Shown: positions 1-64,000 of the stretch, piece by piece | Position numbering within the stretch: the stretch's first letter is position 1 | Layout: each line of letters starts with the position of its first letter | Origin: Candidatus Bathyarchaeum sp. | GTDB taxonomy: Archaea > Thermoproteota > Bathyarchaeia > Bathyarchaeales > Bathyarchaeaceae | Length of the DNA: 64,000 bases | Direction: 5' to 3' | Assembly (NCBI GenBank): GCA_026014565.1 | Contig: JAOZIB010000001.1 | Span: forward strand, 62,001-126,000 | Translations under genes and position numbers: made by a program | Notes under the pieces: model-generated | The model's input: only the letters and a program-made list of their open reading frames with translations | What the model was told of the DNA's origin: nothing | The model's database searches: none

Positions 1-180
1 GTTCGATTCATCGATTTCCTCAAGATTTTTCCATCCTTCAGTAGGGGAATCGATTATTGTTACTTTGTAATCATTTTCTAAAACTGCAGCTGTATAAGCT
101 ATTGCTAAAGGTTGATAAACCGCAGGTTTACCCCAGCCTTTTGGATGAATTCTAGGGGGATTAATTAAACAAACATTCAT
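1..180 (-). CDS. B12-binding radical SAM protein, N-terminal fragment
   Basis: The reverse strand opens with ATG at 180 and reads through the window edge as 60 codons without a stop. The protein starts MNVCLINPPR, followed by a hydrophobic Ala/Ile/Tyr helix and VTIIDS. This is the usual first beta-alpha-beta unit of the cobalamin-binding domain in B12-dependent radical SAM enzymes. The radical SAM core itself would lie outside the window, so the substrate cannot be guessed. A second, complete radical SAM protein of similar build is at the other end of the window (62181-63806). Confidence is moderate because only the first 60 residues are visible. Confidence 0.7.
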   Translation of the reverse strand, partial: MNVCLINPPRIHPKGWGKPAVYQPLAIAYTAAVLENDYKVTIIDSPTEGWKNLEEIDESN

Positions 181-347
181 TTTAATTCCAGCAATCTTGT
201 TTTCATTTTTTTTGTAAGATCTGCTGGGGTTCATACATCAACAATTGAAGGATTGAAAAAATGAAAAAACCAAGCGCTACTATCACTTTGCTTAATCTAT
301 TTTTCTGATGCATGAACCCTTTCAGCTCCAAAGTTTTTTGATTTTTA

Positions 348-366
348 CTCCCGAAAAAAAAGGGAG
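348..366 (-). terminator. possible terminator behind the PQQ-repeat gene
   Basis: Five-base arms CTCCC and GGGAG enclose a run that reads as eight T on the minus strand, about 12 nt after the stop of the propeller gene. Archaeal termination mainly follows U-tracts, so the T run is the relevant element and the stem may be incidental. Confidence 0.35.
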
Positions 367-378
367 GGAAAGTTTTGT

Positions 379-2967
379 TCATTTTTTCTTTCGCAACTGC
401 AAAAAGCCAACCACAGTGAGAACTACTGCGATACCGACCAGCACTAGGATTATATTTTCTGTATTGAACAAGGGCACTTCTGCAGGTTCCAGAGTCACCT
501 CAGAAGGTTCAGAAGTCTCAAGCTCAACAAGACCAAAAGTCATTTCAGAATTGAGGGCAATTGATGTTCCGTAATATGTTGTTTCACCGTAAGGAGTTTG
601 TTCGTAACAGAATAGCAGCCAATCCACTGTTCCCCAATAGAGCTTATTGTCATAGATACATGGCGAAGACCAGCAAAATGCACCCCAGTTAGCATAATCA
701 ATTTTTTCTCCAGTTTCAGCGTCAAGAACATAGCATGCTTGCAATTCACTAGCAACATAGATTTTACCGTCAGCATACAAAGGACCACCATGCCAGCTAT
801 GACCCAAATATTGAGACCAAATCAGTTCGCCATTGGTAGCATTACGACAAAGAATACAGAAGAAGTCCATTACGTATATTTTGCCATTAGCGTAAACTGG
901 TGTAATACTATAAGGTAACGCCGCTGTAATTATGTGTTCAGAGAGCGTAGTAACGTTAGACCACCACAACTGTTCACCAGTGTCCACATCAATTGCATAG
1001 GTTCCCCAAGCGTTTGAAGCCTGAAAAACAATGCCATCAGCAACTACAGGCGATGCGAGAAGATGTCTACCGACCAACTGGCCACTACCTTCATATCTGT
1101 GGTAAGGAATTTCGGTTTCCCAAATAACAGCACCAGTATTTGCATTGAGCTTGTACAAAGTGCCGCTGTCTCCTCCAGTATCAACCTGTTTCCAAGCCGA
1201 TACTCCACCTACTGAAACATATACAGAACCATCACTTACAGCAAGATTGTTAGAAATCAACCCTCCAGTATCAAAGTTCCAAAGGACATTTCCAGTTGCA
1301 GCATCAAGACAGAAAGCAGTGAAGTTCCTTGAACCAACATATAATTTCCCGTCAACAATTGTCGGTGAAGAACTCCGTCTCTGCAAAGTATGATAGTAGA
1401 ATTTAACATCAGATCCAATATAGGTCTTCCAAACAAGAGTTCCGGCATCTGCATCTAAACAGTATTGATACCCATCATCAGAAACAAAGAAGACATTTCC
1501 GTCATATATAGCAGGATTGTTTTTAATAGCATCACCAGTTTCGTAGGTCCAAACGGATTCACCAGTCAGATGATCAACAGCATGAAAAACTCCATCATTT
1601 GATCCGACAAAGATCTTTCCATTATATGCAGCGGGGGCACCGTAAATTCCAGATCCAGCATCATAAGTCCATTTTACGCTCAATTCTTCAGGTCCACTAG
1701 CAAGGCTTTCACCTGTGTGCTGTGGATTTCCCTGGAAATCAGTCCATGGTATATCTTGGCCATAACAAACAGTTTGACCTCTAACATCACCAAGATACAG
1801 GTTGCCATAAGCAAGTATGTTATATATTCTTGGTGGACCGCCAAACTCTCGGTCACTTCCCAGAACAGACCTTGTTTTCCATAGAAACTCACCAGTATTT
1901 GCATCTAAGCATACGTATTCCTCTTTGTATCGCACTCCAGTCTCAGGATCCGTGTAATCTGAACGACCAGTATATGCATAGACTTTACCATCCCCTGCAA
2001 TAGTGTATGTTGGGTAACCGACGCCTCCATCAGTAGTCTTCCAAGTCCAAACAACTTGTCCAGTTTCAATATCTATTGCGTAAACCTTGTTGTCACAGTT
2101 AATAGAGTAAACTTTTCCGTCGTAAATAGCGCCAATGAACGACCAGAAACTATAGAACCCTTGTGGATCGTATGTCCATAAGACGTCACCGGTTGATGCA
2201 TCAAAGCAGTAGATAGGCCCCGATTGAGATGCTTGAATCCATTTGCCATCATAGTATGCACCATCATAGGACATGTAACCAACCATGGGTGTTTCCCAAA
2301 GCAAGTCCCCCGTCCTAGCATCTAAAGCAATAGCGGTAGATTCTAATGTTCCAACAAGTATCCGTCCGTCCTCTATTATCAACGTAGCTCCTCGATAATT
2401 CTCCTGTATGAATTTTTCATAAGCTAGAGTTGGAGCTTGTGTTATGTCCGGCCAGTTCCAAGCACGAATTGTTGAAGGCCCACCTCCACCACCAGTTTGA
2501 CTGTCTTGAGTCCAGAACATTCCTAATTCTGGGTCATAATTGTCTGCTAAGACATCATATGAAAACAGTTTAGTTCCTGTTGCAGTTTCAAAGACAGAGT
2601 TGGAAGCAATGAAGTGTGTTTCATCAATTTTTGTTGCACCATTACCGTCATATTGGTATACAACGTCTCCGGTCCAAGGATCAACAGCGTAACCTCCTGA
2701 CAGAAAAACTAAGCCATTAAATGCGGAAATAGGATAACCAAGACTGGATTCCCACGCAACGTTCTGAGAATCGGGAGCGGGTCCACTTCCTGCACGCCAA
2801 CCTAGTTTCATGTCACCTTTCATATTGTTAGGCCATTCATATTGAAGCAAGTCTGTGTTGTTTTCTTGAGCATTAACAGCGATATTGAAATTTACCAGAA
2901 TCATTGGGCAAATAAGAAAAACAATAGTAGTTAAAGCCAACAATTGCATTTTTTCATTTTTTCTCAA
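379..2967 (-). CDS. secreted PQQ-type beta-propeller protein with C-terminal membrane anchor
   Basis: An extracellular protein built from many copies of the quinoprotein (PQQ) propeller motif, such as LDARTGDLLWETP, FDASTGDVLWTY and DIETGQVVWTW, spread over the whole length; there are enough for two propellers. It begins with a basic n-region and a hydrophobic stretch ending NAQ (signal peptide) and ends with a single membrane helix followed by RKKK, so it should sit on the outer face of the membrane. The open frame extends to 3030, but a GAGGA ribosome-binding site at 2975-2979 lies 7 nt before TTG at 2967, giving a normal signal peptide; ATG at 2949 is another option. Such proteins usually act as surface scaffolds or binding proteins; no enzyme activity can be inferred. 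Its 5' flank and signal-peptide region are duplicated at 3861-4210. Confidence 0.85.
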   Translation of the reverse strand: MRKNEKMQLLALTTIVFLICPMILVNFNIAVNAQENNTDLLQYEWPNNMKGDMKLGWRAGSGPAPDSQNVAWESSLGYPISAFNGLVFLSGGYAVDPWTGDVVYQYDGNGATKIDETHFIASNSVFETATGTKLFSYDVLADNYDPELGMFWTQDSQTGGGGGPSTIRAWNWPDITQAPTLAYEKFIQENYRGATLIIEDGRILVGTLESTAIALDARTGDLLWETPMVGYMSYDGAYYDGKWIQASQSGPIYCFDASTGDVLWTYDPQGFYSFWSFIGAIYDGKVYSINCDNKVYAIDIETGQVVWTWKTTDGGVGYPTYTIAGDGKVYAYTGRSDYTDPETGVRYKEEYVCLDANTGEFLWKTRSVLGSDREFGGPPRIYNILAYGNLYLGDVRGQTVCYGQDIPWTDFQGNPQHTGESLASGPEELSVKWTYDAGSGIYGAPAAYNGKIFVGSNDGVFHAVDHLTGESVWTYETGDAIKNNPAIYDGNVFFVSDDGYQYCLDADAGTLVWKTYIGSDVKFYYHTLQRRSSSPTIVDGKLYVGSRNFTAFCLDAATGNVLWNFDTGGLISNNLAVSDGSVYVSVGGVSAWKQVDTGGDSGTLYKLNANTGAVIWETEIPYHRYEGSGQLVGRHLLASPVVADGIVFQASNAWGTYAIDVDTGEQLWWSNVTTLSEHIITAALPYSITPVYANGKIYVMDFFCILCRNATNGELIWSQYLGHSWHGGPLYADGKIYVASELQACYVLDAETGEKIDYANWGAFCWSSPCIYDNKLYWGTVDWLLFCYEQTPYGETTYYGTSIALNSEMTFGLVELETSEPSEVTLEPAEVPLFNTENIILVLVGIAVVLTVVGFLQLRKKK

Positions 2968-3200
2968 TTTTTTTTCCTCATATTTTTTGGTAGTGTGCAT
3001 ATCATCCGGTGTCAATTTAAATATTTCCATAAAAACACATATAAAATTAGATATTATTAATAAAAATTAGAAATATAATTAATATAGTCTAAAATTAACT
3101 TTGGAAAACGCATCCAGAAAACAACACATAGTTGATGAAAACAAGACACAACATCCACGTTTTCACACACCCAATGAATCCAAAAAAACAATTCTTCAAA
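2865..3200 (-). repeat. 5' end and upstream flank of the PQQ gene, intact copy of a degenerate duplication
   Basis: This segment, covering the codons around the signal-peptide cleavage site, the promoter region and further upstream DNA, resembles 3861-4210 in the same orientation. The best block, TGTTGTTTTCTTGA followed by a Thr/Ile/Asn-coding stretch, differs at only about four of forty positions. The TTTAAATA..TTCCATAAAAAC block and the ATTAATATA..CTAAAA block recur in the same order. Confidence 0.65.
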
Positions 3201-3234
3201 AAGGAGTTTAAAAAAAATGACAAACGATCGGCTA

Positions 3235-3813
3235 TTAGAGCCGATCATTCAACAACCCAGATCTTTTAATTCTAAGGTAAATCTTATGACCAATGTAGCC
3301 ACCAGCTACGGACTCAGCAATAATAAGAGGAAAAAGAAACAAGACAACGTTAAGGAAAACAATTACATACTCCAGAGGGTGAACCAAACACGAAGTCAGG
3401 GCCCCAAAAAATGGATTCACAGCCCAAAACACTACAGTAGTCAATACAGCCCATAAAAGTAATCTATTATGCCGCTTAAACACCCCATAAAAAGTATTAA
3501 AAATTATATCACAGATAAATGGAGTGATTATATAATTCAATTTTGATACTATATTATATGGATTCCCGCCAAAATGTAACGGAATTATCAATATCATAAA
3601 AAGCACTCCTTGAATAAAAAATCTCCAACGTCTACCCTCATACACTTGAATAGAAAAACTTGTTTGAATTGTTAATAATACAATGAACAGATAATTTGCG
3701 CCAGGTATCCCGGTTACCAGACTAGCAACTTGTCCAAACAATAATGTTGTAAGAAAACTTATGACAGCAACGACAATAATCAACGAAGTGTCCCTAGAAT
3801 CCACTACGTTCAC
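3235..3813 (-). CDS. multi-pass membrane protein of unknown function
   Basis: A 192-residue protein with about five hydrophobic segments (roughly residues 10-32, 40-58, 62-80, 118-138 and 150-172) and a short basic C-terminus (RIKRSG). The start is GTG at 3813. I do not recognise the family. The size and the GGYIGHKIY ending recall small integral membrane components such as transporter S-subunits, but no specific motif supports that. It lies between the intact PQQ gene and the decayed copy of that gene's 5' end, so it was either part of the duplicated unit or inserted between the copies. Confidence 0.6.
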   Translation of the reverse strand: MNVVDSRDTSLIIVVAVISFLTTLLFGQVASLVTGIPGANYLFIVLLTIQTSFSIQVYEGRRWRFFIQGVLFMILIIPLHFGGNPYNIVSKLNYIITPFICDIIFNTFYGVFKRHNRLLLWAVLTTVVFWAVNPFFGALTSCLVHPLEYVIVFLNVVLFLFPLIIAESVAGGYIGHKIYLRIKRSGLLNDRL

Positions 3814-4249
3814 CGCAATTTGTTTAAATTAACTAGAATGTGTATATTTATACCAGTTAATCATGTGTTGTTTTCTTGAACACTAACAGTAATGTTGAAA
3901 TTTGAAGAAGCATTCAACATACAAGATAATCAATATCGAATAAAGACAACCATTTGAGTTTGTTATTTTTTTCATTTTCATTCCTTCTTAATTTTTGATA
4001 AAACATGTATCAAAAAATTTAATTTAAATTTTTCCATAAAAACCCACATAAAAATAGAAAAAATTAAAAAAAAATCATAATGAAATTAATATATTCTAAA
4101 AATGATTTTTAAAGAGTGTCCAAAGGACAATAAATAATTGATTAAAATAAGAGATAACACCCATTGTTTGACAAAACCATGCCGAATAATTAGATGAAAA
4201 AAACTATATTGCAGAAATGGGTTTTTAGAATAATAAATGAGGAATTAAA
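3814..4249. other. 436-bp interval without an intact gene
   Basis: It holds the PQQ-gene remnant and its duplicated flank (3861-4210), is very AT-rich, and ends with a GAGG ribosome-binding site at 4239-4242 serving the next gene. No RNA gene was recognised. Confidence 0.6.
3861..3981 (-). pseudogene. remnant of a second PQQ-protein gene (signal peptide only)
   Basis: On the minus strand an AAGGA site precedes ATG at 3981, which opens MKMKKI and a hydrophobic stretch. After a frame change the sequence reads NFNITVSVQENNT and then stops at 3861. The intact gene downstream has NFNIAVNAQENNT at the same point of its signal peptide. The remainder of the gene is absent. The upstream DNA to about 4210 is also similar to the flank of the intact gene. 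This is what remains of a tandem duplication. Confidence 0.6.
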
Positions 4250-4726
4250 ATAAAGATCGATCAAATCGACGTTAAAATTCTAAATGCCCTAATAAAAGAT
4301 GCACGATACAAATTTTCAGACATTGCAAAAGAGTGCGGAGTAACTACAAGCAACATTGTTCAAAGATTTAATAAATTGAAACAATCCGGAGTAATCAAGG
4401 GAACTGTTCTGAGACTAAACATGAAAGAGTTTAACAAAAAATATGTTGTAATAATAGATATAGATGTTAACCACAAAGAAGTGGACAACCTCATTAGTTT
4501 TTTGAAAAAAATGCCAAACCTAGTCCTAACTTGTAGATTAATAGGAAAACGTGATGTTCATGCATCATTTTTAACCGAGTCACTTGAAGAAATTGATCAA
4601 ATGAGAGAACTCATAAAAGCCCAAAAAGGAGTTATAAAAGTGTGGATATCAAACAGTCTCGACGAAACAGGCATATTTCCAGAAAATATTGTGATAAGCC
4701 CAACGGAGAAAAAAACAGTTGGATAA
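4250..4726 (+). CDS. Lrp/AsnC-family transcription regulator with a non-standard start codon
   Basis: The frame encodes a complete Lrp-type helix-turn-helix (DVKILNALIKDARYKFSDIA, then a recognition helix with SNIVQRF) followed by an AsnC/RAM ligand domain. No ATG, GTG or TTG exists between the upstream in-frame stop (4238-4240) and the helix-turn-helix. The first standard start, at 4376, would delete the DNA-binding domain. A GAGG site at 4239-4242 points to ATA at 4250, with ATT 4244 or ATC 4256 as alternatives. Alignment with the downstream paralogue (TTG GAT AAA ATT GAT) places the start at the same point. Either a rare AUA/AUU start is used or the start codon has been lost. The stop overlaps the next regulator by 8 nt, so the two are probably co-translated and may form heteromers. 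Confidence 0.65.
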   Translation: MKIDQIDVKILNALIKDARYKFSDIAKECGVTTSNIVQRFNKLKQSGVIKGTVLRLNMKEFNKKYVVIIDIDVNHKEVDNLISFLKKMPNLVLTCRLIGKRDVHASFLTESLEEIDQMRELIKAQKGVIKVWISNSLDETGIFPENIVISPTEKKTVG

Positions 4727-5171
4727 AATTGATTTGGAAATATTAAAAGAATTAAACGAAGACGCACGAAAATCATTTAGAGAAATCGCTAAAAAATTGG
4801 GATTGTCAAATCAGACGGTAATAAACAGATACAACGAAATGAAAAAAAAAGGAACGATACAGTTCTGCTCGGTCGCAATTGACCTTGAAAAAATTGGATA
4901 CACTAGTTCAGTGCAATTGCTGATGAACAGCTCAAAGGGCCACAATCTATCGAGTGTCCTTGAAAAACTCAAAAAAACAAAAAACATACTAATTGTAAGT
5001 AAAACAATAGGAGATTTTGAAGGATATGTTATTTTAGCATTCAAGAACATCCAAGAACTCTATGAATTAATTCTTCAGATTAAAAGCCATGAAGAAATAG
5101 GAAAGATTGAACTTTCCTTTGTTGTACCTGGAATTAGAATTTTCCCAGGAAGCAGAGGGTTGCTACACTGA
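4719..5171 (+). CDS. Lrp/AsnC-family transcription regulator
   Basis: A 150-residue protein with an N-terminal winged helix (LEILKELNEDARKSFREIAK, recognition helix NQTVINRYNEMK) and a C-terminal AsnC-type sensor fold. It starts with TTG at 4719, inside the end of the preceding paralogue. Proteins of this family bind DNA as dimers or octamers and respond to amino acids or related metabolites. The tandem overlapping pair suggests a two-subunit regulator; the target genes are not evident because a decayed gene lies downstream. Confidence 0.85.
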   Translation: MDKIDLEILKELNEDARKSFREIAKKLGLSNQTVINRYNEMKKKGTIQFCSVAIDLEKIGYTSSVQLLMNSSKGHNLSSVLEKLKKTKNILIVSKTIGDFEGYVILAFKNIQELYELILQIKSHEEIGKIELSFVVPGIRIFPGSRGLLH

Positions 5172-5238
5172 AGAAAACATTCAAACAAAAAATGGGAGTT
5201 AGCGGGAAAAAATGTCGGGTGATGTCGTCAGTGATGCC

Positions 5239-5860
5239 TTAATCCAGACTAGACCATAAGCCCTTCACAGAGGGAACAACAATCACACATAATAGGTTTT
5301 CTTTTACAAAAACAGCCAAATCAACAAAAGAGCGGTCTACAAATTGTTCGTTAGAGAAACCAGTAAAAGACAAACATTTTGGATTACAATCAACAATAAC
5401 ACCGTTCAAATCAAAAACCAAAAGAGTCTGGAGTTTGCTCAAACACACCTCAATGTTTTTCTTCAGATTCCATGATTTTTTGCTCCATTTCTTTACGTTC
5501 AGTTGTTTCATTAAGAGATAAAACAAGTACACGAATCTGTCGCTTTGCATCTTTTACAGGGAAACTGTCCAATACCAGTAAGTTATTCCTCGTTCGGGGT
5601 TGTAGGGATACTCAAAGGGTTTATCAAAAAACTTTACGCGTTTGCCGGTCTTTTTGACATTCTCGAATATTTTTTTGTTTCTTCATTTGGAAATATCGCA
5701 AAATGGCTTGTTCCAATCAATTCGTCAGCTTCATAACCGCAACCTTTTGCGTAAGCAGAGTTAACTGCCAAAAAATTAAAATTTGCATAAGTATGCAATC
5801 ATAACGCCTACGTTTTCCATTATTTCGTTAAGCACAAGTTTTTCAATAAAATACACTGCT
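5239..5860 (-). pseudogene. decayed PAS-domain sensor protein
   Basis: On the minus strand successive fragments of a PAS/PAC protein follow each other in different frames: LAVNSAYAKGCGYEADELIG, then IFENVKKTGKRVKFFDKPFE with YWYWTVS, then NETTERKEMEQKIMESEEKH, then a second PAS start (VFDLNGVIVDCNPKCLSFTG) that ends early at 5239. At least three frame changes are needed to read it continuously. The order PAS-PAC-linker-PAS is typical of archaeal sensor histidine kinases or PAS-only signalling proteins; no kinase core is present. Confidence 0.75.
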
Positions 5861-6055
5861 CACTTCTTTGACAATAGGACCCCCACACAGTCATACCAGT
5901 AAATAATATGTTTGTAACAGTTATAATAATTTTGAACAATAAATATGAATTTTTGTGCTTTTTCTAGATTGCCCAAAATTTGAAAATACACCTATATGAT
6001 CAAAGCAAAGAAAAAATGTAGAGAAAAAAGTGATGGATGTTTCCATCCTGTTAGA

Positions 6056-6670
6056 TTATTCGTCTGTTGACATGATTGGTTCTGATGCAGGTGGCGGCGA
6101 CGTGGATTCGGTTCCTTCCATGTAAGTCAGGACTGCTGAGCGTGCAATGAAAACTCCGAATATTGGAGCGATAGCGGTCGATAAGAACCATCCAATTACG
6201 GGGATTCTTCCGATTGCGGTAACTATTACTCCACAGATGAAAACAGCTACAACCCAAAGGATGTAATTGATCCATCCGATTTTTCGTATTATGTCCATGA
6301 TTTCTGAGAAAGCAAAGGCTTTACCGAAGTCGTCGTGTTTTATCATGTTAATTAGTCCCATTGATAGTATAATTGTAAGGAAGAAGGCCAGAACGACTCC
6401 AACAAGGAGTAATATGATCGCTAGAAATGTGCTAACTCCAGATATTATTGGAAATCCAAATCCAGACAAGAAGAAAAGCGAGCCAGCAGGAATGAACAGA
6501 AGTATTGGAATTATCATGAAAATGACTGCAGTAATGACTACTTTTAGTCCTTGAATCCACAAGTCAACAAAATCTGTTAACGGGGGGAGTTGGTTGGAGT
6601 CTTTGGGTTGTTTGATTACTTTTACCAAGTATCCTACAACAACAAAGTTCACGATGGGGATAACATCCAA
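6056..6670 (-). CDS. DUF4013-like membrane protein; ancestral start blocked by two stops
   Basis: A 204-residue integral membrane protein with IPIVNFVVVGYLVKVIKQ near the N-terminus and about five further hydrophobic segments, as in DUF4013 proteins. The usable start in this frame is TTG at 6670. The same frame continues upstream as QSLNYTKLLFNDLVQ, which fits the usual beginning of this family, to an ATG at 6745, but codons 2 and 4 after that ATG are TAA and TGA. The gene is therefore either translated from an internal start (losing about 25 residues) or newly inactivated. The Pro/Ser-rich tail after the last helix is not conserved. The function is unknown; the family is widespread in archaeal membranes. 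Confidence 0.65.
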   Translation of the reverse strand: MDVIPIVNFVVVGYLVKVIKQPKDSNQLPPLTDFVDLWIQGLKVVITAVIFMIIPILLFIPAGSLFFLSGFGFPIISGVSTFLAIILLLVGVVLAFFLTIILSMGLINMIKHDDFGKAFAFSEIMDIIRKIGWINYILWVVAVFICGVIVTAIGRIPVIGWFLSTAIAPIFGVFIARSAVLTYMEGTESTSPPPASEPIMSTDE

Positions 6671-6861
6671 AATTATCAGCAGCAGTAGTTGTACCAGGTC
6701 ATTGAAGAGCAGCTTAGTGTAGTTAAGGGACTGTCAAATTTACATCAAGCTTCAATTGAGTTTCCTCAACTAACTACAGTGTAATGTAAATAGATTAAAC
6801 CTTTGGTTCATGTTAAACTACAGTTATACAGATTTAGCAATCAAGAAAAACAAAAAAATAT

Positions 6862-7188
6862 TTACTCATTCAGCACTGATTGCAAACGCGCCAATAGCTC
6901 TATGTTATTCTGTGCAAGAATAATTATCAAGTTGATTCCTTGTTCAGCTATTTTGTAGATATGTTTTTTGTTTTGATATTCCCCGACAGTTAAGCCTTCA
7001 CGCTCTAGGGAATACAGATATGAGTAAATTGTTCCTGAATTTAACAACACATGAAAAGTACTATGAATGTAACTTAGCACATCATAACCCCTCATTGACC
7101 CTTTAAGTCCAGTAAAGATAATCAAATCAACAAACGATTTTACAGTATGTTTACGTAACTTCTCAGCAGTTGAATCAAAAAGAGACAA
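6862..7188 (-). CDS. PadR-like winged-helix regulator
   Basis: A 108-residue protein whose core (GYDVLSYIHSTFHVLLNSGT, IYSYLYSLEREGL, a wing, then IYKIAEQG) matches the PadR winged helix. It lacks the long C-terminal dimerisation helices of PadR-s1 proteins, so it is a short-form regulator. A stop codon directly precedes TTG at 7188, which is therefore the first possible start; no clear ribosome-binding site is seen. Genes on both sides run away from it or are unrelated, so its target is probably its own promoter or a distant gene. Confidence 0.75.
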   Translation of the reverse strand: MSLFDSTAEKLRKHTVKSFVDLIIFTGLKGSMRGYDVLSYIHSTFHVLLNSGTIYSYLYSLEREGLTVGEYQNKKHIYKIAEQGINLIIILAQNNIELLARLQSVLNE

Positions 7189-7432
7189 CTAGTTCACATC
7201 CAAAGGGGTACAATTCATGGTTTTTCGGCGGGGTTACGTTTTCATCTTTTGGAGTTAAGATTAGAGGATGCAAAACCAGAATCGTTTTGCACATTTGAGT
7301 TAAAGGATGATTTTGTAACATGGACGCCAAATCCAGCAGGATGTAAGCGTTATTTAGTTTTGCCACAAACTCAAACGAAATTTTTTGACAAGGCTTATAG
7401 GAGAAATCCACTTAAACAAATGAAGAGTGGGC

Positions 7433-8563
7433 ATGTCTTCAAAACTGATTGTGGTCAAAGTTGGCACAGCGAGCCTAACCAAAAACAATGGTGTTCTAAA
7501 CAAAGAACTAATGGCCAAACTGGTTGACCAAATAGCATACGCAATCAAACAAGGCAACAAAATCGTTTTTGTAACCTCTGGAGCAGTAGCAGCAGGCATG
7601 GCAGAATTACAAATTCCACCAAAACCCAACGATATAGTCTTCCAGCAAGTTTGCGCAGCTTCGGGACAGAGCATAATCATGTCCACATACAGGGAGCTTT
7701 TCAAAAAGCACAACCTAAAAGTTGCCCAAATCTTGCTAACTGCAGAAGACCTCTCAAACCGTGCGGCCTATTTGCATATTTGTGATGTTTTAGAACTTGC
7801 GTTACAGTTAGGAATTGTTCCCATAATTAACGAAAATGATGTAACCTCCACGGACGAGCTAATCCCAATAACAAAAGGTTACGAAGTTAACTTTAGTGAC
7901 AACGACAACCTTTCAGTAAGAGTAGCAAACGCCCTAGAGGCAGACTTGGTCATCATACTATCCAACGTGGACGGCCTTTACACCATGCACCCCAAAAAGA
8001 AGGGAGCAAAACTAATCCAAACCGTTGAACAAATCACCCCTGAAATTGTATTCGAAATTGATGGAAAAAGCAAACTCGGCAGAGGGGGCATGAAAACCAA
8101 ATTGAAAGCCGCACAAGTCGCCACAGAAAGCGGAATTCCTTTGGTTATTGCCAACAGCCAAACAGAAAACGTGATAACTGACATAATTGCAGGAAAACAA
8201 GTAGGCACCCTGTTTAAGGCACAAGAAAAGTTGCCAGGAATAAAACGGTGGATAAGTTATGGTGCTTCGGTTAAAGGGCAAATTTTTGTAAATAAAGGCG
8301 CCAAAAAAGCGATTCTTGAGGGAGCGAGTCTTCTCCCGGTAGGCGTAACTAATGTGGAAGGAACATTTAACGAGGGAGAAGTAGTATGCCTCATCGACCA
8401 TAACGGTGATGAGTTTGCAAAAGCAAACCCTAATTACAATAGCGGCGAAATCGGGGCAATAAAAGGTTTAAAAACAAATCAAATCAAAAATGCTCTAGGG
8501 TACATCCGCCATAAAGAGGTAGTTGCCCGAAAAAACATATGCTTATTGAAGTGTGAAATATGA
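7433..8563 (+). CDS. proB: glutamate 5-kinase
   Basis: Catalyses ATP-dependent phosphorylation of glutamate to gamma-glutamyl phosphate, the first step of proline synthesis. The amino-acid-kinase fold starts with VVKVGTASLT, continues with VTSGAVAAGM, and has the NENDVTS and FSDNDNLSVRVA substrate/nucleotide motifs and GRGGMKTKLKAA. The C-terminal ~90 residues form a PUA domain (KKAILEGASLLPVGV), as in bacterial-type ProB, and the total length is normal. ATG at 7433 is used; GTG at 7427 is in frame two codons earlier. A TATA-like CTTATAG at about 7394-7400 fits a short leader. It overlaps proA by 4 nt. Confidence 0.93.
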   Translation: MSSKLIVVKVGTASLTKNNGVLNKELMAKLVDQIAYAIKQGNKIVFVTSGAVAAGMAELQIPPKPNDIVFQQVCAASGQSIIMSTYRELFKKHNLKVAQILLTAEDLSNRAAYLHICDVLELALQLGIVPIINENDVTSTDELIPITKGYEVNFSDNDNLSVRVANALEADLVIILSNVDGLYTMHPKKKGAKLIQTVEQITPEIVFEIDGKSKLGRGGMKTKLKAAQVATESGIPLVIANSQTENVITDIIAGKQVGTLFKAQEKLPGIKRWISYGASVKGQIFVNKGAKKAILEGASLLPVGVTNVEGTFNEGEVVCLIDHNGDEFAKANPNYNSGEIGAIKGLKTNQIKNALGYIRHKEVVARKNICLLKCEI

Positions 8564-9801
8564 TAGAAGAAATTTGCAAAAAAGCAAAAGTGGCATCTAA
8601 ACAGTTAGCCCAACTTTCAGATGAACAAAAAAACAGGGCACTATGCTTAATGGCAGACGCCCTTGAAGAAAACTCAGCAAAAATTTTAGAAGCAAACCAA
8701 ACCGACGTAGAAGAAGCCCGAGCCAAAGGAGTAAAAGAAGCCCTCATTGACCGCCTAGTTCTAGGCCAAAAACGTGTAGACGCCATGGCAAATGACCTGA
8801 GAGGACTGACAAAACTTGTTGACCCCGTAAACGAAATTGTAAAAACATGGACTCGACCCAACGGATTAATCATCGGGCAAATGCGAGTGCCTCTTGGAGT
8901 AATTGGAATTATTTACGAATCTAGACCCAACGTAACTTCTGAAGCTTCGGGACTGTGCATTAAATCAGGAAACGCCATAATCCTCAGAGGCGGTTCAGAT
9001 GCCATTCGCTCAAACATGGCAATAGGTGATGCCCTGCGTGCTGCCCTGAAAAAGGCAGAAGTAGATGAGAACGCGATACAGGTTGTTCCAGTAACTGACC
9101 GAAGCGTAGCAGAAAAAATGATGACCATGCGCCAATACATCGACGTGTTGATACCCCGTGGCGGAGCGGGATTAATCAAAACGGTAGTTGAAAAATCCAA
9201 TGTTCCAGTCATCGAAACTGGAACCGGAAACTGTCACATCTACGTGGAACCCGACGCAGACCTAAAACGAGCAATAGACATCGTAATCAATGCCAAATGT
9301 CAACGACCCGGAGTTTGTAACGCGGCAGAAAAATTATTAATCCATAAGGACACCGACAAAAAGTTCCTGTTTGACGTGGTTTCGGCTCTCAACCTCAATG
9401 GCGTAGAAGTTAGAGCCTGCGAAAAAACCATGAAAATTATGCCTAATCTAAAACCTGCAACAGAAGAAGACTGGTACACAGAATTTCTGGACCTCATCAT
9501 CGGCATAAAAATCGTGGAAAACACCCAAGAAGCAATCGACCACATCAACAAATACGGAACAAACCACTCGGAATCAATTCTAACAGCAAACTTTGACAAG
9601 GCACTAAAATTCATCCGCGAAGTAGACTCCGCAGCAGTATACTGGAACTCCTCCACCAGATTCACCGACGGTAACCAATTCGGAATGGGAGCAGAAATCG
9701 GAATCAGCACTCAAAAACTCCACGCACGAGGACCAATGAGCATCCACCAACTAACAACAACAAAATTCTTCATACTGGGCAGGGGACACATCAGACCCTA
9801 A
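8560..9801 (+). CDS. proA: glutamate-5-semialdehyde dehydrogenase (gamma-glutamyl phosphate reductase)
   Basis: Reduces gamma-glutamyl phosphate to glutamate semialdehyde with NADPH, the second proline step. The 413-residue protein has the expected family features: IYESRPNVT, a glycine-rich ILRGGSDA segment, PRGGAGLI, and the catalytic cysteine in QRPGVCNAAEKLLIH. It ends with the conserved GRGHIRP-type tail. ATGA overlap with proB shows translational coupling. The third enzyme, pyrroline-5-carboxylate reductase, is not in the window. A complete proBA unit is patchy in archaea and may have been acquired from bacteria (inference). Confidence 0.95.
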   Translation: MIEEICKKAKVASKQLAQLSDEQKNRALCLMADALEENSAKILEANQTDVEEARAKGVKEALIDRLVLGQKRVDAMANDLRGLTKLVDPVNEIVKTWTRPNGLIIGQMRVPLGVIGIIYESRPNVTSEASGLCIKSGNAIILRGGSDAIRSNMAIGDALRAALKKAEVDENAIQVVPVTDRSVAEKMMTMRQYIDVLIPRGGAGLIKTVVEKSNVPVIETGTGNCHIYVEPDADLKRAIDIVINAKCQRPGVCNAAEKLLIHKDTDKKFLFDVVSALNLNGVEVRACEKTMKIMPNLKPATEEDWYTEFLDLIIGIKIVENTQEAIDHINKYGTNHSESILTANFDKALKFIREVDSAAVYWNSSTRFTDGNQFGMGAEIGISTQKLHARGPMSIHQLTTTKFFILGRGHIRP

Positions 9802-9850
9802 CCAGTTTTAGATTCCACTTTTTTGTTCTGCGCTTTCAGAGATACAAACA

Positions 9851-9905
9851 TATTAGGATACTAATAGTAGTTCTATGTTGAAAATGGCCTTTTTTCGGAA
9901 AAACT
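9851..9905 (-). repeat. interspersed 55-bp repeat, copy 1
   Basis: In minus orientation it reads GAAAAAAGGCCATTTTC, AACATAGAACTA, then CTATTAGTATCCTAATA. It shares this order with copies at 23941-23995, 38861-38913 and 38951-39005. It lies between the converging ends of proA and the gene at 9953. Confidence 0.6.
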
Positions 9906-9952
9906 AAAGAATAACAATTTTTGTTCCTTAGAACCCAGAAAAAACACGAGGG

Positions 9953-10243
9953 TTATTCTTTGTTTAGAGCTTCAACTAAAAGTTCTAATGTTTTTTCGAT
10001 GTTGTCTTTTTGTTTTCCACCGATTATTGGGCTGAAATATTTTTTGACATACATTCCGTATACAAGGATTTCTCGGGGGTCTGTTTCTGAAAGCGCTTCA
10101 AGCAAGAGATTCAGAATCTGTTGTTTGGTTTCACTGTTTTTGATGTTCTTTAGGATGTCTTCTGTTTCAGCATTTGTTTCTTCTTTTTCTTCAGCCTTTT
10201 TTGGTTTGTAACCTAATTCTTCAAGCTTTTTCAGAAGGGACAT
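9953..10243 (-). CDS. small helical protein, partner of ferredoxin, unknown function
   Basis: About 96 residues, predicted mostly helical: LLKKLEELGYKPKK, an acidic E-rich linker, then two amphipathic helices (KQQILNLLLEALSE and KDNIEKTLELLVEALNKE) around a REILVYGMYVKKYF segment. I do not recognise the family. It overlaps the end of the upstream ferredoxin gene by about 23 nt, so it is expressed with it and may be a small subunit or assembly factor for the same electron-transfer complex. The start is taken at ATG 10243; ATG 10252 is possible. Confidence 0.6.
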   Translation of the reverse strand: MSLLKKLEELGYKPKKAEEKEETNAETEDILKNIKNSETKQQILNLLLEALSETDPREILVYGMYVKKYFSPIIGGKQKDNIEKTLELLVEALNKE

Positions 10244-10748
10244 TTTCTTCACCTTTCCATGTTTTGGGAATTAATTTTTTAACTGTAGCTTTGCGAGTTT
10301 GTTCATCAAACTCTTCTTGAGTCATCAAAGTCAACGCACCTTCAGGGCACCAATCGATACATTGTGGTTTACCTTCACAAAGGTCACAGACTTTAACTGT
10401 TTTTTTGTCTTCACTCAAAAACATGGCACCATACTTGCAGGCTTCGATGCACCAGCCACACATGTCACATTTAGAATCATCCACAGAAATAACTCCAGTC
10501 TGTTCATCTTGGGATAACGAGTCCCGCGGACACGCCCGAACACATGGAGCATCCTCACAAAGCCTACAGGCCACGGGTAAATTGACCAGTTGATGCAACC
10601 GTAAAACCTTGATTCGGGAAAGTTTGGGATCAAAGCTGTTCTCTTTATGCAGGGCACAAACAAGTTCACACACTCTGCAACCTGTGCATTTTTCGAAGTC
10701 TACACCAACAAACTTTTTTTCTTTTGTCGTTTGTTTTGATTCTTCCAT
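10221..10748 (-). CDS. four-cluster [4Fe-4S] ferredoxin (HycB/DmsB-like electron-transfer subunit)
   Basis: A 175-residue iron-sulphur protein with sixteen cysteines in four groups: CTGCRVCELVC, CRLCEDAPCVRAC, CDMCGWCIEAC and CDLCEGKPQCIDWC, each followed by the usual Pro-containing partner segment. This arrangement is that of electron-transfer subunits that serve aldehyde:ferredoxin oxidoreductases, formate or molybdopterin enzymes. No catalytic subunit lies nearby, so it may shuttle electrons for an enzyme encoded elsewhere. The start is ATG 10748. The next gene overlaps its end. Confidence 0.88.
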   Translation of the reverse strand: MEESKQTTKEKKFVGVDFEKCTGCRVCELVCALHKENSFDPKLSRIKVLRLHQLVNLPVACRLCEDAPCVRACPRDSLSQDEQTGVISVDDSKCDMCGWCIEACKYGAMFLSEDKKTVKVCDLCEGKPQCIDWCPEGALTLMTQEEFDEQTRKATVKKLIPKTWKGEENVPSEKA

Positions 10749-10960
10749 TTCATGTTAACCTTCCAGACATGGTTCTGTATTGTTAGTTACATGCAGGTTT
10801 TCATGTTTTCTTTAATTATACTTGAATTTGTGTAACTTAAAACTGTTTACAAAAAAATTTAAAAATTTGATTTAGAATAATATAAAAAGAAAACAATATA
10901 AAAACTGATCATACTAATTACAAATATGGAATTAACTGTAAGAATGTTTAAATATCGCTT

Positions 10961-10982
10961 GTGATGTCTTTAGCGACATCAC
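10961..10982 (+). promoter_or_regulatory. PadR operator
   Basis: Perfect 8-bp arms GTGATGTC and GACATCAC with a 6-bp spacer, containing ATGT-N8-ACAT, the half-site arrangement known for PadR family operators. It lies between a TATA-like TTTAAATAT (10947-10955) and the ATG at 10993, so binding would block transcription start. Outer ATATC and GATAT arms extend the symmetry. Confidence 0.75.
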
Positions 10983-10992
10983 TGGTGATATA

Positions 10993-11559
10993 ATGACAGA
11001 AGGGTGGACAACACGAACAAGCGGAGTTCCACGTGGCCTCCTACGCTTTTTAGTCATTAACATGCTCATGAACAAGCCCATGTCCGGAGTAGAAATTGTT
11101 GAAGTAATCGAAACAGAAACAGGCGGACGATGGAAACCCAGTTCCGGTTCAGTTTATCCCCTTTTGGCAAAACTTCATGAACGAGGCTACACAGTTGAAG
11201 AACCCACCGAAGAAACTGGAATTAAAAGATACACAATCACCAAAAAAGGAAAACAATTCTTTGAAAAACAGATAAGTTTTGGACAAAAATTGCTGAATAA
11301 ACTAGAATTTCTTGTTCCTTTGCTTATTGCTGGATTCCAATTCTACCATAAAGATGAAAAAATCGTTTCTGGAACCAGAAAACCAGCCCAACGAGTAGTC
11401 AAAAAACTGTTGGACATTCGGCAAACAAGTGCTAAACTTACTGAAGAAGATGCACAAGAAATTGAAAAGATTCTGAACAAATGTGCAGATGAACTGGAAA
11501 CAGTTTTTCAAACAATTAATGAAAAAAACCAAAACACAAGCAACAATTATGAGGAATGA
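10993..11559 (+). CDS. PadR-family transcription regulator of the ABC exporter operon
   Basis: A 188-residue protein with the PadR winged helix (PRGLLRFLVINMLMNKPMSG, GSVYPLLAKLHERGY, then a wing and YTITKKGKQF) and a long C-terminal helical part for dimerisation. It is the first gene of an operon with an FtsX permease and two ATPases; its stop overlaps the permease start by 4 nt. A perfect PadR-type operator lies directly upstream, so it most likely represses its own operon and releases it when a ligand, often an exported compound or envelope stress signal, binds. Confidence 0.88.
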   Translation: MTEGWTTRTSGVPRGLLRFLVINMLMNKPMSGVEIVEVIETETGGRWKPSSGSVYPLLAKLHERGYTVEEPTEETGIKRYTITKKGKQFFEKQISFGQKLLNKLEFLVPLLIAGFQFYHKDEKIVSGTRKPAQRVVKKLLDIRQTSAKLTEEDAQEIEKILNKCADELETVFQTINEKNQNTSNNYEE

Positions 11560-14500
11560 AACATATGGGTCTTAAATCTAGTTTTATGGTTGCAAGGCGC
11601 TCGTTGTGGAGAAGAAAAACCAAGAACTTGAGTGCCATTCTCGCAGTAACTTTAGGTGTAACATTACTTGTTGGAATCCAAATCACAACAGACACCTTAC
11701 AAAATACGTTTCTTACCAGTTTACTTCAAGCAGAAGGAGAAGTAGACTTTAGCATATCAAACGCTACTACAGGTGGCTACTTAACGGCAGCAGAAGAACA
11801 AAAAATCAGCTCTGCGACACCAGATGCAATAGGAATAATGTCGGAGTTAAAAATTAAAGTTCCCATAATGCTGGGTTCCCAGTTTGATTCTTCAACAGAA
11901 CTAGCCGGAATTTCCACTGATTTTTCTGACGTGTTTGGTTCATTTTATGATTGGAAAACAGGAAACGAAATGGATATCGACGATTATTTGACAGATAACA
12001 CAACCATTTTGTTATCAAGCCGATTGGCTGAAAATCTGGGACTAGACAAAGATGTCAATCTTCCGATCTCGTTAACTACAGAATTCACCAATCTTACAGT
12101 CATTGTCAACATTGATCCAACAACAGGTAATTTCACTGCAGTTCCAACCTATTCTACTGAAAAAGTGGAACTTACTGTTGCTGGAATTTATGATTCAAAC
12201 CGTCCTGGAATTGGTTCCCGATATCGGGGGATGCTTATGGCTCTTGAGTATCTTCAGCAGTGGCGAAGCCTCCAAGACCCAGCCCAAGAAACAGACACCA
12301 TAGGGTCTTACTTGATTGCCCTGAAAACTAACCACTTTACTATAGAAATAGAAGAAGATTACCTACAAGAACAAGTAGACCTGTTTAAAGCTTCAATTCC
12401 CCCAAACACATATACTGTTACATCTAACCGTTTGACCTTTTTCAGCATCGCAGAAATCATAATGACCCTATTAACCACCATACTGGGAGCACTGGGCATG
12501 CTAATCACGGTAACGGGTGTTTTGCTCATCACTAACGTTCAACTAATGAACGTAGAAGACCGTGAATTCCAAACAGGAGTCCTACGAGCAGTAGGAGAAA
12601 ACCGCAGAGGAATCTTCCAAGCAATCTTAATCGAAAACCTGTTCCAAGGAATCGTAGGCGGTATACTTGGATTAGCAGGCGGATTAGCATTTGGTCAAGC
12701 AGTTGCCATGTATCTCGTAAGCTTGTTTGGCACCGGAAGCCAAAGTGTCCAACCCGTTGTTTCAGAACAAGTAATACTTTTGTCAGTAATAGTTGGCGTT
12801 GCCCTTGGAATTATAACCGGCATACTCCCAGCCCTGCGAGCATCCCGAGTTAACATCGTAGATGCACTGCGAGGAATCAAAAGCTCCTTTGAAGAAAAAT
12901 CTGGACGCAACCTAGCACTTTTGGGCGCACTAGGAATAATTGCAGGAGCCGCTGTTTTACTGTTTTACGGAGTTATCGATGATACCCACCAAGCAATATG
13001 GCTCACTGAAGGCTGGAACAGCGTAGAAGAATGGCAAAACATTCTGATTGGAACCTTTTTGCTGTTTTCAGGTTTAGGTCTTGTGCTTTCACGATACATC
13101 AGCAAAACCAAAGCCCTGAACATAATCGCCATTGCCATTTGGGCAATCCCTATGTTCCTGTTCACCGTAGCAATGGGAGAGTGGATAGAAGATGTTTCTC
13201 AACTTGCCCAAAACATTCTGATGATTGGCATTATGGAAATCATCATAGGCTCTGTTATGCTTGTTTCTGCAAACCTGCACATAATAATGAACGGACTACG
13301 AAGCTTGCTAGTCAAAATCAGAGGACTAAAAGGTGTCGGACAAATAGCGCCATCATTGATTTCTTCACACAAATCTCGTTCAACTTTGACTTTTGCAATT
13401 TTTGCGGTGATAATGACCCTTAACGTAACAGTTGCAACTTTGGTGCCCACCAACCTAAGTTCAGTGATAGAAACCGAAGAAGACTCCCGAGGAATCGACC
13501 TCATAGTATTCTTAAACAAACCTGAAACACAAATTCCGGGCACATCATACGTTGAAGAATTATACAAGCTAGACGACCAGATAACAGACATAATTCCGTT
13601 CAAGACCTTCAGCACAACTACAGATTATCAAAAGTTTCTGGCGGTAAACAATCCATATTCTCCAGAGTTTGGGGCACAAACAGACCTGTTACCTATCGGA
13701 TACGGTGAAATCACGCTTGAACAAATTCGTGGAAACGCAACTGACGCATCGGATTCCGATTGGCGTTATGATTTTTATCTAAGTAGCTTCCCAGATACAA
13801 TTACACAACCAGAAGTTGATGACGTAACTGATGAACAACTTCTTGAAATGTCTAAACAAGCTTGGGACTTGTTCTTTGACCCCACATTTACCATGGCGGC
13901 ATACAATGTCTCGTTAGCAGAACTTCTCGCAGAAGACCGTGAACTCGACGACTTAGACCTTTCGGGATTAGGTGGATATGTAGCCAACCCATTAAAAGAC
14001 GTTGAAATGCTCCGTTACGACAACGGCACGATTATTGAAAACCCAGTTGTGTTCACTGACTCGTTCATCTTGCCCGTGGGACTGCAGATTTGGGTGCCCA
14101 TGAACACTTCGGCATATGGAGTCCCAAGTTATCAAGCTTTCACTGTAGCAGGACGCTTGGACGGCAGCCGAGCTGGAGGGTTCCCGTTGTCTTCGGTTAG
14201 CATTAGTAGCTTAACTTCTGGAGGAAGCTTTGATTACGTGGATCTTCTAGGAAAAATCTACTTGAATGAATATTGGGCAAACCAAACCAATTTCTTGGCA
14301 GAAGCAAACGGTGAAACCTCAACCTCACGAGCCCCGAACCAATATGATTATTTCTTAATCAAAACAAGCTACGACATGGACGACCCAGAAATTGAAACAA
14401 TCGCCCAATCTATCGAGGAATTCACAAATACAAACGACGAAGGATACCGCGACCTAGCTAGCGACAACTTCTATGTTGCAAGTTCAACTGTTCTGTATTC

Positions 14501-14921
14501 AAAGGTGGAGTCCTCACTGGAAATGGTGAACAGGGTTGTTTCCTTCTTGCAAATTTACGTCACATTCGGTTTAGTCATTGGTGCTGTTGGAATGGCAGTA
14601 ATTTCTGTCCGTAACGTTTCAGAACGAAAACGCGAAATCGGCATGATGCGAGCCATCGGCTTCCCAAGAAGCCAAGTCATGGTGTCAGTATTGCTTGAGT
14701 TGGTAGTATTAGGCGTAATTGGTTTACTAATTGGAGTAGCCAACGGAGTACTCATCGGCGTAGGCTTTGCAAACATGCAAGGAACTGCCTTGATAATTCC
14801 ATGGAACGACCTCGCAGTGTATTTGGGCTCTATCACACTGATTGCTCTAGCCGCAGGAGCCATTCCAGGATGGTTTGCATCACGTATCCCTCCCGCAGAA
14901 GCATTAAGGTATGTAGGTTAG
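11556..14921 (+). CDS. ABC transporter permease with two FtsX/MacB domains
   Basis: An 1121-residue membrane protein. After a first helix (residues about 25-45) comes a MacB-like periplasmic-type core of ~240 residues, then three helices of an FtsX domain (TGVLRAVGENRRGIFQAIL coupling helix). More helices follow in the middle, then a second extracellular domain of ~300 residues and a final FtsX domain with REIGMMRAIGFPRSQV. It thus carries both halves of a type VII ABC exporter in one chain. Such transporters move lipids or peptides, or transmit mechanical signals outward, rather than import. It is translationally coupled to PadR and followed 9 nt later by its ATPase. Confidence 0.9.
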   Translation: MKHMGLKSSFMVARRSLWRRKTKNLSAILAVTLGVTLLVGIQITTDTLQNTFLTSLLQAEGEVDFSISNATTGGYLTAAEEQKISSATPDAIGIMSELKIKVPIMLGSQFDSSTELAGISTDFSDVFGSFYDWKTGNEMDIDDYLTDNTTILLSSRLAENLGLDKDVNLPISLTTEFTNLTVIVNIDPTTGNFTAVPTYSTEKVELTVAGIYDSNRPGIGSRYRGMLMALEYLQQWRSLQDPAQETDTIGSYLIALKTNHFTIEIEEDYLQEQVDLFKASIPPNTYTVTSNRLTFFSIAEIIMTLLTTILGALGMLITVTGVLLITNVQLMNVEDREFQTGVLRAVGENRRGIFQAILIENLFQGIVGGILGLAGGLAFGQAVAMYLVSLFGTGSQSVQPVVSEQVILLSVIVGVALGIITGILPALRASRVNIVDALRGIKSSFEEKSGRNLALLGALGIIAGAAVLLFYGVIDDTHQAIWLTEGWNSVEEWQNILIGTFLLFSGLGLVLSRYISKTKALNIIAIAIWAIPMFLFTVAMGEWIEDVSQLAQNILMIGIMEIIIGSVMLVSANLHIIMNGLRSLLVKIRGLKGVGQIAPSLISSHKSRSTLTFAIFAVIMTLNVTVATLVPTNLSSVIETEEDSRGIDLIVFLNKPETQIPGTSYVEELYKLDDQITDIIPFKTFSTTTDYQKFLAVNNPYSPEFGAQTDLLPIGYGEITLEQIRGNATDASDSDWRYDFYLSSFPDTITQPEVDDVTDEQLLEMSKQAWDLFFDPTFTMAAYNVSLAELLAEDRELDDLDLSGLGGYVANPLKDVEMLRYDNGTIIENPVVFTDSFILPVGLQIWVPMNTSAYGVPSYQAFTVAGRLDGSRAGGFPLSSVSISSLTSGGSFDYVDLLGKIYLNEYWANQTNFLAEANGETSTSRAPNQYDYFLIKTSYDMDDPEIETIAQSIEEFTNTNDEGYRDLASDNFYVASSTVLYSKVESSLEMVNRVVSFLQIYVTFGLVIGAVGMAVISVRNVSERKREIGMMRAIGFPRSQVMVSVLLELVVLGVIGLLIGVANGVLIGVGFANMQGTALIIPWNDLAVYLGSITLIALAAGAIPGWFASRIPPAEALRYVG

Positions 14922-14930
14922 GTGAAATAG

Positions 14931-15692
14931 ATGTCAACAACAGAAAACAAACAAAAAAACAATACAGTTAACAAAAACAAAGAACCAATTCTTGTAATCA
15001 CTGGTTTACACAAACGATACAGCGAGGGAAAATCAAACGAAGTCCACGCCATACGAGGACTAGACCTCACCGTCAACAAAGGCGACATGATGGCAATAAT
15101 GGGACCTTCCGGATGCGGAAAAACAACCCTGCTGAACATGATAGGTCACCTAGACCGCCACTCAGACGGCAAAATCATCATCGACACAATTGACACAGCT
15201 ACCCTTTCAGATGGTAAAATGACCAGTTTTAGAAGAGATAAAATTGGTTTTATTTTTCAGTTGTTCAATTTGTTTCCATTCTTGTCGGCAGTAGAAAACG
15301 TGGAAACCCCCCTTTTACTAAAAGGAATGAAAGCAGGAGTAGCCCGCGAACAAGCAAAAATGATTCTAAGAGAACTGGGAATGGGGGACAGACTCTACCA
15401 CAAACCTTCAGAGCTTTCTGGAGGACAACAACAAAGAATTGCAGTTGCTCGTGCCCTGATTACTGAGCCTGCAATCATTCTTGGTGACGAACCAACGGGA
15501 GATTTGGATTCTACTACAAGTGCCGACGTCATGAACCTGTTTCGTAGAATCAACAAAATCAACAGGCAAACTTTGGTTCTGGTAACCCACAACCGATGGA
15601 TTGCTGAACAATGCGACTATATTGTCCATATGAGTGATGGAAAAGTTTCCAATGTGGAATATGGTCCCTTCAAAACTACGGAGGAAGCCTAA
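14931..15692 (+). CDS. ABC transporter ATPase, LolD/MacB type
   Basis: A 253-residue nucleotide-binding subunit: Walker A GPSGCGKTT (about residue 58), Q-loop FQLFNLFPFLSAVEN, signature LSGGQQQR (about 161), Walker B ILGDEPTGDLD and H-loop THN. The DEPTGDLD form and the Q-loop are typical of ATPases paired with FtsX permeases. The first ~20 residues (TENKQKNNTVNKNKE) are a low-complexity tail. It overlaps the next ATPase by 1 nt (TAATG), so this exporter has two different ATPases. Confidence 0.92.
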   Translation: MSTTENKQKNNTVNKNKEPILVITGLHKRYSEGKSNEVHAIRGLDLTVNKGDMMAIMGPSGCGKTTLLNMIGHLDRHSDGKIIIDTIDTATLSDGKMTSFRRDKIGFIFQLFNLFPFLSAVENVETPLLLKGMKAGVAREQAKMILRELGMGDRLYHKPSELSGGQQQRIAVARALITEPAIILGDEPTGDLDSTTSADVMNLFRRINKINRQTLVLVTHNRWIAEQCDYIVHMSDGKVSNVEYGPFKTTEEA

Positions 15693-17512
15693 TGCAAGTT
15701 TACGCCGCCGGAATAATTGATAAAACCTTGGGTCCAATCAATGCAAAATTGCAAAAGAAGCTTGTTTCTGAATGCAAAAAAGCATTACAAGCTTCAGGCA
15801 AATCCATGTCCAGCCAAGAACGGAATGCCTTCATTGTTTTGTCTGGAAAAAAGGAAGGCTCAGTGGAGCAAAAAGTTGTTGAATCTGTTGAAACGGGTCG
15901 AGTGTACAGGCAGTTCAAAAAATATTATGCAGACAACGAGTCCAGACTGCGCCAACATCTTAAAGACGACCAAGAACTGCGAGAAACCTCCAAGATAATT
16001 AAGGATTTTATTAAAGAAATTAACCCAAATCTTGTGAAACTCTTTGATTCTCAACTCAAAAAGATAATCAAAGAATTGCCTTCCAGCAACCGTGAAATCC
16101 AACTAAAAAGCTATGTTACGGTCTGGGATTTTAATGAAACCCAAGAATACCGCTTTTATCTTTCAGGATTTGATTCTTCTGAATTCACAGGTTCTACAGC
16201 TCAGACACAACTAAATATAGAAGAACTTGTTGACAAACTGATTATGGCAAACTTCTTTTCAGTTTTCACAAAACCCACAATCACCCGACTTCAAGAATTA
16301 GACAAAATCCTAGAAAGGCTAGAACTTGGCGTAGGCGGTTCTCATTACAAAACCAACAACCCCAAACTGCAAAAAAAACTAGAATTGTTCTTGAGAATTT
16401 TAGCAGCAAAACTTAGTGCCCTACAAGACATCGACAACCTGCTTTCCCGAATTTTCAAACTATTCCAAGTTCCACAAAAATCGCTAACGCCCTACACAAT
16501 AAAAAACCAATCAATAGATCTCAGCCTTGCCTTGTCAGAAATTGCGTCAGAAATCGAACAAGGAAAAACTTTGCTTGGGGATGTTCAGAACAAAATTCAG
16601 CAGTGCCAGATTCATCTTCGTGACTACTTGGATGAGCACAAAAACGGAATAAGAACTATTGAATCAAACGACGAGTTCAAAAAGGCGTTGTTGCCTCTTG
16701 CAGAACTAAGCACGGACCTATTCGTTGAAGCTGAACTGCTAAAAATGTGGTCAGACTTTTTCGGAGTTGACATTCCATATTTCAGCTTCAATAAACGAGT
16801 TTTCAACACTCAAGACATCGAAATAACAGACATAGACCCCAACACAATCTTAGCTGTTCGGGGATTAACCAAAAACTACAATCTTGGACGAACCACAGTT
16901 TATGCCCTCCGAGGAGTAAATGTCGATATCAAAGAAGGCGAATTTGTGGCAATCGTTGGAAACTCTGGTGCAGGAAAAACCACTCTATTAAACTGCATAG
17001 CAGGTCTAGACAGCCCAGATTATGGTGTGGTTTTGTTCCGGGGGGAAAACCTTCACAAAATGAATGATGAAAACAAATCCAAAGCCCGACTTAAAGAGAT
17101 GGGTTTCATATTCCAAAGTTACGCTTTGCTACCTCATTTCAGCGCTCAGGAAAACATTGCCTTACCGGCTGACCTAGCAGGACTAAGCAAAGACCTCAAA
17201 GAACGCATAGAAGACCTCCTGAAAGGAGTGGGGTTAAGCAACCAAGCAAAACAGTATCCAGCAACCCTAAGCGGTGGACAAATGCAACGAGTAGCCATTG
17301 CCAGAGCATTAACTAACAGGCCGGCAGTAATATTTGCTGATGAACCAACGGGAGATTTGGACTCTGCAACTGGAAAACAGGTAATGGAGTTGCTCGAAAA
17401 ATTCCATGAAGAAACAAAAACCACAATAATCATCATCACCCACGAACAAGACATCGCAGACTACGCTCAACGACAAATCCAAATTGAAGACGGGGTAATA
17501 GTTTCAGAATAA
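15692..17512 (+). CDS. ABC transporter ATPase with a ~370-residue N-terminal extension
   Basis: Residues from about 385 to 606 form a complete MacB-type ATPase: Walker A VGNSGAGKTTLL (about 423), signature LSGGQMQR (about 526), Walker B VIFADEPTGDLD and H-loop THEQ. The first ~370 residues are a helical, charged domain (for example NESRLRQHLKDDQELRETSK and KPTITRLQELDKILERLELG) with no transmembrane segment and no motif I recognise. It is not a degenerate second ATPase, because Walker and signature motifs are absent. As the domain sits in the cytosol on one ATPase of an asymmetric pair, a regulatory or partner-docking role is an inference. A single frame encodes both parts, so it is a real fusion. 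Confidence 0.88.
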   Translation: MQVYAAGIIDKTLGPINAKLQKKLVSECKKALQASGKSMSSQERNAFIVLSGKKEGSVEQKVVESVETGRVYRQFKKYYADNESRLRQHLKDDQELRETSKIIKDFIKEINPNLVKLFDSQLKKIIKELPSSNREIQLKSYVTVWDFNETQEYRFYLSGFDSSEFTGSTAQTQLNIEELVDKLIMANFFSVFTKPTITRLQELDKILERLELGVGGSHYKTNNPKLQKKLELFLRILAAKLSALQDIDNLLSRIFKLFQVPQKSLTPYTIKNQSIDLSLALSEIASEIEQGKTLLGDVQNKIQQCQIHLRDYLDEHKNGIRTIESNDEFKKALLPLAELSTDLFVEAELLKMWSDFFGVDIPYFSFNKRVFNTQDIEITDIDPNTILAVRGLTKNYNLGRTTVYALRGVNVDIKEGEFVAIVGNSGAGKTTLLNCIAGLDSPDYGVVLFRGENLHKMNDENKSKARLKEMGFIFQSYALLPHFSAQENIALPADLAGLSKDLKERIEDLLKGVGLSNQAKQYPATLSGGQMQRVAIARALTNRPAVIFADEPTGDLDSATGKQVMELLEKFHEETKTTIIIITHEQDIADYAQRQIQIEDGVIVSE

Positions 17513-17543
17513 ACAGCTAAAATGTTACTATTTGGCTTGAGCC

Positions 17544-18581
17544 CTACATGTGTTGTAACTTGATTTTCAGGTCTTGAATTGTTCCCCGAAAATCATTTCT
17601 CACAAACCCTTTTTTAACAAGCTCAAAATCTGTTATCAGCCTTTCATGTTGGAACACAAGCCTTTTAATCCATATTTTCTGAAAATCTGTAATGGTGTTT
17701 GTTAATCCTCTTAGGCTTGCTTTTGCTTCTTCATGTTTTTTGGAAACAAAAAATCCAGCAGAAACAACAAGGGTGAAAAAACAAAGAAGAGGAAATCTCC
17801 AGCAAACGTTTCCAAGTTCATAATTCTTTATTGTAGTATGCATGCGATTCTTGGAGGAATGATAAAGCATGCCTCCGCTAACTCCTCGTAATACACTGCT
17901 TCGGTGAATCACTACAGATGAGGAAACAAATACCACAGAATAACCAAGTAAACGGATACGTAAAGACAGGTCTGTATCGTCATCATAAATGAAATAGTCC
18001 TCATCAAATCGGCCAACTTTATTGAAAAGTGTTCGGCTGATAATGCAACAGCCTGCAGATGCGGCTAACAACTCAAAATTTTGTTTTAGTTCGTGGGCGT
18101 TTGAACCATAATTTGCGGACCAAGTTCCTAAAGCATCAACATTTTCACAAAAGTATTCCAAACGGTTTTGGTCTTCAGATAATACAATTTTTGCTTGGGC
18201 CAAACCTATTGCTTTATCCTCTTCTATGACTTTGACGAGTTCTCCAAGCCAATCCTTGGAAGCAAATTCAATGTCACTGTCCACAAAAACAACATACTGT
18301 CCGTTGCTCATTTTTGTTCCAATGTTACAGCCTTCAGCATGACCCACATTGGTGGGGTTTTTGACAATTTTCAGACGGGAATCTGAATCTGCAATAGATG
18401 TTATAACGTCAACGCTTCCGTCCGTTGAGGCATTGTCAACGACTGTTACATCAAAGTTAGGATAATCAGTGTCTAAAAGAGTTTTCAAACAAGTCTTTAG
18501 CAGGTCTTTTCCGTTGAAATTAACTACAACAACCGAAACAGAAGGATGTATTTCACTTGTTTGTGCCACAATTTTCACCAT
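17544..18581 (-). CDS. family 2 glycosyltransferase
   Basis: A 345-residue GT-A glycosyltransferase. VSVVVVNFNGKDLL opens the Rossmann-like fold, VDNASTDGS binds the nucleotide, FVDSDIEF is the DxD metal site and GRFDEDYFIYDDDTDLSLR is the acceptor-side ED motif. A hydrophobic segment (CFFTLVVSAGFFV) near residue 270 gives a peripheral membrane association. It resembles rhamnosyl-type transferases that extend surface glycans. It is divergent from the second GT2 gene at 18714, sharing a ~130-bp promoter region. Confidence 0.88.
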   Translation of the reverse strand: MVKIVAQTSEIHPSVSVVVVNFNGKDLLKTCLKTLLDTDYPNFDVTVVDNASTDGSVDVITSIADSDSRLKIVKNPTNVGHAEGCNIGTKMSNGQYVVFVDSDIEFASKDWLGELVKVIEEDKAIGLAQAKIVLSEDQNRLEYFCENVDALGTWSANYGSNAHELKQNFELLAASAGCCIISRTLFNKVGRFDEDYFIYDDDTDLSLRIRLLGYSVVFVSSSVVIHRSSVLRGVSGGMLYHSSKNRMHTTIKNYELGNVCWRFPLLCFFTLVVSAGFFVSKKHEEAKASLRGLTNTITDFQKIWIKRLVFQHERLITDFELVKKGFVRNDFRGTIQDLKIKLQHM

Positions 18582-18713
18582 TCAAAAATCAAAGAGGTTG
18601 ATTTCGCAAATTTTCTTGGTTCATAAAAGGGGCAAGTTGACTTAAAGTCTTTTTTGGCACAACAATTAAATGGTTTTTATGAGAATCTACGAAAGTAAAT
18701 TGAAGCGATTCGA

Positions 18714-19754
18714 ATGGAAAAAACCAAAGCTAACCCCTCAGTAACGGTTATTGTCCCCGTAAAAAATGGCGAACAAACAATCCAGCCGTTGCTAGAATCG
18801 CTACAAAAACTCGATTATGACCCAAAAAAAGTAGAAGTAGTTGTGGTTGACGGAAATTCTGAAGATAAAACCCGAGAAATCGTCAAAAAGTATCCAGTAA
18901 AATTGGTTATTGAAAATAAAGAAGGAATCAACCTCGCAAGAAACATGGGAATCAAAAACAGTAATGGTGAAATAATTGCATTTACCGACTCTGATTGCAT
19001 TGTTCCCTCAAACTGGATAACAAAAATTGTGGAAAACTTCAAAGACCCACAAGTAAGCTGTGTTGGCGGAAGCGCAATAGCTCTGGATAACGATTTTGTT
19101 TCCCAATACGCAGACAACAGCATAGTAAGACTAATGCCTGTTTTCAAAAAACGCGAAGAACTCAAACAGGTAAAACCCTTTTTTGGTCACCCAGCAGGAT
19201 GTAACATGGCGTTTCGAAGAAAAGCAGTAGAAGAAGTTGGATTCTTTGATGAACAAATCCAATACGGCTTTGATGAAGTAGAATTCGCAGATAGAATCTG
19301 CCGAGCAGGCTACAAAATGGTATTAGACCCCGAAGTCTCAGTGTGGCACAAACACCGTTCAAGTTTTGGAGAATTTTTGGAACAAAACTTTCAGTACGGC
19401 AAAGGAAGCGGACTGGTATTCAAAAAGAAACTGATGGCAGACTCTGTTTCGAAATGGACATTTTTAGCAATAATTGGGTTCATAACATGGTTAACGATAG
19501 TTGGAACATTCACATTTTTAGTAATCACATCAAACTCCAGCATTTTTTCATGGATACTATTTGGTTTCACAGGGTTACCATTAATTATTGTAGCATCAGT
19601 TTACGCATACCGTGCCATAAAAAACAAAAAATTTTCACGAATCATTGCTTATCCATTCATTGACATGCTTAGAACAATCACATTTTGTTCTGGACAATTA
19701 TATCAGCTTATTAAGGGCAACAAAAAAGTAGCAAAGGAACAAGTACAAAACTAA
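18714..19754 (+). CDS. membrane-anchored family 2 glycosyltransferase
   Basis: A 346-residue GT2 enzyme: VTVIVPVKNGEQTI, VVDGNSEDKTREI, FTDSDCIVP as the DxD site, and QIQYGFDEVEFADRI as the acceptor motif. Two hydrophobic segments near residues 245-295 anchor it to the membrane. The architecture resembles dolichyl-phosphate or cell-surface polysaccharide transferases. It probably acts with the divergent GT2 gene on glycan or glycolipid assembly for the archaeal surface; the sugar is unknown. Confidence 0.87.
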   Translation: MEKTKANPSVTVIVPVKNGEQTIQPLLESLQKLDYDPKKVEVVVVDGNSEDKTREIVKKYPVKLVIENKEGINLARNMGIKNSNGEIIAFTDSDCIVPSNWITKIVENFKDPQVSCVGGSAIALDNDFVSQYADNSIVRLMPVFKKREELKQVKPFFGHPAGCNMAFRRKAVEEVGFFDEQIQYGFDEVEFADRICRAGYKMVLDPEVSVWHKHRSSFGEFLEQNFQYGKGSGLVFKKKLMADSVSKWTFLAIIGFITWLTIVGTFTFLVITSNSSIFSWILFGFTGLPLIIVASVYAYRAIKNKKFSRIIAYPFIDMLRTITFCSGQLYQLIKGNKKVAKEQVQN

Positions 19755-20092
19755 ATTTAATATGTGTCCATAAACAACAATATTCAGAAACGGTAACACC
19801 TCAAGAGGCGTAACTTTTTTTATAATATACAATTGTCCTCTGTAAATCGTGGAGAGGAAAGGTCTGCATTGGATTTTGGGTCGAGAAAGGACCAGGTTTA
19901 CAACATGCTTGTCTCCGTGACGTGTAGTAACCAAGAAAAACGCAACAAACTCAGGTTCATTAGAAAATTCAGGTGAACGGTAAAATGTTCAGACCAAAAT
20001 CCATCACAATTATCTTGCAATAGCTTAAAATGAAGAAAAAATGGATTAAAAAATTTTTTTACAAGAAAAAAGAAAATAAAAAGAAGAAAGGT
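19755..20092. other. 338-bp interval between converging genes; possible structured RNA
   Basis: After the terminator at 19793-19821, the stretch 19838-19990 is less AT-rich than typical spacers here and holds short complementary pairs (CCTCT with AGAGG around 19840-19858; GGTC with GACC around 19879-19893). No known RNA family is recognised and no convincing reading frame exists. Confidence 0.25.
19793..19821 (+). terminator. stem-loop followed by T7
   Basis: GTAACACCTC and GAGGCGTAAC pair at eight of ten positions around a two-base loop and are followed at once by seven T. It lies 39 nt after the glycosyltransferase stop and suits a terminator for it. Confidence 0.55.
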
Positions 20093-20632
20093 TTAGTATC
20101 TTCTTCTTTGATATCCGCCTTCGCTGCGTCCGCCGCTGCTGTAGCCTCCGCCACCGCCACGTCGATCGCCGCCGCGTCCGCCACCACGTCCACCGTAGCC
20201 CCCTCTGCCGCCACCTCTGTTGTAGCCGCCTCTGTTGAATCGTCGGGGTTGTTCATATTTTTTGTCGGATAGGTTGTTTTCTGTGTTTACTTCTTCGATG
20301 GGGGATTCTTCTACTAGTTCGTAGCTGCCATATTTTCCGATGTTTAGGCGCATGTTGCCGCGGAATAAGTTAATGTAACCGTTTGTGATGCTTAGTGTGG
20401 CTTCTTCGTTTATTGCGTCTATTTTGTCATCCCAAAGGGTCATGTACAAACATCCTGTCTCATCGCCAACTAGAGCATCTGCAACTCGGCGTACCGAATA
20501 ATCGCGTCCAGTAACGCTTCTGACTTCACCTTTAGAAACTACTTTCACAATTGTGTTGACGCCTCTAGATTGTGGGGTCAACGTTTCGACTTTTACTATC
20601 TCTTCACTTTCGGATGGTTCTTCGACTGACAT
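20093..20632 (-). CDS. single-stranded DNA-binding protein, one OB fold with RGG tail
   Basis: A 179-residue protein with one OB fold (residues about 18-110: VNTIVKVVSKGEVRSV, ADALVGDETGCLYMTLWDDK, INLFRGNMRLNIGKYG), an acidic linker and a C-terminal tail of repeated RGG/GGY motifs. This is the plan of the crenarchaeal SSB, where one OB fold binds 4-5 nt and the tail contacts partner proteins. The RGG-rich tail may also bind RNA. It is divergent from rtcB. An Ala-rich frame on the other strand is only a shadow of the tail codons. Confidence 0.85.
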   Translation of the reverse strand: MSVEEPSESEEIVKVETLTPQSRGVNTIVKVVSKGEVRSVTGRDYSVRRVADALVGDETGCLYMTLWDDKIDAINEEATLSITNGYINLFRGNMRLNIGKYGSYELVEESPIEEVNTENNLSDKKYEQPRRFNRGGYNRGGGRGGYGGRGGGRGGDRRGGGGGYSSGGRSEGGYQRRRY

Positions 20633-20798
20633 TTAATATTCATCCGATTTACATGGTCATTTAGAGCGGTTCTTAAAGATTGTGGTAAACCATTCAGAGA
20701 GTAGGAAACTAAAGAAATGCAAAAACTATGGTTTTTGATAGCAATTCACTTAGAGTTTATAAGTTTCCCACGGCTAGTGATTCTAAAAGGTGGTTTTA

Positions 20799-22283
20799 TT
20801 GAACAAGCAAAGAAGATTCCGGGAACGACCCGCTCCGGTTCCAGTTGAAAAAATTGATGATTACACATGGAAAATCTCTCAAAGTTTCAATCAGGGGATG
20901 CGTGTTCCAGGAATAGTTTTTGCTGACGACCAACTTATGGAAAAAATGAAACAGGACCGGACATTGAATCAATGTTCAAATGTTGCTCATCTTCCAGGAA
21001 TTTACAAAAATGCAATAACGTTACCTGACGGACACGAAGGTTATGGTTTTCCCATAGGGGGAGTTGCCGCTACAGATTATGAAGAAGGGGTAATCAGTCC
21101 TGGAGGCGTAGGATACGACATCAATTGTGGAGTACGTTTGTTAACCACAAACATTTCTGAAAAGGAAATCCGACCCTATTTAGGCAACCTAACTGGTGCG
21201 ATTTTCCAAAATGTTCCCTGTGGTTTGGGTAGTAGCCGCAAAGACTTCAAATTGAACATGCACGAACTTGAACACCTAATAACAGAGGGCGTCTCTTGGG
21301 CAGTAGAAAAGGGGCTAGGCAGACCTGAAGACATCCAACACTGTGAAGAAAAAGGTTGCATGAAAGGAGCAGACCCAGACAAAGTTTCGGCACGAGCTAA
21401 ACAAAGAGGTCTTCCTCAGAGTGGAACTTTGGGTTCGGGAAATCACTTTTTAGAAATCGGAAAAGTTGACAAAATCTACGACAAAAAAGCAGCAAAAACT
21501 TGTGGAGTGACCCATGAAGGACAGGTTACGGTTTTAATTCACTGTGGTTCACGTGGATTAGGTCATCAAACTTGTTCAGATTATTTGCGGGTCATGGAGC
21601 GGGCTGTCCAAAAATACAAAATTTCCTTGCCTGACCGAGAACTAGCCTGTGCCCCAGCAACAAGTGAAGAAGCCCAAGATTACTACAAAGCAATGGCGTG
21701 TGCAGTCAATTATGCTTTTGTTAATCGTCAGGTTATTACTCATTGGGTGCGTCAAAGTTTTGAAGAGATTCTAAAACGTTCAGCTGATGACCTAGGTTTA
21801 GATCTGGTTTATGATGTTGCACATAACATCGCAAAAATTGAGGAACATAACATAGAAGGCAAACGTACAAAAGTTTTGACTCACCGAAAAGGTGCAACCC
21901 GTTGTTTCCCTCCTGAGCACAAAGATGTTCCTGCAGATTATCAGCAAATTGGACAACCTGTTATTATTCCTGGAAGTATGGGAACTAGTTCTTGGTTGTT
22001 AGCTGGAACCCAAAAAGCTATGGAACTTTCTTTTGGTTCTACGGCTCATGGTGCGGGACGCATGATGAGCCGCTCAGCTGCGAAACGAAGATTCTGGGGT
22101 GGCGACATACGACAAGGATTGGAAGGCAGAGGAATTGTTGTTAGGTCTGCTAGTCCTGCTGTTTTGGCAGAAGAAGCAGATATGGCATACAAGAACGTAG
22201 ACAACGTCGTAGAAGTTAGTCATAATGCAGGAATTGCTACCAAAGTTGCTCGTTTAGTTCCTTTGGGCGTGGTTAAAGGATAA
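20799..22283 (+). CDS. rtcB: RNA-splicing ligase RtcB
   Basis: GTP- and Mn-dependent ligase joining 2',3'-cyclic phosphate (or 3'-phosphate) and 5'-OH RNA ends; in archaea it joins tRNA exons after intron removal. It has the expected length (~494 residues) without an intein. Visible motifs include LPDGHEGYGFPIGGVAA, GGVGYDINCGVRLL (metal cysteine), LGSGNHFLEI, HCGSRGLGHQ, VAHNIAK and the guanylylation histidine in STAHGAGRMMSR. A GGTGG site (20789-20793) precedes TTG at 20799; GTG at 20790 is part of that site. A TATA-like TTTATAAG lies near 20756-20763. Confidence 0.96.
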   Translation: MNKQRRFRERPAPVPVEKIDDYTWKISQSFNQGMRVPGIVFADDQLMEKMKQDRTLNQCSNVAHLPGIYKNAITLPDGHEGYGFPIGGVAATDYEEGVISPGGVGYDINCGVRLLTTNISEKEIRPYLGNLTGAIFQNVPCGLGSSRKDFKLNMHELEHLITEGVSWAVEKGLGRPEDIQHCEEKGCMKGADPDKVSARAKQRGLPQSGTLGSGNHFLEIGKVDKIYDKKAAKTCGVTHEGQVTVLIHCGSRGLGHQTCSDYLRVMERAVQKYKISLPDRELACAPATSEEAQDYYKAMACAVNYAFVNRQVITHWVRQSFEEILKRSADDLGLDLVYDVAHNIAKIEEHNIEGKRTKVLTHRKGATRCFPPEHKDVPADYQQIGQPVIIPGSMGTSSWLLAGTQKAMELSFGSTAHGAGRMMSRSAAKRRFWGGDIRQGLEGRGIVVRSASPAVLAEEADMAYKNVDNVVEVSHNAGIATKVARLVPLGVVKG

Positions 22284-22287
22284 TATG

Positions 22288-23178
22288 TTAACATTTTTGG
22301 GTTCTCAAATAATGAAAAAGGTACTCTTGAGCATACCCAACATATTTTCCAAAATATTCACGACCAAATAACCCTATGGTTTCATATTCTTTTGATGTAA
22401 TTGAGGCTTTATTTGCTACCCGTTTGATGAATTCGGGGTCAAAATGTTTAGCATATAATTGTGTGGCTGCTCGCTTCATCCAGACATCTATAGGAAAAGA
22501 TTCAAGTTTTTCTAAAGAAAATAATAAAACACAGTCTGCTACCTTATGTCCAACGCCAGGTAATTGTAACAGTTCTTTTTTTGCGTGAGAATAATCCAAA
22601 TGTTTCAGATTTTCCAAATCTAGTTCGCCGTTGTTGATTCGTTTGGCGGTTTCAAGTATGCGTTCAGCTCTAAAGCCTAGTCCGCACTCGCGCATGTCTT
22701 TGGAGCATGCTTGAACTAATTGTTCTGGTTTGGGAAAGGTGTAGAAGCAGTAGCCATCAAAGGTTATTTTATTTCCAAAACATCTAGAGATATTGTTGAT
22801 CATTTTTTTGATTGCTGGAATCCCTTTGAAGGTTGCACAAATGTAAGAGGCAAGACATTCCCAAGGTTCTTGTCGGATTAGTCGCAGTCCGTAAAATTTG
22901 TTGATTGCTCGTTTGATGTAATCGTCTTTGGATACTTCTGAAAAAATTTTTGGGAGGTTATCGTCTAATCTTAGGTAGTTTTCTAGAAAACCATTATTTT
23001 CTGTTTGAGGAAAAAACTGGAAGGACAATTTGTCGTTTTCTTGTTTTATTTTTATGACCTTATCTGCAACTATGCCATACCACCAGTCGCCGAGTTTTTG
23101 CCATCTGAATAATTGTCCACAATCAAGTGTGTGTTCTAAGCTGAAGGGCGTTTTTGTGGGATTCAGCTTAATTTCCAT
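22288..23178 (-). CDS. ogg: 8-oxoguanine DNA glycosylase / AP lyase (OGG1 type)
   Basis: Removes 8-oxoguanine and nicks the abasic site. The 296-residue protein has the N-terminal OGG domain (FSLEHTLDCGQLFRW, DWWYGIV) and a helix-hairpin-helix-GPD domain with LLQLPGVGHKVADCVLLFSL, containing the catalytic lysine, and FPIDVWMKR with the catalytic aspartate. This is the eukaryote-like Ogg1 layout rather than the short archaeal AGOG. It is convergent with rtcB, 4 nt apart, and 23 nt behind the hydrolase gene on the same strand. Confidence 0.9.
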   Translation of the reverse strand: MEIKLNPTKTPFSLEHTLDCGQLFRWQKLGDWWYGIVADKVIKIKQENDKLSFQFFPQTENNGFLENYLRLDDNLPKIFSEVSKDDYIKRAINKFYGLRLIRQEPWECLASYICATFKGIPAIKKMINNISRCFGNKITFDGYCFYTFPKPEQLVQACSKDMRECGLGFRAERILETAKRINNGELDLENLKHLDYSHAKKELLQLPGVGHKVADCVLLFSLEKLESFPIDVWMKRAATQLYAKHFDPEFIKRVANKASITSKEYETIGLFGREYFGKYVGYAQEYLFHYLRTQKC

Positions 23179-23201
23179 GATGGATTAATCCTCATATTAC
23201 G

Positions 23202-23783
23202 TTAGTTTTGCAGGTATGGGTTGTATTTTTTTTCGTCACCAATTGTGGAGAATGCCTCATGTCCAGGATATACTTTGAAGTTGTCGGGCAAGGGCATGAG
23301 TTTGGTTTTGATTGAAGTTATCAATTCTTTAAATGAGCCACCTGGAAAGTCTGTTCTCCCAACTGAGCCTGCAAATAAAGTGTCACCCGTGAAAACTATT
23401 CCGTCGCCTAGAAGGGATATCCCACTTTTTGTATGCCCGGGGGTGTGTAACACAACTAGTTTGTAGTTGCCGATGTTAATTACGTCGCCGTCGCTGAGTT
23501 TTTTGTCAGGATTAGCCCGTCCTGAGTGGTTTTCATGAATTAGAATGGAGGCTCCTGTTGCTTGTTTCATTATCAGGTTTCCTGAAATGTGGTCGGGGTG
23601 TCCGTGAGTGTTTATTATGTATTTTATTTTTAGACCATTTTGTTTGATGTAATCTAGAATAGGTTCGGCTTCTGCGTCGAGTTCTAGTCCAGGGTCAATG
23701 ATTGCTGCTTGTTTGGTTCCTTCACAGCTTACAACGTAGCAGTTAGTAGACAAGTATCCAACCTTGAAACATTTCACGTTCAT
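23202..23783 (-). CDS. metallo-beta-lactamase-fold hydrolase, glyoxalase II-like
   Basis: A 193-residue protein with the metal-binding signature NTHGHPDHISG, VLHTPGHTKSG, VFTGDTLFAGSVGRTDF and YPGHE. This set matches hydroxyacylglutathione hydrolase-like enzymes of the YcbL type. Archaea of this group mostly lack glutathione, so the natural thioester is unclear. It is upstream of and co-directional with ogg. Confidence 0.85.
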   Translation of the reverse strand: MNVKCFKVGYLSTNCYVVSCEGTKQAAIIDPGLELDAEAEPILDYIKQNGLKIKYIINTHGHPDHISGNLIMKQATGASILIHENHSGRANPDKKLSDGDVINIGNYKLVVLHTPGHTKSGISLLGDGIVFTGDTLFAGSVGRTDFPGGSFKELITSIKTKLMPLPDNFKVYPGHEAFSTIGDEKKYNPYLQN

Positions 23784-23940
23784 TTAACTGAGACCTCACT
23801 AAACAACTCTTACTCAAAGACAAATGGAGCTATAAAAACTATACAAAAGTGGCTAAAGTAACACGTTAGACCTGCAGATCTGATGGACATTAACCGAAAA
23901 AAGACCTAAAAATATGGCAATGCTTCTGTGCTTAAAATTT

Positions 23941-23995
23941 CAGAAAAAGGTTGTTTTCAACATAGCACTGTTATTAGTATACTAATGATGCTTAA
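23941..23995 (+). repeat. interspersed 55-bp repeat, copy 2
   Basis: CAGAAAAAGGTTGTTTTC, AACATAGCACTG, then TTATTAGTATACTAATG. It contains the perfect palindrome ATTAGTATACTAAT that defines the family. The flanking CTTCTGTG upstream resembles CTTCTTGTG before copy 4. Confidence 0.65.
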
Positions 23996-24165
23996 TTTGG
24001 GTTTTTTCTGTCATTTTTGAATATGTTCTTTTGAGGTACCTATCAGGTTCAGACATATGTCTTTGGAGCTAGGATGCTATTTATTCTAAATTAAGACATT
24101 AAACCAAGTAATTTAGTTAATAATAAATTGAAGTACAAAATAGAAAATGAGCTTCTAGTCCGGGT

Positions 24166-24270
24166 ATGTGGTTCAAATGCTTTACTGGATTTGATTCTTT
24201 AGAAGAGGCACAAATGATCAAAGCAGCCTCTGAAGGCAACGTTAGGCCAGAATTATGCCAAGGCACTTAA
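24166..24270 (+). CDS. possible 34-residue peptide or gene remnant
   Basis: ATG at 24166 opens MWFKCFTGFDSLEEAQMIK and runs to TAA at 24270. The composition looks protein-like (a helix with EEAQMIKAASEG), but there is no good ribosome-binding site and no family is recognised. It could be a fragment of a lost gene. Confidence 0.2.
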   Translation: MWFKCFTGFDSLEEAQMIKAASEGNVRPELCQGT

Positions 24271-24426
24271 TTCTGTGTGCTAACCTTTTTAGTTTGGTTT
24301 TAGTTTTTGTTTCTTTTATGTTTTCTATATGTTGTCAGTTTTTGTTTTATTATAGCAAAATTTTAATCGGTTCCAACGTGTACAGAATACTAGAAACGGT
24401 TAACTGAAAGAGTTGGGCGAGAAAAA

Positions 24427-25227
24427 GTGGTTACTAGCTTTGATGCTGTAAAGAGATATATTCAGATGCGGGAAAAAACTGACCGCCAGATGTCAAATTT
24501 TTGGTTAGTCTTGTACTTTTTGCCCGTTTTTGTTGCAATCGTAGCGGTTGCTTACGTTATGGTTTCTGTTATGGCTCAGTTTTCGTCAGTGGAGTTTGTG
24601 ACGCAATACGATTTTATTTACGAGGAAATATCATCAGATGTTACATGGCCTTGGATTCTTCTTAGTTTGTCATGGTTTACGTCAATATTTGTTGGATTAA
24701 TTGTTCCATATTTTCTTGTTAATCGACGCAAAACCCATTTCAACAGACAAAAACTTCTTTGTGAGAATCTAATTGCCGGCATTGATTCAGTTGCACAAAC
24801 AAAAGAAACAGATATCCAAGATAGTTTACTGTTTCTACGAAAAAATGTGGAAGAAACAAACTCTGATAAAACTGACAAAAACCCAATCTTATGGGCAGTT
24901 TTGTCAGCGTTTATTCCATTTTTGTTTTTGTATATTTTTAATTTTCTGGTTACGGATTTTTACAAGCATGAGCAACTGGAAAACAGTTTTTGGCAAAAGT
25001 CCAGCAACGCATTAAACCAGTTAGGTATCAAATTTTCTGTACCTCAAAGGACAGAACCTATCCCTAACAGAAGTTTCATACTATATCTAATCTTAAGTAT
25101 AGTAACTATGGGCTTGTTTGGTGTTTACTGGCTTTATGTTCTGTTAAAAGATCCCAATCAGCACTTTGATTATCACAAACAGGTAGAAAGTCAACTGTTA
25201 ACTGCAATAGAGTCAGTTGAGTTGTAA
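24427..25227 (+). CDS. membrane protein with DUF4234-like C-terminus
   Basis: A 266-residue protein starting with GTG. Membrane segments lie at about residues 25-50, 72-100, 158-175 and 213-235, with a cytosolic helical region (ENLIAGIDSVAQTKETDIQD) between the second and third. The last helix, LSIVTMGLFGVYWLYVLLKD followed by PNQHF, is typical of DUF4234-type domains. The function is unknown. It converges on a SpoIIM-like gene. Confidence 0.65.
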   Translation: MVTSFDAVKRYIQMREKTDRQMSNFWLVLYFLPVFVAIVAVAYVMVSVMAQFSSVEFVTQYDFIYEEISSDVTWPWILLSLSWFTSIFVGLIVPYFLVNRRKTHFNRQKLLCENLIAGIDSVAQTKETDIQDSLLFLRKNVEETNSDKTDKNPILWAVLSAFIPFLFLYIFNFLVTDFYKHEQLENSFWQKSSNALNQLGIKFSVPQRTEPIPNRSFILYLILSIVTMGLFGVYWLYVLLKDPNQHFDYHKQVESQLLTAIESVEL

Positions 25228-25242
25228 AAAAACCATTCTTGG

Positions 25243-25878
25243 TCAAAGTCCAAGAAGATATGGAGTAACAAAGGTTTCAATTAGCGCTGCGATACCCATC
25301 AGTATTATTGACGTTACTGCAAAGATTGCTGTGTCATGTATTCCTTGTTTGAATTTTGGTTTGTCTAGGGTTCTGCCTTTTAGTTTGGTTAGTATTGCCT
25401 CTGAAATGGTTACTTGCCACAAAACTATCGATGACAGCTGCAACAAAAATGCGGGTATCTCAATTATCCCATGAGGAACCAGCCCAACTATTGGGTAAGC
25501 AATTCCGTTGCTTACTCCAACGATGACTGCCACTACTCCAATTATTGCACTGTTAAGCAAAACTTCGAATCCCAACAATAAAGGTCCTATAACTGGAATC
25601 CAAACAATCATTCTGATGGGGTTCCAGAAATGACCAATGTTGTTAAAGAAAATAAAGGAATACAAACTGCCAGAATACGGAGAAGGAATGTCTCCAGAAC
25701 CCAGAGCAGTTTCCGTGAACAAATTCAAGGTTTCAGTTAGTTCCGGTGATGCATCAAAAATTATGATGGTACCAATTATGGAAGTTACCAAGAAAAGAAA
25801 GAAGGATAAATGTATTGATTTAACAATCAAGCTGTTTCGATTGAGGACTTCTTTGAATACCTGTTTCACTTTAGACAA
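25243..25878 (-). CDS. SpoIIM-family membrane protein
   Basis: A 211-residue protein with a hydrophobic segment near the N-terminus, the segment FFNNIGHFW, and four further membrane helices including the family hallmark VPHGIIEIPAF. Archaeal members of the stage II sporulation M family are not linked to sporulation and their role is unknown; some bacterial relatives accompany RDD and MoxR proteins. It stands alone here. Confidence 0.8.
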   Translation of the reverse strand: MSKVKQVFKEVLNRNSLIVKSIHLSFFLFLVTSIIGTIIIFDASPELTETLNLFTETALGSGDIPSPYSGSLYSFIFFNNIGHFWNPIRMIVWIPVIGPLLLGFEVLLNSAIIGVVAVIVGVSNGIAYPIVGLVPHGIIEIPAFLLQLSSIVLWQVTISEAILTKLKGRTLDKPKFKQGIHDTAIFAVTSIILMGIAALIETFVTPYLLGL

Positions 25879-26088
25879 GGGTGATTCAACTTGCAGACGT
25901 AACAGCTCCCTGTAAACTAAATTAATTGGATTGATTAAAACTTTTATCTGGACAAATTTTGTTTTTTCATGTACTCATTCCACAAAAAATACAGAATACA
26001 AAACCTGATTCTGGCTAACGAATAGGTTTTAAACTCGTGAACCACATTTTTCTTGCAAACAGATTCTATTGATTTATTGTGGACCAAA

Positions 26089-27765
26089 ATGACAGCTCAA
26101 CTAACCGAAGACCTAAAAGAAAAGATACTAAACATCTGTAAAGATATTGCAGGTTCTCGTAAGATCACTGCTGTTTGCGTTTATGGTCCATGGGCGTGTG
26201 GATATGCTGACAAAAAAACTGACGTGAACGTTCTTCTGGTTCTTGACAGGTATCTTCTCCGTCTGCACAACTATTACGACACTAATGATGACATCAAAAT
26301 TTCAATTTTGATTGTTAACCAGTCAGACTTTGAAAGAGACATCAAAAAGGGTTGGTTAGGCGAATTCTGTGCAGAACGACTGCTTGTGCCGTATGTACCC
26401 TTGATTAATGCTGAATACTTGGAGAACAATGAAATAAAAGCTAAAAAAAGAACGATAATGGAACTCTTGGGAAACCTAATTTTAGAATTCCCCGAATCAT
26501 CATATGATTTCAGCATCAAAAAGGATTACTTCATGTACGAAACAATGATGCGGAAAGCCAAACTGTTTCCTCCATTAGCCTATGTGTTTCAGAATGTTAC
26601 GCAAAAAAATGGAGAACAAAACATCAAAAACATAATGGACGGTTACGTGAAGGCATTCAAAGAACTAGAAAAAGAAAACGTTATTGTTGTTCTTTTTGAT
26701 GACCACATAAAAATTACAGCAAAACACATCGAAGCAATAAAAAACTGGAAAAACAAAATTCCCGTTGTCATCAAGTTTTTGCGGAGAATGACTGTTACGC
26801 CTATTTTGAGGATGTTCTCAGAAACTGCAGACTCGTTTATTCAAGAACAAAGACTTTTCACAAGTAACAACAAAAACATCATTAGCGCAAATCATTTGGT
26901 TTCCCAACTAGAAGATCCCAAAAAACATGTTTTGCTTCCCACGCCGTTGGGAACAATTTCTTTGGCGGATAAATCGGACATCATAGATGTAGCAAAGAAA
27001 TTACTAGTTGCAGACAAGTTCTCAAAGATAAAAATTAAAAAAATTGGCGGAGTTTTTAACGATATTTATCTTTTAACCATAACAAAAAGCGATGAAGAAA
27101 GAAAAGTTATAGTCAAACAGTTTCTTGATTGGTCAAATCTCAAATGGTTACCTTTAAGCATGTGGTCATTTGGAACCACCTCATTTTCTGTCCTAGGAAC
27201 CTCAAGAATGGAAAAAGAATATGCCATAACCAACTATTTGCACAACAATGGTTTTCCAGTTCCCCAAATATTTCACATAAGCTACCCTAAACGGCTACTT
27301 TTTGAAGAATACATCCAAGGAAATGAACTCGTAAAAACAATAAAACAAATCTTTGAAGCAAACAACATACCACAAGCTTCAGACCTCGAGTTAGTGAAAA
27401 AAGCAGGACAAATAGTAGCCAAAGCACATGGATTAGGTGTAACTTTGGGAGATTGCAAACCAGAAAATTTTATGGTTACAGAAAAAGGAATTTTTTTGTT
27501 AGACCTTGAACAAGCCTCAAGAAACGGAAACAAAACATGGGACGTTGCAGAATTTTTGTATTTTTCTGGCCACTACAGTCCTGCTATGTCACCAACCACA
27601 CCTGCAATCACAATTGCAAAAAGCTTCATTGAAGGATACCTCCAAGCAGGGGGTGACAAAAAAACCGTAATACGAGCTGCATCTCCAAGGTATACTAAAG
27701 TCTTTGCTGTTTTTACATCGCCTCACATTTTGCTTGCAATGTCTAACGTTTGCAAAAAAACCTGA
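26089..27765 (+). CDS. nucleotidyltransferase-like and protein-kinase-like fusion
   Basis: The N-terminal ~100 residues look like a minimal nucleotidyltransferase: VCVYGPWACGYADKKTDVNV aligns with the usual GSxxxGxxxxxSDxD motif, but Ser is Pro and the second Asp is Asn. A helical middle region of about 130 residues follows. The C-terminal half is a kinase-like fold: IKKIGGVFNDIYLLTI, VIVKQFLDW (the ATP lysine), LGDCKPENFMV as catalytic loop and LLDLEQAS as the metal motif, close to Bud32/RIO-like atypical kinases. The open frame reaches back to TTG 26053; ATG 26089 fits the beginning of the fold better. The substrate is unknown. The kinase half looks active, the transferase half possibly not. 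Confidence 0.7.
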   Translation: MTAQLTEDLKEKILNICKDIAGSRKITAVCVYGPWACGYADKKTDVNVLLVLDRYLLRLHNYYDTNDDIKISILIVNQSDFERDIKKGWLGEFCAERLLVPYVPLINAEYLENNEIKAKKRTIMELLGNLILEFPESSYDFSIKKDYFMYETMMRKAKLFPPLAYVFQNVTQKNGEQNIKNIMDGYVKAFKELEKENVIVVLFDDHIKITAKHIEAIKNWKNKIPVVIKFLRRMTVTPILRMFSETADSFIQEQRLFTSNNKNIISANHLVSQLEDPKKHVLLPTPLGTISLADKSDIIDVAKKLLVADKFSKIKIKKIGGVFNDIYLLTITKSDEERKVIVKQFLDWSNLKWLPLSMWSFGTTSFSVLGTSRMEKEYAITNYLHNNGFPVPQIFHISYPKRLLFEEYIQGNELVKTIKQIFEANNIPQASDLELVKKAGQIVAKAHGLGVTLGDCKPENFMVTEKGIFLLDLEQASRNGNKTWDVAEFLYFSGHYSPAMSPTTPAITIAKSFIEGYLQAGGDKKTVIRAASPRYTKVFAVFTSPHILLAMSNVCKKT

Positions 27766-27780
27766 ATACACATTTGACAT

Positions 27781-29409
27781 TTAATTTTGCGTAATTTCTT
27801 GTAGTCTCTCGTTAAGAATTTGGTATTCTCGTTCCGAAATCCAATTTTCTTCTTTGAGTTCACTAATTCCCTTTTTGACTGATAACTGTGTCTCAGTTTT
27901 TCGGAAAATGTTGGCTTTATGCCCTGCCTCGTTAAGCTCCTTTTCAAAAACTGGATTTTCTTGAGTCAAATCCACCAAGTGATCAAGGAGCGCAGAAATA
28001 GTCTCTGAGCGATTTTGCAAGAAATACTTCATTTTTCCAGAACTAAAAACGCTCTTTAGTTTAGTTTTAATTCCTACACAACCGAGTTTGGAGGGAGGAT
28101 AAACCACATACCGTTTTGAAACTTCTGTTTCATAACACACCAAATATGCAGACAAATACAGCAATACTTTTTTTCTTCGTCGGTCATTAATTCCCATATC
28201 ATGCAATTCAGCTAACGCTGTTTCTTTTATTGAAATCATTTCATCAATTTGTTTGATTATCGCAGTAGTCATGTCCTGCAGTGAAGCTAACTCTTGCTCT
28301 TCTAATCTGGATCTAGCTTCTTTTGCCGCTTCAAGGTCATGAAGAGTCCGCATCGCATCTTCAACCTTGTCGTCTGGTTTTGTTCTTGTCCGACTTACTT
28401 TGATTTTTTTTGCTTCATCCACAGTTTCAAGTTCCCGATCGATATCTTTGATTTCTTTGTTCAACAATGGAATTTGCTTTTTGTTTTCTTCAATTTTTTG
28501 GGAAAGCTCAAACTCGCCAGCTTCATCTTTGTTATCCCGCGCAACTTTAATGTCTTCCTCAAGGCGCTCATTTTGTTTTGCTAACCGTTCAAGTTTCTTT
28601 TCGATTACAACCCGTTTCTGATGAAGAGTACGAAGCGTTCTGTCATAACTATTGGAAATACGGGTGACTTCTTCATCACGTTCTTCTTTAATTTCCTTTA
28701 TTTTCGCCATTACCGTGGGTTTAACGTTCTTAATTTTCTGGTCAAACTCTTTCATAGACCGTTGCATATCTGCCTGTAACAATTTTACTTGATTTCTGGA
28801 GGCTTGACTCAAAAACTTCATTATTGCATTTAGATTTTTTATGTCCTGCTCTAAGTCATTTTTAAGCTCAGTGAGCTTGTTAATTGAAGATTCAACTTCA
28901 GAGTTGTCTAGCATCGGCGACAAAACTGCTTTTGAAGAATCAGATTTTACGGTATCCTCAGAATCATTGAGGTAATCCATTATATCATGAAGAAACTCAG
29001 CAGTTGTAATAAGACCTTCAATCGTTCTTTCTTCTTGACCTTCAAAGTCTTTAAAGTAACTAACATTTTGAGACAAAGCTGCACTAAAAGCTGCATTTGA
29101 TTTTGAACTAGCTTTGATGTCAGTTTCGAAAGCGTGTATGTCAGGAACCAAATCATAATTCAGCTTTTTTTCTGTGAATTCGAGTCCATCAAAAATTAAG
29201 CTCATCCCGTTCCAAGGAACCACCCAAAGAGGATAACCGATTTCTGTTATAAACTCCAGTTTTTCTGCAGGTTTTTTTAAGACCGTTCTTTCACCTTTTT
29301 TTCTTTCTCGTTCTGCTAAATAGAAAAGACCTGCCATTTCCATGTCTTTAGTGAAGGGTCTAATCCTGTCTTTTGAGGCAACACAAAAAGGCAAATTAAT
29401 TCTTTTCAT
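27781..29409 (-). CDS. long coiled-coil protein with archaeal-specific N-terminal domain
   Basis: About 542 residues. The N-terminal domain (RINLPFCVASKDRIRPF, then EKLEFITEIGYPLWVVPWNG) is globular. Residues about 180-400 are dense heptad repeats (KLERLAKQNERLEEDIKVAR, IPLLNKEIKDIDRELETVDE) forming long coiled coils. The C-terminus (KRYVVYPPSKLGCVGIKTKL and following helices) is globular again. No ATPase motif exists, so it is not an SMC protein. A structural or scaffold role is an inference. The start is ATG 29409; GTG 29430 is in frame. Confidence 0.65.
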   Translation of the reverse strand: MKRINLPFCVASKDRIRPFTKDMEMAGLFYLAERERKKGERTVLKKPAEKLEFITEIGYPLWVVPWNGMSLIFDGLEFTEKKLNYDLVPDIHAFETDIKASSKSNAAFSAALSQNVSYFKDFEGQEERTIEGLITTAEFLHDIMDYLNDSEDTVKSDSSKAVLSPMLDNSEVESSINKLTELKNDLEQDIKNLNAIMKFLSQASRNQVKLLQADMQRSMKEFDQKIKNVKPTVMAKIKEIKEERDEEVTRISNSYDRTLRTLHQKRVVIEKKLERLAKQNERLEEDIKVARDNKDEAGEFELSQKIEENKKQIPLLNKEIKDIDRELETVDEAKKIKVSRTRTKPDDKVEDAMRTLHDLEAAKEARSRLEEQELASLQDMTTAIIKQIDEMISIKETALAELHDMGINDRRRKKVLLYLSAYLVCYETEVSKRYVVYPPSKLGCVGIKTKLKSVFSSGKMKYFLQNRSETISALLDHLVDLTQENPVFEKELNEAGHKANIFRKTETQLSVKKGISELKEENWISEREYQILNERLQEITQN

Positions 29410-29697
29410 ATTTTTATCCAAATTTAACACCAGTTCAGTCTATTTGCTCTTTGAAGCATACGTGATATTTTCAATTTTGTTAGCTATCAAGCGTTTGTCG
29501 TCTTTAACAGGAGACGAGATTAATTTATTGTAACGCTAATAGATTATTTAGGTTTGTTGTTTCAACCCGCGGACGCTTAAAAAGGCTTTTAAAACTAGAT
29601 GCAACATGGGCCAATATTGCAAATTATGTTTTTCAAATTTTTTTGGTTCGGAGCATTTAAATGTGTGTAAAAACTTTGCAGTTGACGGTGGACCGAA

Positions 29698-30228
29698 TTG
29701 AACTACTGGAAAGATATTCCTGTTGGAGAGAACCCCCCCGAAATTTTAAACGCAGTTATCGAAGTTGTAAGTGGTTCAAGAGACAAATATGAGTACAAAT
29801 CAGAATGGGAAGCGTTTACATTAGACCGCATGATTCCGTCATCGGTTGTTTTTCCTATCGAATATGGTTTTGTTCCCCAAACATGGTACGATGATAACGA
29901 CCCACTTGACATTATGGTCATGAGTTATGAACCCCTTGAAGTCGGGTGCATCGTTCGGGTTCGCGTTATTGGCGTCTTAGAAATTGAAGATGAAAAAGGT
30001 GTGGATTCCAAAATTTTGTCAGTTCTTGTTGATGACGCCCGATTAGAAGGCATCCACGACATAGATGACGTTCATGTTCATCAACTACGAGAAATTCAAG
30101 AATTCTTTGAAACCTACAAACGACTAGAGCCCCACAAATGGGTCAAAGTAAAAGGCTGGGAACCCGCAAAAAAAGCCCAAGAAATAGTACAATACGCCGC
30201 TGAACAATACAAAAAACAAAAAAAGTAA
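29698..30228 (+). CDS. ppa: inorganic pyrophosphatase
   Basis: Hydrolyses pyrophosphate to phosphate in the cytosol and so pulls nucleotide-activating reactions forward. The 176-residue class I enzyme shows the active-site set KYEYK, RMIPSSVVFPIEYGFVP, DDNDPLDIMV (three metal Asp), the pair of Asp and Lys in EDEKGVDSKI, and YKRLEPHKW near the end. TTG at 29698 follows a GGTGG site by 6 nt; a TATA-like CATTTAAATG lies near 29656-29665. Confidence 0.95.
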   Translation: MNYWKDIPVGENPPEILNAVIEVVSGSRDKYEYKSEWEAFTLDRMIPSSVVFPIEYGFVPQTWYDDNDPLDIMVMSYEPLEVGCIVRVRVIGVLEIEDEKGVDSKILSVLVDDARLEGIHDIDDVHVHQLREIQEFFETYKRLEPHKWVKVKGWEPAKKAQEIVQYAAEQYKKQKK

Positions 30229-30274
30229 CAACCAACCTCTCTTTGTGGCCCTCAACTTGTGGTTGTGATAATAA

Positions 30275-30946
30275 ATGGTCCTGAAGGCTGTATTGTTTGA
30301 TTTGGGGTTAACCCTTATTCGAACTGCTTCTTTTCCAGAAATCTATCGGCGAATTCTTGCGAGTTTTAATGTTCAAGTTTCTGTTGACGCCATTGTTGAA
30401 GCACAAAAACAAACAGAAAAAGAGTTTGACGTCTCAACTTATGACGAAAACAAACGACAAGAATTCTGGACAAACTACAACGCTGCTTTAATCAAAAAAC
30501 TAGGAATCAAAGAAAATGTTGTTTTTTTGGCGAGCCAAATTGACGAACTTTGGTGGCGTTTCTCCCACGTTGAAGTTTTTCCAGATGTGGAGCCTACTTT
30601 TTCCAAATTAAAAGCTAGAGGCTTAAAAATTGGGCTTGTCTCTAATGGGTTTCAAAAAGACCTTGACCAGGTCTTGCCGGAATTGGACCTGAAAAAATGG
30701 TTTGATTCAGTGGTTTGCATTGATTCGTGCAACTGTGCAAAACCAAACAAAAAGATTTTTTTGTATGCGCTAGACCAGTTGCAGATTAATCCAAATGAAG
30801 CTGTGTTTGTGGGAAATTCTATCGAGCAAGACTATGACGGCGCATTTGCCGTTGGAATCAGACCGTTTCTGATTGACCGTGAACAAAAACTTTCAAGCCA
30901 ATATAACACAATTAACAGCTTAACTGATTTGCTAACTATACTGTAA
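30275..30946 (+). CDS. HAD-superfamily hydrolase
   Basis: A 223-residue HAD phosphatase with a four-helix cap: motif I FDLGLTLIR (nucleophile Asp, with Gly at the usual second Asp), motif II GLVSNGF, motif III lysine in CAKPNKKIF, motif IV VFVGNSIEQDYDGA. The Gly in motif I also occurs in many FDLGDTL-type enzymes. It lies 46 nt after ppa on the same strand. The substrate is unknown. Confidence 0.8.
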   Translation: MVLKAVLFDLGLTLIRTASFPEIYRRILASFNVQVSVDAIVEAQKQTEKEFDVSTYDENKRQEFWTNYNAALIKKLGIKENVVFLASQIDELWWRFSHVEVFPDVEPTFSKLKARGLKIGLVSNGFQKDLDQVLPELDLKKWFDSVVCIDSCNCAKPNKKIFLYALDQLQINPNEAVFVGNSIEQDYDGAFAVGIRPFLIDREQKLSSQYNTINSLTDLLTIL

Positions 30947-30951
30947 GAAAA

Positions 30952-31419
30952 TTACTTTCGCAGCTGGGCAGGCAATAGAACATTTTCTTCAATTATTATG
31001 GCAGTTGAAGTTTCGTCGATGCCTTGAATCTGCCTTGTTTTTTCTATGAACTCTGACAGTTTTTTGAGGCTTTCAAAACGCGCTTTTGCTATCAAATCGA
31101 AATTGGCGGCTTGAACTTCAGTTATTTCTTCGATTTCTTGGAAACCAGTTAACGCATCGATAATGTCTTTTTTTGGAATGTGACCATTTCCAGGAGTAGC
31201 CTCGGATAAGTTAATTTGCATCAACGCCCCAATAGGCAACGACGTTTTTTCATAATCAATCAAGGCTTTGTATCCAGTGATTATACCGTCCTGTTCCATT
31301 TTTTTGATTCTTCTGTGCACTGTAGATATTGGCATTCCCAAAAGTTTAGAAAATTTTCTGCTAGAAAATCCTGAACGTCGCGATATTACTTTGAGGATTT
31401 GTTCGTCTTTTTCGTCCAC
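30952..31419 (-). CDS. Lrp/AsnC-family transcription regulator
   Basis: A 155-residue regulator with the N-terminal winged helix (DEQILKVISRRSGFSSRKFS, recognition helix ISTVHRRIKKMEQDG) and an AsnC sensor domain containing VQAANFDLIAKARFES. GTG at 31419 sits 7 nt after GAGGG. It is not closely similar to the tandem pair at 4250-5171 and stands alone, converging on the HAD gene. Confidence 0.85.
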   Translation of the reverse strand: MDEKDEQILKVISRRSGFSSRKFSKLLGMPISTVHRRIKKMEQDGIITGYKALIDYEKTSLPIGALMQINLSEATPGNGHIPKKDIIDALTGFQEIEEITEVQAANFDLIAKARFESLKKLSEFIEKTRQIQGIDETSTAIIIEENVLLPAQLRK

Positions 31420-31534
31420 GTGTTTTCCCTCATTGAATGGAAGAAATTATCACGTAAACCTAGATTAAAACCTTTTTTTGTTGTTGAATAAGAAAAAAAG
31501 GGGTTAATGTAAGAAATTTTCCAAAACTCAACGT

Positions 31535-31858
31535 TTACTCAGGTAAATCTTCAAACACTTGTTTCATGCTTTCTTTATATTCTTTGAAAGCCCTTCGTCC
31601 TTGCACCGTAAGTTTTAGTGTAGTGTGAGGCTTCTTGTCTAGAAACTCTTTTTTCACTGAAACGTAACCTGCTTTCTCCAATTTGCCAACATGGGATGCT
31701 ATGTTGCCCCACGTTAGTCCTGTTTGCTGTTGCAAGAACAGGTAATCAACACTTTCAACAACAAAAAGGTGAGCCATGATGATGAGTCTTGCCGGTTCGT
31801 GGATTAGTTTGTCAATTGCCGGAATTGAAGGCGGATTAATGTCTGATTTTTTGTTCAT
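31535..31858 (-). CDS. winged-helix regulator (HTH_34 type) paired with a membrane protein
   Basis: A 107-residue one-domain winged helix: IDKLIHEPARLIIMAHLFVV, FLQQQTGLTWGNIASHVGKL as recognition region, wing VKKEFLDKKPHTTLKLT and a final helix. This is the archaeal/bacterial HTH_34 family near ArsR/MarR. It follows the membrane protein gene by 3 nt in one operon. A perfect 9-1-9 inverted repeat at the operon promoter is the likely operator. Confidence 0.85.
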   Translation of the reverse strand: MNKKSDINPPSIPAIDKLIHEPARLIIMAHLFVVESVDYLFLQQQTGLTWGNIASHVGKLEKAGYVSVKKEFLDKKPHTTLKLTVQGRRAFKEYKESMKQVFEDLPE

Positions 31859-31861
31859 TAT

Positions 31862-32467
31862 CTATTCTTCCGTTGTTTCGGGATGCATGTTCACGAAACG
31901 AGTCATCATGGTTAATCCTGACGCCAGAATTATTATGCCTAATACTGCAAGATAGTAATACAAAGGAAAACTAATGAAGTGCCCTCCAACGAACATGACC
32001 AATGTCAGCAATGAATATCCGTATATACGTCTTGTTTTGAAACTATACGCTCCTAACAGAAACAAAACTGCAACTGCCACACCAATGGTAATCATATAAT
32101 TGTCAATCATGAATAGCAACCAGTCAGGGGTTCCTGAATTGGTGAGTTCTATAAATGTGAATACGCCCGCAATCATGCCAAACAGGCCCAAAACTAGAAT
32201 TAACATGACCGTTTTTTGCGCTCGTTGTTGTGGGAATTTTACGTAACCAATTCGGGGTACAGTAACAATCCTTTTTAGTCCTGCATAAAACGAGACAGCT
32301 AACGCACCTGAGACTCCACCTAACCACGGCATCTCCACAGTCATTACTGCTGCAAAGGTCAAGACTACAAATGCAATTGTGATATCAATAATTCCATCCT
32401 GATGGTAGGACGTATAGGCTTTTCGTTCAATTTCTTTCAGGTTAATTTTTTGGTTCATTTGGTCCAT
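31862..32467 (-). CDS. membrane protein co-encoded with HTH_34 regulator
   Basis: A 201-residue protein: a short N-terminal cytosolic part (KINLKEIERKAYTSYHQDGI) and about six membrane helices in pairs, with a basic loop (RIVTVPRIGYVKFPQQRAQK) between the pairs. Membrane proteins of this build are often coupled to HTH_34 regulators; the function of the pair is unknown. It starts with ATG at 32467, about 25 nt after a TATA-like ATTAAATAG, so the message is nearly leaderless. Confidence 0.65.
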   Translation of the reverse strand: MDQMNQKINLKEIERKAYTSYHQDGIIDITIAFVVLTFAAVMTVEMPWLGGVSGALAVSFYAGLKRIVTVPRIGYVKFPQQRAQKTVMLILVLGLFGMIAGVFTFIELTNSGTPDWLLFMIDNYMITIGVAVAVLFLLGAYSFKTRRIYGYSLLTLVMFVGGHFISFPLYYYLAVLGIIILASGLTMMTRFVNMHPETTEE

Positions 32468-32499
32468 CTATAGCAAACATGGTAATTTGTACTATTTAA

Positions 32500-32518
32500 T
32501 ACTTTGTATTACAAAGTA
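32500..32518 (-). promoter_or_regulatory. operator of the HTH_34/membrane-protein operon
   Basis: Perfect 9-bp arms around one base: TACTTTGTATTACAAAGTA. It abuts the upstream edge of the TATA-like ATTAAATAG (minus strand, 32492-32500), where the BRE should be. A third CTTTGTTA half-site follows at 32519-32526. The neighbouring regulator gene is the obvious binder. Confidence 0.7.
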
Positions 32519-32575
32519 CTTTGTTATTTCTGAAAGATGGAAACAAAGAAACCACACAAGAAAACAAGATTCAAC

Positions 32576-33049
32576 CTAATCTATCGGAGCAAAGATTTCT
32601 ATAAGCAACTCATCTTCAGAAACTTCGTGAGGGTCATTTAGGTATATTTCACGAATTGGAGCAACAATCTTTTTGTTGTTAGCCTCTAACCAAGCAAACA
32701 ATTTTTCGTAAGTAGCATCTTCTTCACGATAAGGACCTTTATGCAATGTTTTCACCATTTTTGCAGCAGGCAACTCGTAGCAGGTTATCACTTCTGTTTC
32801 TCTTCCGCGTTTAAGTATCGGGATTACAACCTCGACGTCTGCGTTGTTTTCTTTGTCTGCTTTGATTGCTTCTTCTGCACTGGGTTCGTGGCAGATGTAC
32901 ATTGGGGGTCCAATCATTTGGATGTCGTTTTTTGTAGCGTAGTCACATAGTTCTGGAATCATCACCCCAATAATACTGTAAGGACCAGTTTGCCTCATGC
33001 CCAAAACGAGTTTAGGTTCTACATTTACTATTGAATATTCTTCATTCAA
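32576..33049 (-). CDS. GyrI-like effector-binding domain protein
   Basis: A 157-residue single domain of the AraC-effector/GyrI-like family: VEPKLVLGMRQTGPYSIIG at the start, GPPMYICHEP, DVEVVIPILKRG, KTLHKGPYREEDATYEKLFAWLEAN and a final REIYLNDPHEVSEDEL. These folds bind small hydrophobic ligands or, in some members, hydrolyse them. No DNA-binding domain is attached. TTG at 33049 follows AGGG by 7 nt. Confidence 0.85.
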   Translation of the reverse strand: MNEEYSIVNVEPKLVLGMRQTGPYSIIGVMIPELCDYATKNDIQMIGPPMYICHEPSAEEAIKADKENNADVEVVIPILKRGRETEVITCYELPAAKMVKTLHKGPYREEDATYEKLFAWLEANNKKIVAPIREIYLNDPHEVSEDELLIEIFAPID

Positions 33050-33242
33050 GTTTTTTCCCTAGTCTCTGGTTGCGGTTATGGTATTTACGGTTTAAGTTGG
33101 TGCATATTCGTGGAACTGGGAGAGATAACTGAAACAAAACCCAGAAAAATTTGTGTTTTATTTTCGTGATTTTTTGCAATATGAACATTTAGGTTAAATA
33201 GGGTGATTGTGTCAAGACGTAGATAGAACCGGCGTGATGATA

Positions 33243-34037
33243 ATGAGTGAATTAATTGCTGAAGGCGACGATGTATATCTCTACTTAGACCCCAGACGAA
33301 CCTATCTGGTCAGAGTGGAGCCCGAAAAAAGCTTTCACACCCACAAAGGCTACATTCAATTAGGGGACTTGATTGGAAAAGAATATGGCACCAGAATCCC
33401 CAGCAGTATGGACGTTGAGTTTGTGGCGTTAAAGCCTAAACTGCGGGATTATATTTTCAAAACAAACAGGCGCACACAGATATCTTACCCCAAGGACATC
33501 TCATTAATTATACTAAACAGCGGGATTGGGCCTGGAAGCCGCGTAGTTGAAGCGGGCACTGGAACTGGGGCGCTTACCAGTGCGATTGCTCATTATATTA
33601 GACCTAGTGGCACAGTTTACTCCTATGATATCAAACAGGAGCACCAAAAAAATGCAAAAAAGAATCTGGAACGGGCAAAACTTCTGGATACTGTGGAACT
33701 AAAAGAGGGGGACATAACCGAAGGAATTGAAGAAAAAGATTTAGATGCTATAATTTTGGATATGGCGACTCCGTGGTTGGTTATTCCTCATGCTTATGAG
33801 GCATTGAAGGGTAGTGGTGTGTTGGTGTCCTTTAGTCCGACTGTTGAGCAGGTTGTTAAGGTTACTGAGGCGTTGTATGATTGTGGGTTTGTTTGTATCG
33901 AAACCTGTGAAACATTGATTCGGTTTATGCAAGTCTCGAGGGGAAAAACGCGCCCCCAGACGTTGATGACTGGTCACACTGGTTATTTGACTTTTGCGCG
34001 TAAGTCTGTCAGGCAAGAGCCTGGCACACAGACTTAG
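33243..34037 (+). CDS. trmI: tRNA (adenine-N1)-methyltransferase TrmI
   Basis: SAM-dependent enzyme making m1A at position 58 (and 57 in archaea) of tRNA. The N-terminal beta domain (AEGDDVYLYLDPRRTYLVRV, HKGYIQLGDLIGKEYG) precedes a Rossmann domain with RVVEAGTGTGALTSAI for SAM, YSYDIKQEHQKNAKKN and DAIILDMATPW as the active-site strand. The open frame begins at TTG 33207; ATG 33243 starts at the conserved beginning of the family and is preferred. It converges on the next gene with a 4-nt overlap. Confidence 0.92.
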   Translation: MSELIAEGDDVYLYLDPRRTYLVRVEPEKSFHTHKGYIQLGDLIGKEYGTRIPSSMDVEFVALKPKLRDYIFKTNRRTQISYPKDISLIILNSGIGPGSRVVEAGTGTGALTSAIAHYIRPSGTVYSYDIKQEHQKNAKKNLERAKLLDTVELKEGDITEGIEEKDLDAIILDMATPWLVIPHAYEALKGSGVLVSFSPTVEQVVKVTEALYDCGFVCIETCETLIRFMQVSRGKTRPQTLMTGHTGYLTFARKSVRQEPGTQT

Positions 34038-36070
34038 GCGATTTCAACACTATTGAGTTCTGTAAGGGTGTCTAAGGCGTTCATCTTGACTTTCATGTTG
34101 GATATTGTGTAGAGTACGTTTTCGATGTATAGGCTTCTTTGCACTGAATATCCAGAATAGAAACGGTATCCGCTCTTTAGCAGGTCTGTGTTGTCGTCCA
34201 TGTGGGTAATTTGTCCACGCAAGTTTATTCCAGCAGGGGATATGTCAAAAACGTAAGCACCTTGCCAGACGAATTCTCCATATGTCCAATCGGGGATTTC
34301 TCCTTCGTAGTCATTTTCATCAAGTTCAGCAACTAAAACAGGTATGACCAGCAGATTCTTTTCTTTGTCAAATAGTAACGATTTGTGGTCGGAAAGGATT
34401 GGAGAGTTTGTTCCACGGTCACCGATTTCGTATTTTGCAACTTCACGGGGATTTGAAACATCGCTAACGTCAAACATGGAGATTTTTACTCCTTGATACC
34501 ATGCGAAGTCTTCTTCTGAGTCATAGTCTGTTTCTTTGCCGATTCCGATGATGTGGTTTTCGTCATAGGGATGCAAGTATCCTGAGTAACCTGTTACTTT
34601 GAGTTGACCAAGAACAGTAGGTGCAGTTGGCAGGGATAGGTCGATAACAAACAAGGGGTCAACATTTCGGAAGGTTACGACGTAGGCTCTGTTGCCCATG
34701 AATCGGGCAGAGTAAATTTGTTCTCCAGGAGCCAAGTCTTCTAGACTGCCAACAACGTTAAGGTTGCTGTCCAGAACGTAAACGTTGTTTTTGGTTGAGG
34801 GTTCGTTTTCTGCGGCAAAGGTTCTCCAGTTATTGTTGTTCACCGTTGTTGCTACACGGAAGTAACCGTTGTATTCATCCATGCTAAACTGGTTCAGAAC
34901 ATAACCAGGAACTTCTCCTTCTGCGATGAAGGTTATTTTTTCTTGGTCAATTTTGGCTTTGTAGATTTTTGTTTTCGTTCCTTCATCTTCTTGCCAGTTG
35001 TATTCAGGGAAGGTCATGTAGATGCTGCCAGTTGAAACGTATAATCCGCTGGTGCCTCCAAGCAGGACTGTTTCGTAGGTTGGTTCTTGGGCGTCGTTTT
35101 GGATGTTAACTGCAACAAGGGTGGTGAAAGTGTATGAAGTGTCAGAGTTGTTGTAGAAGTATATCTCTGTTGCTTCGATGGTTTCTGTTTGGTTATTGTA
35201 GTGAACACGGGGCAAGAAAACATCTGTTTCATAAAGGTAAGTATATTGGGTTGCAACCATGTACACATAGTCGCCGATCATTCGTGAACTGAAGTAGTTT
35301 CCGTCAACAGAAAATTCACGAGTCAAAACGGGATTAGCTTTGTTTGAAACGTCATAAACTTTAACGGTTGTTGTAGGGGGCTCGTAAATTATGGGCACAA
35401 AAGGTTCAACAGGTTCAATAAGTCCATCAACTGGCTTGTCGGGCTCTCCAGAGGGCGTAGTTTGGTTTGAGGGCTCAGTTGGCTTTACAGATTCTTCGTC
35501 GTCTGCTGTAGAATTGGTTACCACTTCAGAATCAACAATAGGCACAGGCAAATCTTTTTCATACAGAGGATAAACACCATATTCAGTTTCAAAAACTGCA
35601 AGCTTGTCGCCGTTGATGAAAATTCCTGTTATTCCACCTTCCAAAACAATTTTTGAAACAACTTGCGCTTCTTCAGGCGGGAAGGCTTTCATTATGGTTA
35701 CGGTTTCTCCAGAGACAATGTAAATGTATTCGCCATCAGTTTTTACGATGTCTGCTTCATCTACGCCTTCGACTTGAACGTTTGTTTCAGAATAGTCTGC
35801 ATCTTGGGGTTCAGGCGCTGCCGATGGGACAACTGTTGCTTCAACAAAAGAGTCTTCAAGTCCTAACAAGTTGCCTCTGGAAAAATAATATCCAGAATTT
35901 TTCTCTGTAGATTCAAGAAAAGTTTTCAGTTCATCATAAGATGTAAACTGGTTCAATTCAATTGGAGTTAAAGTTTCAGGATTATCGTTTAAGTAAACGT
36001 ATATGGGTATTGAAGAGGTAACTAAAATTATTCCTATAAAACATGCTACAAATGCTTTCGTGTTATCCAT
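34034..36070 (-). CDS. secreted beta-propeller protein (PF09826 type)
   Basis: About 678 residues: a signal peptide or anchor (AFVACFIGIILVTSSIPIYV), then YSETNVQVEGVDEADIVKTD, the hallmark of this archaeal/bacterial secreted propeller family. A Pro/Glu/Ser-rich insert near residues 200-240 follows, then long propeller blades (PVLTREFSVDGNYFSSRMIG, LHPYDENHIIGIGKETDYD). It is probably held at the outer surface by the N-terminal helix. The start is ATG 36070 because AGGTG lies 6 nt upstream; GTG 36079 is part of that signal. No catalytic residues are known for the family. Confidence 0.88.
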   Translation of the reverse strand: MDNTKAFVACFIGIILVTSSIPIYVYLNDNPETLTPIELNQFTSYDELKTFLESTEKNSGYYFSRGNLLGLEDSFVEATVVPSAAPEPQDADYSETNVQVEGVDEADIVKTDGEYIYIVSGETVTIMKAFPPEEAQVVSKIVLEGGITGIFINGDKLAVFETEYGVYPLYEKDLPVPIVDSEVVTNSTADDEESVKPTEPSNQTTPSGEPDKPVDGLIEPVEPFVPIIYEPPTTTVKVYDVSNKANPVLTREFSVDGNYFSSRMIGDYVYMVATQYTYLYETDVFLPRVHYNNQTETIEATEIYFYNNSDTSYTFTTLVAVNIQNDAQEPTYETVLLGGTSGLYVSTGSIYMTFPEYNWQEDEGTKTKIYKAKIDQEKITFIAEGEVPGYVLNQFSMDEYNGYFRVATTVNNNNWRTFAAENEPSTKNNVYVLDSNLNVVGSLEDLAPGEQIYSARFMGNRAYVVTFRNVDPLFVIDLSLPTAPTVLGQLKVTGYSGYLHPYDENHIIGIGKETDYDSEEDFAWYQGVKISMFDVSDVSNPREVAKYEIGDRGTNSPILSDHKSLLFDKEKNLLVIPVLVAELDENDYEGEIPDWTYGEFVWQGAYVFDISPAGINLRGQITHMDDNTDLLKSGYRFYSGYSVQRSLYIENVLYTISNMKVKMNALDTLTELNSVEIA

Positions 36071-36166
36071 GGTTTTCACCTAATTTGACGTTTTTGTATT
36101 CTAATAAGAAAAAATAGAGACTTAATGCTACGCATTAGAACATGCTGTACAAAAAATAGAACAATC

Positions 36167-36559
36167 CTAAGAGACTCGTCTTCGAAGCAAAACAAAAACG
36201 CCAAGGGCAATAAGAAAGCTGGGCACTGTGATTAATGCGATAGGTGACAAATCTGTACTTGAGCCAATAGAAGTAACATGACCAATTACTTGGGGCTCTT
36301 CAGACAATACATCCGATTCTGTGGAGTCAGGTCCCCTTGGTGGAATAGTAGTCAAACATTCAGATGTTGAGTCTAAACCTAATTTTTCGCTGTTGTTGGA
36401 GTATTCGCTTGTTTGGTTTTCTAGGGGGGCGGCGGTAGTTTTTACTGTGAATTTGTCGCCAGATAACGGGTTATCGTCTTTAAGCAGGGCTAGAGGAGCA
36501 ACCATGCTAACGGTGCCAAGCAAGATGGCAAGCCCAACATAAAGAACAATTTTGTTCAA
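36167..36559 (-). CDS. small secreted protein with C-terminal membrane anchor
   Basis: A 130-residue protein with an N-terminal hydrophobic segment (VLYVGLAILLGTVSMVAPLA), a Ser/Thr/Glu-rich extracellular stretch of ~75 residues and a C-terminal helix (IALITVPSFLIALGVFVLL) ending in RRRVS. I do not recognise a family. The layout is that of a surface-displayed stalk-like protein. It lies just upstream of the propeller gene on the same strand. Confidence 0.6.
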   Translation of the reverse strand: MNKIVLYVGLAILLGTVSMVAPLALLKDDNPLSGDKFTVKTTAAPLENQTSEYSNNSEKLGLDSTSECLTTIPPRGPDSTESDVLSEEPQVIGHVTSIGSSTDLSPIALITVPSFLIALGVFVLLRRRVS

Positions 36560-36716
36560 TGTTATCTTCCAACCTTACCTACTAAGTGGGATGCATTTAA
36601 GTCCACACTTTAGAACAGTTGTTTAATAACGATTTTTGTTAAAAAAAAAATAAGATACCAACAATTATTGTGGGAAAAATCAGAAAAGTTAACCAGAACA
36701 TATTACAGTCAAATTA

Positions 36717-37748
36717 TTATGCCCATCTGAACGCAACTCCAGAAACTTTATCCATCTCTCCGTCATACGGAATGTTGGTTTCTATTGTTACATAGTTAAC
36801 AGCATTAATTTTTTCAATAAAAATTTCTTCACTGTTTAGCACTGCGCCACTTGAATCAAGGACACTTACTCTTACGGTAACGTTATAAACTTTATCAAAA
36901 CCAAAATTCAATACCCCCGCTGTATAATAGATTGATTTGGAATCAACATCCCCATTGTCTACCCAGTATTCATTCACGACTCGAGCAATCGGTTGATATG
37001 CACGTTCAAAATTTTCAGAAACACGGTCGTAATCTTGTTGTAACTGGCAGTGCACACCAATTAAACATGTTAAGGAAACACCAAGAACAACTGCAATAAC
37101 AAATAGTGCTATCGCGATTTTTGATGTTTTTCTGTTTTGAGCATCTGCTGGTTTTTCAGGTTTGGCGGATGTTTTGTATGTTAATAGTAAAGAAACAAAT
37201 CCAATCGCCATTATGCTAAGTCCAAAAAAGATCAAATACGGATAAACTGGGTTAAATTTGACTTGTATCCAAGGATAGTCTGCAATATATTCAAAAATAT
37301 ATGGTGTTGCAATTTGAACACGCAAAAGAAATAGAAAATATAAAGCTAATATTGAACCATAACCTGCAACGATGGTTAAGCCTGAAAATTGTAGTTTTTT
37401 TCCAGAATTCCAGCTTCTGAAGTAGTTTAATCCATTCCCTTTAGTCAAAAAGATTATTCCAAATATTGCTAAAGGAAATGCGCTAATAAAAAAAAGAAGC
37501 GGCATTGAATAGAAAAATTCATCCAAAACACTTACTGACGACTCTCTCCAGAAATAGCTTATCAAATATAACAAAAATACTGAAGAAGCAGCCCCTGCAG
37601 TCAAGGCATAAACTATTTTCAACGAATTGGTGAGCTTTAAAGAACTGGATATTGGCATGCTGGCGTTTTGTAGCATGTTCTCGGGCATTTTTGGGTCTTT
37701 TGGAATCCATCCTCGAAATAATTGCTCTAAAATGTTTTTTACGGTCAT
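36717..37748 (-). CDS. membrane protein with extracellular C-terminal domain, coupled to an HTH regulator
   Basis: A 343-residue protein. About five membrane segments lie between residues 45 and 235; the last (IALFVIAVVLGVSLTCLIGV) leads to an outside domain of ~110 residues rich in beta strands (VLNFGFDKVYNVTVRVSVLD), like FxLYD/CARDB adhesion folds. The function is unknown. It overlaps the preceding HTH gene by 4 nt, so the two act together. Confidence 0.65.
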   Translation of the reverse strand: MTVKNILEQLFRGWIPKDPKMPENMLQNASMPISSSLKLTNSLKIVYALTAGAASSVFLLYLISYFWRESSVSVLDEFFYSMPLLFFISAFPLAIFGIIFLTKGNGLNYFRSWNSGKKLQFSGLTIVAGYGSILALYFLFLLRVQIATPYIFEYIADYPWIQVKFNPVYPYLIFFGLSIMAIGFVSLLLTYKTSAKPEKPADAQNRKTSKIAIALFVIAVVLGVSLTCLIGVHCQLQQDYDRVSENFERAYQPIARVVNEYWVDNGDVDSKSIYYTAGVLNFGFDKVYNVTVRVSVLDSSGAVLNSEEIFIEKINAVNYVTIETNIPYDGEMDKVSGVAFRWA

Positions 37749-38227
37749 GTTTTCAACTCTGGAACAAGTTTGCTAAATACAGTATGAGCCAATCTAGCCG
37801 GATGCATTTCTGCGGGGTTTTCTAATTTGATGCCTTGCTCTTTGGCGATGTCCAGCAAGTATTTTCGGGTCTGATTGAGGAATTGTTGATTTGTGATTTC
37901 TTCGGGGTTGTCGTGCCAATACCAGACCTTGATTCCATGGCTGGTGGTGTAGGTGATTATGGCTTTTCGTTTTAGTGCGGGATGATATCCAAGAAGTATT
38001 GCTCGTTTTGGGTAAATCTTGCTTACTTGAAGTTCGTTGGCTCCTGCAACATCCAGAAGGGTGGTGGAAAGTTTTGCTTCAGCAGTTAGCCTTGTTTGGT
38101 TGATGTACTGTCGCGTGGTCTGGAGTTTGTCTGCAATTTTAGAAACAGAAAAGCCCTGACGGAGCAGTGACCAAACGGTTCTTTGTTTTTGGCTCAGGGG
38201 CGATGACAAAGATAGTTTGAAACTCAT
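37745..38227 (-). CDS. helix-turn-helix DNA-binding protein, Tfx-like
   Basis: A 160-residue protein with an N-terminal sigma4/LuxR-like helix-turn-helix (LSQKQRTVWSLLRQGFSVSK, then LQTTRQYINQTRLTAEAKL) and a unique C-terminal domain (ILLGYHPALKRKAIITYTTS, WYWHDNPEE). This matches the general plan of archaeal Tfx-like regulators. It is first in a two-gene operon with a membrane protein. A perfect 9-bp inverted repeat 9 nt upstream of its start suggests autoregulation. Confidence 0.7.
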   Translation of the reverse strand: MSFKLSLSSPLSQKQRTVWSLLRQGFSVSKIADKLQTTRQYINQTRLTAEAKLSTTLLDVAGANELQVSKIYPKRAILLGYHPALKRKAIITYTTSHGIKVWYWHDNPEEITNQQFLNQTRKYLLDIAKEQGIKLENPAEMHPARLAHTVFSKLVPELKT

Positions 38228-38236
38228 AACTCATCA

Positions 38237-38258
38237 TGTAAATATTTGGATATTTACA
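38237..38258 (-). promoter_or_regulatory. operator upstream of the Tfx-like gene
   Basis: Perfect 9-bp arms TGTAAATAT and ATATTTACA separated by TTGG, between the ATG at 38227 and a TATA-like AATATTAAATA (minus strand, about 38262-38272). A protein bound here would block transcription start. Confidence 0.7.
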
Positions 38259-38309
38259 CTTATTTAATATTTGTGACTTACTACTGACTAAAAACCGAAA
38301 AACTGTAAT

Positions 38310-38780
38310 CTAGAACGGTTTTTCTTTCCACAATCGAATGGTTTCCAGCCACAGCACCGCGTTGGCTACTACACCAAAAATTATTGCGGCGATGTTGTGA
38401 GGTGACCCAGTAGGTTGGAACAAAATTACATTGTATACTACAATGTATATGGCAAACATGGTGGTCATCCAGATCGCGTAAAACAGGTGACGAGGGACAA
38501 GAAATTTCCCCATTCTGCTAAAAAATTTTAAGAGCCCCACCTTAATCTCTTGGTTTAGCAGGTATTCTCCCCTAACGGTTTTTTCTACTAAACCAAGGCT
38601 TAACAGCTTGTCTAGGTGATGGGCGGCCACGCTTGGGCTTGATAATCCAAGTTCTCGCTGGACTTCGCGGACGCCGACTCGAGTTTCGGGGTCTTTGAGC
38701 ATATACCAGTAGATTTGAAGAGTTTTTCCCTTCAACTGGGACTCGATTTCAGCCAAATCCGAAGAAGACAAATCAGTCAT
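38310..38780 (-). CDS. winged-helix regulator fused to two membrane helices
   Basis: About 156 residues. The first ~90 form an ArsR/MarR-like winged helix (LQIYWYMLKDPETRVGVREV, SPSVAAHHLDKLLSLGLVEK), and the rest comprises two hydrophobic segments (HLFYAIWMTTMFAIYIVV and IAAIIFGVVANAVLW) and a short tail. It is a membrane-tethered regulator that could link DNA binding to a membrane signal. The frame extends to 38831, but a TATA-like element at 38811-38824 makes ATG 38780 the likely start. Confidence 0.75.
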   Translation of the reverse strand: MTDLSSSDLAEIESQLKGKTLQIYWYMLKDPETRVGVREVQRELGLSSPSVAAHHLDKLLSLGLVEKTVRGEYLLNQEIKVGLLKFFSRMGKFLVPRHLFYAIWMTTMFAIYIVVYNVILFQPTGSPHNIAAIIFGVVANAVLWLETIRLWKEKPF

Positions 38781-38860
38781 CAAGCTCGCCCAAACCAAAT
38801 AGGATATCCCCATATAATATAATTCTCCCAAAAAAGTTGTTGTTGGGGCGCTGGATTTTT

Positions 38861-38913
38861 AGAAAAAGATTGTTTTCAACACTGTATTTCCAATAGTATA
38901 ATAATATGCTGAC
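38861..38913 (+). repeat. interspersed 55-bp repeat, copy 3 (most diverged)
   Basis: AGAAAAAGATTGTTTTC, AACACTGTATTTC, then CAATAGTATAATAATATG. The order of blocks matches the other copies, but the palindromic core is damaged on its right side. Confidence 0.55.
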
Positions 38914-38950
38914 GAATCCATGGAAGACTTCTTGTGTTCTCCTGGAAATT

Positions 38951-39005
38951 CAGAAAAAAGGCCATTTTTAACATAGAACCGTTATTAGTATACTAGTAGT
39001 ATTCA
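38951..39005 (+). repeat. interspersed 55-bp repeat, copy 4
   Basis: CAGAAAAAAGGCCATTTTT, AACATAGAACCG, then TTATTAGTATACTAGTAG. It is closest to copy 1 in its first half and to copy 2 in its core. It starts 90 bp after the start of copy 3 in the same orientation. Confidence 0.65.
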
Positions 39006-39308
39006 AACATACTAGAACAGAAGTAAGTTGCACTCGATTTGCCCGTTAGTTTTGAGCATATTTCGAGTTTGGATATAATTTCTTCACCAAAATAACGTCC
39101 ATATTAAATCTCAAGATAGCACATATTGAGGTTAAGTCGATGAATGGGCCAAAAAAAGTATTCAACAACCACAAGCAAAATAACAGCAATTCTCAATTCG
39201 AAAACGAAATCCAACAAGCCTGTCAGCACACAATAATGGACATTGACTGTTAAGATGCCTAAAAACGAAAATATTTGTTGCTACATTTTGTTTATGGGTT
39301 AATCTGTA

Positions 39309-39776
39309 ATGAATCCAGCTGTAGTCTTTTCCTCCAAGGGCGGCAACACGCAAAAAGTTGCCCAAGAAATCGCTCAGGAACTAAACTGCAAACTCATCAA
39401 ACTTTCAGATCACTCCGACTTTTCAACCATACAACTCAAAGACTACGACATGGTTTTTTTGGGCACCTGGGTTCGGGGTGGACATGCCAGTCCAGAGATG
39501 GTCAAATTCTTAGAAAAGTTAGATCTACCAGACAGCAACAAACACTTTGCCCTTTTCATGACCTGGGCGGGAGGCGGCAAAAGCGATGCATGGGCACACA
39601 TGAAAGTAAGGGACATTCTCCAAGCAAAAAACCAAAAATTGCTTCCAGATTACTACAGTTGCCTTGGTAAAACTTTTGGGTTTGCCAGAAAAGGGCATCC
39701 GAATCCACTAGAATTAGCTGATGCTCGAAGCTGGGCCAGTAAGTTGGTTGATGAGCTTGAAACTGGTTCACAGTGA
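39309..39776 (+). CDS. flavodoxin-family protein
   Basis: A 155-residue flavodoxin fold. VVFSSKGGNTQKVAQEIAQE forms the FMN phosphate loop, DMVFLGTWVRGGHASPEM the 50s loop and FALFMTWAGGGKSDAW the third strand and loop. The cofactor would be FMN, and the role is low-potential electron transfer. No redox partner gene is adjacent. Confidence 0.85.
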   Translation: MNPAVVFSSKGGNTQKVAQEIAQELNCKLIKLSDHSDFSTIQLKDYDMVFLGTWVRGGHASPEMVKFLEKLDLPDSNKHFALFMTWAGGGKSDAWAHMKVRDILQAKNQKLLPDYYSCLGKTFGFARKGHPNPLELADARSWASKLVDELETGSQ

Positions 39777-39833
39777 TTAGTTTCAAGCGAAAAATTGATA
39801 GCGTTTATATCGATTACAGGCGCATATCAGTTT

Positions 39834-40058
39834 ATGTCATTTTTAATTCTTGGTTCCCTTGGGTTGCTTGGGCTCTTAGCTTTAATTGCATTTTTTATTA
39901 TTGGAATTTTTATAATCATTTTTGTTGCCAAAGTAGTTTTCTTTGTTTTGCCCGCCGGCATAATCGCCTTAATTGTCTGGTTCCTCACCGGAGGAAACGA
40001 ACTGCTAGCTGGAGTAGCATTTCTAATAGTCGCAATTTTGTCGTTAACAAGAAGATGA
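39834..40058 (+). CDS. very hydrophobic small membrane protein
   Basis: About 74 residues, almost entirely hydrophobic (ILGSLGLLGLLALIAFFIIG, then VVFFVLPAGIIALIVWFLTG and a third segment), ending in TRR: two to three membrane helices. ATG 39834 is preferred to TTG 39795. The function is unknown. Confidence 0.5.
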   Translation: MSFLILGSLGLLGLLALIAFFIIGIFIIIFVAKVVFFVLPAGIIALIVWFLTGGNELLAGVAFLIVAILSLTRR

Positions 40059-40190
40059 CAAGGCAAAAAATTCCAATTGAACAACATCACGGAGAACAGG
40101 ACTTCAATTAATTTGGATTTTGGTTTTGGAATGTGTAATGGTTGTTCAGAAAGGTTATAGATTAATGGTCAAAACGGGTTTTTGCAGTAA

Positions 40191-40926
40191 GTGATTAGCT
40201 TGATTTCAAAAAGATTGTGTTTAGGTTTTTTCTCCATTTTTAATGTAATTTTGTTGTGTTCAGGTCTGGTGTACGCCCAAGCTGGAAGTCTTGGTGTTAG
40301 CGAGGGGGATTGTTTCACTTACGGGTTTAGTTTTGATTTTATTTCAGAAGATTCTGAAATGGAAATACCTCAGGATCCCCTTTGATTATTTAGGCGGAGG
40401 AACTCATCCGTTTTGATGTTTTGGGGATTTCGGGTTCTAATGTTACGGGTCAGTTTTCTGTGAGGTACGAGAACGGAACTGAAGAAATAGTAACAGGATG
40501 GGGTGACATCGCCACAGGTGAAGGCAATTTTGCTAAATGGTTAATTTCTTCGGGTCTGGAAGCGGGGGATTATGTTTATTGTTCCATGATGGATGAAATG
40601 ATAAAAGAAACCATCATGCTACAAACAGAAACCGGAACCATAGAAATCAACCACATCGAATACACCATGGAAGAACCAGAAGAAGAAAGCTACTACGTGT
40701 TTAGCGTAAACATGTACTGGGACCTACAAAACGGAGTTATGGTAGAAATGAACTTTAATTCAGAAAGGATGCTATGGAAAACTAACCACAGCTTCCGCAG
40801 ATGGAAACTAACGGGATATAACATAGCCTCGATTCCAGAGTTTTCTGACTAGGCTTAATTGCAACCTTTGTTGTAGCAACAACTGCAGTTTTTGTCCTCA
40901 AAAAGAAGCAAAATCAGTTAAACTGA
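40191..40926 (+). pseudogene. decayed gene for a secreted, membrane-anchored protein
   Basis: The pieces of one protein lie in order but in changing frames. A signal peptide and mature start (GLVYAQAGSLGVSEGDCFTY) end at a stop at 40385. FDYLGGGTHPF follows in the next frame, then DVLGISGSNVTGQFSVRYEN running to 40852. Finally GLIATFVVATTAVFVLKKKQ, a C-terminal membrane helix with basic tail, is in another frame to 40926. At least three indels are needed to restore it. The general plan resembles the intact surface proteins at 379 and 36167. Confidence 0.75.
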
Positions 40927-41115
40927 GTCAAGCAGTTCTGTGAACTCTTTTACTTGGTCACGTAACTGTTGGACCTCACTTTCTAAGCAATCCACATTTT
41001 TTTGCGCTCTTGTTTTGAGGTTTTCCAGTTCCACTAGCAGTTCAATTTTTTCTATTTGAAGTTGTGAAACTTTTTTTCTGATTTCCCTCAAAGTCCGCAT
41101 AGGTATTGACTCCAT
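40918..41115 (-). CDS. small coiled-coil protein
   Basis: About 65 residues from ATG 41115: RTLREIRKKVSQLQIEKIEL continues as one uninterrupted amphipathic helix (ELENLKTRAQKNVDCLESEV) with leucines at heptad spacing. The frame extends upstream to 41190 with unlikely composition. Its stop overlaps the end of the decayed gene on the other strand by a few bases. The function is unknown. Confidence 0.5.
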   Translation of the reverse strand: MESIPMRTLREIRKKVSQLQIEKIELLVELENLKTRAQKNVDCLESEVQQLRDQVKEFTELLDSV

Positions 41116-41529
41116 TTTGTTTGGAAAATAGTTCAGCAAGAATTGAATGAATAAAATAACATTAATTGCAGTAAAAACTTTTGGATACAAAAAACAAAAA
41201 ATTGAGAAATATTCCAGAAAGCTTCAAGCCCCAAACCGAAATGACAGGTGCTGGTGTAAACACTAGTTGAGAATGAGAACAATTCTAGCTTATTTTCAGT
41301 TGTGAAGTTTTTAGTCATGATTTTCATACCATTTTGTTCTGTCCAGCTACTGGAGGCAACTCCAAGAGTTTAGTTACTCATTTGCAGCTACTACGTGATA
41401 CTAGGATGCTCAGACGTAATTATCTCCTCATGAATAGCCATCGACGGCAAACGACTGCACAACTATGCAACCAAAATCCGAAAAGGCGAACAAAAACTCA
41501 TAGACCTAGAAAAAAAGAAAACAAGTAAA
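41116..41529. other. 414-bp interval without a clear gene
   Basis: AT-rich upstream part, then a stretch before 41529 that reads IDGKRLHNYATKIRKGEQKL in one frame behind a stop (41431-41433). It looks protein-like but has no usable start, so it may be a gene remnant. Confidence 0.35.
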
Positions 41530-42462
41530 CTAAGTTTCAAGAATCCATGAATATTTTCTGCTTATCAACCCAGTTATTGAATCTGGGGCAACTATGCCTT
41601 CTTCGCAGATTATGCCGTGAATAAACTCTCGCCGGGTTACGTCAAATGCAGGGTTTTTAATAACTAAACCGTCGGGAGCAGAATCCCAAACCTCTTTGGG
41701 GTTTCTTTCTTCTATTTTTTCATAATCTCCCAGAATTGTTGCAGGGTCAAACTTGAGGAGTTCAGTAGCCACATAAAATGGAGTTCTCGCCTCTTTGGCG
41801 GCTAAGGCAACCATGCTGGTTCCGATCTTGTTTATTACATTGCCTTCAGAAGTTATGGCATCAGCCCCCACAACCACAAAATCCACCTTGTTAATAAAAT
41901 GCCGAACCGCAGAATCCACAAACATGGTGGTTTTGATTCCTGCTTCTACCATTTCTTTGGCGGTTATTCTGCCCTGAAAAACGGGACGAGACTCTGTACA
42001 AAACAGCTCAAACTGTTTCCCATCCAACTTCGCTTGTTTAAGAATTTTCATTACTGTAGAAGAGTGACAATGAGTAAGAACTCGTGCCCCATCAGAAATC
42101 CGCTTAGAACCTACAGAGGCAATTGTTTGTTTTGATTGGTTGAGGTGCTCCAAAAACTCGCCAGTAACGTGTGAAACAGTTTTCACCAAGTTGGAAACAT
42201 CAGGTTCGTTGCTGGATTTTACCGTCTGAATAACATAAAGGACAGCATTACGCATCAAGGGCTCCGTAGAACGGGAAGCAAACAATACTTCTTTGGCTTC
42301 AGAAAGCTCCTGCAAGAATTCTGGTTTAGTTTTAGCAGCAGATTGTTTGGTTCCAATTTCCAATGATTTGATAGCTTCTATTGCGACGTTTCTGGCGCCT
42401 TGAATTTCTAGTCGTTTAATTTTGCCTGCAGTATCCAAAACAGCATCATACAACCAAAACAA
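41530..42462 (-). CDS. ribose 1,5-bisphosphate isomerase
   Basis: Converts ribose 1,5-bisphosphate to ribulose 1,5-bisphosphate, the RuBisCO substrate, in the archaeal AMP pathway. The 310-residue protein belongs to the eIF2B alpha/MtnA-like family; LTHCHSSTVMKIL carries the catalytic cysteine, CTESRPVFQGRITAKEM binds phosphate and VVVGADAITSEGNVINKIGT contains the catalytic aspartate. The remaining pathway enzymes, RuBisCO and AMP phosphorylase, lie 6-7 kb away, which favours this call over an eIF2B subunit. The start is TTG 42462 or TTG 42453; the leader TAGGGGTTGTT is shared with the RuBisCO gene. Confidence 0.87.
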   Translation of the reverse strand: MFWLYDAVLDTAGKIKRLEIQGARNVAIEAIKSLEIGTKQSAAKTKPEFLQELSEAKEVLFASRSTEPLMRNAVLYVIQTVKSSNEPDVSNLVKTVSHVTGEFLEHLNQSKQTIASVGSKRISDGARVLTHCHSSTVMKILKQAKLDGKQFELFCTESRPVFQGRITAKEMVEAGIKTTMFVDSAVRHFINKVDFVVVGADAITSEGNVINKIGTSMVALAAKEARTPFYVATELLKFDPATILGDYEKIEERNPKEVWDSAPDGLVIKNPAFDVTRREFIHGIICEEGIVAPDSITGLISRKYSWILET

Positions 42463-42560
42463 CCCCTACTGAACACTAACAATAACTTGTGAGTGGCTTA
42501 AAAAGATAAAACAAAAAAAGAACAATGAAAACCAGCAACATGGCTGGCTTTGAAAACTGG

Positions 42561-43475
42561 TTAGCAGTTTTTGGAGATGTGGTCTTGGATTGCTTGGATG
42601 ACTCCGTCGGCTTTTCCTTGAATTGCTTCATAGGTTTGACCGATACTGTGAGGAGTGGCAATGACACTTTCATGGTTGATAAGAGCAGTTGACATTTCAT
42701 CCTCAAAAGGAGTTTTTGAAGAGAAAACATCCAAAGCCGCACTAACCTTTCCAGCATTCAAGGCGTCAAGCAAAGCTTGCTCGTTAATAATACCAGCCCG
42801 AGCAGTGTTTACCAAAAACACGCCGTCTTTCATTATGGAGATTTCTTTTTCTCCGATTAAGTCGCGAGTTCCATTGGTTAAAGGACAGTTAACGGAAATA
42901 AAGTCAGCTTTTTTGAGCAAGTCTTCCATGCAAACCAAAGTAACAGTTCCATCATCAGCGATGCAAGGGTCAAAAACAACTACATTCATTCCAAGGGCAC
43001 AAGCCATCCGTGCAACTTCTCGTCCAATTTTTCCACAACCCACAACTCCCAAGGTTTTTCCAGTAACACGGCAGCCGATCAAGGATTTTTTCAGCCATTG
43101 GCCTTGCTTCATGGAACGATCGCCTTCAACTAGGTTTGTTGCATGGGCCAAAATATAGGCAATTACTCCTTGAGCTACGTCGTAGGATTGGGCAGGAACG
43201 TTATAGAAACTAATTCCGCGCTCTGCTAAGTAGGGCTGGTCGATGTGGTCCAGACCATGAGTGGCAGTAATTACGCATTCAAGTTTTTTCATGACGTCAA
43301 CTGTGTCTTTGTTGACTTTTGTTTTGCTGCGAACAACAAGTACAGTTACCTCTTCCACGGGTAAGTTGTAGTCGATGTCGCTTGATTGAAGGACTTTTCC
43401 AAATTTAGATACTTTACTAAGAAATTCTTCACCAAAGTTGTCGCAAACTAAGATAGTATGATTGGTCATTTTCAT
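42561..43475 (-). CDS. serA: D-3-phosphoglycerate dehydrogenase-like 2-hydroxyacid dehydrogenase
   Basis: About 304 residues, the short form without ACT domain. VRSKTKVNKDTVDVM holds the substrate-binding arginine, TLGVVGCGKIGREVARMA is the NAD site, NTARAGIINEQALLDAL contains the second arginine and TPHSIGQT the catalytic histidine. It probably oxidises 3-phosphoglycerate to 3-phosphohydroxypyruvate for serine synthesis; another hydroxyacid cannot be excluded from the sequence alone. It lies between the aminotransferase and R15P isomerase genes on the same strand, so RuBisCO-derived 3-phosphoglycerate is a natural substrate. ATG 43475 or 43469 is the start. Confidence 0.82.
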   Translation of the reverse strand: MKMTNHTILVCDNFGEEFLSKVSKFGKVLQSSDIDYNLPVEEVTVLVVRSKTKVNKDTVDVMKKLECVITATHGLDHIDQPYLAERGISFYNVPAQSYDVAQGVIAYILAHATNLVEGDRSMKQGQWLKKSLIGCRVTGKTLGVVGCGKIGREVARMACALGMNVVVFDPCIADDGTVTLVCMEDLLKKADFISVNCPLTNGTRDLIGEKEISIMKDGVFLVNTARAGIINEQALLDALNAGKVSAALDVFSSKTPFEDEMSTALINHESVIATPHSIGQTYEAIQGKADGVIQAIQDHISKNC

Positions 43476-43615
43476 TTCACACACTGTTTCTGTTTATGGC
43501 AAACAATCTGGGAAACCCAAAACAAAGGGAAAGTTCCCAAAAGCCAAACAGTTATTAGCTCAGGGAAAAACAGCAACCCATTATTTAAGCATTTGTAGCT
43601 CAAATAACAGGTTCA

Positions 43616-44701
43616 CTAACAACTCCAACCAAGATTGTTCAAAACATTAGGCATCGCATCCAGCATAGAATCAATAACTTCGTCGGGAATGTAACCCATG
43701 TTACCGATTCTAAAGGTCTTGTTTTGTATGCTGCCGTATCCTTTTGCTAATTCAAATCCTTCGTTTCGCATGCCTTCGTAGATTGCTACTCCATCTATGC
43801 CTTCGGGAGCGTTTACACAACTGATGGTTGGGCTTTCGTAACCAGCTTTAGGAAAAGTTGATAATCCAAGTTTTTGGACTCCTTCTCGAATCGTGCGGTT
43901 ACGCTGCGCAAACAAGTCAAAGTACCACTGTTTTCCACCTTTTTCTTCAATTAGCTTCAAAATTGCATTCATTCCAGCAATCTGAGGAATCGTAGAAGTC
44001 ATAGGAGTACCCTTTTTCTTTTGGTTAAATTTCTCCCAGACTTTGAAATCAAAATACCAACCCTTGTTTTGAACAGACTCGGACTTTTCCAAAGCAGCAT
44101 TGCTTACGGCGCCTATACTCAAACCAGGAGGAACCCCAAAACATTTCTGGGAACTAGCAAAACAAACATCCAAACCCCAATCGTCCACATTGATCTCTGT
44201 TCCACCCATACAACTTACAGAGTCAACAAGAACCAACTTGCCGTGGCTTTTCACTACTTCGGCTAGTTCGGCCAAGGGATTTAACAAACCTGCGCTTGTT
44301 TCGTTATGAGTTATGGAAACAGCCTCCACATCAGGAGTTTTGGACAGTTTCTCATCCAACAAATCAGGCGTAATAGGCTCGCCCAAAGGAACCTCAAGGG
44401 TCTCAACTTGTTTACCATTAGAAGTTCCAACGTCAGCAAAACGCTCACCAAAACTGCCACAGATACAACAAAGCATCTTTTTGTCTACACAGTTACGCAC
44501 CGAAGCTTCCATAAAACCAGAACCAGTGCTAGAAAACAGGAAAACTTCGTTTTCAGTTCCTAAGAACCGTTGCAGCATTTCTATGGTTTCAACGTGCAGT
44601 TTTTTGTATTCTGCACTGCGATGGCTATACATTTGTTCGCCCATTGCTTCCAAAACTTCAGGGTAACACGCAACAGGACCAGCGGTAAACAACTTCAACA
44701 C
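43616..44701 (-). CDS. class V aminotransferase (serine-pyruvate/alanine-glyoxylate type)
   Basis: PLP enzyme of 361 residues: KLFTAGPVACYPEVLEAM, FSSTGSGFMEASVRN, SITHNETSAGLLNPL, LVDSVSCMGG and the PLP lysine in FASSQKCFGVPPGLS, ending with FRIGNMGYIPDEV. Family members use serine, alanine or aspartate with glyoxylate, pyruvate or phosphohydroxypyruvate. In methanogens a related enzyme makes phosphoserine. Next to a SerA-like gene, phosphoserine or serine formation is the likely role (inference). GTG 44701 is the start. Confidence 0.82.
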   Translation of the reverse strand: MLKLFTAGPVACYPEVLEAMGEQMYSHRSAEYKKLHVETIEMLQRFLGTENEVFLFSSTGSGFMEASVRNCVDKKMLCCICGSFGERFADVGTSNGKQVETLEVPLGEPITPDLLDEKLSKTPDVEAVSITHNETSAGLLNPLAELAEVVKSHGKLVLVDSVSCMGGTEINVDDWGLDVCFASSQKCFGVPPGLSIGAVSNAALEKSESVQNKGWYFDFKVWEKFNQKKKGTPMTSTIPQIAGMNAILKLIEEKGGKQWYFDLFAQRNRTIREGVQKLGLSTFPKAGYESPTISCVNAPEGIDGVAIYEGMRNEGFELAKGYGSIQNKTFRIGNMGYIPDEVIDSMLDAMPNVLNNLGWSC

Positions 44702-44784
44702 ATATCACCAATTAAACTAAACAACAAAAAATGAGTATTAAACTTTTCAGCTCCCCAAAACAGAAACACAACATTTTACATAAA

Positions 44785-45810
44785 CTACGCTTTCTGTAAC
44801 TCACTTTTAAACAAAAATAATGCAGGCAATCCACCCGTGTGGAAAAACAGTACATTATCAGTTTTTTTGAAATATCCTTTTTTGATTAAATCAATAAGCA
44901 TGACCATCGCTTTTCCCGTATAGATGGGGTCTATGAATATACCCTCTGTTTCAGCAACAAGTTTGAGGACGTCTGTTACTTCCTTGTTCAGTTTCCCGTA
45001 GCCTTCCTTGATGTAATCATCAAAAACGGTTACGTCATCAACAGTTGCAGATACGTCAACATCAAAAAGTTTAGCAGCCCCATTAACAAGATTAAGTATT
45101 GTTTGTGTGGCTTGGTCTTTGGTAGCAAAAACGCTTGCCCCCACAATCTTTGTTTGCATACCCAGTAATTCTACTCCGAAAATTAGTCCCGCTTGAGTTC
45201 CACCCGTTCCACAAGTGCAAATAATGTAATCAAGGGGTTCCCCAAGAGCCTCAAACTGATTTACTGCTTCTTGTAAAGCCAGAGCATATCCAGGAACAGT
45301 AGAAGGTAACGAAGCCCCCACAGGAATAACATAAGGCGTATGACCCTCTGAGCGGAACATTTCAGCTAAACGCTTCATGTATTCTTCAACATGAGGCCCA
45401 TAAGTTTCTAGAAAATGAATTTCGGCAGACAAAATTTTGTCCAAAAGCAAATTCCCATCATAAACTTGAGGTTCTTTTCCCACCAAAACCAAAACAGGCT
45501 TCATGCCAAAGCGCCTAGCTGCAGCCGCAACCATGCATGCACAATTAGACTGGACTGCACCTGTAGTGATCACTACGTCAGCTCCGTTTTTTTTAGCTTC
45601 AGCAAAAGAGAATTCAAGTTTTCTGGATTTGTTGCCGCCAAAGGCTAAGTCAGTCATGTCGTCGCGTTTGATGAACAAGTTTGGTCCCTGCAAAGCTTTT
45701 GACAAGTTAGACATCTTTTGTAAAGGAGATGGAAAGCCCGCAAAACAGACTTTTTGTTTACGCATTTCTTCAAGTTTAGAAAAGTTGTTTGATTTGTTCA
45801 AACTGTTCAC
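44785..45810 (-). CDS. D-cysteine desulfhydrase / ACC deaminase-like PLP enzyme
   Basis: A 341-residue fold-type II PLP protein: GFPSPLQKMSNLSKAL, IKRDDMTDLAFGGNKSRKLE with the PLP lysine, ITTGAVQSNCACMVAAAARR, ICTCGTGGTQAGLIFG and FHTGGLPALF. This set fits DcyD-type enzymes that release sulphide and pyruvate from D-cysteine; ACC deaminase activity is less likely without its specific residues being checked. It is divergent from cysteine synthase over 64 bp, so sulphide and cysteine metabolism may be jointly controlled. The start could be ATG 45765 rather than GTG 45810. Confidence 0.8.
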   Translation of the reverse strand: MNSLNKSNNFSKLEEMRKQKVCFAGFPSPLQKMSNLSKALQGPNLFIKRDDMTDLAFGGNKSRKLEFSFAEAKKNGADVVITTGAVQSNCACMVAAAARRFGMKPVLVLVGKEPQVYDGNLLLDKILSAEIHFLETYGPHVEEYMKRLAEMFRSEGHTPYVIPVGASLPSTVPGYALALQEAVNQFEALGEPLDYIICTCGTGGTQAGLIFGVELLGMQTKIVGASVFATKDQATQTILNLVNGAAKLFDVDVSATVDDVTVFDDYIKEGYGKLNKEVTDVLKLVAETEGIFIDPIYTGKAMVMLIDLIKKGYFKKTDNVLFFHTGGLPALFLFKSELQKA

Positions 45811-45874
45811 TTGCCTTTTGGGTATGTAACAGTAAGTTAGTTACTGGTTGAATCTGTAGGTTTCGGTCAAAAAA

Positions 45875-46900
45875 ATGTCAAAAATAGAAAGTTTTAATAG
45901 ATTAACAGAAGGTCACGGTTCAGGGAATGTTCAAGTGGTAGTAAATTCGGTTCTAGATTTTGTGGGAAACACGCCACTCATCAAACTTAATAGTGCATCT
46001 GGAGAATTCAGCACTTTTGAGGCAAACCTTTACGCTAAAATCGAGTATGTGAACCCCAGTGGAAGCATCAAGGACAGAATTGCAAAATATATGATAGAAC
46101 AAGCTGAAAAACGCGGAGACCTCAAACCCGGCGACACCATCGTTGAAGCTACCAGCGGAAACACTGGAATTGCGTTTTCTATGGCGGGGGCGGCTAAAGG
46201 CTACAAAGTAGTTATTGTTATGTGTGAAACCATGACTCAAGAACGCCGCAACTTTATGCGAGCTTATGGTGCCCAAGTTATTTCGACTCCAGCATGTGAC
46301 AACCTCAAAGGGGCAGTAGAAAAAGCCAAACATTTAGCAAATCGGCCCGGACACTGGATGCCGTGCCAGTTTGACAACTTTGATAACGTTGAAGCCCACA
46401 AAATACTCATGGGAAAAGAAATCCTAGACCAAGTTCCAGGGGTTGTTGACGCTTTTGTGGCAGGAGTCGGAACAGGGGGCACTTTGATGGGAGTAGCTCA
46501 AGCATTGAAAGAAGTGAACCCAAAAGTGCAAATAGTTGCGGCTCAGCCTGCAGGTTCTCAAGAACTCACTGGCGGTGAAGTTGGAGAACATAGAATAGAT
46601 GGAATTGGGGACGGCTTTATTCCGAACATTGTGGACACTTCCATTATTGACGATGCAATTAACGTTGAAGATGAAACCGCAGTGAACTGGAGCAGAATAC
46701 TTGCAAGACAAAAAGGATTGTTCGCGGGAATATCTTCTGGGGCCAATGTTTACGCCGCAGTTCAAGTGGCAAAGAAGCTAAAGAAAGGCCAAACTGTAGT
46801 CACCGTATTACCAGACAGCCAAGACAGATATGCAAGTCTCGGATTTTTCAGCGACAAAAAAGCAAAAGAAATCCATGTTCCCAAAACTTTTGCTCCTTGA
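45875..46900 (+). CDS. cysK: cysteine synthase
   Basis: PLP-dependent sulphhydrylase joining sulphide to an activated serine. VGNTPLIKLNSASGEF, NPSGSIKDRIAKYMIEQAEK with the PLP lysine, EATSGNTGIAFSMAG, AGVGTGGTLMGVAQAL and GIGDGFIPNIVD are all present, and the length is normal. Whether O-acetylserine or O-phosphoserine is used cannot be settled from these motifs; the neighbouring SerA and aminotransferase make O-phosphoserine plausible. It is followed by an EngB-like gene 51 nt downstream. Confidence 0.92.
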   Translation: MSKIESFNRLTEGHGSGNVQVVVNSVLDFVGNTPLIKLNSASGEFSTFEANLYAKIEYVNPSGSIKDRIAKYMIEQAEKRGDLKPGDTIVEATSGNTGIAFSMAGAAKGYKVVIVMCETMTQERRNFMRAYGAQVISTPACDNLKGAVEKAKHLANRPGHWMPCQFDNFDNVEAHKILMGKEILDQVPGVVDAFVAGVGTGGTLMGVAQALKEVNPKVQIVAAQPAGSQELTGGEVGEHRIDGIGDGFIPNIVDTSIIDDAINVEDETAVNWSRILARQKGLFAGISSGANVYAAVQVAKKLKKGQTVVTVLPDSQDRYASLGFFSDKKAKEIHVPKTFAP

Positions 46901-46951
46901 TTGGACAATTTTGTAGTTAGATTCAAGTGCCATTTCGTTGTATGATAAATT

Positions 46952-47560
46952 ATGCAAGAAAAGTATATAGTGTTCACGGGACGACCGAATGCGGGTAAAA
47001 GCAGTTTAATTAACCAGTTGGTAGGCTTGAAGATAGTAACCGGCAAACACGCAGGAACCACACGAAAGGTTTCTTATTACCCCCTAATGGACGGGTTAGT
47101 TCTTGTAGACTTGCCTGGATTAGGAAAAATGACAGGGGTTTCTAAAAAATATGAAGAAAAGGTGAACCGCCGAATTATCCATTTCTTGAATGATAACAAA
47201 GACAATATCATATTAGCTGTTGTAGTTTTGGACATATCCACATTTATTGAAGTAACATGGCGGTTGGAAAAAAAAGGAATAATGTCAATCGATGTAGAAA
47301 TGGTAAAGTTTTTGCAAGACAAACTGGGCGAGTTCCCGTTAGTTGCAGCTAATAAAATCGACAAAGCAAAAAAACAAGAAATAGAAGCAAACTTGAAAGA
47401 TTTCATTAACAGAATCAGCGATGGCGAGCCATCAAAAGTACAAGACCGAGTTTTTCCAATCAGCGTTAAAAAGGGACAAGGAGTAGGAGAATTGAAAGCC
47501 ACAATTCACTCGATTTTGATTGATATTGGTTATAAGAATCCGTTGAAAACCAAAAATTAG
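46952..47560 (+). CDS. engB: EngB-type GTPase
   Basis: A 202-residue GTPase of the TrmE-Era-EngA-EngB family: G1 GRPNAGKSSLIN, G2 TTRKVSYYP, G3 DLPGLGKMTG, G4 ANKIDK, and ISVKKGQGV as G5. In bacteria EngB aids 50S assembly; the archaeal version is similar in length and likely also acts on ribosomes. The stop overlaps the convergent membrane-protein gene by 4 nt. Confidence 0.88.
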   Translation: MQEKYIVFTGRPNAGKSSLINQLVGLKIVTGKHAGTTRKVSYYPLMDGLVLVDLPGLGKMTGVSKKYEEKVNRRIIHFLNDNKDNIILAVVVLDISTFIEVTWRLEKKGIMSIDVEMVKFLQDKLGEFPLVAANKIDKAKKQEIEANLKDFINRISDGEPSKVQDRVFPISVKKGQGVGELKATIHSILIDIGYKNPLKTKN

Positions 47561-47982
47561 GTTTCGTCTTCTTTTTTCAGGTCAAGAACCAATTTCAAGG
47601 CAACTATTACTGCCACTGGAACTGCAAACGCCGCAAGAGAAGCTTGTATTGCATGTGCCCAAAAGAACAGTAATGGGCTTAGATACCATAATTCTGTCCA
47701 TATGGTTACTCCAGAGGCAACAATTATTGCGATAGTAGAATACAGAAAACCCTTGATTTTTTTGCGGGTAATTATTGCAAGACCACTAACTAAGCCCAAC
47801 AAAAACATTGCAAAAAGGGCATAGCCTTGGTTTGTTTGGATGTTTTCTGCCCAGCTTACGGGCGGGTTATCTGGCGATAGCAAATACGAATCATATGCAG
47901 AATAACCCTGAACAAATCCAACCACGAGTGCAATTAAAACAAACGCGAGGTATGCCCATCGTGCAATTTCCGGGATTTTCAT
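47557..47982 (-). CDS. four-helix membrane protein of unknown function
   Basis: About 141 residues from ATG 47982 (the open frame reaches 48078 but with unlikely sequence): KIPEIARWAYLAFVLIALVV, then ALFAMFLLGLVSGLAIITRK, YSTIAIIVASGVTIWTELWY and LAAFAVPVAVIVALKLVL. Four membrane helices and a short acidic tail (KKEDET). Family not recognised. Confidence 0.6.
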   Translation of the reverse strand: MKIPEIARWAYLAFVLIALVVGFVQGYSAYDSYLLSPDNPPVSWAENIQTNQGYALFAMFLLGLVSGLAIITRKKIKGFLYSTIAIIVASGVTIWTELWYLSPLLFFWAHAIQASLAAFAVPVAVIVALKLVLDLKKEDET

Positions 47983-48096
47983 TTTTTCATTCCTTAAAAC
48001 GCCATGTATGTTTGGTAACCTGTTATAAAACTTGTGGGTAACCCCACAAAAAACAAAAAGAAAGATTCCTGCATACATGCGACCTTTTTTTCAGGG

Positions 48097-49329
48097 TTAA
48101 TCCCATAAATCCAATGCAGCTTGCAATTCTTTGTGGGTTTTTGCGTAATCTTTCAAAGAAACACCTTGAAGTGTCGCATCAACAGCTTGACGCAAAGCCG
48201 TAGCACCACAAGCTGTTCCATTGGGGTGTCCGTGGATTCCGCCTCCTGCTTGGATTACAAAGTCGTTACCAAAATAATTCATCAAATCAGGAACCAAACC
48301 AGGATAAAGGCCACCAGAGGCAACAGGTAACACATTATTTATTCCATACATGTCTACTTTGAGGGCATCGATGTTTTCTAGAACTTCATCTTTGGTTTCA
48401 GACATTTTACCTACAACAGTGCCAACGTGAAGCTGGTCAACTCCAATGATTCGGGCAACTTTTGCGATAACTTGCATGGATATTCCATGTTTTGTATTCT
48501 TGGTAAAAGCAGCGTGTCCAGCACGGTGAGCATGAATAACTAACCCAAAATTGTGGTCTCGTACTGTTTGCAGGGCAGAAAATCCACAAGTGAGAATGTC
48601 CACCATGAGGTATCGTCCGCCATGGTCTTTAACGTATTGTGCTCGTTTGAGCATCTCCTCTGTTTCTGCGGTTATATTCACCATGTAAACTTTCTTTTCG
48701 CCAGTTTCAGATTCTGCACGGTCCCGCATTTCAAGGGTTTCAACAACACGGTCATCAAAAGGATTGAAACGTTGACTACTCAGGTTTTCGTCATCTTTTA
48801 CTACATCACAGCCCCCACGCCAAGCATCATAGGCTACTTTGGCATGGTCTTGAGTTTTTAAGCCCAGCTTTGGTTTAATAATTGTACCCACTAGAGGTCG
48901 GTCTTTAACATTTACTAGCTCACGAATTCCTGCTATTCCGTATTTTGGACCTTTGAAGCTTTGAATTAGCTCTTTGGGCAAATTAAGGTCGTTAAGTCGA
49001 AGATTTTTGAGGGCTCGCAAACCGAAGACGTTTCCTGCTACGCTACTCAAAATGTTGGGCATGTTGCCGTTTTCAAACAGTTCCATTGGGTAGGCTATTT
49101 TGATGTTGTTTCCTTCAATTTTGAATACCGTGGCAGCAAGTTTTTCCACATAAGGCTTTATTGTAGTAAGTTCAGTCCATGTTCCCACTGAGCTTTCTGC
49201 TGCGACTCCTCCTGCAGCCTCTTTCAAAGTAATGCCTAATGGTTCAACATAAAAATCACAGATCAAATCAGTTGGTTTTGGTGTGTAAGACTGGTTAACA
49301 AAATCTACGTATTTCAAACTAATCAACAA
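48097..49329 (-). CDS. rbcL: ribulose 1,5-bisphosphate carboxylase, form III
   Basis: Fixes CO2 onto ribulose 1,5-bisphosphate, yielding two 3-phosphoglycerate. The 410-residue large subunit has GTIIKPKLGL with the catalytic lysine, GGCDVVKDDENLSSQRFNPF with the lysine that is carbamylated and the metal Asp/Glu, IHAHRAGHAAFT, QLHVGTVVGKM (loop 6 lysine) and VIQAGGGIHGHPNGT. All active-site residues that I can place are kept. The length and context with AMP phosphorylase and R15P isomerase identify an archaeal form III enzyme, used in nucleotide salvage rather than the Calvin cycle. The start is TTG 49329 directly behind AGGGG, or TTG 49317. No small subunit gene is nearby. Confidence 0.95.
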   Translation of the reverse strand: MLISLKYVDFVNQSYTPKPTDLICDFYVEPLGITLKEAAGGVAAESSVGTWTELTTIKPYVEKLAATVFKIEGNNIKIAYPMELFENGNMPNILSSVAGNVFGLRALKNLRLNDLNLPKELIQSFKGPKYGIAGIRELVNVKDRPLVGTIIKPKLGLKTQDHAKVAYDAWRGGCDVVKDDENLSSQRFNPFDDRVVETLEMRDRAESETGEKKVYMVNITAETEEMLKRAQYVKDHGGRYLMVDILTCGFSALQTVRDHNFGLVIHAHRAGHAAFTKNTKHGISMQVIAKVARIIGVDQLHVGTVVGKMSETKDEVLENIDALKVDMYGINNVLPVASGGLYPGLVPDLMNYFGNDFVIQAGGGIHGHPNGTACGATALRQAVDATLQGVSLKDYAKTHKELQAALDLWD

Positions 49330-49387
49330 CCCCTATTCAGCAATATTATAATGAGAACATACTATTAGATTAACTGTGTGAAATTTC
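49330..49387. promoter_or_regulatory. 58-bp bidirectional promoter of RuBisCO and AMP phosphorylase
   Basis: ATATTATAAT (49343-49352) can act as the TATA element for the rightward gene 25-35 nt upstream of its start, and TAATAGTATG on the minus strand (about 49360-49369) suits the leftward gene. The short shared space makes joint control likely. Confidence 0.55.
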
Positions 49388-50938
49388 ATGGAATTCAAGG
49401 TTAAGCTTTTAGGAATACGAGCCGGCGGAAAACAAATCATAGTTATCGACGACGAATACGCAAGCCAGATGGGAATCCATTCTTCAGACCGTGTTCGAAT
49501 CACCTACAAAAACATGAACCTAATCGCCATCGCTAATGTAGCGTCAAATTTTCCAGAAAAAACAGTTGGAATCTACGAAGAAGTTCAAGACAAACTAAGA
49601 ATCACAGAAGGCGAAACAGTAAAAGTTCAAGGCGCAGAACGACCAGAGTCCCTTGGGCATATTCGTGAAAAAATCAATGGAAGAAAGCTAAGGAAAGAAG
49701 AAATCAAGAGCATAATCTTGGATGTTGTAGAAAGGCATCTTAGTGATGTGGAATTAGCTTCTTTTGTTACGAGCCTGCACATTCGTGGAACCAGTATGGA
49801 TGAAGTAGAAGGCTTAACCAAAGCCATGATAGAAACCGGAAAAACAATAGATTTTGGAAAAAGCCCAATTCTAGACAAGCACAGCATCGGAGGAGTTCCC
49901 GGAGACAAAACAACTATTTTAGTTGTACCCATTGTTGCTGCAGCTGGGTTTACGATTCCAAAAACTTCGTCCCGTGCAATTACTTCTCCTGCTGGAACAG
50001 CAGACAGGGTTGAAGTTTTGTGTCCAGTTGATTTAAGTTTTGAAGAAATGCGAGAAGCAGTAAAAAAAACTAACGCATGTTTAGCTTGGGGAGGAGCTTT
50101 GGACCTTGCCCCAGCGGATGATTTGTTGATTCAGGTTGAGTATCCTTTGTCTATTGACCCTTTGTTGTTGCCTTCGATCCTAAGCAAAAAGAAAGCAATC
50201 GGTGCAGAATATCTTGTTGTAGACATTCCAACAGGGCGAGGAGCCAAAATCAAAACCATAGGAGAAGCCCAAGCCTTAGCCCAAGAGTTCATCGAACTCG
50301 GAAAACGGTTGGGTATTCACATCCAGTGTGGAGTAACCTTTGGAGAACAACCCATCGGATACGCTATTGGTCCGGCTTTGGAAGCTCGAGAAGCTTTGTT
50401 GGCGGTCATGAATAATGGTCCATTAGATTTGGTGAACAAGGCTTGTAGTTTGGCAGGACTGCTTTTTGAAATGATGGGAATCGAAAACGGAGAACAAAAA
50501 GCCAAAGAAATAATACAATCAGGTAAAGCCGAAAAGAAACTACGAGAAATAATCGCAGTTCAAGGCGGCGACCCCCAAGTTCAACCCGAAAACATCAAAC
50601 TTGGAAAAGAAGTTGAAGAAATTAAATCTAAAGAGGCTGGAACAGTTCAGTGGATAAACAACAGATACATTGCCCAAATTGCCCGAGCAGCAGGAGCACC
50701 AAAAATCAAGTGCGCAGGTGTGTTGCTGAACAAAAAGTTAGGGGATAAAGTAGAAGTGGGAGAAGTTTTGTATTGGATTTATTCGGGAAACAAACAAAAG
50801 GTAAAGGCAGCAGTCCGGTTATCAGAAAAACTGGAAACAATTGGGGTAACTGGAAAGTTCGGCGAAAAAATGCTTGTTGACCGCATTCCAACAGAGAAGG
50901 TATCTTATGAGAAGAAACCCTTTGTTCTTGAAAGATAA
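49388..50938 (+). CDS. deoA: AMP phosphorylase
   Basis: Splits AMP (also CMP, UMP) with phosphate into base and ribose 1,5-bisphosphate, the entry step of the archaeal AMP pathway. The 516-residue protein has an archaeal N-terminal ~85-residue domain (FKVKLLGIRAGGKQIIVIDD), a thymidine-phosphorylase-like core with DKHSIGGVPGDKTTILVVPI, KTSSRAITSPAGTADRVEVL, and WGGALDLAPADD, and a C-terminal domain (GAPKIKCAGVLLNKKLGDKV). The length distinguishes it from ordinary thymidine phosphorylase. It is divergent from RuBisCO and followed 17 nt later by a HAD hydrolase. Confidence 0.94.
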   Translation: MEFKVKLLGIRAGGKQIIVIDDEYASQMGIHSSDRVRITYKNMNLIAIANVASNFPEKTVGIYEEVQDKLRITEGETVKVQGAERPESLGHIREKINGRKLRKEEIKSIILDVVERHLSDVELASFVTSLHIRGTSMDEVEGLTKAMIETGKTIDFGKSPILDKHSIGGVPGDKTTILVVPIVAAAGFTIPKTSSRAITSPAGTADRVEVLCPVDLSFEEMREAVKKTNACLAWGGALDLAPADDLLIQVEYPLSIDPLLLPSILSKKKAIGAEYLVVDIPTGRGAKIKTIGEAQALAQEFIELGKRLGIHIQCGVTFGEQPIGYAIGPALEAREALLAVMNNGPLDLVNKACSLAGLLFEMMGIENGEQKAKEIIQSGKAEKKLREIIAVQGGDPQVQPENIKLGKEVEEIKSKEAGTVQWINNRYIAQIARAAGAPKIKCAGVLLNKKLGDKVEVGEVLYWIYSGNKQKVKAAVRLSEKLETIGVTGKFGEKMLVDRIPTEKVSYEKKPFVLER

Positions 50939-50955
50939 CAGCAGTTGATTTTAAC

Positions 50956-51615
50956 ATGGTTAAGGCAGTTATCTTTGACTGGGACGGAACCCTTGCGGAC
51001 ACTCGAAAAGCGGTAGTTCAATCCTTTCAGACAGTTTTGACAAAAGCAGGCTGTACAGTAACTAAAGAGTTCATCGAGCGCCTCATGGGCGTGGGAACCA
51101 AAAAGACAATCCTTGAAGCGTATAAACAGTGCAACATCAGAATCAACGTTGAAACGTTAGATAATTTGTCTAAAGAGAAGGTTAAAATTCAAGCAGAACT
51201 GACACATTTGGTTCAAGTTTTTGATGGAGTCACTAAACTCTTAGATGCCCTTCAAACCAAAACAAAACTGGCAGTTGCAACAATGAGCGGCAGACAAGTA
51301 ATAGACAAAACTCTTACAGAAAAAAACCTTGAAGGATATTTTGAAACAATAATTTCAGCCGATGATATTAGCAACCCAAAACCCAATCCAGAGATTTTTC
51401 TAAAGACTGCCAAAACGTTAGGGGTTCTTCCTAAGGATTGTGTGGTTGTTGAGGATTCAATTTTTGGTGTAAAAGCTGCCAAAGACGCTAAAATGAAATG
51501 CATTGCAGTTTCTTCTGGAGTTTACAGTAATGAGGAGCTTCAAAACGAGCACCCTGATATTGTTGTGGATGGAGTTTGGGAAAAAGAAAGGATTCTGAAG
51601 TTTATTTTCTCTTAG
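50956..51615 (+). CDS. HAD-superfamily phosphatase in the AMP phosphorylase operon
   Basis: A 219-residue HAD with beta-phosphoglucomutase-like cap: motif I FDWDGTLADTRKA, MSGRQV, motif III lysine in ISNPKPNPEIF, motif IV VVEDSIFGVKAAKDA. All catalytic Asp/Lys/Asp residues are present, so it should be an active phosphatase or mutase. It starts 17 nt after the AMP phosphorylase gene and is probably co-transcribed. It might remove or rearrange a sugar phosphate of the pathway, for example 2-phosphoglycolate from the RuBisCO oxygenase side reaction; this is inference from position only. Confidence 0.85.
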   Translation: MVKAVIFDWDGTLADTRKAVVQSFQTVLTKAGCTVTKEFIERLMGVGTKKTILEAYKQCNIRINVETLDNLSKEKVKIQAELTHLVQVFDGVTKLLDALQTKTKLAVATMSGRQVIDKTLTEKNLEGYFETIISADDISNPKPNPEIFLKTAKTLGVLPKDCVVVEDSIFGVKAAKDAKMKCIAVSSGVYSNEELQNEHPDIVVDGVWEKERILKFIFS

Positions 51616-51668
51616 AAGTTCAGACTAGTTTAGGATTCTGTTGAACGGTTTCTATTGTTTTAAACAAT

Positions 51669-51682
51669 ATGACATACGTCAT
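51669..51682 (+). promoter_or_regulatory. inverted repeat before the TATA box of a COG2522-type regulator
   Basis: Arms ATGAC and GTCAT with a 4-bp spacer, immediately 5' of a TATA-like CTTATATA (51684-51691) and 48 nt from the gene start. A second palindrome, ATTGTTTTAAACAAT, lies at 51654-51668 and may be a terminator or extra site. Confidence 0.5.
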
Positions 51683-51729
51683 TCTTATATAGAATCAAGA
51701 TTGAACATATATTCAGGTGAAAAACGAAA

Positions 51730-52152
51730 ATGCTTCCGTGTGAAGTCGCTGTAAAATCATTAATTCCAGCAATCCGTTCTGCAATAGCAAGAGAGCTAAT
51801 ACAAAGCCATAACCTGAAACAAAAAGAAGTAGCGGTACTTTTGGGAATAACCCAAACAGCAGTCAGCAAATACACACGATTCTACAGAGGAACAGTTATA
51901 GAAGTACAAAGAATCGAAGAAGCAAACATGGTTTTGAAAGAAACAGTATTTTCATTAGCCAACGGCAACATGGACAAATACGAACTGGCAGAAAAATTAT
52001 GCACCATCTGCGCAATAATTCGAGAAAAAGGCGTCATGTGCGAACTTTGCTCACTCTCGGACCCCGACATAGACTGCAGAAAATGTATTGTCTGTTGTCC
52101 AGGGGAAAAATTGAAAGATCAAGAAAGAAAAAATAAAAAGAGACAAAACTAA
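51730..52152 (+). CDS. COG2522-type HTH regulator with C-terminal cysteine cluster
   Basis: A 140-residue protein: LPCEVAVKSLIPAIRSAIAR, then a helix-turn-helix (QKEVAVLLGITQTAVSKYTR), a helical linker and a C-terminal set of cysteines (CTICAIIREKG, CELCSLSDPDIDCRKCIVCC). The Cys pattern suggests a metal or Fe-S site as sensor. Its paralogue at 60482 has the same opening and HTH but a poorer cysteine set. Targets are unknown; the palindromes at its own promoter suggest autoregulation. Confidence 0.82.
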   Translation: MLPCEVAVKSLIPAIRSAIARELIQSHNLKQKEVAVLLGITQTAVSKYTRFYRGTVIEVQRIEEANMVLKETVFSLANGNMDKYELAEKLCTICAIIREKGVMCELCSLSDPDIDCRKCIVCCPGEKLKDQERKNKKRQN

Positions 52153-52197
52153 AGGTCAGCTATTATTCCACAAAAATTAACTTGTTTTTGCGGTAGC

Positions 52198-53100
52198 TTA
52201 TTTTTCAGTTTTCTTTGAAGCAGTCTTTTTTGCAGTTGGTTTTGCAGCTGTTTTAGTTACTGCTTTTTTTGCAGGTTTCTTTGGCTCTGCTTTCTTTTCA
52301 GCTGCTTTTTCTTCAGTTTTTGCTTTGGATTCTGCCTTTACTGGTGTTGCTTCAGCTTTGGTTGCAGTTTTCTTTTTGACTACTTTCTTTGTTGGTTCCT
52401 CAGTTTTTTGTGCACCAGGTTTAGTGAAAGATTCCACAAACTCAACAGTGACGATTTCTGGAACAAAACGTTGAATATCTAGAGCGATGCCACGTTTTGC
52501 TAATTGAACACCTTCAATGTATAAAGATTCGTCAGGCATTTTTACGCTAACAGTTGTTTTAGTAATGGTTAGAACAAATTTTTCAACATCAACTATAGGA
52601 ACACGGCGATGAACTAAGGCCGCGATTTTTTCTTCATTAGTTTTTAGCTGTTTTTGGATGTTTACATCGTAAACTAGTGTTTTTCCAGCCAAAGGGGGGT
52701 TAAAATCCAAAGTTACACGTCCAGACCCAACTGTTCGAACGATTGCGGGTCGTTTGTCGTATTCGATTTGGGCTCCTAGTTGGGGGGTTATTCCCCGAGC
52801 CGCCAATCGTTTGAAGGGAACAAATTTGATTTTTTCGGGGTCGCGGTTTCCAAAGGCGTTTTCTGGTGGGATTTCCACGGTTTCGTCTTTTTTGAGTTTG
52901 AATGTTTGAAGGGCATCGTCAAGGGCTTTTAATACCCAACCTTCTCCAACTACTACTAGGCGGGGTTCGTAGATGTCGCCTTCTTTGTAAAGTTTGTTCT
53001 CTTTTGCGATTGCTTCAGAAGTTGTGTCGAAAACTTCTCCGGTCTCTTTTACTTTACCTGTATAATCAACAATAATGAAGTCGCTTTTCTGAATTGCCAC
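52198..53100 (-). CDS. FKBP-type peptidyl-prolyl isomerase with Lys/Ala-rich tail
   Basis: Cytosolic prolyl isomerase and chaperone. The FKBP core (FIIVDYTGKVKETGEVFDTT, VVVGEGWVLKALDDALQTFK) is interrupted by the archaeal insert-in-flap domain (IEIPPENAFG type motif, ARGITPQLGAQIEYDKRPAI), returns with LDFNPPLAGKTLVYDVNI and continues into a second small domain to about residue 225. The last ~75 residues are a basic AKK/EKAAEKK-type tail, resembling histone H1-like tails, which may bind nucleic acid or ribosomes (inference). No signal peptide. Confidence 0.9.
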   Translation of the reverse strand: MAIQKSDFIIVDYTGKVKETGEVFDTTSEAIAKENKLYKEGDIYEPRLVVVGEGWVLKALDDALQTFKLKKDETVEIPPENAFGNRDPEKIKFVPFKRLAARGITPQLGAQIEYDKRPAIVRTVGSGRVTLDFNPPLAGKTLVYDVNIQKQLKTNEEKIAALVHRRVPIVDVEKFVLTITKTTVSVKMPDESLYIEGVQLAKRGIALDIQRFVPEIVTVEFVESFTKPGAQKTEEPTKKVVKKKTATKAEATPVKAESKAKTEEKAAEKKAEPKKPAKKAVTKTAAKPTAKKTASKKTEK

Positions 53101-53355
53101 ATATATCCTTCCTTAATTACTAGGCTTATCTGCTGATTTTTAGCCATCTGCACCATTCATAAATGTTACGTATGAACTACTTCAGCCAACCAACAATCAA
53201 TCAACCCAGATGGCTTTAAGTAACAAATAATTACATCAAAAAATGCAAGTAATCGACGAGGATTTCAAAAATCAAAGTTTGTGTTAGAAAACCAAAAAGA
53301 AAAAAGAAATGTTAGGGATTTGAAAAAGGGGAAATTAAGCTAAGTTGTAAATGTT

Positions 53356-55164
53356 TTACTCGATTGTCAGCTCGTCTTCGTCGTCTGCTACTTCTTCGAT
53401 TATCTCTTCTTCGATTAGGTCAGCGTCTTCTTCAAAGTCTTCGTCGTCGTCAGAGAGGATTTCAACAGATTCTTCTTCAAGTATAATCTCTTCTGTTGGT
53501 GCATGGAGAACATCTTCAGTGGTGGCAATTTCTTCAGTTGCAGGTATTTCAGGAGTTGCTGCTGGGATTTCATCTACTGTTTCGTCTAGTTGTTCGGTTA
53601 TGGATAGTTCTGGTGCATCTTCAGTTTCAAATTCATCAATAGCTGATTCAACTTCAACTGTTTCTTCAACTGGAGCTTCTACGTCGGCCGTTGCTTCAGG
53701 AACAGTTTCTTCAACACTAACTTCAGGAGCTTCCTCTACTTCAGGAGCGTCAACAGGAACTTCCATGGCTTCTTCAACAGGAGCTTCGACAGGAACTTCA
53801 ACTGGTGCTTCAGCAATTGATTCCATTGGAGCTTCAGATATTTCAGGTTCAGCAATTGCTTCGTCTACAATAGCTTCTGAAACTTCAGCATCAACTTCTG
53901 GGACGTGTGGCAACTCAACAGTTTCTTCTACTGGAGCTTCAGTTTCAACAGAAGCAACAGTTGTCTCTGAAACTGTTTCTTCAACTACTGGTTCAGCAAC
54001 TTCAATGGGAACTTCAACGGTTTCTTCAACTGCAGCTTCAACGGGAGCCATAACTGGAACTTCAGGAGCATCAACAGTTTCCTCAACAGGGAATTCAGTA
54101 TTGATTGTTGTTTCTTCACTTGCTTCTTCTGCACTAACTTCAGGAGCTTCATCTTCAACTTCTGGAGTTTCAACAGGAATTTCTGCAACTGCTTCAACAG
54201 GTGTTCCTATAGGAGCTTCAACTGGGACTTCTGCAACTGGAGCTTCAATAACTGTTTCTTCAAGTACTGGATTTTCAACAGGCATTTCAATTGTCTCTTC
54301 AACTGGAGCTTTGACAGGTGCCTCAACGGCCATTTCAGTTGGAACTTCAACTGGTGTTTCAAAGGTTTCTTCGTCTTCTGGAAGATCAATTGAAGGCGCA
54401 AAAATATCGTCTATCACAATTTCTGCAGGTTCTTCAACTGTGGGTTCCATAGGAGTTTCAAAAGCGTCCATGACTGGTGTTTCCATTGGAGCTTGAACGG
54501 GAACTTCAAACGGTGAAACTGGTTCAGGTGCAAATGCTGCAACAGGTGCTTCCATTGTGGGAGCAAAAGTTTCTTCGACTGGAGCTTCTACAGGTGCTTC
54601 AACAACGGGTGCCTCGGCAACTGGTTCAGGCGCAATTTCAACTGGAGCTTCAACGGGAGCCATAACTGGAACTTCAGGAGCATCAACAGGCATTTCAATT
54701 GTTTCTTCAACTGTGGGGATGTCTAGTTGAGTGGGTTCAACTGTTTTGGGTTCAATTATTTCAATTGATGCTTCTTCGAGAAGAATTGTGCTTACTGCTT
54801 CTTTGAGGTAACTCAATTGCTTTTTCAAGGAGTAAAGACCGTTTGAAAAAGCTACAACTTCGTTAGCGTGAAGTTCATCATCAATCTCTCCAGCAGCATA
54901 CTGAATTTCAGAGTTCGCAAGAAAGATTTCCAAGGTGCCAATTTGGTTTTCTAGTTCCTCTACTTTAGAAGATAATTTGTCAGCCAGTAGTTTTTGGCGC
55001 ATTTCTATGTCGGAAATTATTGTTGAGAGTTCAGTTTCAAGGGAATCATACGTAGAAACCGAAATTTTACCTGAATCATAAAGAGCGTCAAGGGCTTGCT
55101 TCTTTTTCTTAGCTAATTCCAAATCCGTGCTTATTTTCTCGAAAGAGTACTTCCATGAGATCAA
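53356..55164 (-). CDS. CdvA-like coiled-coil protein with a ~450-residue acidic Pro/Val/Glu repeat tail
   Basis: The first ~150 residues (WKYSFEKISTDLELAKKKKQ, GKISVSTYDSLETELSTIIS, FLANSEIQYAAGEIDDELHA) form a coiled coil that I recognise as the family usually labelled CdvA-like in thaumarchaeal and bathyarchaeal genomes. Residues about 150-602 are a highly acidic repeat region with units such as APVEAPVEETVE, containing a longer internal duplication (DAPEVPVMAPVEA twice), and end in an extremely acidic DDDEDFEEDADLIEEE segment. The tail should be extended and disordered. CdvA family members help recruit ESCRT-III-like CdvB in cell division; that role here is inferred. The long Ser-rich frame on the opposite strand is a by-product of the repeats. 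Confidence 0.75.
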   Translation of the reverse strand: MISWKYSFEKISTDLELAKKKKQALDALYDSGKISVSTYDSLETELSTIISDIEMRQKLLADKLSSKVEELENQIGTLEIFLANSEIQYAAGEIDDELHANEVVAFSNGLYSLKKQLSYLKEAVSTILLEEASIEIIEPKTVEPTQLDIPTVEETIEMPVDAPEVPVMAPVEAPVEIAPEPVAEAPVVEAPVEAPVEETFAPTMEAPVAAFAPEPVSPFEVPVQAPMETPVMDAFETPMEPTVEEPAEIVIDDIFAPSIDLPEDEETFETPVEVPTEMAVEAPVKAPVEETIEMPVENPVLEETVIEAPVAEVPVEAPIGTPVEAVAEIPVETPEVEDEAPEVSAEEASEETTINTEFPVEETVDAPEVPVMAPVEAAVEETVEVPIEVAEPVVEETVSETTVASVETEAPVEETVELPHVPEVDAEVSEAIVDEAIAEPEISEAPMESIAEAPVEVPVEAPVEEAMEVPVDAPEVEEAPEVSVEETVPEATADVEAPVEETVEVESAIDEFETEDAPELSITEQLDETVDEIPAATPEIPATEEIATTEDVLHAPTEEIILEEESVEILSDDDEDFEEDADLIEEEIIEEVADDEDELTIE

Positions 55165-55589
55165 ATTCTAACACCCAGTCGAAAGCTACTATAAAAGACC
55201 GAAATAACTGTTTTTAACATGCAGATATATCGGTAGCTGTCAATTCGGACTTCTTTTTGTCAAACAATCCCAAAACTCTTTTAAACAAGCATAGATACCA
55301 TTACACGTACAACATTAATCATTAACATGATTAACTAAATTTAAAACACACATTGTTGCCCAATTTTGCAATAAAATAGAAAATTTTACCAACATAAAAG
55401 GACAGAATGCTGAAGTTTCTAGAAAAAACCTGACAAAAAACAAGAGTCAAATATAGTTCACTGACAAGGATTAATTTAAAATTCAACAAATTAGTCAGGC
55501 AGGTCAAAAACAGTTTACGGTTTTTGTCACAACCCAAAAACATAGAAAAACTTGTTATTCAAACAAATTTTCACATACAACAAAAGAAA
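55165..55589. other. 425-bp interval with a perfect palindrome
   Basis: It contains the promoter of the CdvA-like gene near 55165-55200 and a perfect 8-4-8 inverted repeat TTAATCAT/ATGATTAA at 55315-55334. A 70-codon frame on the minus strand (55331-55543) has no protein-like pattern. No RNA gene was recognised. Confidence 0.5.
55315..55334. repeat. perfect inverted repeat TTAATCAT-TAAC-ATGATTAA
   Basis: Eight-base arms around TAAC, 150 bp before the CdvA-like start and more than 1.3 kb from the start of the G1P dehydrogenase. There is no T-tract behind it, so it looks more like a protein-binding site than a terminator. Confidence 0.5.
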
Positions 55590-56642
55590 CTAAGGAATTA
55601 CCCCAGTCACTTTGGCAAGTTTTTCAGCTGAATCATAATCCAGTTCTTTGGTATCCAAAATAGTATAGCGTTCGGGACGAATGCTACAAGATTGTACTAA
55701 AGCTTTAATAACAGATTCAGGTTTTACGCCAAGCCCTTCAGCAGTTGTAGGGCATCCAGTTTTTTGGATGGTGTCTTTGATTCCTTTCCAATCAATATCA
55801 TAAAGATACGCCATCATTATCGCACCAACTCCACATTGTTGCCCATGCAAACCTCCATTAGATTCAACCACATCAAGGGAATGACTGAACAAATGTTCAG
55901 AACCGCTACATGGTTTGCTGCTTCCAGCAATGCTCATGGCAACTCCACAACTAATCAATGCTTCAAGAACAAGCCTAAGACCTTCTTCAGATCCAGGTTT
56001 GATTAAATCCGCATTTTTTGTAACCAGACGGGCACTCATTAATGCTAAACTTGCTGCATATTCGCCATAGTATTCATTTTTCACTTTGTAAGCTAATTCC
56101 CAATCCCGAACAGAAGTAAATTTGGATACAAGGTCTCCACATCCGCTGGCAGTAAAACGATAATCTGAACGGATAATAACATCAGTATCAGCAACAATCG
56201 CCATAGGAGACTGAGCCATCACAGAATAAGGCTTATTCAAACCCTTAATAGCCGCAACCGGACTTGCGATACCATCATGGGCAGCATTTGTTGGCACACT
56301 TATGAAGGGGAGTCCTTGACGGGTAGAGCTTAGTTTTGCTACATCAATTTTGGTTCCGCCACCAACACCAAGGACAATTTGAGGTTTGGTTTCTTCGATT
56401 CGTTGTTCAACATCACTGACTTCGTGCAATGTTGAAGACCGAACAATAATATAGTCAATATCCATGCCTTTGTCGCTAAGCAAATCAATTACGTTTCGTC
56501 CAGCTATGTCTTGAGTTTCTGGACCCGTTACTACCAGCGCAGATTCGGAAAAGCCTAACTTTTTACAAATATCGCCTAGCAAAAGCAAAGTTTGATGTCC
56601 AACTACAACTTCACGGGGAAGTTGCATTTGATGTAACTTCAT
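55590..56642 (-). CDS. egsA: sn-glycerol-1-phosphate dehydrogenase
   Basis: Makes the archaeal lipid backbone by reducing dihydroxyacetone phosphate to sn-glycerol 1-phosphate. About 350 residues: VLGVGGGTKIDVAKLSSTR is the NAD(P) loop, FISVPTNAAHDGIASPVAAI holds the substrate-phosphate segment, TASGCGDLVSKFTSVRDWEL contains a metal-site aspartate, and PCSGSEHLFSHSLD and GGLHGQQCGVGA contribute zinc-binding histidines. The frame reaches 56678, but ATG 56642 starts at the conserved beginning. It is divergent from the proteasome operon. Confidence 0.93.
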   Translation of the reverse strand: MKLHQMQLPREVVVGHQTLLLLGDICKKLGFSESALVVTGPETQDIAGRNVIDLLSDKGMDIDYIIVRSSTLHEVSDVEQRIEETKPQIVLGVGGGTKIDVAKLSSTRQGLPFISVPTNAAHDGIASPVAAIKGLNKPYSVMAQSPMAIVADTDVIIRSDYRFTASGCGDLVSKFTSVRDWELAYKVKNEYYGEYAASLALMSARLVTKNADLIKPGSEEGLRLVLEALISCGVAMSIAGSSKPCSGSEHLFSHSLDVVESNGGLHGQQCGVGAIMMAYLYDIDWKGIKDTIQKTGCPTTAEGLGVKPESVIKALVQSCSIRPERYTILDTKELDYDSAEKLAKVTGVIP

Positions 56643-56744
56643 TGTCAATGCAATCACCGTTATGACTAAAGGCCACATATTAAAGTTTCAGGGTTTCAGG
56701 CAATAAAAATAATGATTGATAGTTAAAACTAGGGTTTCGAAATG

Positions 56745-56776
56745 TTTTTAAATACGCCAAAGGAGTATATACACCT
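56745..56776 (+). promoter_or_regulatory. promoter of the proteasome-aCPSF1 operon
   Basis: TATA-like TTTTTAAATA (56745-56754) is followed by an imperfect palindrome AGGAGTATATACACCT (56761-56776), which lies where transcription should begin. A leader of about 55 nt and a strong GGGGG ribosome-binding site precede ATG 56833. Confidence 0.6.
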
Positions 56777-56832
56777 CTGACTTCTCCCGAGTCATTCTAT
56801 TAAATAAAAAATATATTTTCGGGGGCAATTAA

Positions 56833-57465
56833 ATGCAAGAAAACATTGAGAAATTAGCATTAAAAGGAACAACAACAGTCGGCGTAGTTTGCACCGACGG
56901 CGTGATTCTATCCTCAGACACACGAGTAACCATGGGATATTTTGTAGCCCACAAACAAGGCAAAAAAATCTACCAAATCGACAACCACATAGGGATGACC
57001 ATCTCAGGAGGAGTAGCAGACGCCCAATACGTCGTTGAAGTTCTCAAAGTAAACGCCAAACTATACAAACTCAACAATGGCAGACCCATGCCAATAAAAT
57101 CCGCAGCCCGATTAGTATCAAACGTCTTGTTCTCCGCACGGGGAGGATTAATGGCACAGATACTTGTAGGCGGATATGATTCTACAGGCCCCCATATATT
57201 CTCATTAGACCCTCTTGGCAGCCTCATGGAAGAGAACTGTGTTGCCACAGGGTCAGGTTCCCCAATAGCATACGGAGTCCTAGAAGACAAATACCAAGAA
57301 GGACTGCCAGTAGAAAAAGTATTACCGGTAGTTGTTCGTGCTGTTGACTCAGCTATGAAAAGAGACATAGCAAGCGGAAACAACTATGACATTGCAGTTA
57401 TAACAAAAGATGAATACCGCTCACTCAGCACTGAAGAAAAAAAGGCAATTCTAGAGGGCTCCTGA
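56833..57465 (+). CDS. psmB: proteasome subunit beta
   Basis: Catalytic subunit of the 20S proteasome. A 12-residue propeptide is cut before Thr13 (ALKG-TTTVGVV). Asp29 in SSDTRV and Lys45 in KQGKKI complete the Thr/Asp/Lys active centre at the expected distances 17 and 33, and SGVADAQ-like and GSGSPIAYGVLE motifs follow (ISGGVADAQYV, VATGSGSPIAYG). The enzyme is therefore active. It leads an operon with aCPSF1, 16 nt apart; the alpha subunit is not in the window. Confidence 0.96.
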   Translation: MQENIEKLALKGTTTVGVVCTDGVILSSDTRVTMGYFVAHKQGKKIYQIDNHIGMTISGGVADAQYVVEVLKVNAKLYKLNNGRPMPIKSAARLVSNVLFSARGGLMAQILVGGYDSTGPHIFSLDPLGSLMEENCVATGSGSPIAYGVLEDKYQEGLPVEKVLPVVVRAVDSAMKRDIASGNNYDIAVITKDEYRSLSTEEKKAILEGS

Positions 57466-57481
57466 GGAGCGTTAAAACAGC

Positions 57482-59398
57482 TTGACATCAAATGGAAAAG
57501 ACCAAGTCGACATAAGTCAACACATTCTGGAGAAGATTCCTCCAGAAGCTGAAGTTACTCGTATAGAGTATGAAGGACCTGCTCTTGCGGTTTATACCAA
57601 GAAACCTGAAATTTTAGTTGAACAAAGTTTTGTAATTGCAGAAATTGTTAAGCTGATTCGAAAACGAATTGTTGTCAGGTCTGACCCTTCCATACGAGCC
57701 AAAGAACGCGAAACTGAACGAATCATAAAAGAAGTTGTTTCTGAAGAGGCAGAAATAACTAACATTAATTTTGACCCCAGCCTTGGAGAAGTAATCATCG
57801 AGGCAAAAAAACCCGGAGTGGTCATTGGAAAAAATGGAACAATTCTGCAAGACATCATTAGAAAAACACGATGGCGACCCAGAATTCTACGAAGCCCACC
57901 CATACCATCCAAAATTATTGCTCACATGAGACACTTTTTGTATTCAGAAAGTAAAGAACGAGAACGCATCCTACGAGCAATTGGAGAACGAATTTTCCGA
58001 CCCTCAACCCATGAAGTTGGAGATGTTAGACTCACTGCATTGGGGGGTTTTCGTCAGGTAGGAAGATCAGCCATTCTTGTTCAGACAAGAGAAAGCAACG
58101 TTTTGCTGGACTGTGGAATCAACCCTGGAGCTACAGACCCAACAGTAGCATTTCCAAGACTTGACACCCCACAATTTGATTTAGACACACTAGACGCAGT
58201 AGTCATCAGTCATGCACACTTGGACCATTGTGGATTCTTACCCTTTTTATTCAAATATGGATATGATGGACCAGTTTATTGTTCTGCTCCAACGTCAAGT
58301 CTTATGACTTTGCTTCAGTTGGACTATCTGGACGTTGCAAACAAACAAGGAGTAATGCCTCCTTATGGACAAAAAGACGTCCGAGACACAGTAATGCACA
58401 CCATTCCATTACGATATGGTTCAGTAACTGATATCGCCCCAGATATTCGATTAACTTTGCATAACTCTGGACACATTCTAGGTTCATCGTTAGTGCATCT
58501 GCACATTGGAGAGGGTCTACACAACCTAGTATACACAGGAGACTACAAATATGGAAAATCTATGCTACTTGAACCAGCAGTCGCAATGTTCCCACGCGTT
58601 GAAACAATAATCACTGAAAGTACATACGGTGCACCAGAAGACATAATGCCCACACGAGCAGAATCTGAAGAAAAAATCACCTCAATAATCAACCAAACTT
58701 TAGACAGACAAGGAAAAGTCTTGATTCCTGTTCCTGCAGTAGGAAGAGCACAAGAAATTATGCTGATTATTGATGATTACATGCGCCGAGGAATACTAAA
58801 AGAGGCACCAGTTTTTGTAGAAGGAATGATTTCCGAAGCAACTGCAATTCATACCGCTTATCCCGAGTATTTGGCCAAAAATGTAAGAAACAGCATCTTG
58901 TATGAAGGAATTAACCCCTTCCAGTCAGATTACTTCACTATTGTTGAACATCCAAGCGCACGAGAAGAAATCGTTGACGGCGAACAATGCATCATTCTGG
59001 CCACTTCAGGTATGCTTGAAGGTGGACCAGTAATAGATTACTTTAAACGATTAGCAGCAGACAAACGCAACACTATAATTTTTGTAAGCTACCAAATTGA
59101 TGGAACCCTAGGTTCAAGACTTCAAAAAGGAATGACCGAAGCCCCAATAATAAACGCCAACGGAAAAATGGAAGTAACTACAGTTGAAATGCAAGTAGAG
59201 TCCGTCAGAGGCTTTTCTGGCCACTCAGACCGAAGACAACTAATGAACTATCTTCACAGAATGAAACCAAAACCTGAACGCATAATTGTGTTGCACGGTG
59301 AAAAATCAAAAAGTTTGAGCATGGCACATCTGTTTAAACGCAGATACAACGTAGAGGCTTTGGTTCCCGAAGTTTTAGAAACAATTAAGCTGCGGTAG
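57482..59398 (+). CDS. aCPSF1: KH-domain beta-CASP ribonuclease and transcription terminator
   Basis: Archaeal homologue of CPSF73, an endo/exoribonuclease that cuts at U-rich sites and terminates transcription. The 638-residue protein has an N-terminal KH region of ~140 residues with the GKNG loop (VVIGKNGTILQDIIRKT), a metallo-beta-lactamase domain (VVISHAHLDHCGFLPFL near residue 244, LHNSGHILGSSLVHLH), and the beta-CASP part (TESTYGAP, LATSGMLEGGPVIDYFKRL, RGFSGHSDRRQL, IVLHGEKSKSLSMAH). All metal ligands recognised are present. TTG 57482 is the start. Co-transcription with psmB links protein and RNA turnover. Confidence 0.95.
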   Translation: MTSNGKDQVDISQHILEKIPPEAEVTRIEYEGPALAVYTKKPEILVEQSFVIAEIVKLIRKRIVVRSDPSIRAKERETERIIKEVVSEEAEITNINFDPSLGEVIIEAKKPGVVIGKNGTILQDIIRKTRWRPRILRSPPIPSKIIAHMRHFLYSESKERERILRAIGERIFRPSTHEVGDVRLTALGGFRQVGRSAILVQTRESNVLLDCGINPGATDPTVAFPRLDTPQFDLDTLDAVVISHAHLDHCGFLPFLFKYGYDGPVYCSAPTSSLMTLLQLDYLDVANKQGVMPPYGQKDVRDTVMHTIPLRYGSVTDIAPDIRLTLHNSGHILGSSLVHLHIGEGLHNLVYTGDYKYGKSMLLEPAVAMFPRVETIITESTYGAPEDIMPTRAESEEKITSIINQTLDRQGKVLIPVPAVGRAQEIMLIIDDYMRRGILKEAPVFVEGMISEATAIHTAYPEYLAKNVRNSILYEGINPFQSDYFTIVEHPSAREEIVDGEQCIILATSGMLEGGPVIDYFKRLAADKRNTIIFVSYQIDGTLGSRLQKGMTEAPIINANGKMEVTTVEMQVESVRGFSGHSDRRQLMNYLHRMKPKPERIIVLHGEKSKSLSMAHLFKRRYNVEALVPEVLETIKLR

Positions 59399-59705
59399 GA
59401 GCTTTTTCTGGGACCACAGTTTCGGGGCGCCAGATTTTTACCTCATTTGGAACGATTACAACTCGTTCTTCCCCAAGGCTGGCAATGTCTCCCTCAATGG
59501 ATTTGGTGAAACAAGAAAGCTCGTTTACTGCAACTTTTACGTCTTCAATGCTTTTTCGGGCAAGGGGGGTAATTTTCAGAATTATGATGTTTCCCATTTC
59601 GAGTTCATGTTTGACAACTTCTACATCAGAGAGGTCCCGAAGTGGCATAGCTTTAAGGTAAGATTTCTTTTGATTTTTTCCAGTCTCTCGGTTTGTTGAG
59701 GGCAA
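59385..59705 (-). CDS. sepF: archaeal SepF-like cell-division protein
   Basis: A 106-residue protein: KKSYLKAMPLRDLSDVEVVK, ELEMGNIIILKITPLARKSI, GDIASLGEERVVIVPNEVKI. This is the archaeal SepF domain, which anchors FtsZ to the membrane. The N-terminus (STNRETGKNQKK) is short and polar without an obvious amphipathic membrane helix, unlike many SepF proteins. TTG 59705 is the start. It overlaps the aCPSF1 end by 14 nt in convergent orientation. Confidence 0.85.
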   Translation of the reverse strand: MPSTNRETGKNQKKSYLKAMPLRDLSDVEVVKHELEMGNIIILKITPLARKSIEDVKVAVNELSCFTKSIEGDIASLGEERVVIVPNEVKIWRPETVVPEKAPTAA

Positions 59706-59872
59706 ACGACGTCACACCAAATATAGTAATGACTTTTCATTTTAAACATTTCCGCTCCATAGAGGGCATAATCTTCAAAAAAGTAGGATGCAAACTAACA
59801 TTCTATAATTCTTAACATGCAAACAAAGTGATTAACAAAGATTTTTACCAAAAAACCATTCAAAAAACAAGT

Positions 59873-60379
59873 TTAGGAGGCTTTTAAACCGCCCCAAAGT
59901 TTGTCTCCCACATAATGAAGAGTTTTGATTACCTTGCCACTTTTGATTTTTTTCATCTCTTCAGAAGAAAACATGGCTAAACCTACTGCCAAGGGTTTAC
60001 GGTGACGTTCATCAACAACCAAAACAAGACCATTTTCATCAAAATCACCTTGAATTGTACAAATTCCAGGAGCCATCACATCTGCTCCCTTACAAACATA
60101 AGGAACAGCTCCCATGTCCACTACTATTTTTGGAAATTGAGAAAATAGTTCTTCAAAAATCAAAGTGAAAAACAGAATACCATTTGATTTTGCCAAAAGG
60201 GGTTCCCCGTTAAAAAGAAACACAGTAAAAGCATCAATTCCGTATGATTCAACACGAATTTTCGAATCAAAAAACTCTTGGATTTCAATTCCAAATTTTT
60301 CAGAAATTTCAGCATTAAGCTTTTTTGCATCCTTTGATTTCAAGCAACAACGATGACGCTTTTGCACATAACTCACCAA
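59873..60379 (-). CDS. PUA-domain RNA-binding protein (MCT-1/Tma20 type)
   Basis: A 168-residue protein with an N-terminal DUF1947-like domain (KSKDAKKLNAEISEKFGIEI) and a C-terminal PUA domain (KIVVDMGAVPYVCKGADVMA, LVLVVDERHRKPLAVGLAMF). This matches archaeal relatives of MCT-1/Tma20, which bind the ribosome or initiator tRNA in eukaryotes. Its role in archaea is probably translational. Confidence 0.87.
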   Translation of the reverse strand: MVSYVQKRHRCCLKSKDAKKLNAEISEKFGIEIQEFFDSKIRVESYGIDAFTVFLFNGEPLLAKSNGILFFTLIFEELFSQFPKIVVDMGAVPYVCKGADVMAPGICTIQGDFDENGLVLVVDERHRKPLAVGLAMFSSEEMKKIKSGKVIKTLHYVGDKLWGGLKAS

Positions 60380-60481
60380 TATTAATGATTAGCGTATACT
60401 CACGAAGGAATAACTCTTGTGTGTTCTAAATTTGGTTCAAAGGGTACATATATTTAAAAAATCTGGTACTGGAAACTGTTT

Positions 60482-60877
60482 TTAATCTCTTTCATTTTTT
60501 GAGGATAAACAAACAGTACTACTTTGCGGAAGATTTGTCATTTCTTTGTGCAGACCACATACTAAATCGTCTGACCGTAATGCCTCACAAAGGCTGCAAA
60601 ATTGTAACATAGCATCAAAGGGCGAAAGCTTTTCGTCGGCTATTCCTTGTGCAAGTTCATTAACTATTTTCTGGACTTTTGGGGCATCTTCGAGTTGTTT
60701 TACCAATTTTTTTCCTCGTTTTGAGTAAAGATAGTTGCTAACAGATGCTTGGGTTGTTCCAAGTTTTTTGGCTGCATTTACTTGAGAAAAATGAAAGTCT
60801 TCTATCAAGCGCCTAGCTACAAGTGAGCGAAAAGCAGGCAACACGGATCGCACAACGACTTCACAAGGGGGGCGCAA
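60482..60877 (-). CDS. COG2522-type HTH regulator, second paralogue
   Basis: A 131-residue protein: RPPCEVVVRSVLPAFRSLVA, then the helix-turn-helix FSQVNAAKKLGTTQASVSNY, a helical linker and FCSLCEALRSDDLVCGLHKE with three cysteines and a histidine. It aligns over its length with the regulator at 51730, but the last CxxC pair is missing (SSTVCLSSK remains). TTG 60877 is the first possible start near the conserved opening. An inverted repeat at 60894-60906 flanks its start. Confidence 0.82.
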   Translation of the reverse strand: MRPPCEVVVRSVLPAFRSLVARRLIEDFHFSQVNAAKKLGTTQASVSNYLYSKRGKKLVKQLEDAPKVQKIVNELAQGIADEKLSPFDAMLQFCSLCEALRSDDLVCGLHKEMTNLPQSSTVCLSSKNERD

Positions 60878-60893
60878 TTGGAATCACAAAGTT

Positions 60894-60906
60894 ATAACGG
60901 TGTTAT
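60894..60906 (-). promoter_or_regulatory. inverted repeat between TATA box and start of the COG2522-type gene
   Basis: Arms ATAAC and GTTAT around GGT, 17 nt upstream of TTG 60877 and just downstream of a TATA-like TTATATGT (minus strand, about 60910-60917). A further pair ACGGT/ACCGT encloses the TATA region. Confidence 0.5.
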
Positions 60907-60931
60907 TACATATAAAGGAACCGTGAAGCCA

Positions 60932-61468
60932 CTAGATTACTGTTCGCCCACGGAAAGGTTGATGAAACGGTTGCATGCGAGTCTTTGATGTAGAATGATA
61001 TTGGTTTTGGCGCAAACCCAAGGCAACATCAATGAATTCAGGCAAAAATTTGAACTTAAAGTCAGTAGTTGGTTTTCCTAGGAGCAATCCAGTGCAAGCA
61101 GGGTCCACATAAACATAGAATTTACGGTCCCGATAAACGTAAAGTGCTTGGCGCTCGTCACCAAACTTTGGTTCATCAAATACTTTGAAAGGCCAAATCT
61201 TGCAAGCAAGAGGTTTTACATGTTGAAGTCCACAACTTGGAGTGTTACCTAGTTGGGTGAGAAAACAGCAAACACCGTTGTTTCGTTTTCCTAAAAGTAA
61301 CTTACCAGGTGCTCGTCCTATTGCTCCTTCACCAAAGTTTTTGAGGATAGAAATCCATTCGGCAAAATTTAGAACAACGTGGTAGTCTTTACAACACATT
61401 CCGCAGCCAACACAGGTCCACGACTTCACTTTTCGCCAAGATACAGGATTCATTTTTTGATAAGACAC
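60932..61468 (-). CDS. YkgJ-family cysteine-cluster protein
   Basis: A 178-residue protein with the zinc/iron chelating motif SWTCVGCGMCCKDYHVVL at the N-terminus and later cysteines NGVCCFLTQLGNTPSCGLQHVKPLAC (split here for reading: CCFL, SCGLQ, LACKIWPF) typical of the family. The metal is Zn or Fe-S; the function is unknown in archaea. The C-terminal ~50 residues are unique. Confidence 0.83.
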   Translation of the reverse strand: MSYQKMNPVSWRKVKSWTCVGCGMCCKDYHVVLNFAEWISILKNFGEGAIGRAPGKLLLGKRNNGVCCFLTQLGNTPSCGLQHVKPLACKIWPFKVFDEPKFGDERQALYVYRDRKFYVYVDPACTGLLLGKPTTDFKFKFLPEFIDVALGLRQNQYHSTSKTRMQPFHQPFRGRTVI

Positions 61469-61564
61469 TCACATTGATCAAATAAACGGGGCAAATAATC
61501 AAAAGCCCATAATTTAAACATCTTCTTTTGCAACCCGAAAACAACGAGTATTAAAAAGGAAAAA

Positions 61565-62038
61565 TTACACGTTATAAACGTACAAAGTATGTGAAGGATA
61601 ACCTAGTTTAGGGTTTTCACAAAAATTGTCAATTTTTTTTGGCTTCCAACCTAAAATCTCATAGTCGTGAGAAACTACACGGGTTCCAGATTTGAGTTCT
61701 GCTTCCAATTTTGGTTTGATTTTTTCATTGGCACTTGTAGTCAGATACAAAAAAACAACATCAGCAGAAGACAAATCAACATCAAATATGTCTTTGTTAA
61801 AAATCTCCGTTTTATCTTCCAATCCAAGCGCGTAAATGCTGGTTAAAGCTTTTTTTGCCAAATCGTCACGCAATTCAATTCCAAAAGATTTGGCTCCAAA
61901 GTCTTTAGCAGCCATTATGACTGCACGACCATCCCCGGAGCCTAAATCATACAAAATTTCTCCAGATTTTAGTCCAGACAAAAATAGCATTTGACGCACT
62001 ACCGAAGCAGGAGAAGCAACAAAAGGTGCAAGAAACAA
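61565..62038 (-). CDS. class I SAM-dependent methyltransferase (aKMT-like)
   Basis: A 157-residue compact methyltransferase: PFVASPASVVRQMLFLSGLK, motif I ILYDLGSGDGRAVIMAAKDF, GIELRDDLAKKAL, and DVVFLYLTTSANEKIKPKLE. This resembles small archaeal protein-lysine methyltransferases of the aKMT type that modify many cellular proteins. Archaeal members often have YxPTP before motif I; here it is FVASP. TTG 62038 is the start. Confidence 0.8.
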   Translation of the reverse strand: MFLAPFVASPASVVRQMLFLSGLKSGEILYDLGSGDGRAVIMAAKDFGAKSFGIELRDDLAKKALTSIYALGLEDKTEIFNKDIFDVDLSSADVVFLYLTTSANEKIKPKLEAELKSGTRVVSHDYEILGWKPKKIDNFCENPKLGYPSHTLYVYNV

Positions 62039-62180
62039 AATTAAATCACATCTCGATTCTGGTTATAAACAAGGAGTTGCTTTTATTGTTTTCGAGATAT
62101 ACAGAAAACATGTAAAAACAACATCTAAACAAAGATTTATGTAAAAAACCGACTGAAATAAATTGTAGATTTGAATAAAT

Positions 62181-63806
62181 ATGTATGCAGGGGGTCACTT
62201 GTTGGCCAGAAATGCGAGTGAAGGGTACAAGATTGTGTTAACTGCCGATCGAACCCTAATGAGTGAGTATCGAGGCGGCATTTTCTTGGGATTTAGTGCA
62301 TGCATCCCCGAGGGCTTGATTCCAGATTGGCTTTATTTTTCATTGTTTTGCCCATCTGTTGAAGTCTTTGATAATGGTTCAGTAAAATATGCCCCATGCG
62401 GAATAAGAAAAGTTCAAGCTGCACTTCTTAAGTATGGCTTCAAAAAAGAGGACATAATTGTTGCCCATCCAGATTTTCTTGGTAAAGTAGTGGGTTCAAA
62501 AACAAAAATTGTTGGAATATCAGAAACAGACCCTTTAGGTTTAGCTCCAGCTACGTCTACTTTTACTCAATTGTTTAATGGTAAAGCTTACATGAATATT
62601 AAATTCCAAGAATTACTACGTCATCCATCAATTCAAAAATATAGACCAAAAATAGTTGTAGGTGGCCCAGGAGCGTGGCAACTAGAAAACACCAAAACAC
62701 ACCAAAACATGGGAATAGATTGTGTAGTTGTTGGAGAGTGTGAAAAGGTTGTTGGACCTTTGTTTCAGCAGGCAATTGAAGGGAGAAATTTTCCAAAAAA
62801 TTTGTACGGAGAAGTTGTAGAAACTAAAGATATTCCCTTGATTAAAGAACCGACAATAGAAGGGATAATCGAGATTGCCCGAGGATGTGGCCGTGGTTGT
62901 GATTTTTGTGTTCCTACACTTCAGAGGTATCGTTGCATTCCAATACGAGATATTCTAAAGGAGGTTGAAGTTAACCTCCGAGGCGGCAGAAGCCCGTTAC
63001 TTCACGCAGAAGACGTACTAAGATACAAAGCCAAAGGACTAGAAGTGAATGAAAAAGCTGTTGTGGAACTTTTCAAAAAAGTTAGGAACCACCCAGGCGT
63101 GAATTCAGTTGCCATGAGCCATTTTGCGTTATCTTCTGTTGCCAGTGCACCAGAAGCTGTTGAAGACATTTCAAATATTTTAGGAGCGAACCCAAAAGGT
63201 GGATGGCTTAGTGGACAAACTGGTTTAGAAACAGGGAGTCCAAGACTAGTCGAAGCGAACATGAAGGGAAAATGTAAACCCTTTGAACCCAAAGATTGGC
63301 CGCAAGTTGTGGTAGATGCTTTTGAGATAATGGAGAAGAATTATTGGATTCCTTGTGCAACATTAATTATTGGTTTTCCCGAGGAAACATACAAAGACAT
63401 CGAACTAACCCTTGACCTTTTGGATGAGCTAAAACAGTTCAAGAGTTTGATTGTGCCGTTGTTTCTTGTTTCCATGGGAGGATTAAAAGACAAATCAGAA
63501 TCATTCAAAATTGAAAACATGACCCCTAAACAAGCAGAACTTTTCTTCAAATGCTGGGAGCACAATTTTTCGTGGGGGCAGACGCTTATGCAGGAGTACT
63601 TTTGGTCAAATAGTGGAGTTACAGGTTACGGTTTGAGATTTTTATTTACCTATGGGTGCAACGAAGCAAAGAAACTGATTAACAAATGTAAAAAAGATTA
63701 CAACTACGACATATCCACAATGATAAAAGACCAAAGACAGGGGAAAACAACTGTTGGTCCTTCACCAATTCGGTTTGTTTACAATCATTTGCGTTCAAAC
63801 AGGTAA
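62181..63806 (+). CDS. radical SAM protein with a partial B12-binding-like domain
   Basis: A 541-residue enzyme. The N-terminal ~210 residues (YKIVLTADRTLMSEYRGGIF, KIVGISETDPLGLAPATSTF, IVVGGPGAWQLEN, CVVVGECEKVVGPLF) resemble the cobalamin-binding region of class B radical SAM enzymes, but without an obvious DxHxxG motif. The radical SAM core follows: IIEIARGCGRGCDFCVPTLQ contains CxxxCxxC for the [4Fe-4S] cluster, and SGQTGLETGSPRLVE and TLIIGFPEETYKD are the usual later strands. The substrate is unknown; many archaeal relatives act on tRNA, lipids or protein. A related fragment begins at the left window edge. Confidence 0.85.
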   Translation: MYAGGHLLARNASEGYKIVLTADRTLMSEYRGGIFLGFSACIPEGLIPDWLYFSLFCPSVEVFDNGSVKYAPCGIRKVQAALLKYGFKKEDIIVAHPDFLGKVVGSKTKIVGISETDPLGLAPATSTFTQLFNGKAYMNIKFQELLRHPSIQKYRPKIVVGGPGAWQLENTKTHQNMGIDCVVVGECEKVVGPLFQQAIEGRNFPKNLYGEVVETKDIPLIKEPTIEGIIEIARGCGRGCDFCVPTLQRYRCIPIRDILKEVEVNLRGGRSPLLHAEDVLRYKAKGLEVNEKAVVELFKKVRNHPGVNSVAMSHFALSSVASAPEAVEDISNILGANPKGGWLSGQTGLETGSPRLVEANMKGKCKPFEPKDWPQVVVDAFEIMEKNYWIPCATLIIGFPEETYKDIELTLDLLDELKQFKSLIVPLFLVSMGGLKDKSESFKIENMTPKQAELFFKCWEHNFSWGQTLMQEYFWSNSGVTGYGLRFLFTYGCNEAKKLINKCKKDYNYDISTMIKDQRQGKTTVGPSPIRFVYNHLRSNR

Positions 63807-63966
63807 AATGGCATAGAAAGCATAATTGAAACATAAAATAGTGTTTCAGATTAAAAAATTTCTTATAATACAGGTTATCACGTTCATCAGAATTAACGAT
63901 TAAAGACAAATCTTTTATTCAACATACATAGAAAAAGTACATAAAATTTAATGGAGGAATAGATGA

Positions 63967-64000
63967 ATGGCAAAATGTAAGAATTGTGGAGCTGAAGTCG
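63967..64000 (+). CDS. zinc-ribbon protein, N-terminal fragment
   Basis: A GGAGG site (63953-63957) lies 9 nt before ATG 63967, which opens MAKCKNCGAEV and runs off the window. The CxxCG pair is typical of zinc-ribbon domains. Nothing more is visible. Confidence 0.6.
   Translation, partial: MAKCKNCGAEV

Follow-up and report, generated by a model that had tools for sequence, protein, structure and literature searches.

A conserved N-terminal domain without recognised relatives on one of two tandem ATPases in a duplicated-permease FtsX/MacB-type operon of Bathyarchaeia and Asgard archaea

The operon and the fused ATPase

The DNA analysed here, referred to as the window, comprises 64,000 nt from Candidatus Bathyarchaeum sp. 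(GCA_026014565.1, JAOZIB010000001.1:62,001-126,000, forward strand). An open reading frame at 15692-17512 (+), with 606 open codons and a product of 606 aa, encodes an ATPase fused to an N-terminal domain (N-domain). It is the fourth and last gene of a tightly packed operon, after genes for a PadR regulator, a permease and a plain ATPase, ABC1 (Table 1). The PadR stop codon overlaps the start of the permease gene, and the stop of ABC1 and the start of the fused ATPase overlap as TAATG. It is plausible that the operon is PadR-controlled, and the label of exporter, which was taken from the family to which the system belongs, is likewise plausible.

Table 1. Positions of the operon genes and protein domains in the window
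Feature	Position	Strand	Basis
PadR-family transcriptional regulator	10993..11559	+	operon gene 1; PF03551 E=2.4e-13
Duplicated FtsX/MacB-type permease, 1121 aa	11556..14921	+	FtsX two stretches 1e-29; MacB_PCD 6.2e-6; ADOP 5.4e-23
ABC1, plain LolD-like ATPase, 253 aa	14931..15692	+	LolD_lipo_ex 9.6e-65; catalytic motifs all intact
N-domain of the fused ATPase, residues 1-371	15692..16804	+	AF2 model; conservation, 60 sequences
Low-confidence linker between N-domain and ATPase, about residues 372-385	16805..16846	+	pLDDT < 50 at 372-378
ABC2, ATPase domain of the fused protein	16847..17512	+	GNSGAGKT 423-430, LSGGQ 526-530, ADEPTGDLD 549-557, H584

A reading made from the sequence only had described a domain of some 370 residues, free of membrane helices, ahead of a complete ATPase. 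Profile analysis agreed with this description. Residues 386-604 constituted a complete LolD-like ATPase (ABC_tran 7e-36; LolD_lipo_ex 7.6e-67), and hydropathy revealed no membrane helix in the whole protein (highest Kyte-Doolittle 19-mer value 1.15). The same reading had considered the partner ATPase normal and had assigned two FtsX domains to a single permease chain, and both descriptions were found to be correct (Table 1). Hydropathy analysis of the permease indicated about 12 transmembrane (TM) segments, arranged as 4 + 4 (linker) + 4, and two large ectodomains at about residues 47-291 and 635-985.

At 7427-9801 a glutamate 5-kinase-like gene and a glutamate-5-semialdehyde dehydrogenase-like gene lie next to each other. 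This pair, which we take to serve proline synthesis, has no relation to the operon.

Distribution, gene order and evolution of the fusion

The fusion was detected in 12 of 61 genomes (that of the window and 60 relatives) and in 24 of 257 Bathyarchaeia genomes. Scanning one genome per species gave 19 loci, from Bathyarchaeota and Hodarchaeota/Heimdallarchaeota. For Bacteria and the remaining archaeal phyla the scan used two peptide patterns of the near family, and distant members may be present there. A broad profile of the N-domain only (39 rows) matched 53 of 228 Asgard genomes, counted without kinship labels. At least three of these matches (G291, G353, G369) were weak and partial and are regarded as chance, leaving about 50 of 228; weak Asgard matches in frames of 953, 551, 1005 and 1720 aa were also regarded as chance. 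The frames with full-length matches were open over about 600-670 aa, apart from those at contig ends or with extra C-terminal or inserted segments, and identity within the family went down to ~17%. Thermoproteota outside Bathyarchaeia gave only two weak partial matches, and no member of the family was found on plasmids or viral contigs. Candidatus Bathyarchaeum tardum, which is kept in enrichment culture (PMC10477458), carries a close copy with an N-domain 84% identical to that of the window, so that expression can be tested.

The sequence-only reading had named an assembly artefact as one outcome that would speak against the fusion. The same fusion recurred in dozens of independent assemblies, together with the operon, in both Bathyarchaeia and Asgard archaea, and is thus the product of neither chance nor misassembly. 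Free-standing versions of the N-domain, which the same reading had proposed to look for, did not turn up in 61 relatives even with the threshold relaxed to E<=10, where the only returns were two matches at noise level. Four short copies that appeared free-standing (L054, L056, L190, L191) had been cut by gaps or contig ends. Similarly, five Bathyarchaeia genomes in which the permease seemed to lack the N-domain had permease copies broken by contig ends or N-joins.

Gene order was well conserved. An ABC1-type ATPase lay immediately 5' of the fused ATPase in all 19 loci of the one-genome-per-species scan, preceded by the permease wherever the contig extended that far. Where the flank was long enough, PadR came first in most Bathyarchaeia loci; flanking genes varied between genera, and no consistent partner gene was found beyond PadR. 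Among 20 further Asgard loci, permease, ABC1 and fusion were contiguous in 17. The remaining three (L128, L130, L139) all fall in a single subclade, and in each of them the fused gene lies apart from the permease and ABC1. Members of this subclade (among them L076, L077, L078 and L128) have ADQL instead of ADEP at Walker B, the catalytic Glu being replaced by Gln, and the arrangement is therefore not universal. Walker A, the signature, the catalytic Glu and the His were kept in nearly all members of both ABC1 and ABC2. The N-domain was absent from the other FtsX systems of the window genome and from a distant duplicated permease of the same class, which has a single ATPase.

A tree of 130 ATPase domains placed all 61 N-domain-linked ATPases in one group (support 100/98) with the ABC1 partners outside it. 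This topology points to one fusion event and an ancient heteromeric pair: the fusion probably arose once, and the tree fits a long co-inheritance of ABC1 and ABC2. The bathyarchaeal fused ATPases grouped with Hodarchaeales, within Asgard diversity. Asgard as one clade was rejected (p-AU 2e-5), in a test for which the group was named post hoc and long branches were present. The nested position of Bathyarchaeia suggests a transfer, which according to the tree was likely from Asgard archaea to Bathyarchaeia, and the family is thus a likely example of gene exchange between these lineages.

Strong purifying selection acts on the N-domain: comparison with two relatives, L013 and L017, gave dN/dS values of 0.080 and 0.089, comparable with the permease. 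At equal distances it diverged faster than the ATPases, with 44-52% identity as compared to 74-80%.

Fold and conservation of the N-domain

Residues 1-379 of the fused protein gave no significant match in Pfam, NCBIfam, PHROGs or PADLOC when searched alone. Comparison of the N-domain with PDB sequences returned only coiled-coil and designed-bundle noise, and the domain showed no similarity to the ATPase or permease of the operon. An internal duplication was also tested and found no support.

The AlphaFold2 model of the N-domain, based on 39 sequences, was confident (pLDDT 91.2, pTM 0.88). The predicted fold is mixed alpha/beta with long helices, and strands were modelled at residues 2-8, 39-44, 47-53, 142-147, 152-157, 164-168, 218-221 and 320-323. 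The domain had been described as helical, which holds for the long helices but not for the domain as a whole. Its C-terminal limit was placed at about residue 371, followed by the low-confidence linker to about residue 385. The model of the full-length fused protein was poor over the ATPase. Foldseek searches of PDB and BFVD with the N-domain model yielded no match at E<=0.001, the best in PDB being to designed bundles at 0.06, and judged against these two databases the modelled domain is provisionally a new fold. A match to a known ABC-ATPase accessory family, the other outcome that the sequence-only reading had named as speaking against its view, was found neither by profile nor by fold.

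Foldseek gave a hint of the CorA cytosolic domain (E 0.19-0.31, TM 0.21-0.33, about 13-14 Å rmsd). This candidate was rejected: hhalign comparison with CorA proteins from the window genome and related ones gave a probability of 0.2, whereas near and far N-domains, compared as a positive control, reached 99.8.

The nearly invariant residues of the N-domain in 60 sequences were F47, D360, Y78, E43, E95, N45, F188, F357, W145, D355 and K11, and no invariant Cys or His was among the top conserved residues. E43, N45, E95, D355 and D360 were retained in 54-59 of the 60 sequences, at identities down to ~17%. Such near-invariance argues for a specific site or interface. Two of these residues delimit a conserved C-terminal segment, D355-x-F-x-x-D360, directly ahead of the ATPase.

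Relation to known systems, possible mechanism and variants

The permease, with an FtsX-type TM domain and a MacB-like extracytoplasmic domain, and the ATPases, of LolD/MacB type with intact motifs, place the system with the type VII (MacB/LolCDE/FtsEX/YbbAP) ABC systems. In the well-studied type VII machines both ATPase positions are filled by the same protein, and the partners known for these machines work largely on the opposite side of the membrane. ATP-driven closure of the two ATPases moves the extracytoplasmic domains in these machines (PMC12646458). In YbbAP-TesA of E. coli, a single pseudosymmetric YbbP carries two copies of YbbA, and the complex takes hydrophobic compounds out of the membrane (PMC12646458). 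The system studied here resembles YbbAP-TesA in its single-chain duplicated permease, two ectodomains, LolD-like ATPases and, as we envisage it, two ATPase subunits per permease. It departs from the YbbAP type in that YbbP has 10 TM helices (4+2+4; PMC12646458) as compared to about 12 (4+4+4) here, and in that YbbA is one gene used twice, whereas here two distinct tandem genes would be used jointly in the complex. Moreover, YbbA has no counterpart of the ~371-aa N-domain carried by one ATPase, and no TesA-like partner was seen at the locus.

LolCDE shares the LolD-like ATPases and FtsX-type permease domains, but LolD is one gene used twice without an extra domain, and LolC and LolE are separate chains. 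The scores of 225 and 218 bits were below the LolD equivalog cut-off of 308. With MacB/ADOP the system shares FtsX and MacB_PCD domains and an ADOP-like duplicated permease match, although the ADOP score was far under its cut-off (81 versus 622 bits); in MacB the ATPase is fused to the permease and has no domain on its N-terminal side. Divergent ABC3 (FtsX-type) systems of Heimdallarchaeota, a group that also has the fusion, have been placed in the uncharacterised TC# 3.A.1.157, and the accessible part of that article mentions no ATPase appendage (PMC7997004); this class may overlap the present family. Permutations of the MacB family, including duplicated permeases, are described in the available text of a review (PMC5985334). 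An ATPase appendage of this kind was not described in the available parts of MacB-family reviews (PMC5985334) and the open-licence literature. Bacillus YtrBCDEF has two nucleotide-binding proteins, for which assembly in one transporter is not established (PMC7828314).

The pseudo-dimeric single-chain permease and the two distinct, intact tandem ATPases, whose lineages have been separate throughout the history of the family, led us to infer an asymmetric heteromer of two different ATPases on one permease, as the sequence-only reading had proposed. We give about an even chance to an asymmetric type VII machine in which one cytosolic regulatory or docking appendage gates the ABC1:ABC2 motor. The heterodimer and its stoichiometry, the location of the appendage, the gating and the class of substrate would then be as follows. 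The two LolD-like ATPases would form a heterodimer that drives a single pseudo-dimeric permease chain and its two extracytoplasmic domains, each ATPase docking on one permease half by analogy with YbbAP-TesA. As only ABC2 carries the N-domain, each complex would have a single large appendage in the cytosol, on one side only. The N-domain would bind a cytosolic partner or signal and gate the motor through the D355-x-F-x-x-D360 segment, and the substrate on which the ATP-driven movement does its work, a hydrophobic compound or a peptide, would lie outside the membrane. Such a machine would follow a different logic, in which control comes from the inside and bears on only one of the two halves of a pseudo-symmetric permease.

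The N-domain could also be purely structural or catalytic. A clamp without sensing, which would enforce ABC1:ABC2 pairing and the correct docking of each ATPase on its own permease half, is consistent with the restriction of the domain to systems with two ATPase genes and one asymmetric permease, with its absence from the duplicated permease of the same class that has a single ATPase, and with the conserved C-terminal segment adjoining the ATPase. However, the N-domain is large and has changed more rapidly than ABC1 or ABC2, its N-terminal half has conserved polar residues a long way from the ATPase along the chain, and asymmetric ABC machines elsewhere pair without such a clamp; we consider this role unlikely. 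PCAT-type transporters, in which a fused peptidase prepares the substrate, are the model for a domain with an enzymatic or substrate-binding role that would make a cytosolic substrate ready for export. The near-invariant polar set K11, E43, N45, E95, D355 and D360, kept at identities down to ~17%, would suit such a domain, but the N-domain matched no peptidase or other enzyme family or fold and has no invariant Cys or His among its top conserved residues. As type VII substrates also normally come from the membrane or from outside (PMC12646458), a preparatory function appears decidedly improbable. Even less probable is a co-transcribed soluble regulator outside the permease complex. The Asgard subclade with a separate fused gene and a lost catalytic Glu is in line with it, whereas the strict adjacency and co-inheritance in other lineages, the LolD type of the ATPase and the nearest same-class arrangement, which pairs such ATPases with a permease, all tell against it.

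The gated asymmetric machine also has a stronger form, which we put forward tentatively as a rather doubtful proposal: the N-domain would have a fold not seen before and would be the first regulatory domain known from the cytosolic side of a type VII ABC machine, with a single Asgard origin, always part of a heteromeric two-ATPase system and passed on to Bathyarchaeia, and would act as a signal-gated, one-sided mechanotransmission device. In any case the N-domain represents a domain family to which nothing was matched and for which a confident model is at hand, and it is suited to structure determination.

Some variation was observed in the size of the proteins. Two fused ATPases were 716 aa in length (L011:1498-3645 and L046:478-2625), the former with about two TM helices in a C-terminal extension. 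Hodarchaeal fused ATPases (L064 and L134:6367-9156) had a long, apparently coiled-coil C-terminal extension and reached about 870-930 aa in total. In a divergent fused ATPase from Asgard archaea (742 aa; L189:1810-4035) hydrophobic segments were predicted, which suggests a membrane-attached variant. Five permeases (L016, L018, L019, L025, L030) were about 140-160 aa longer (1261-1279 aa), with the extra sequence N-terminal and probably part of the first ectodomain.
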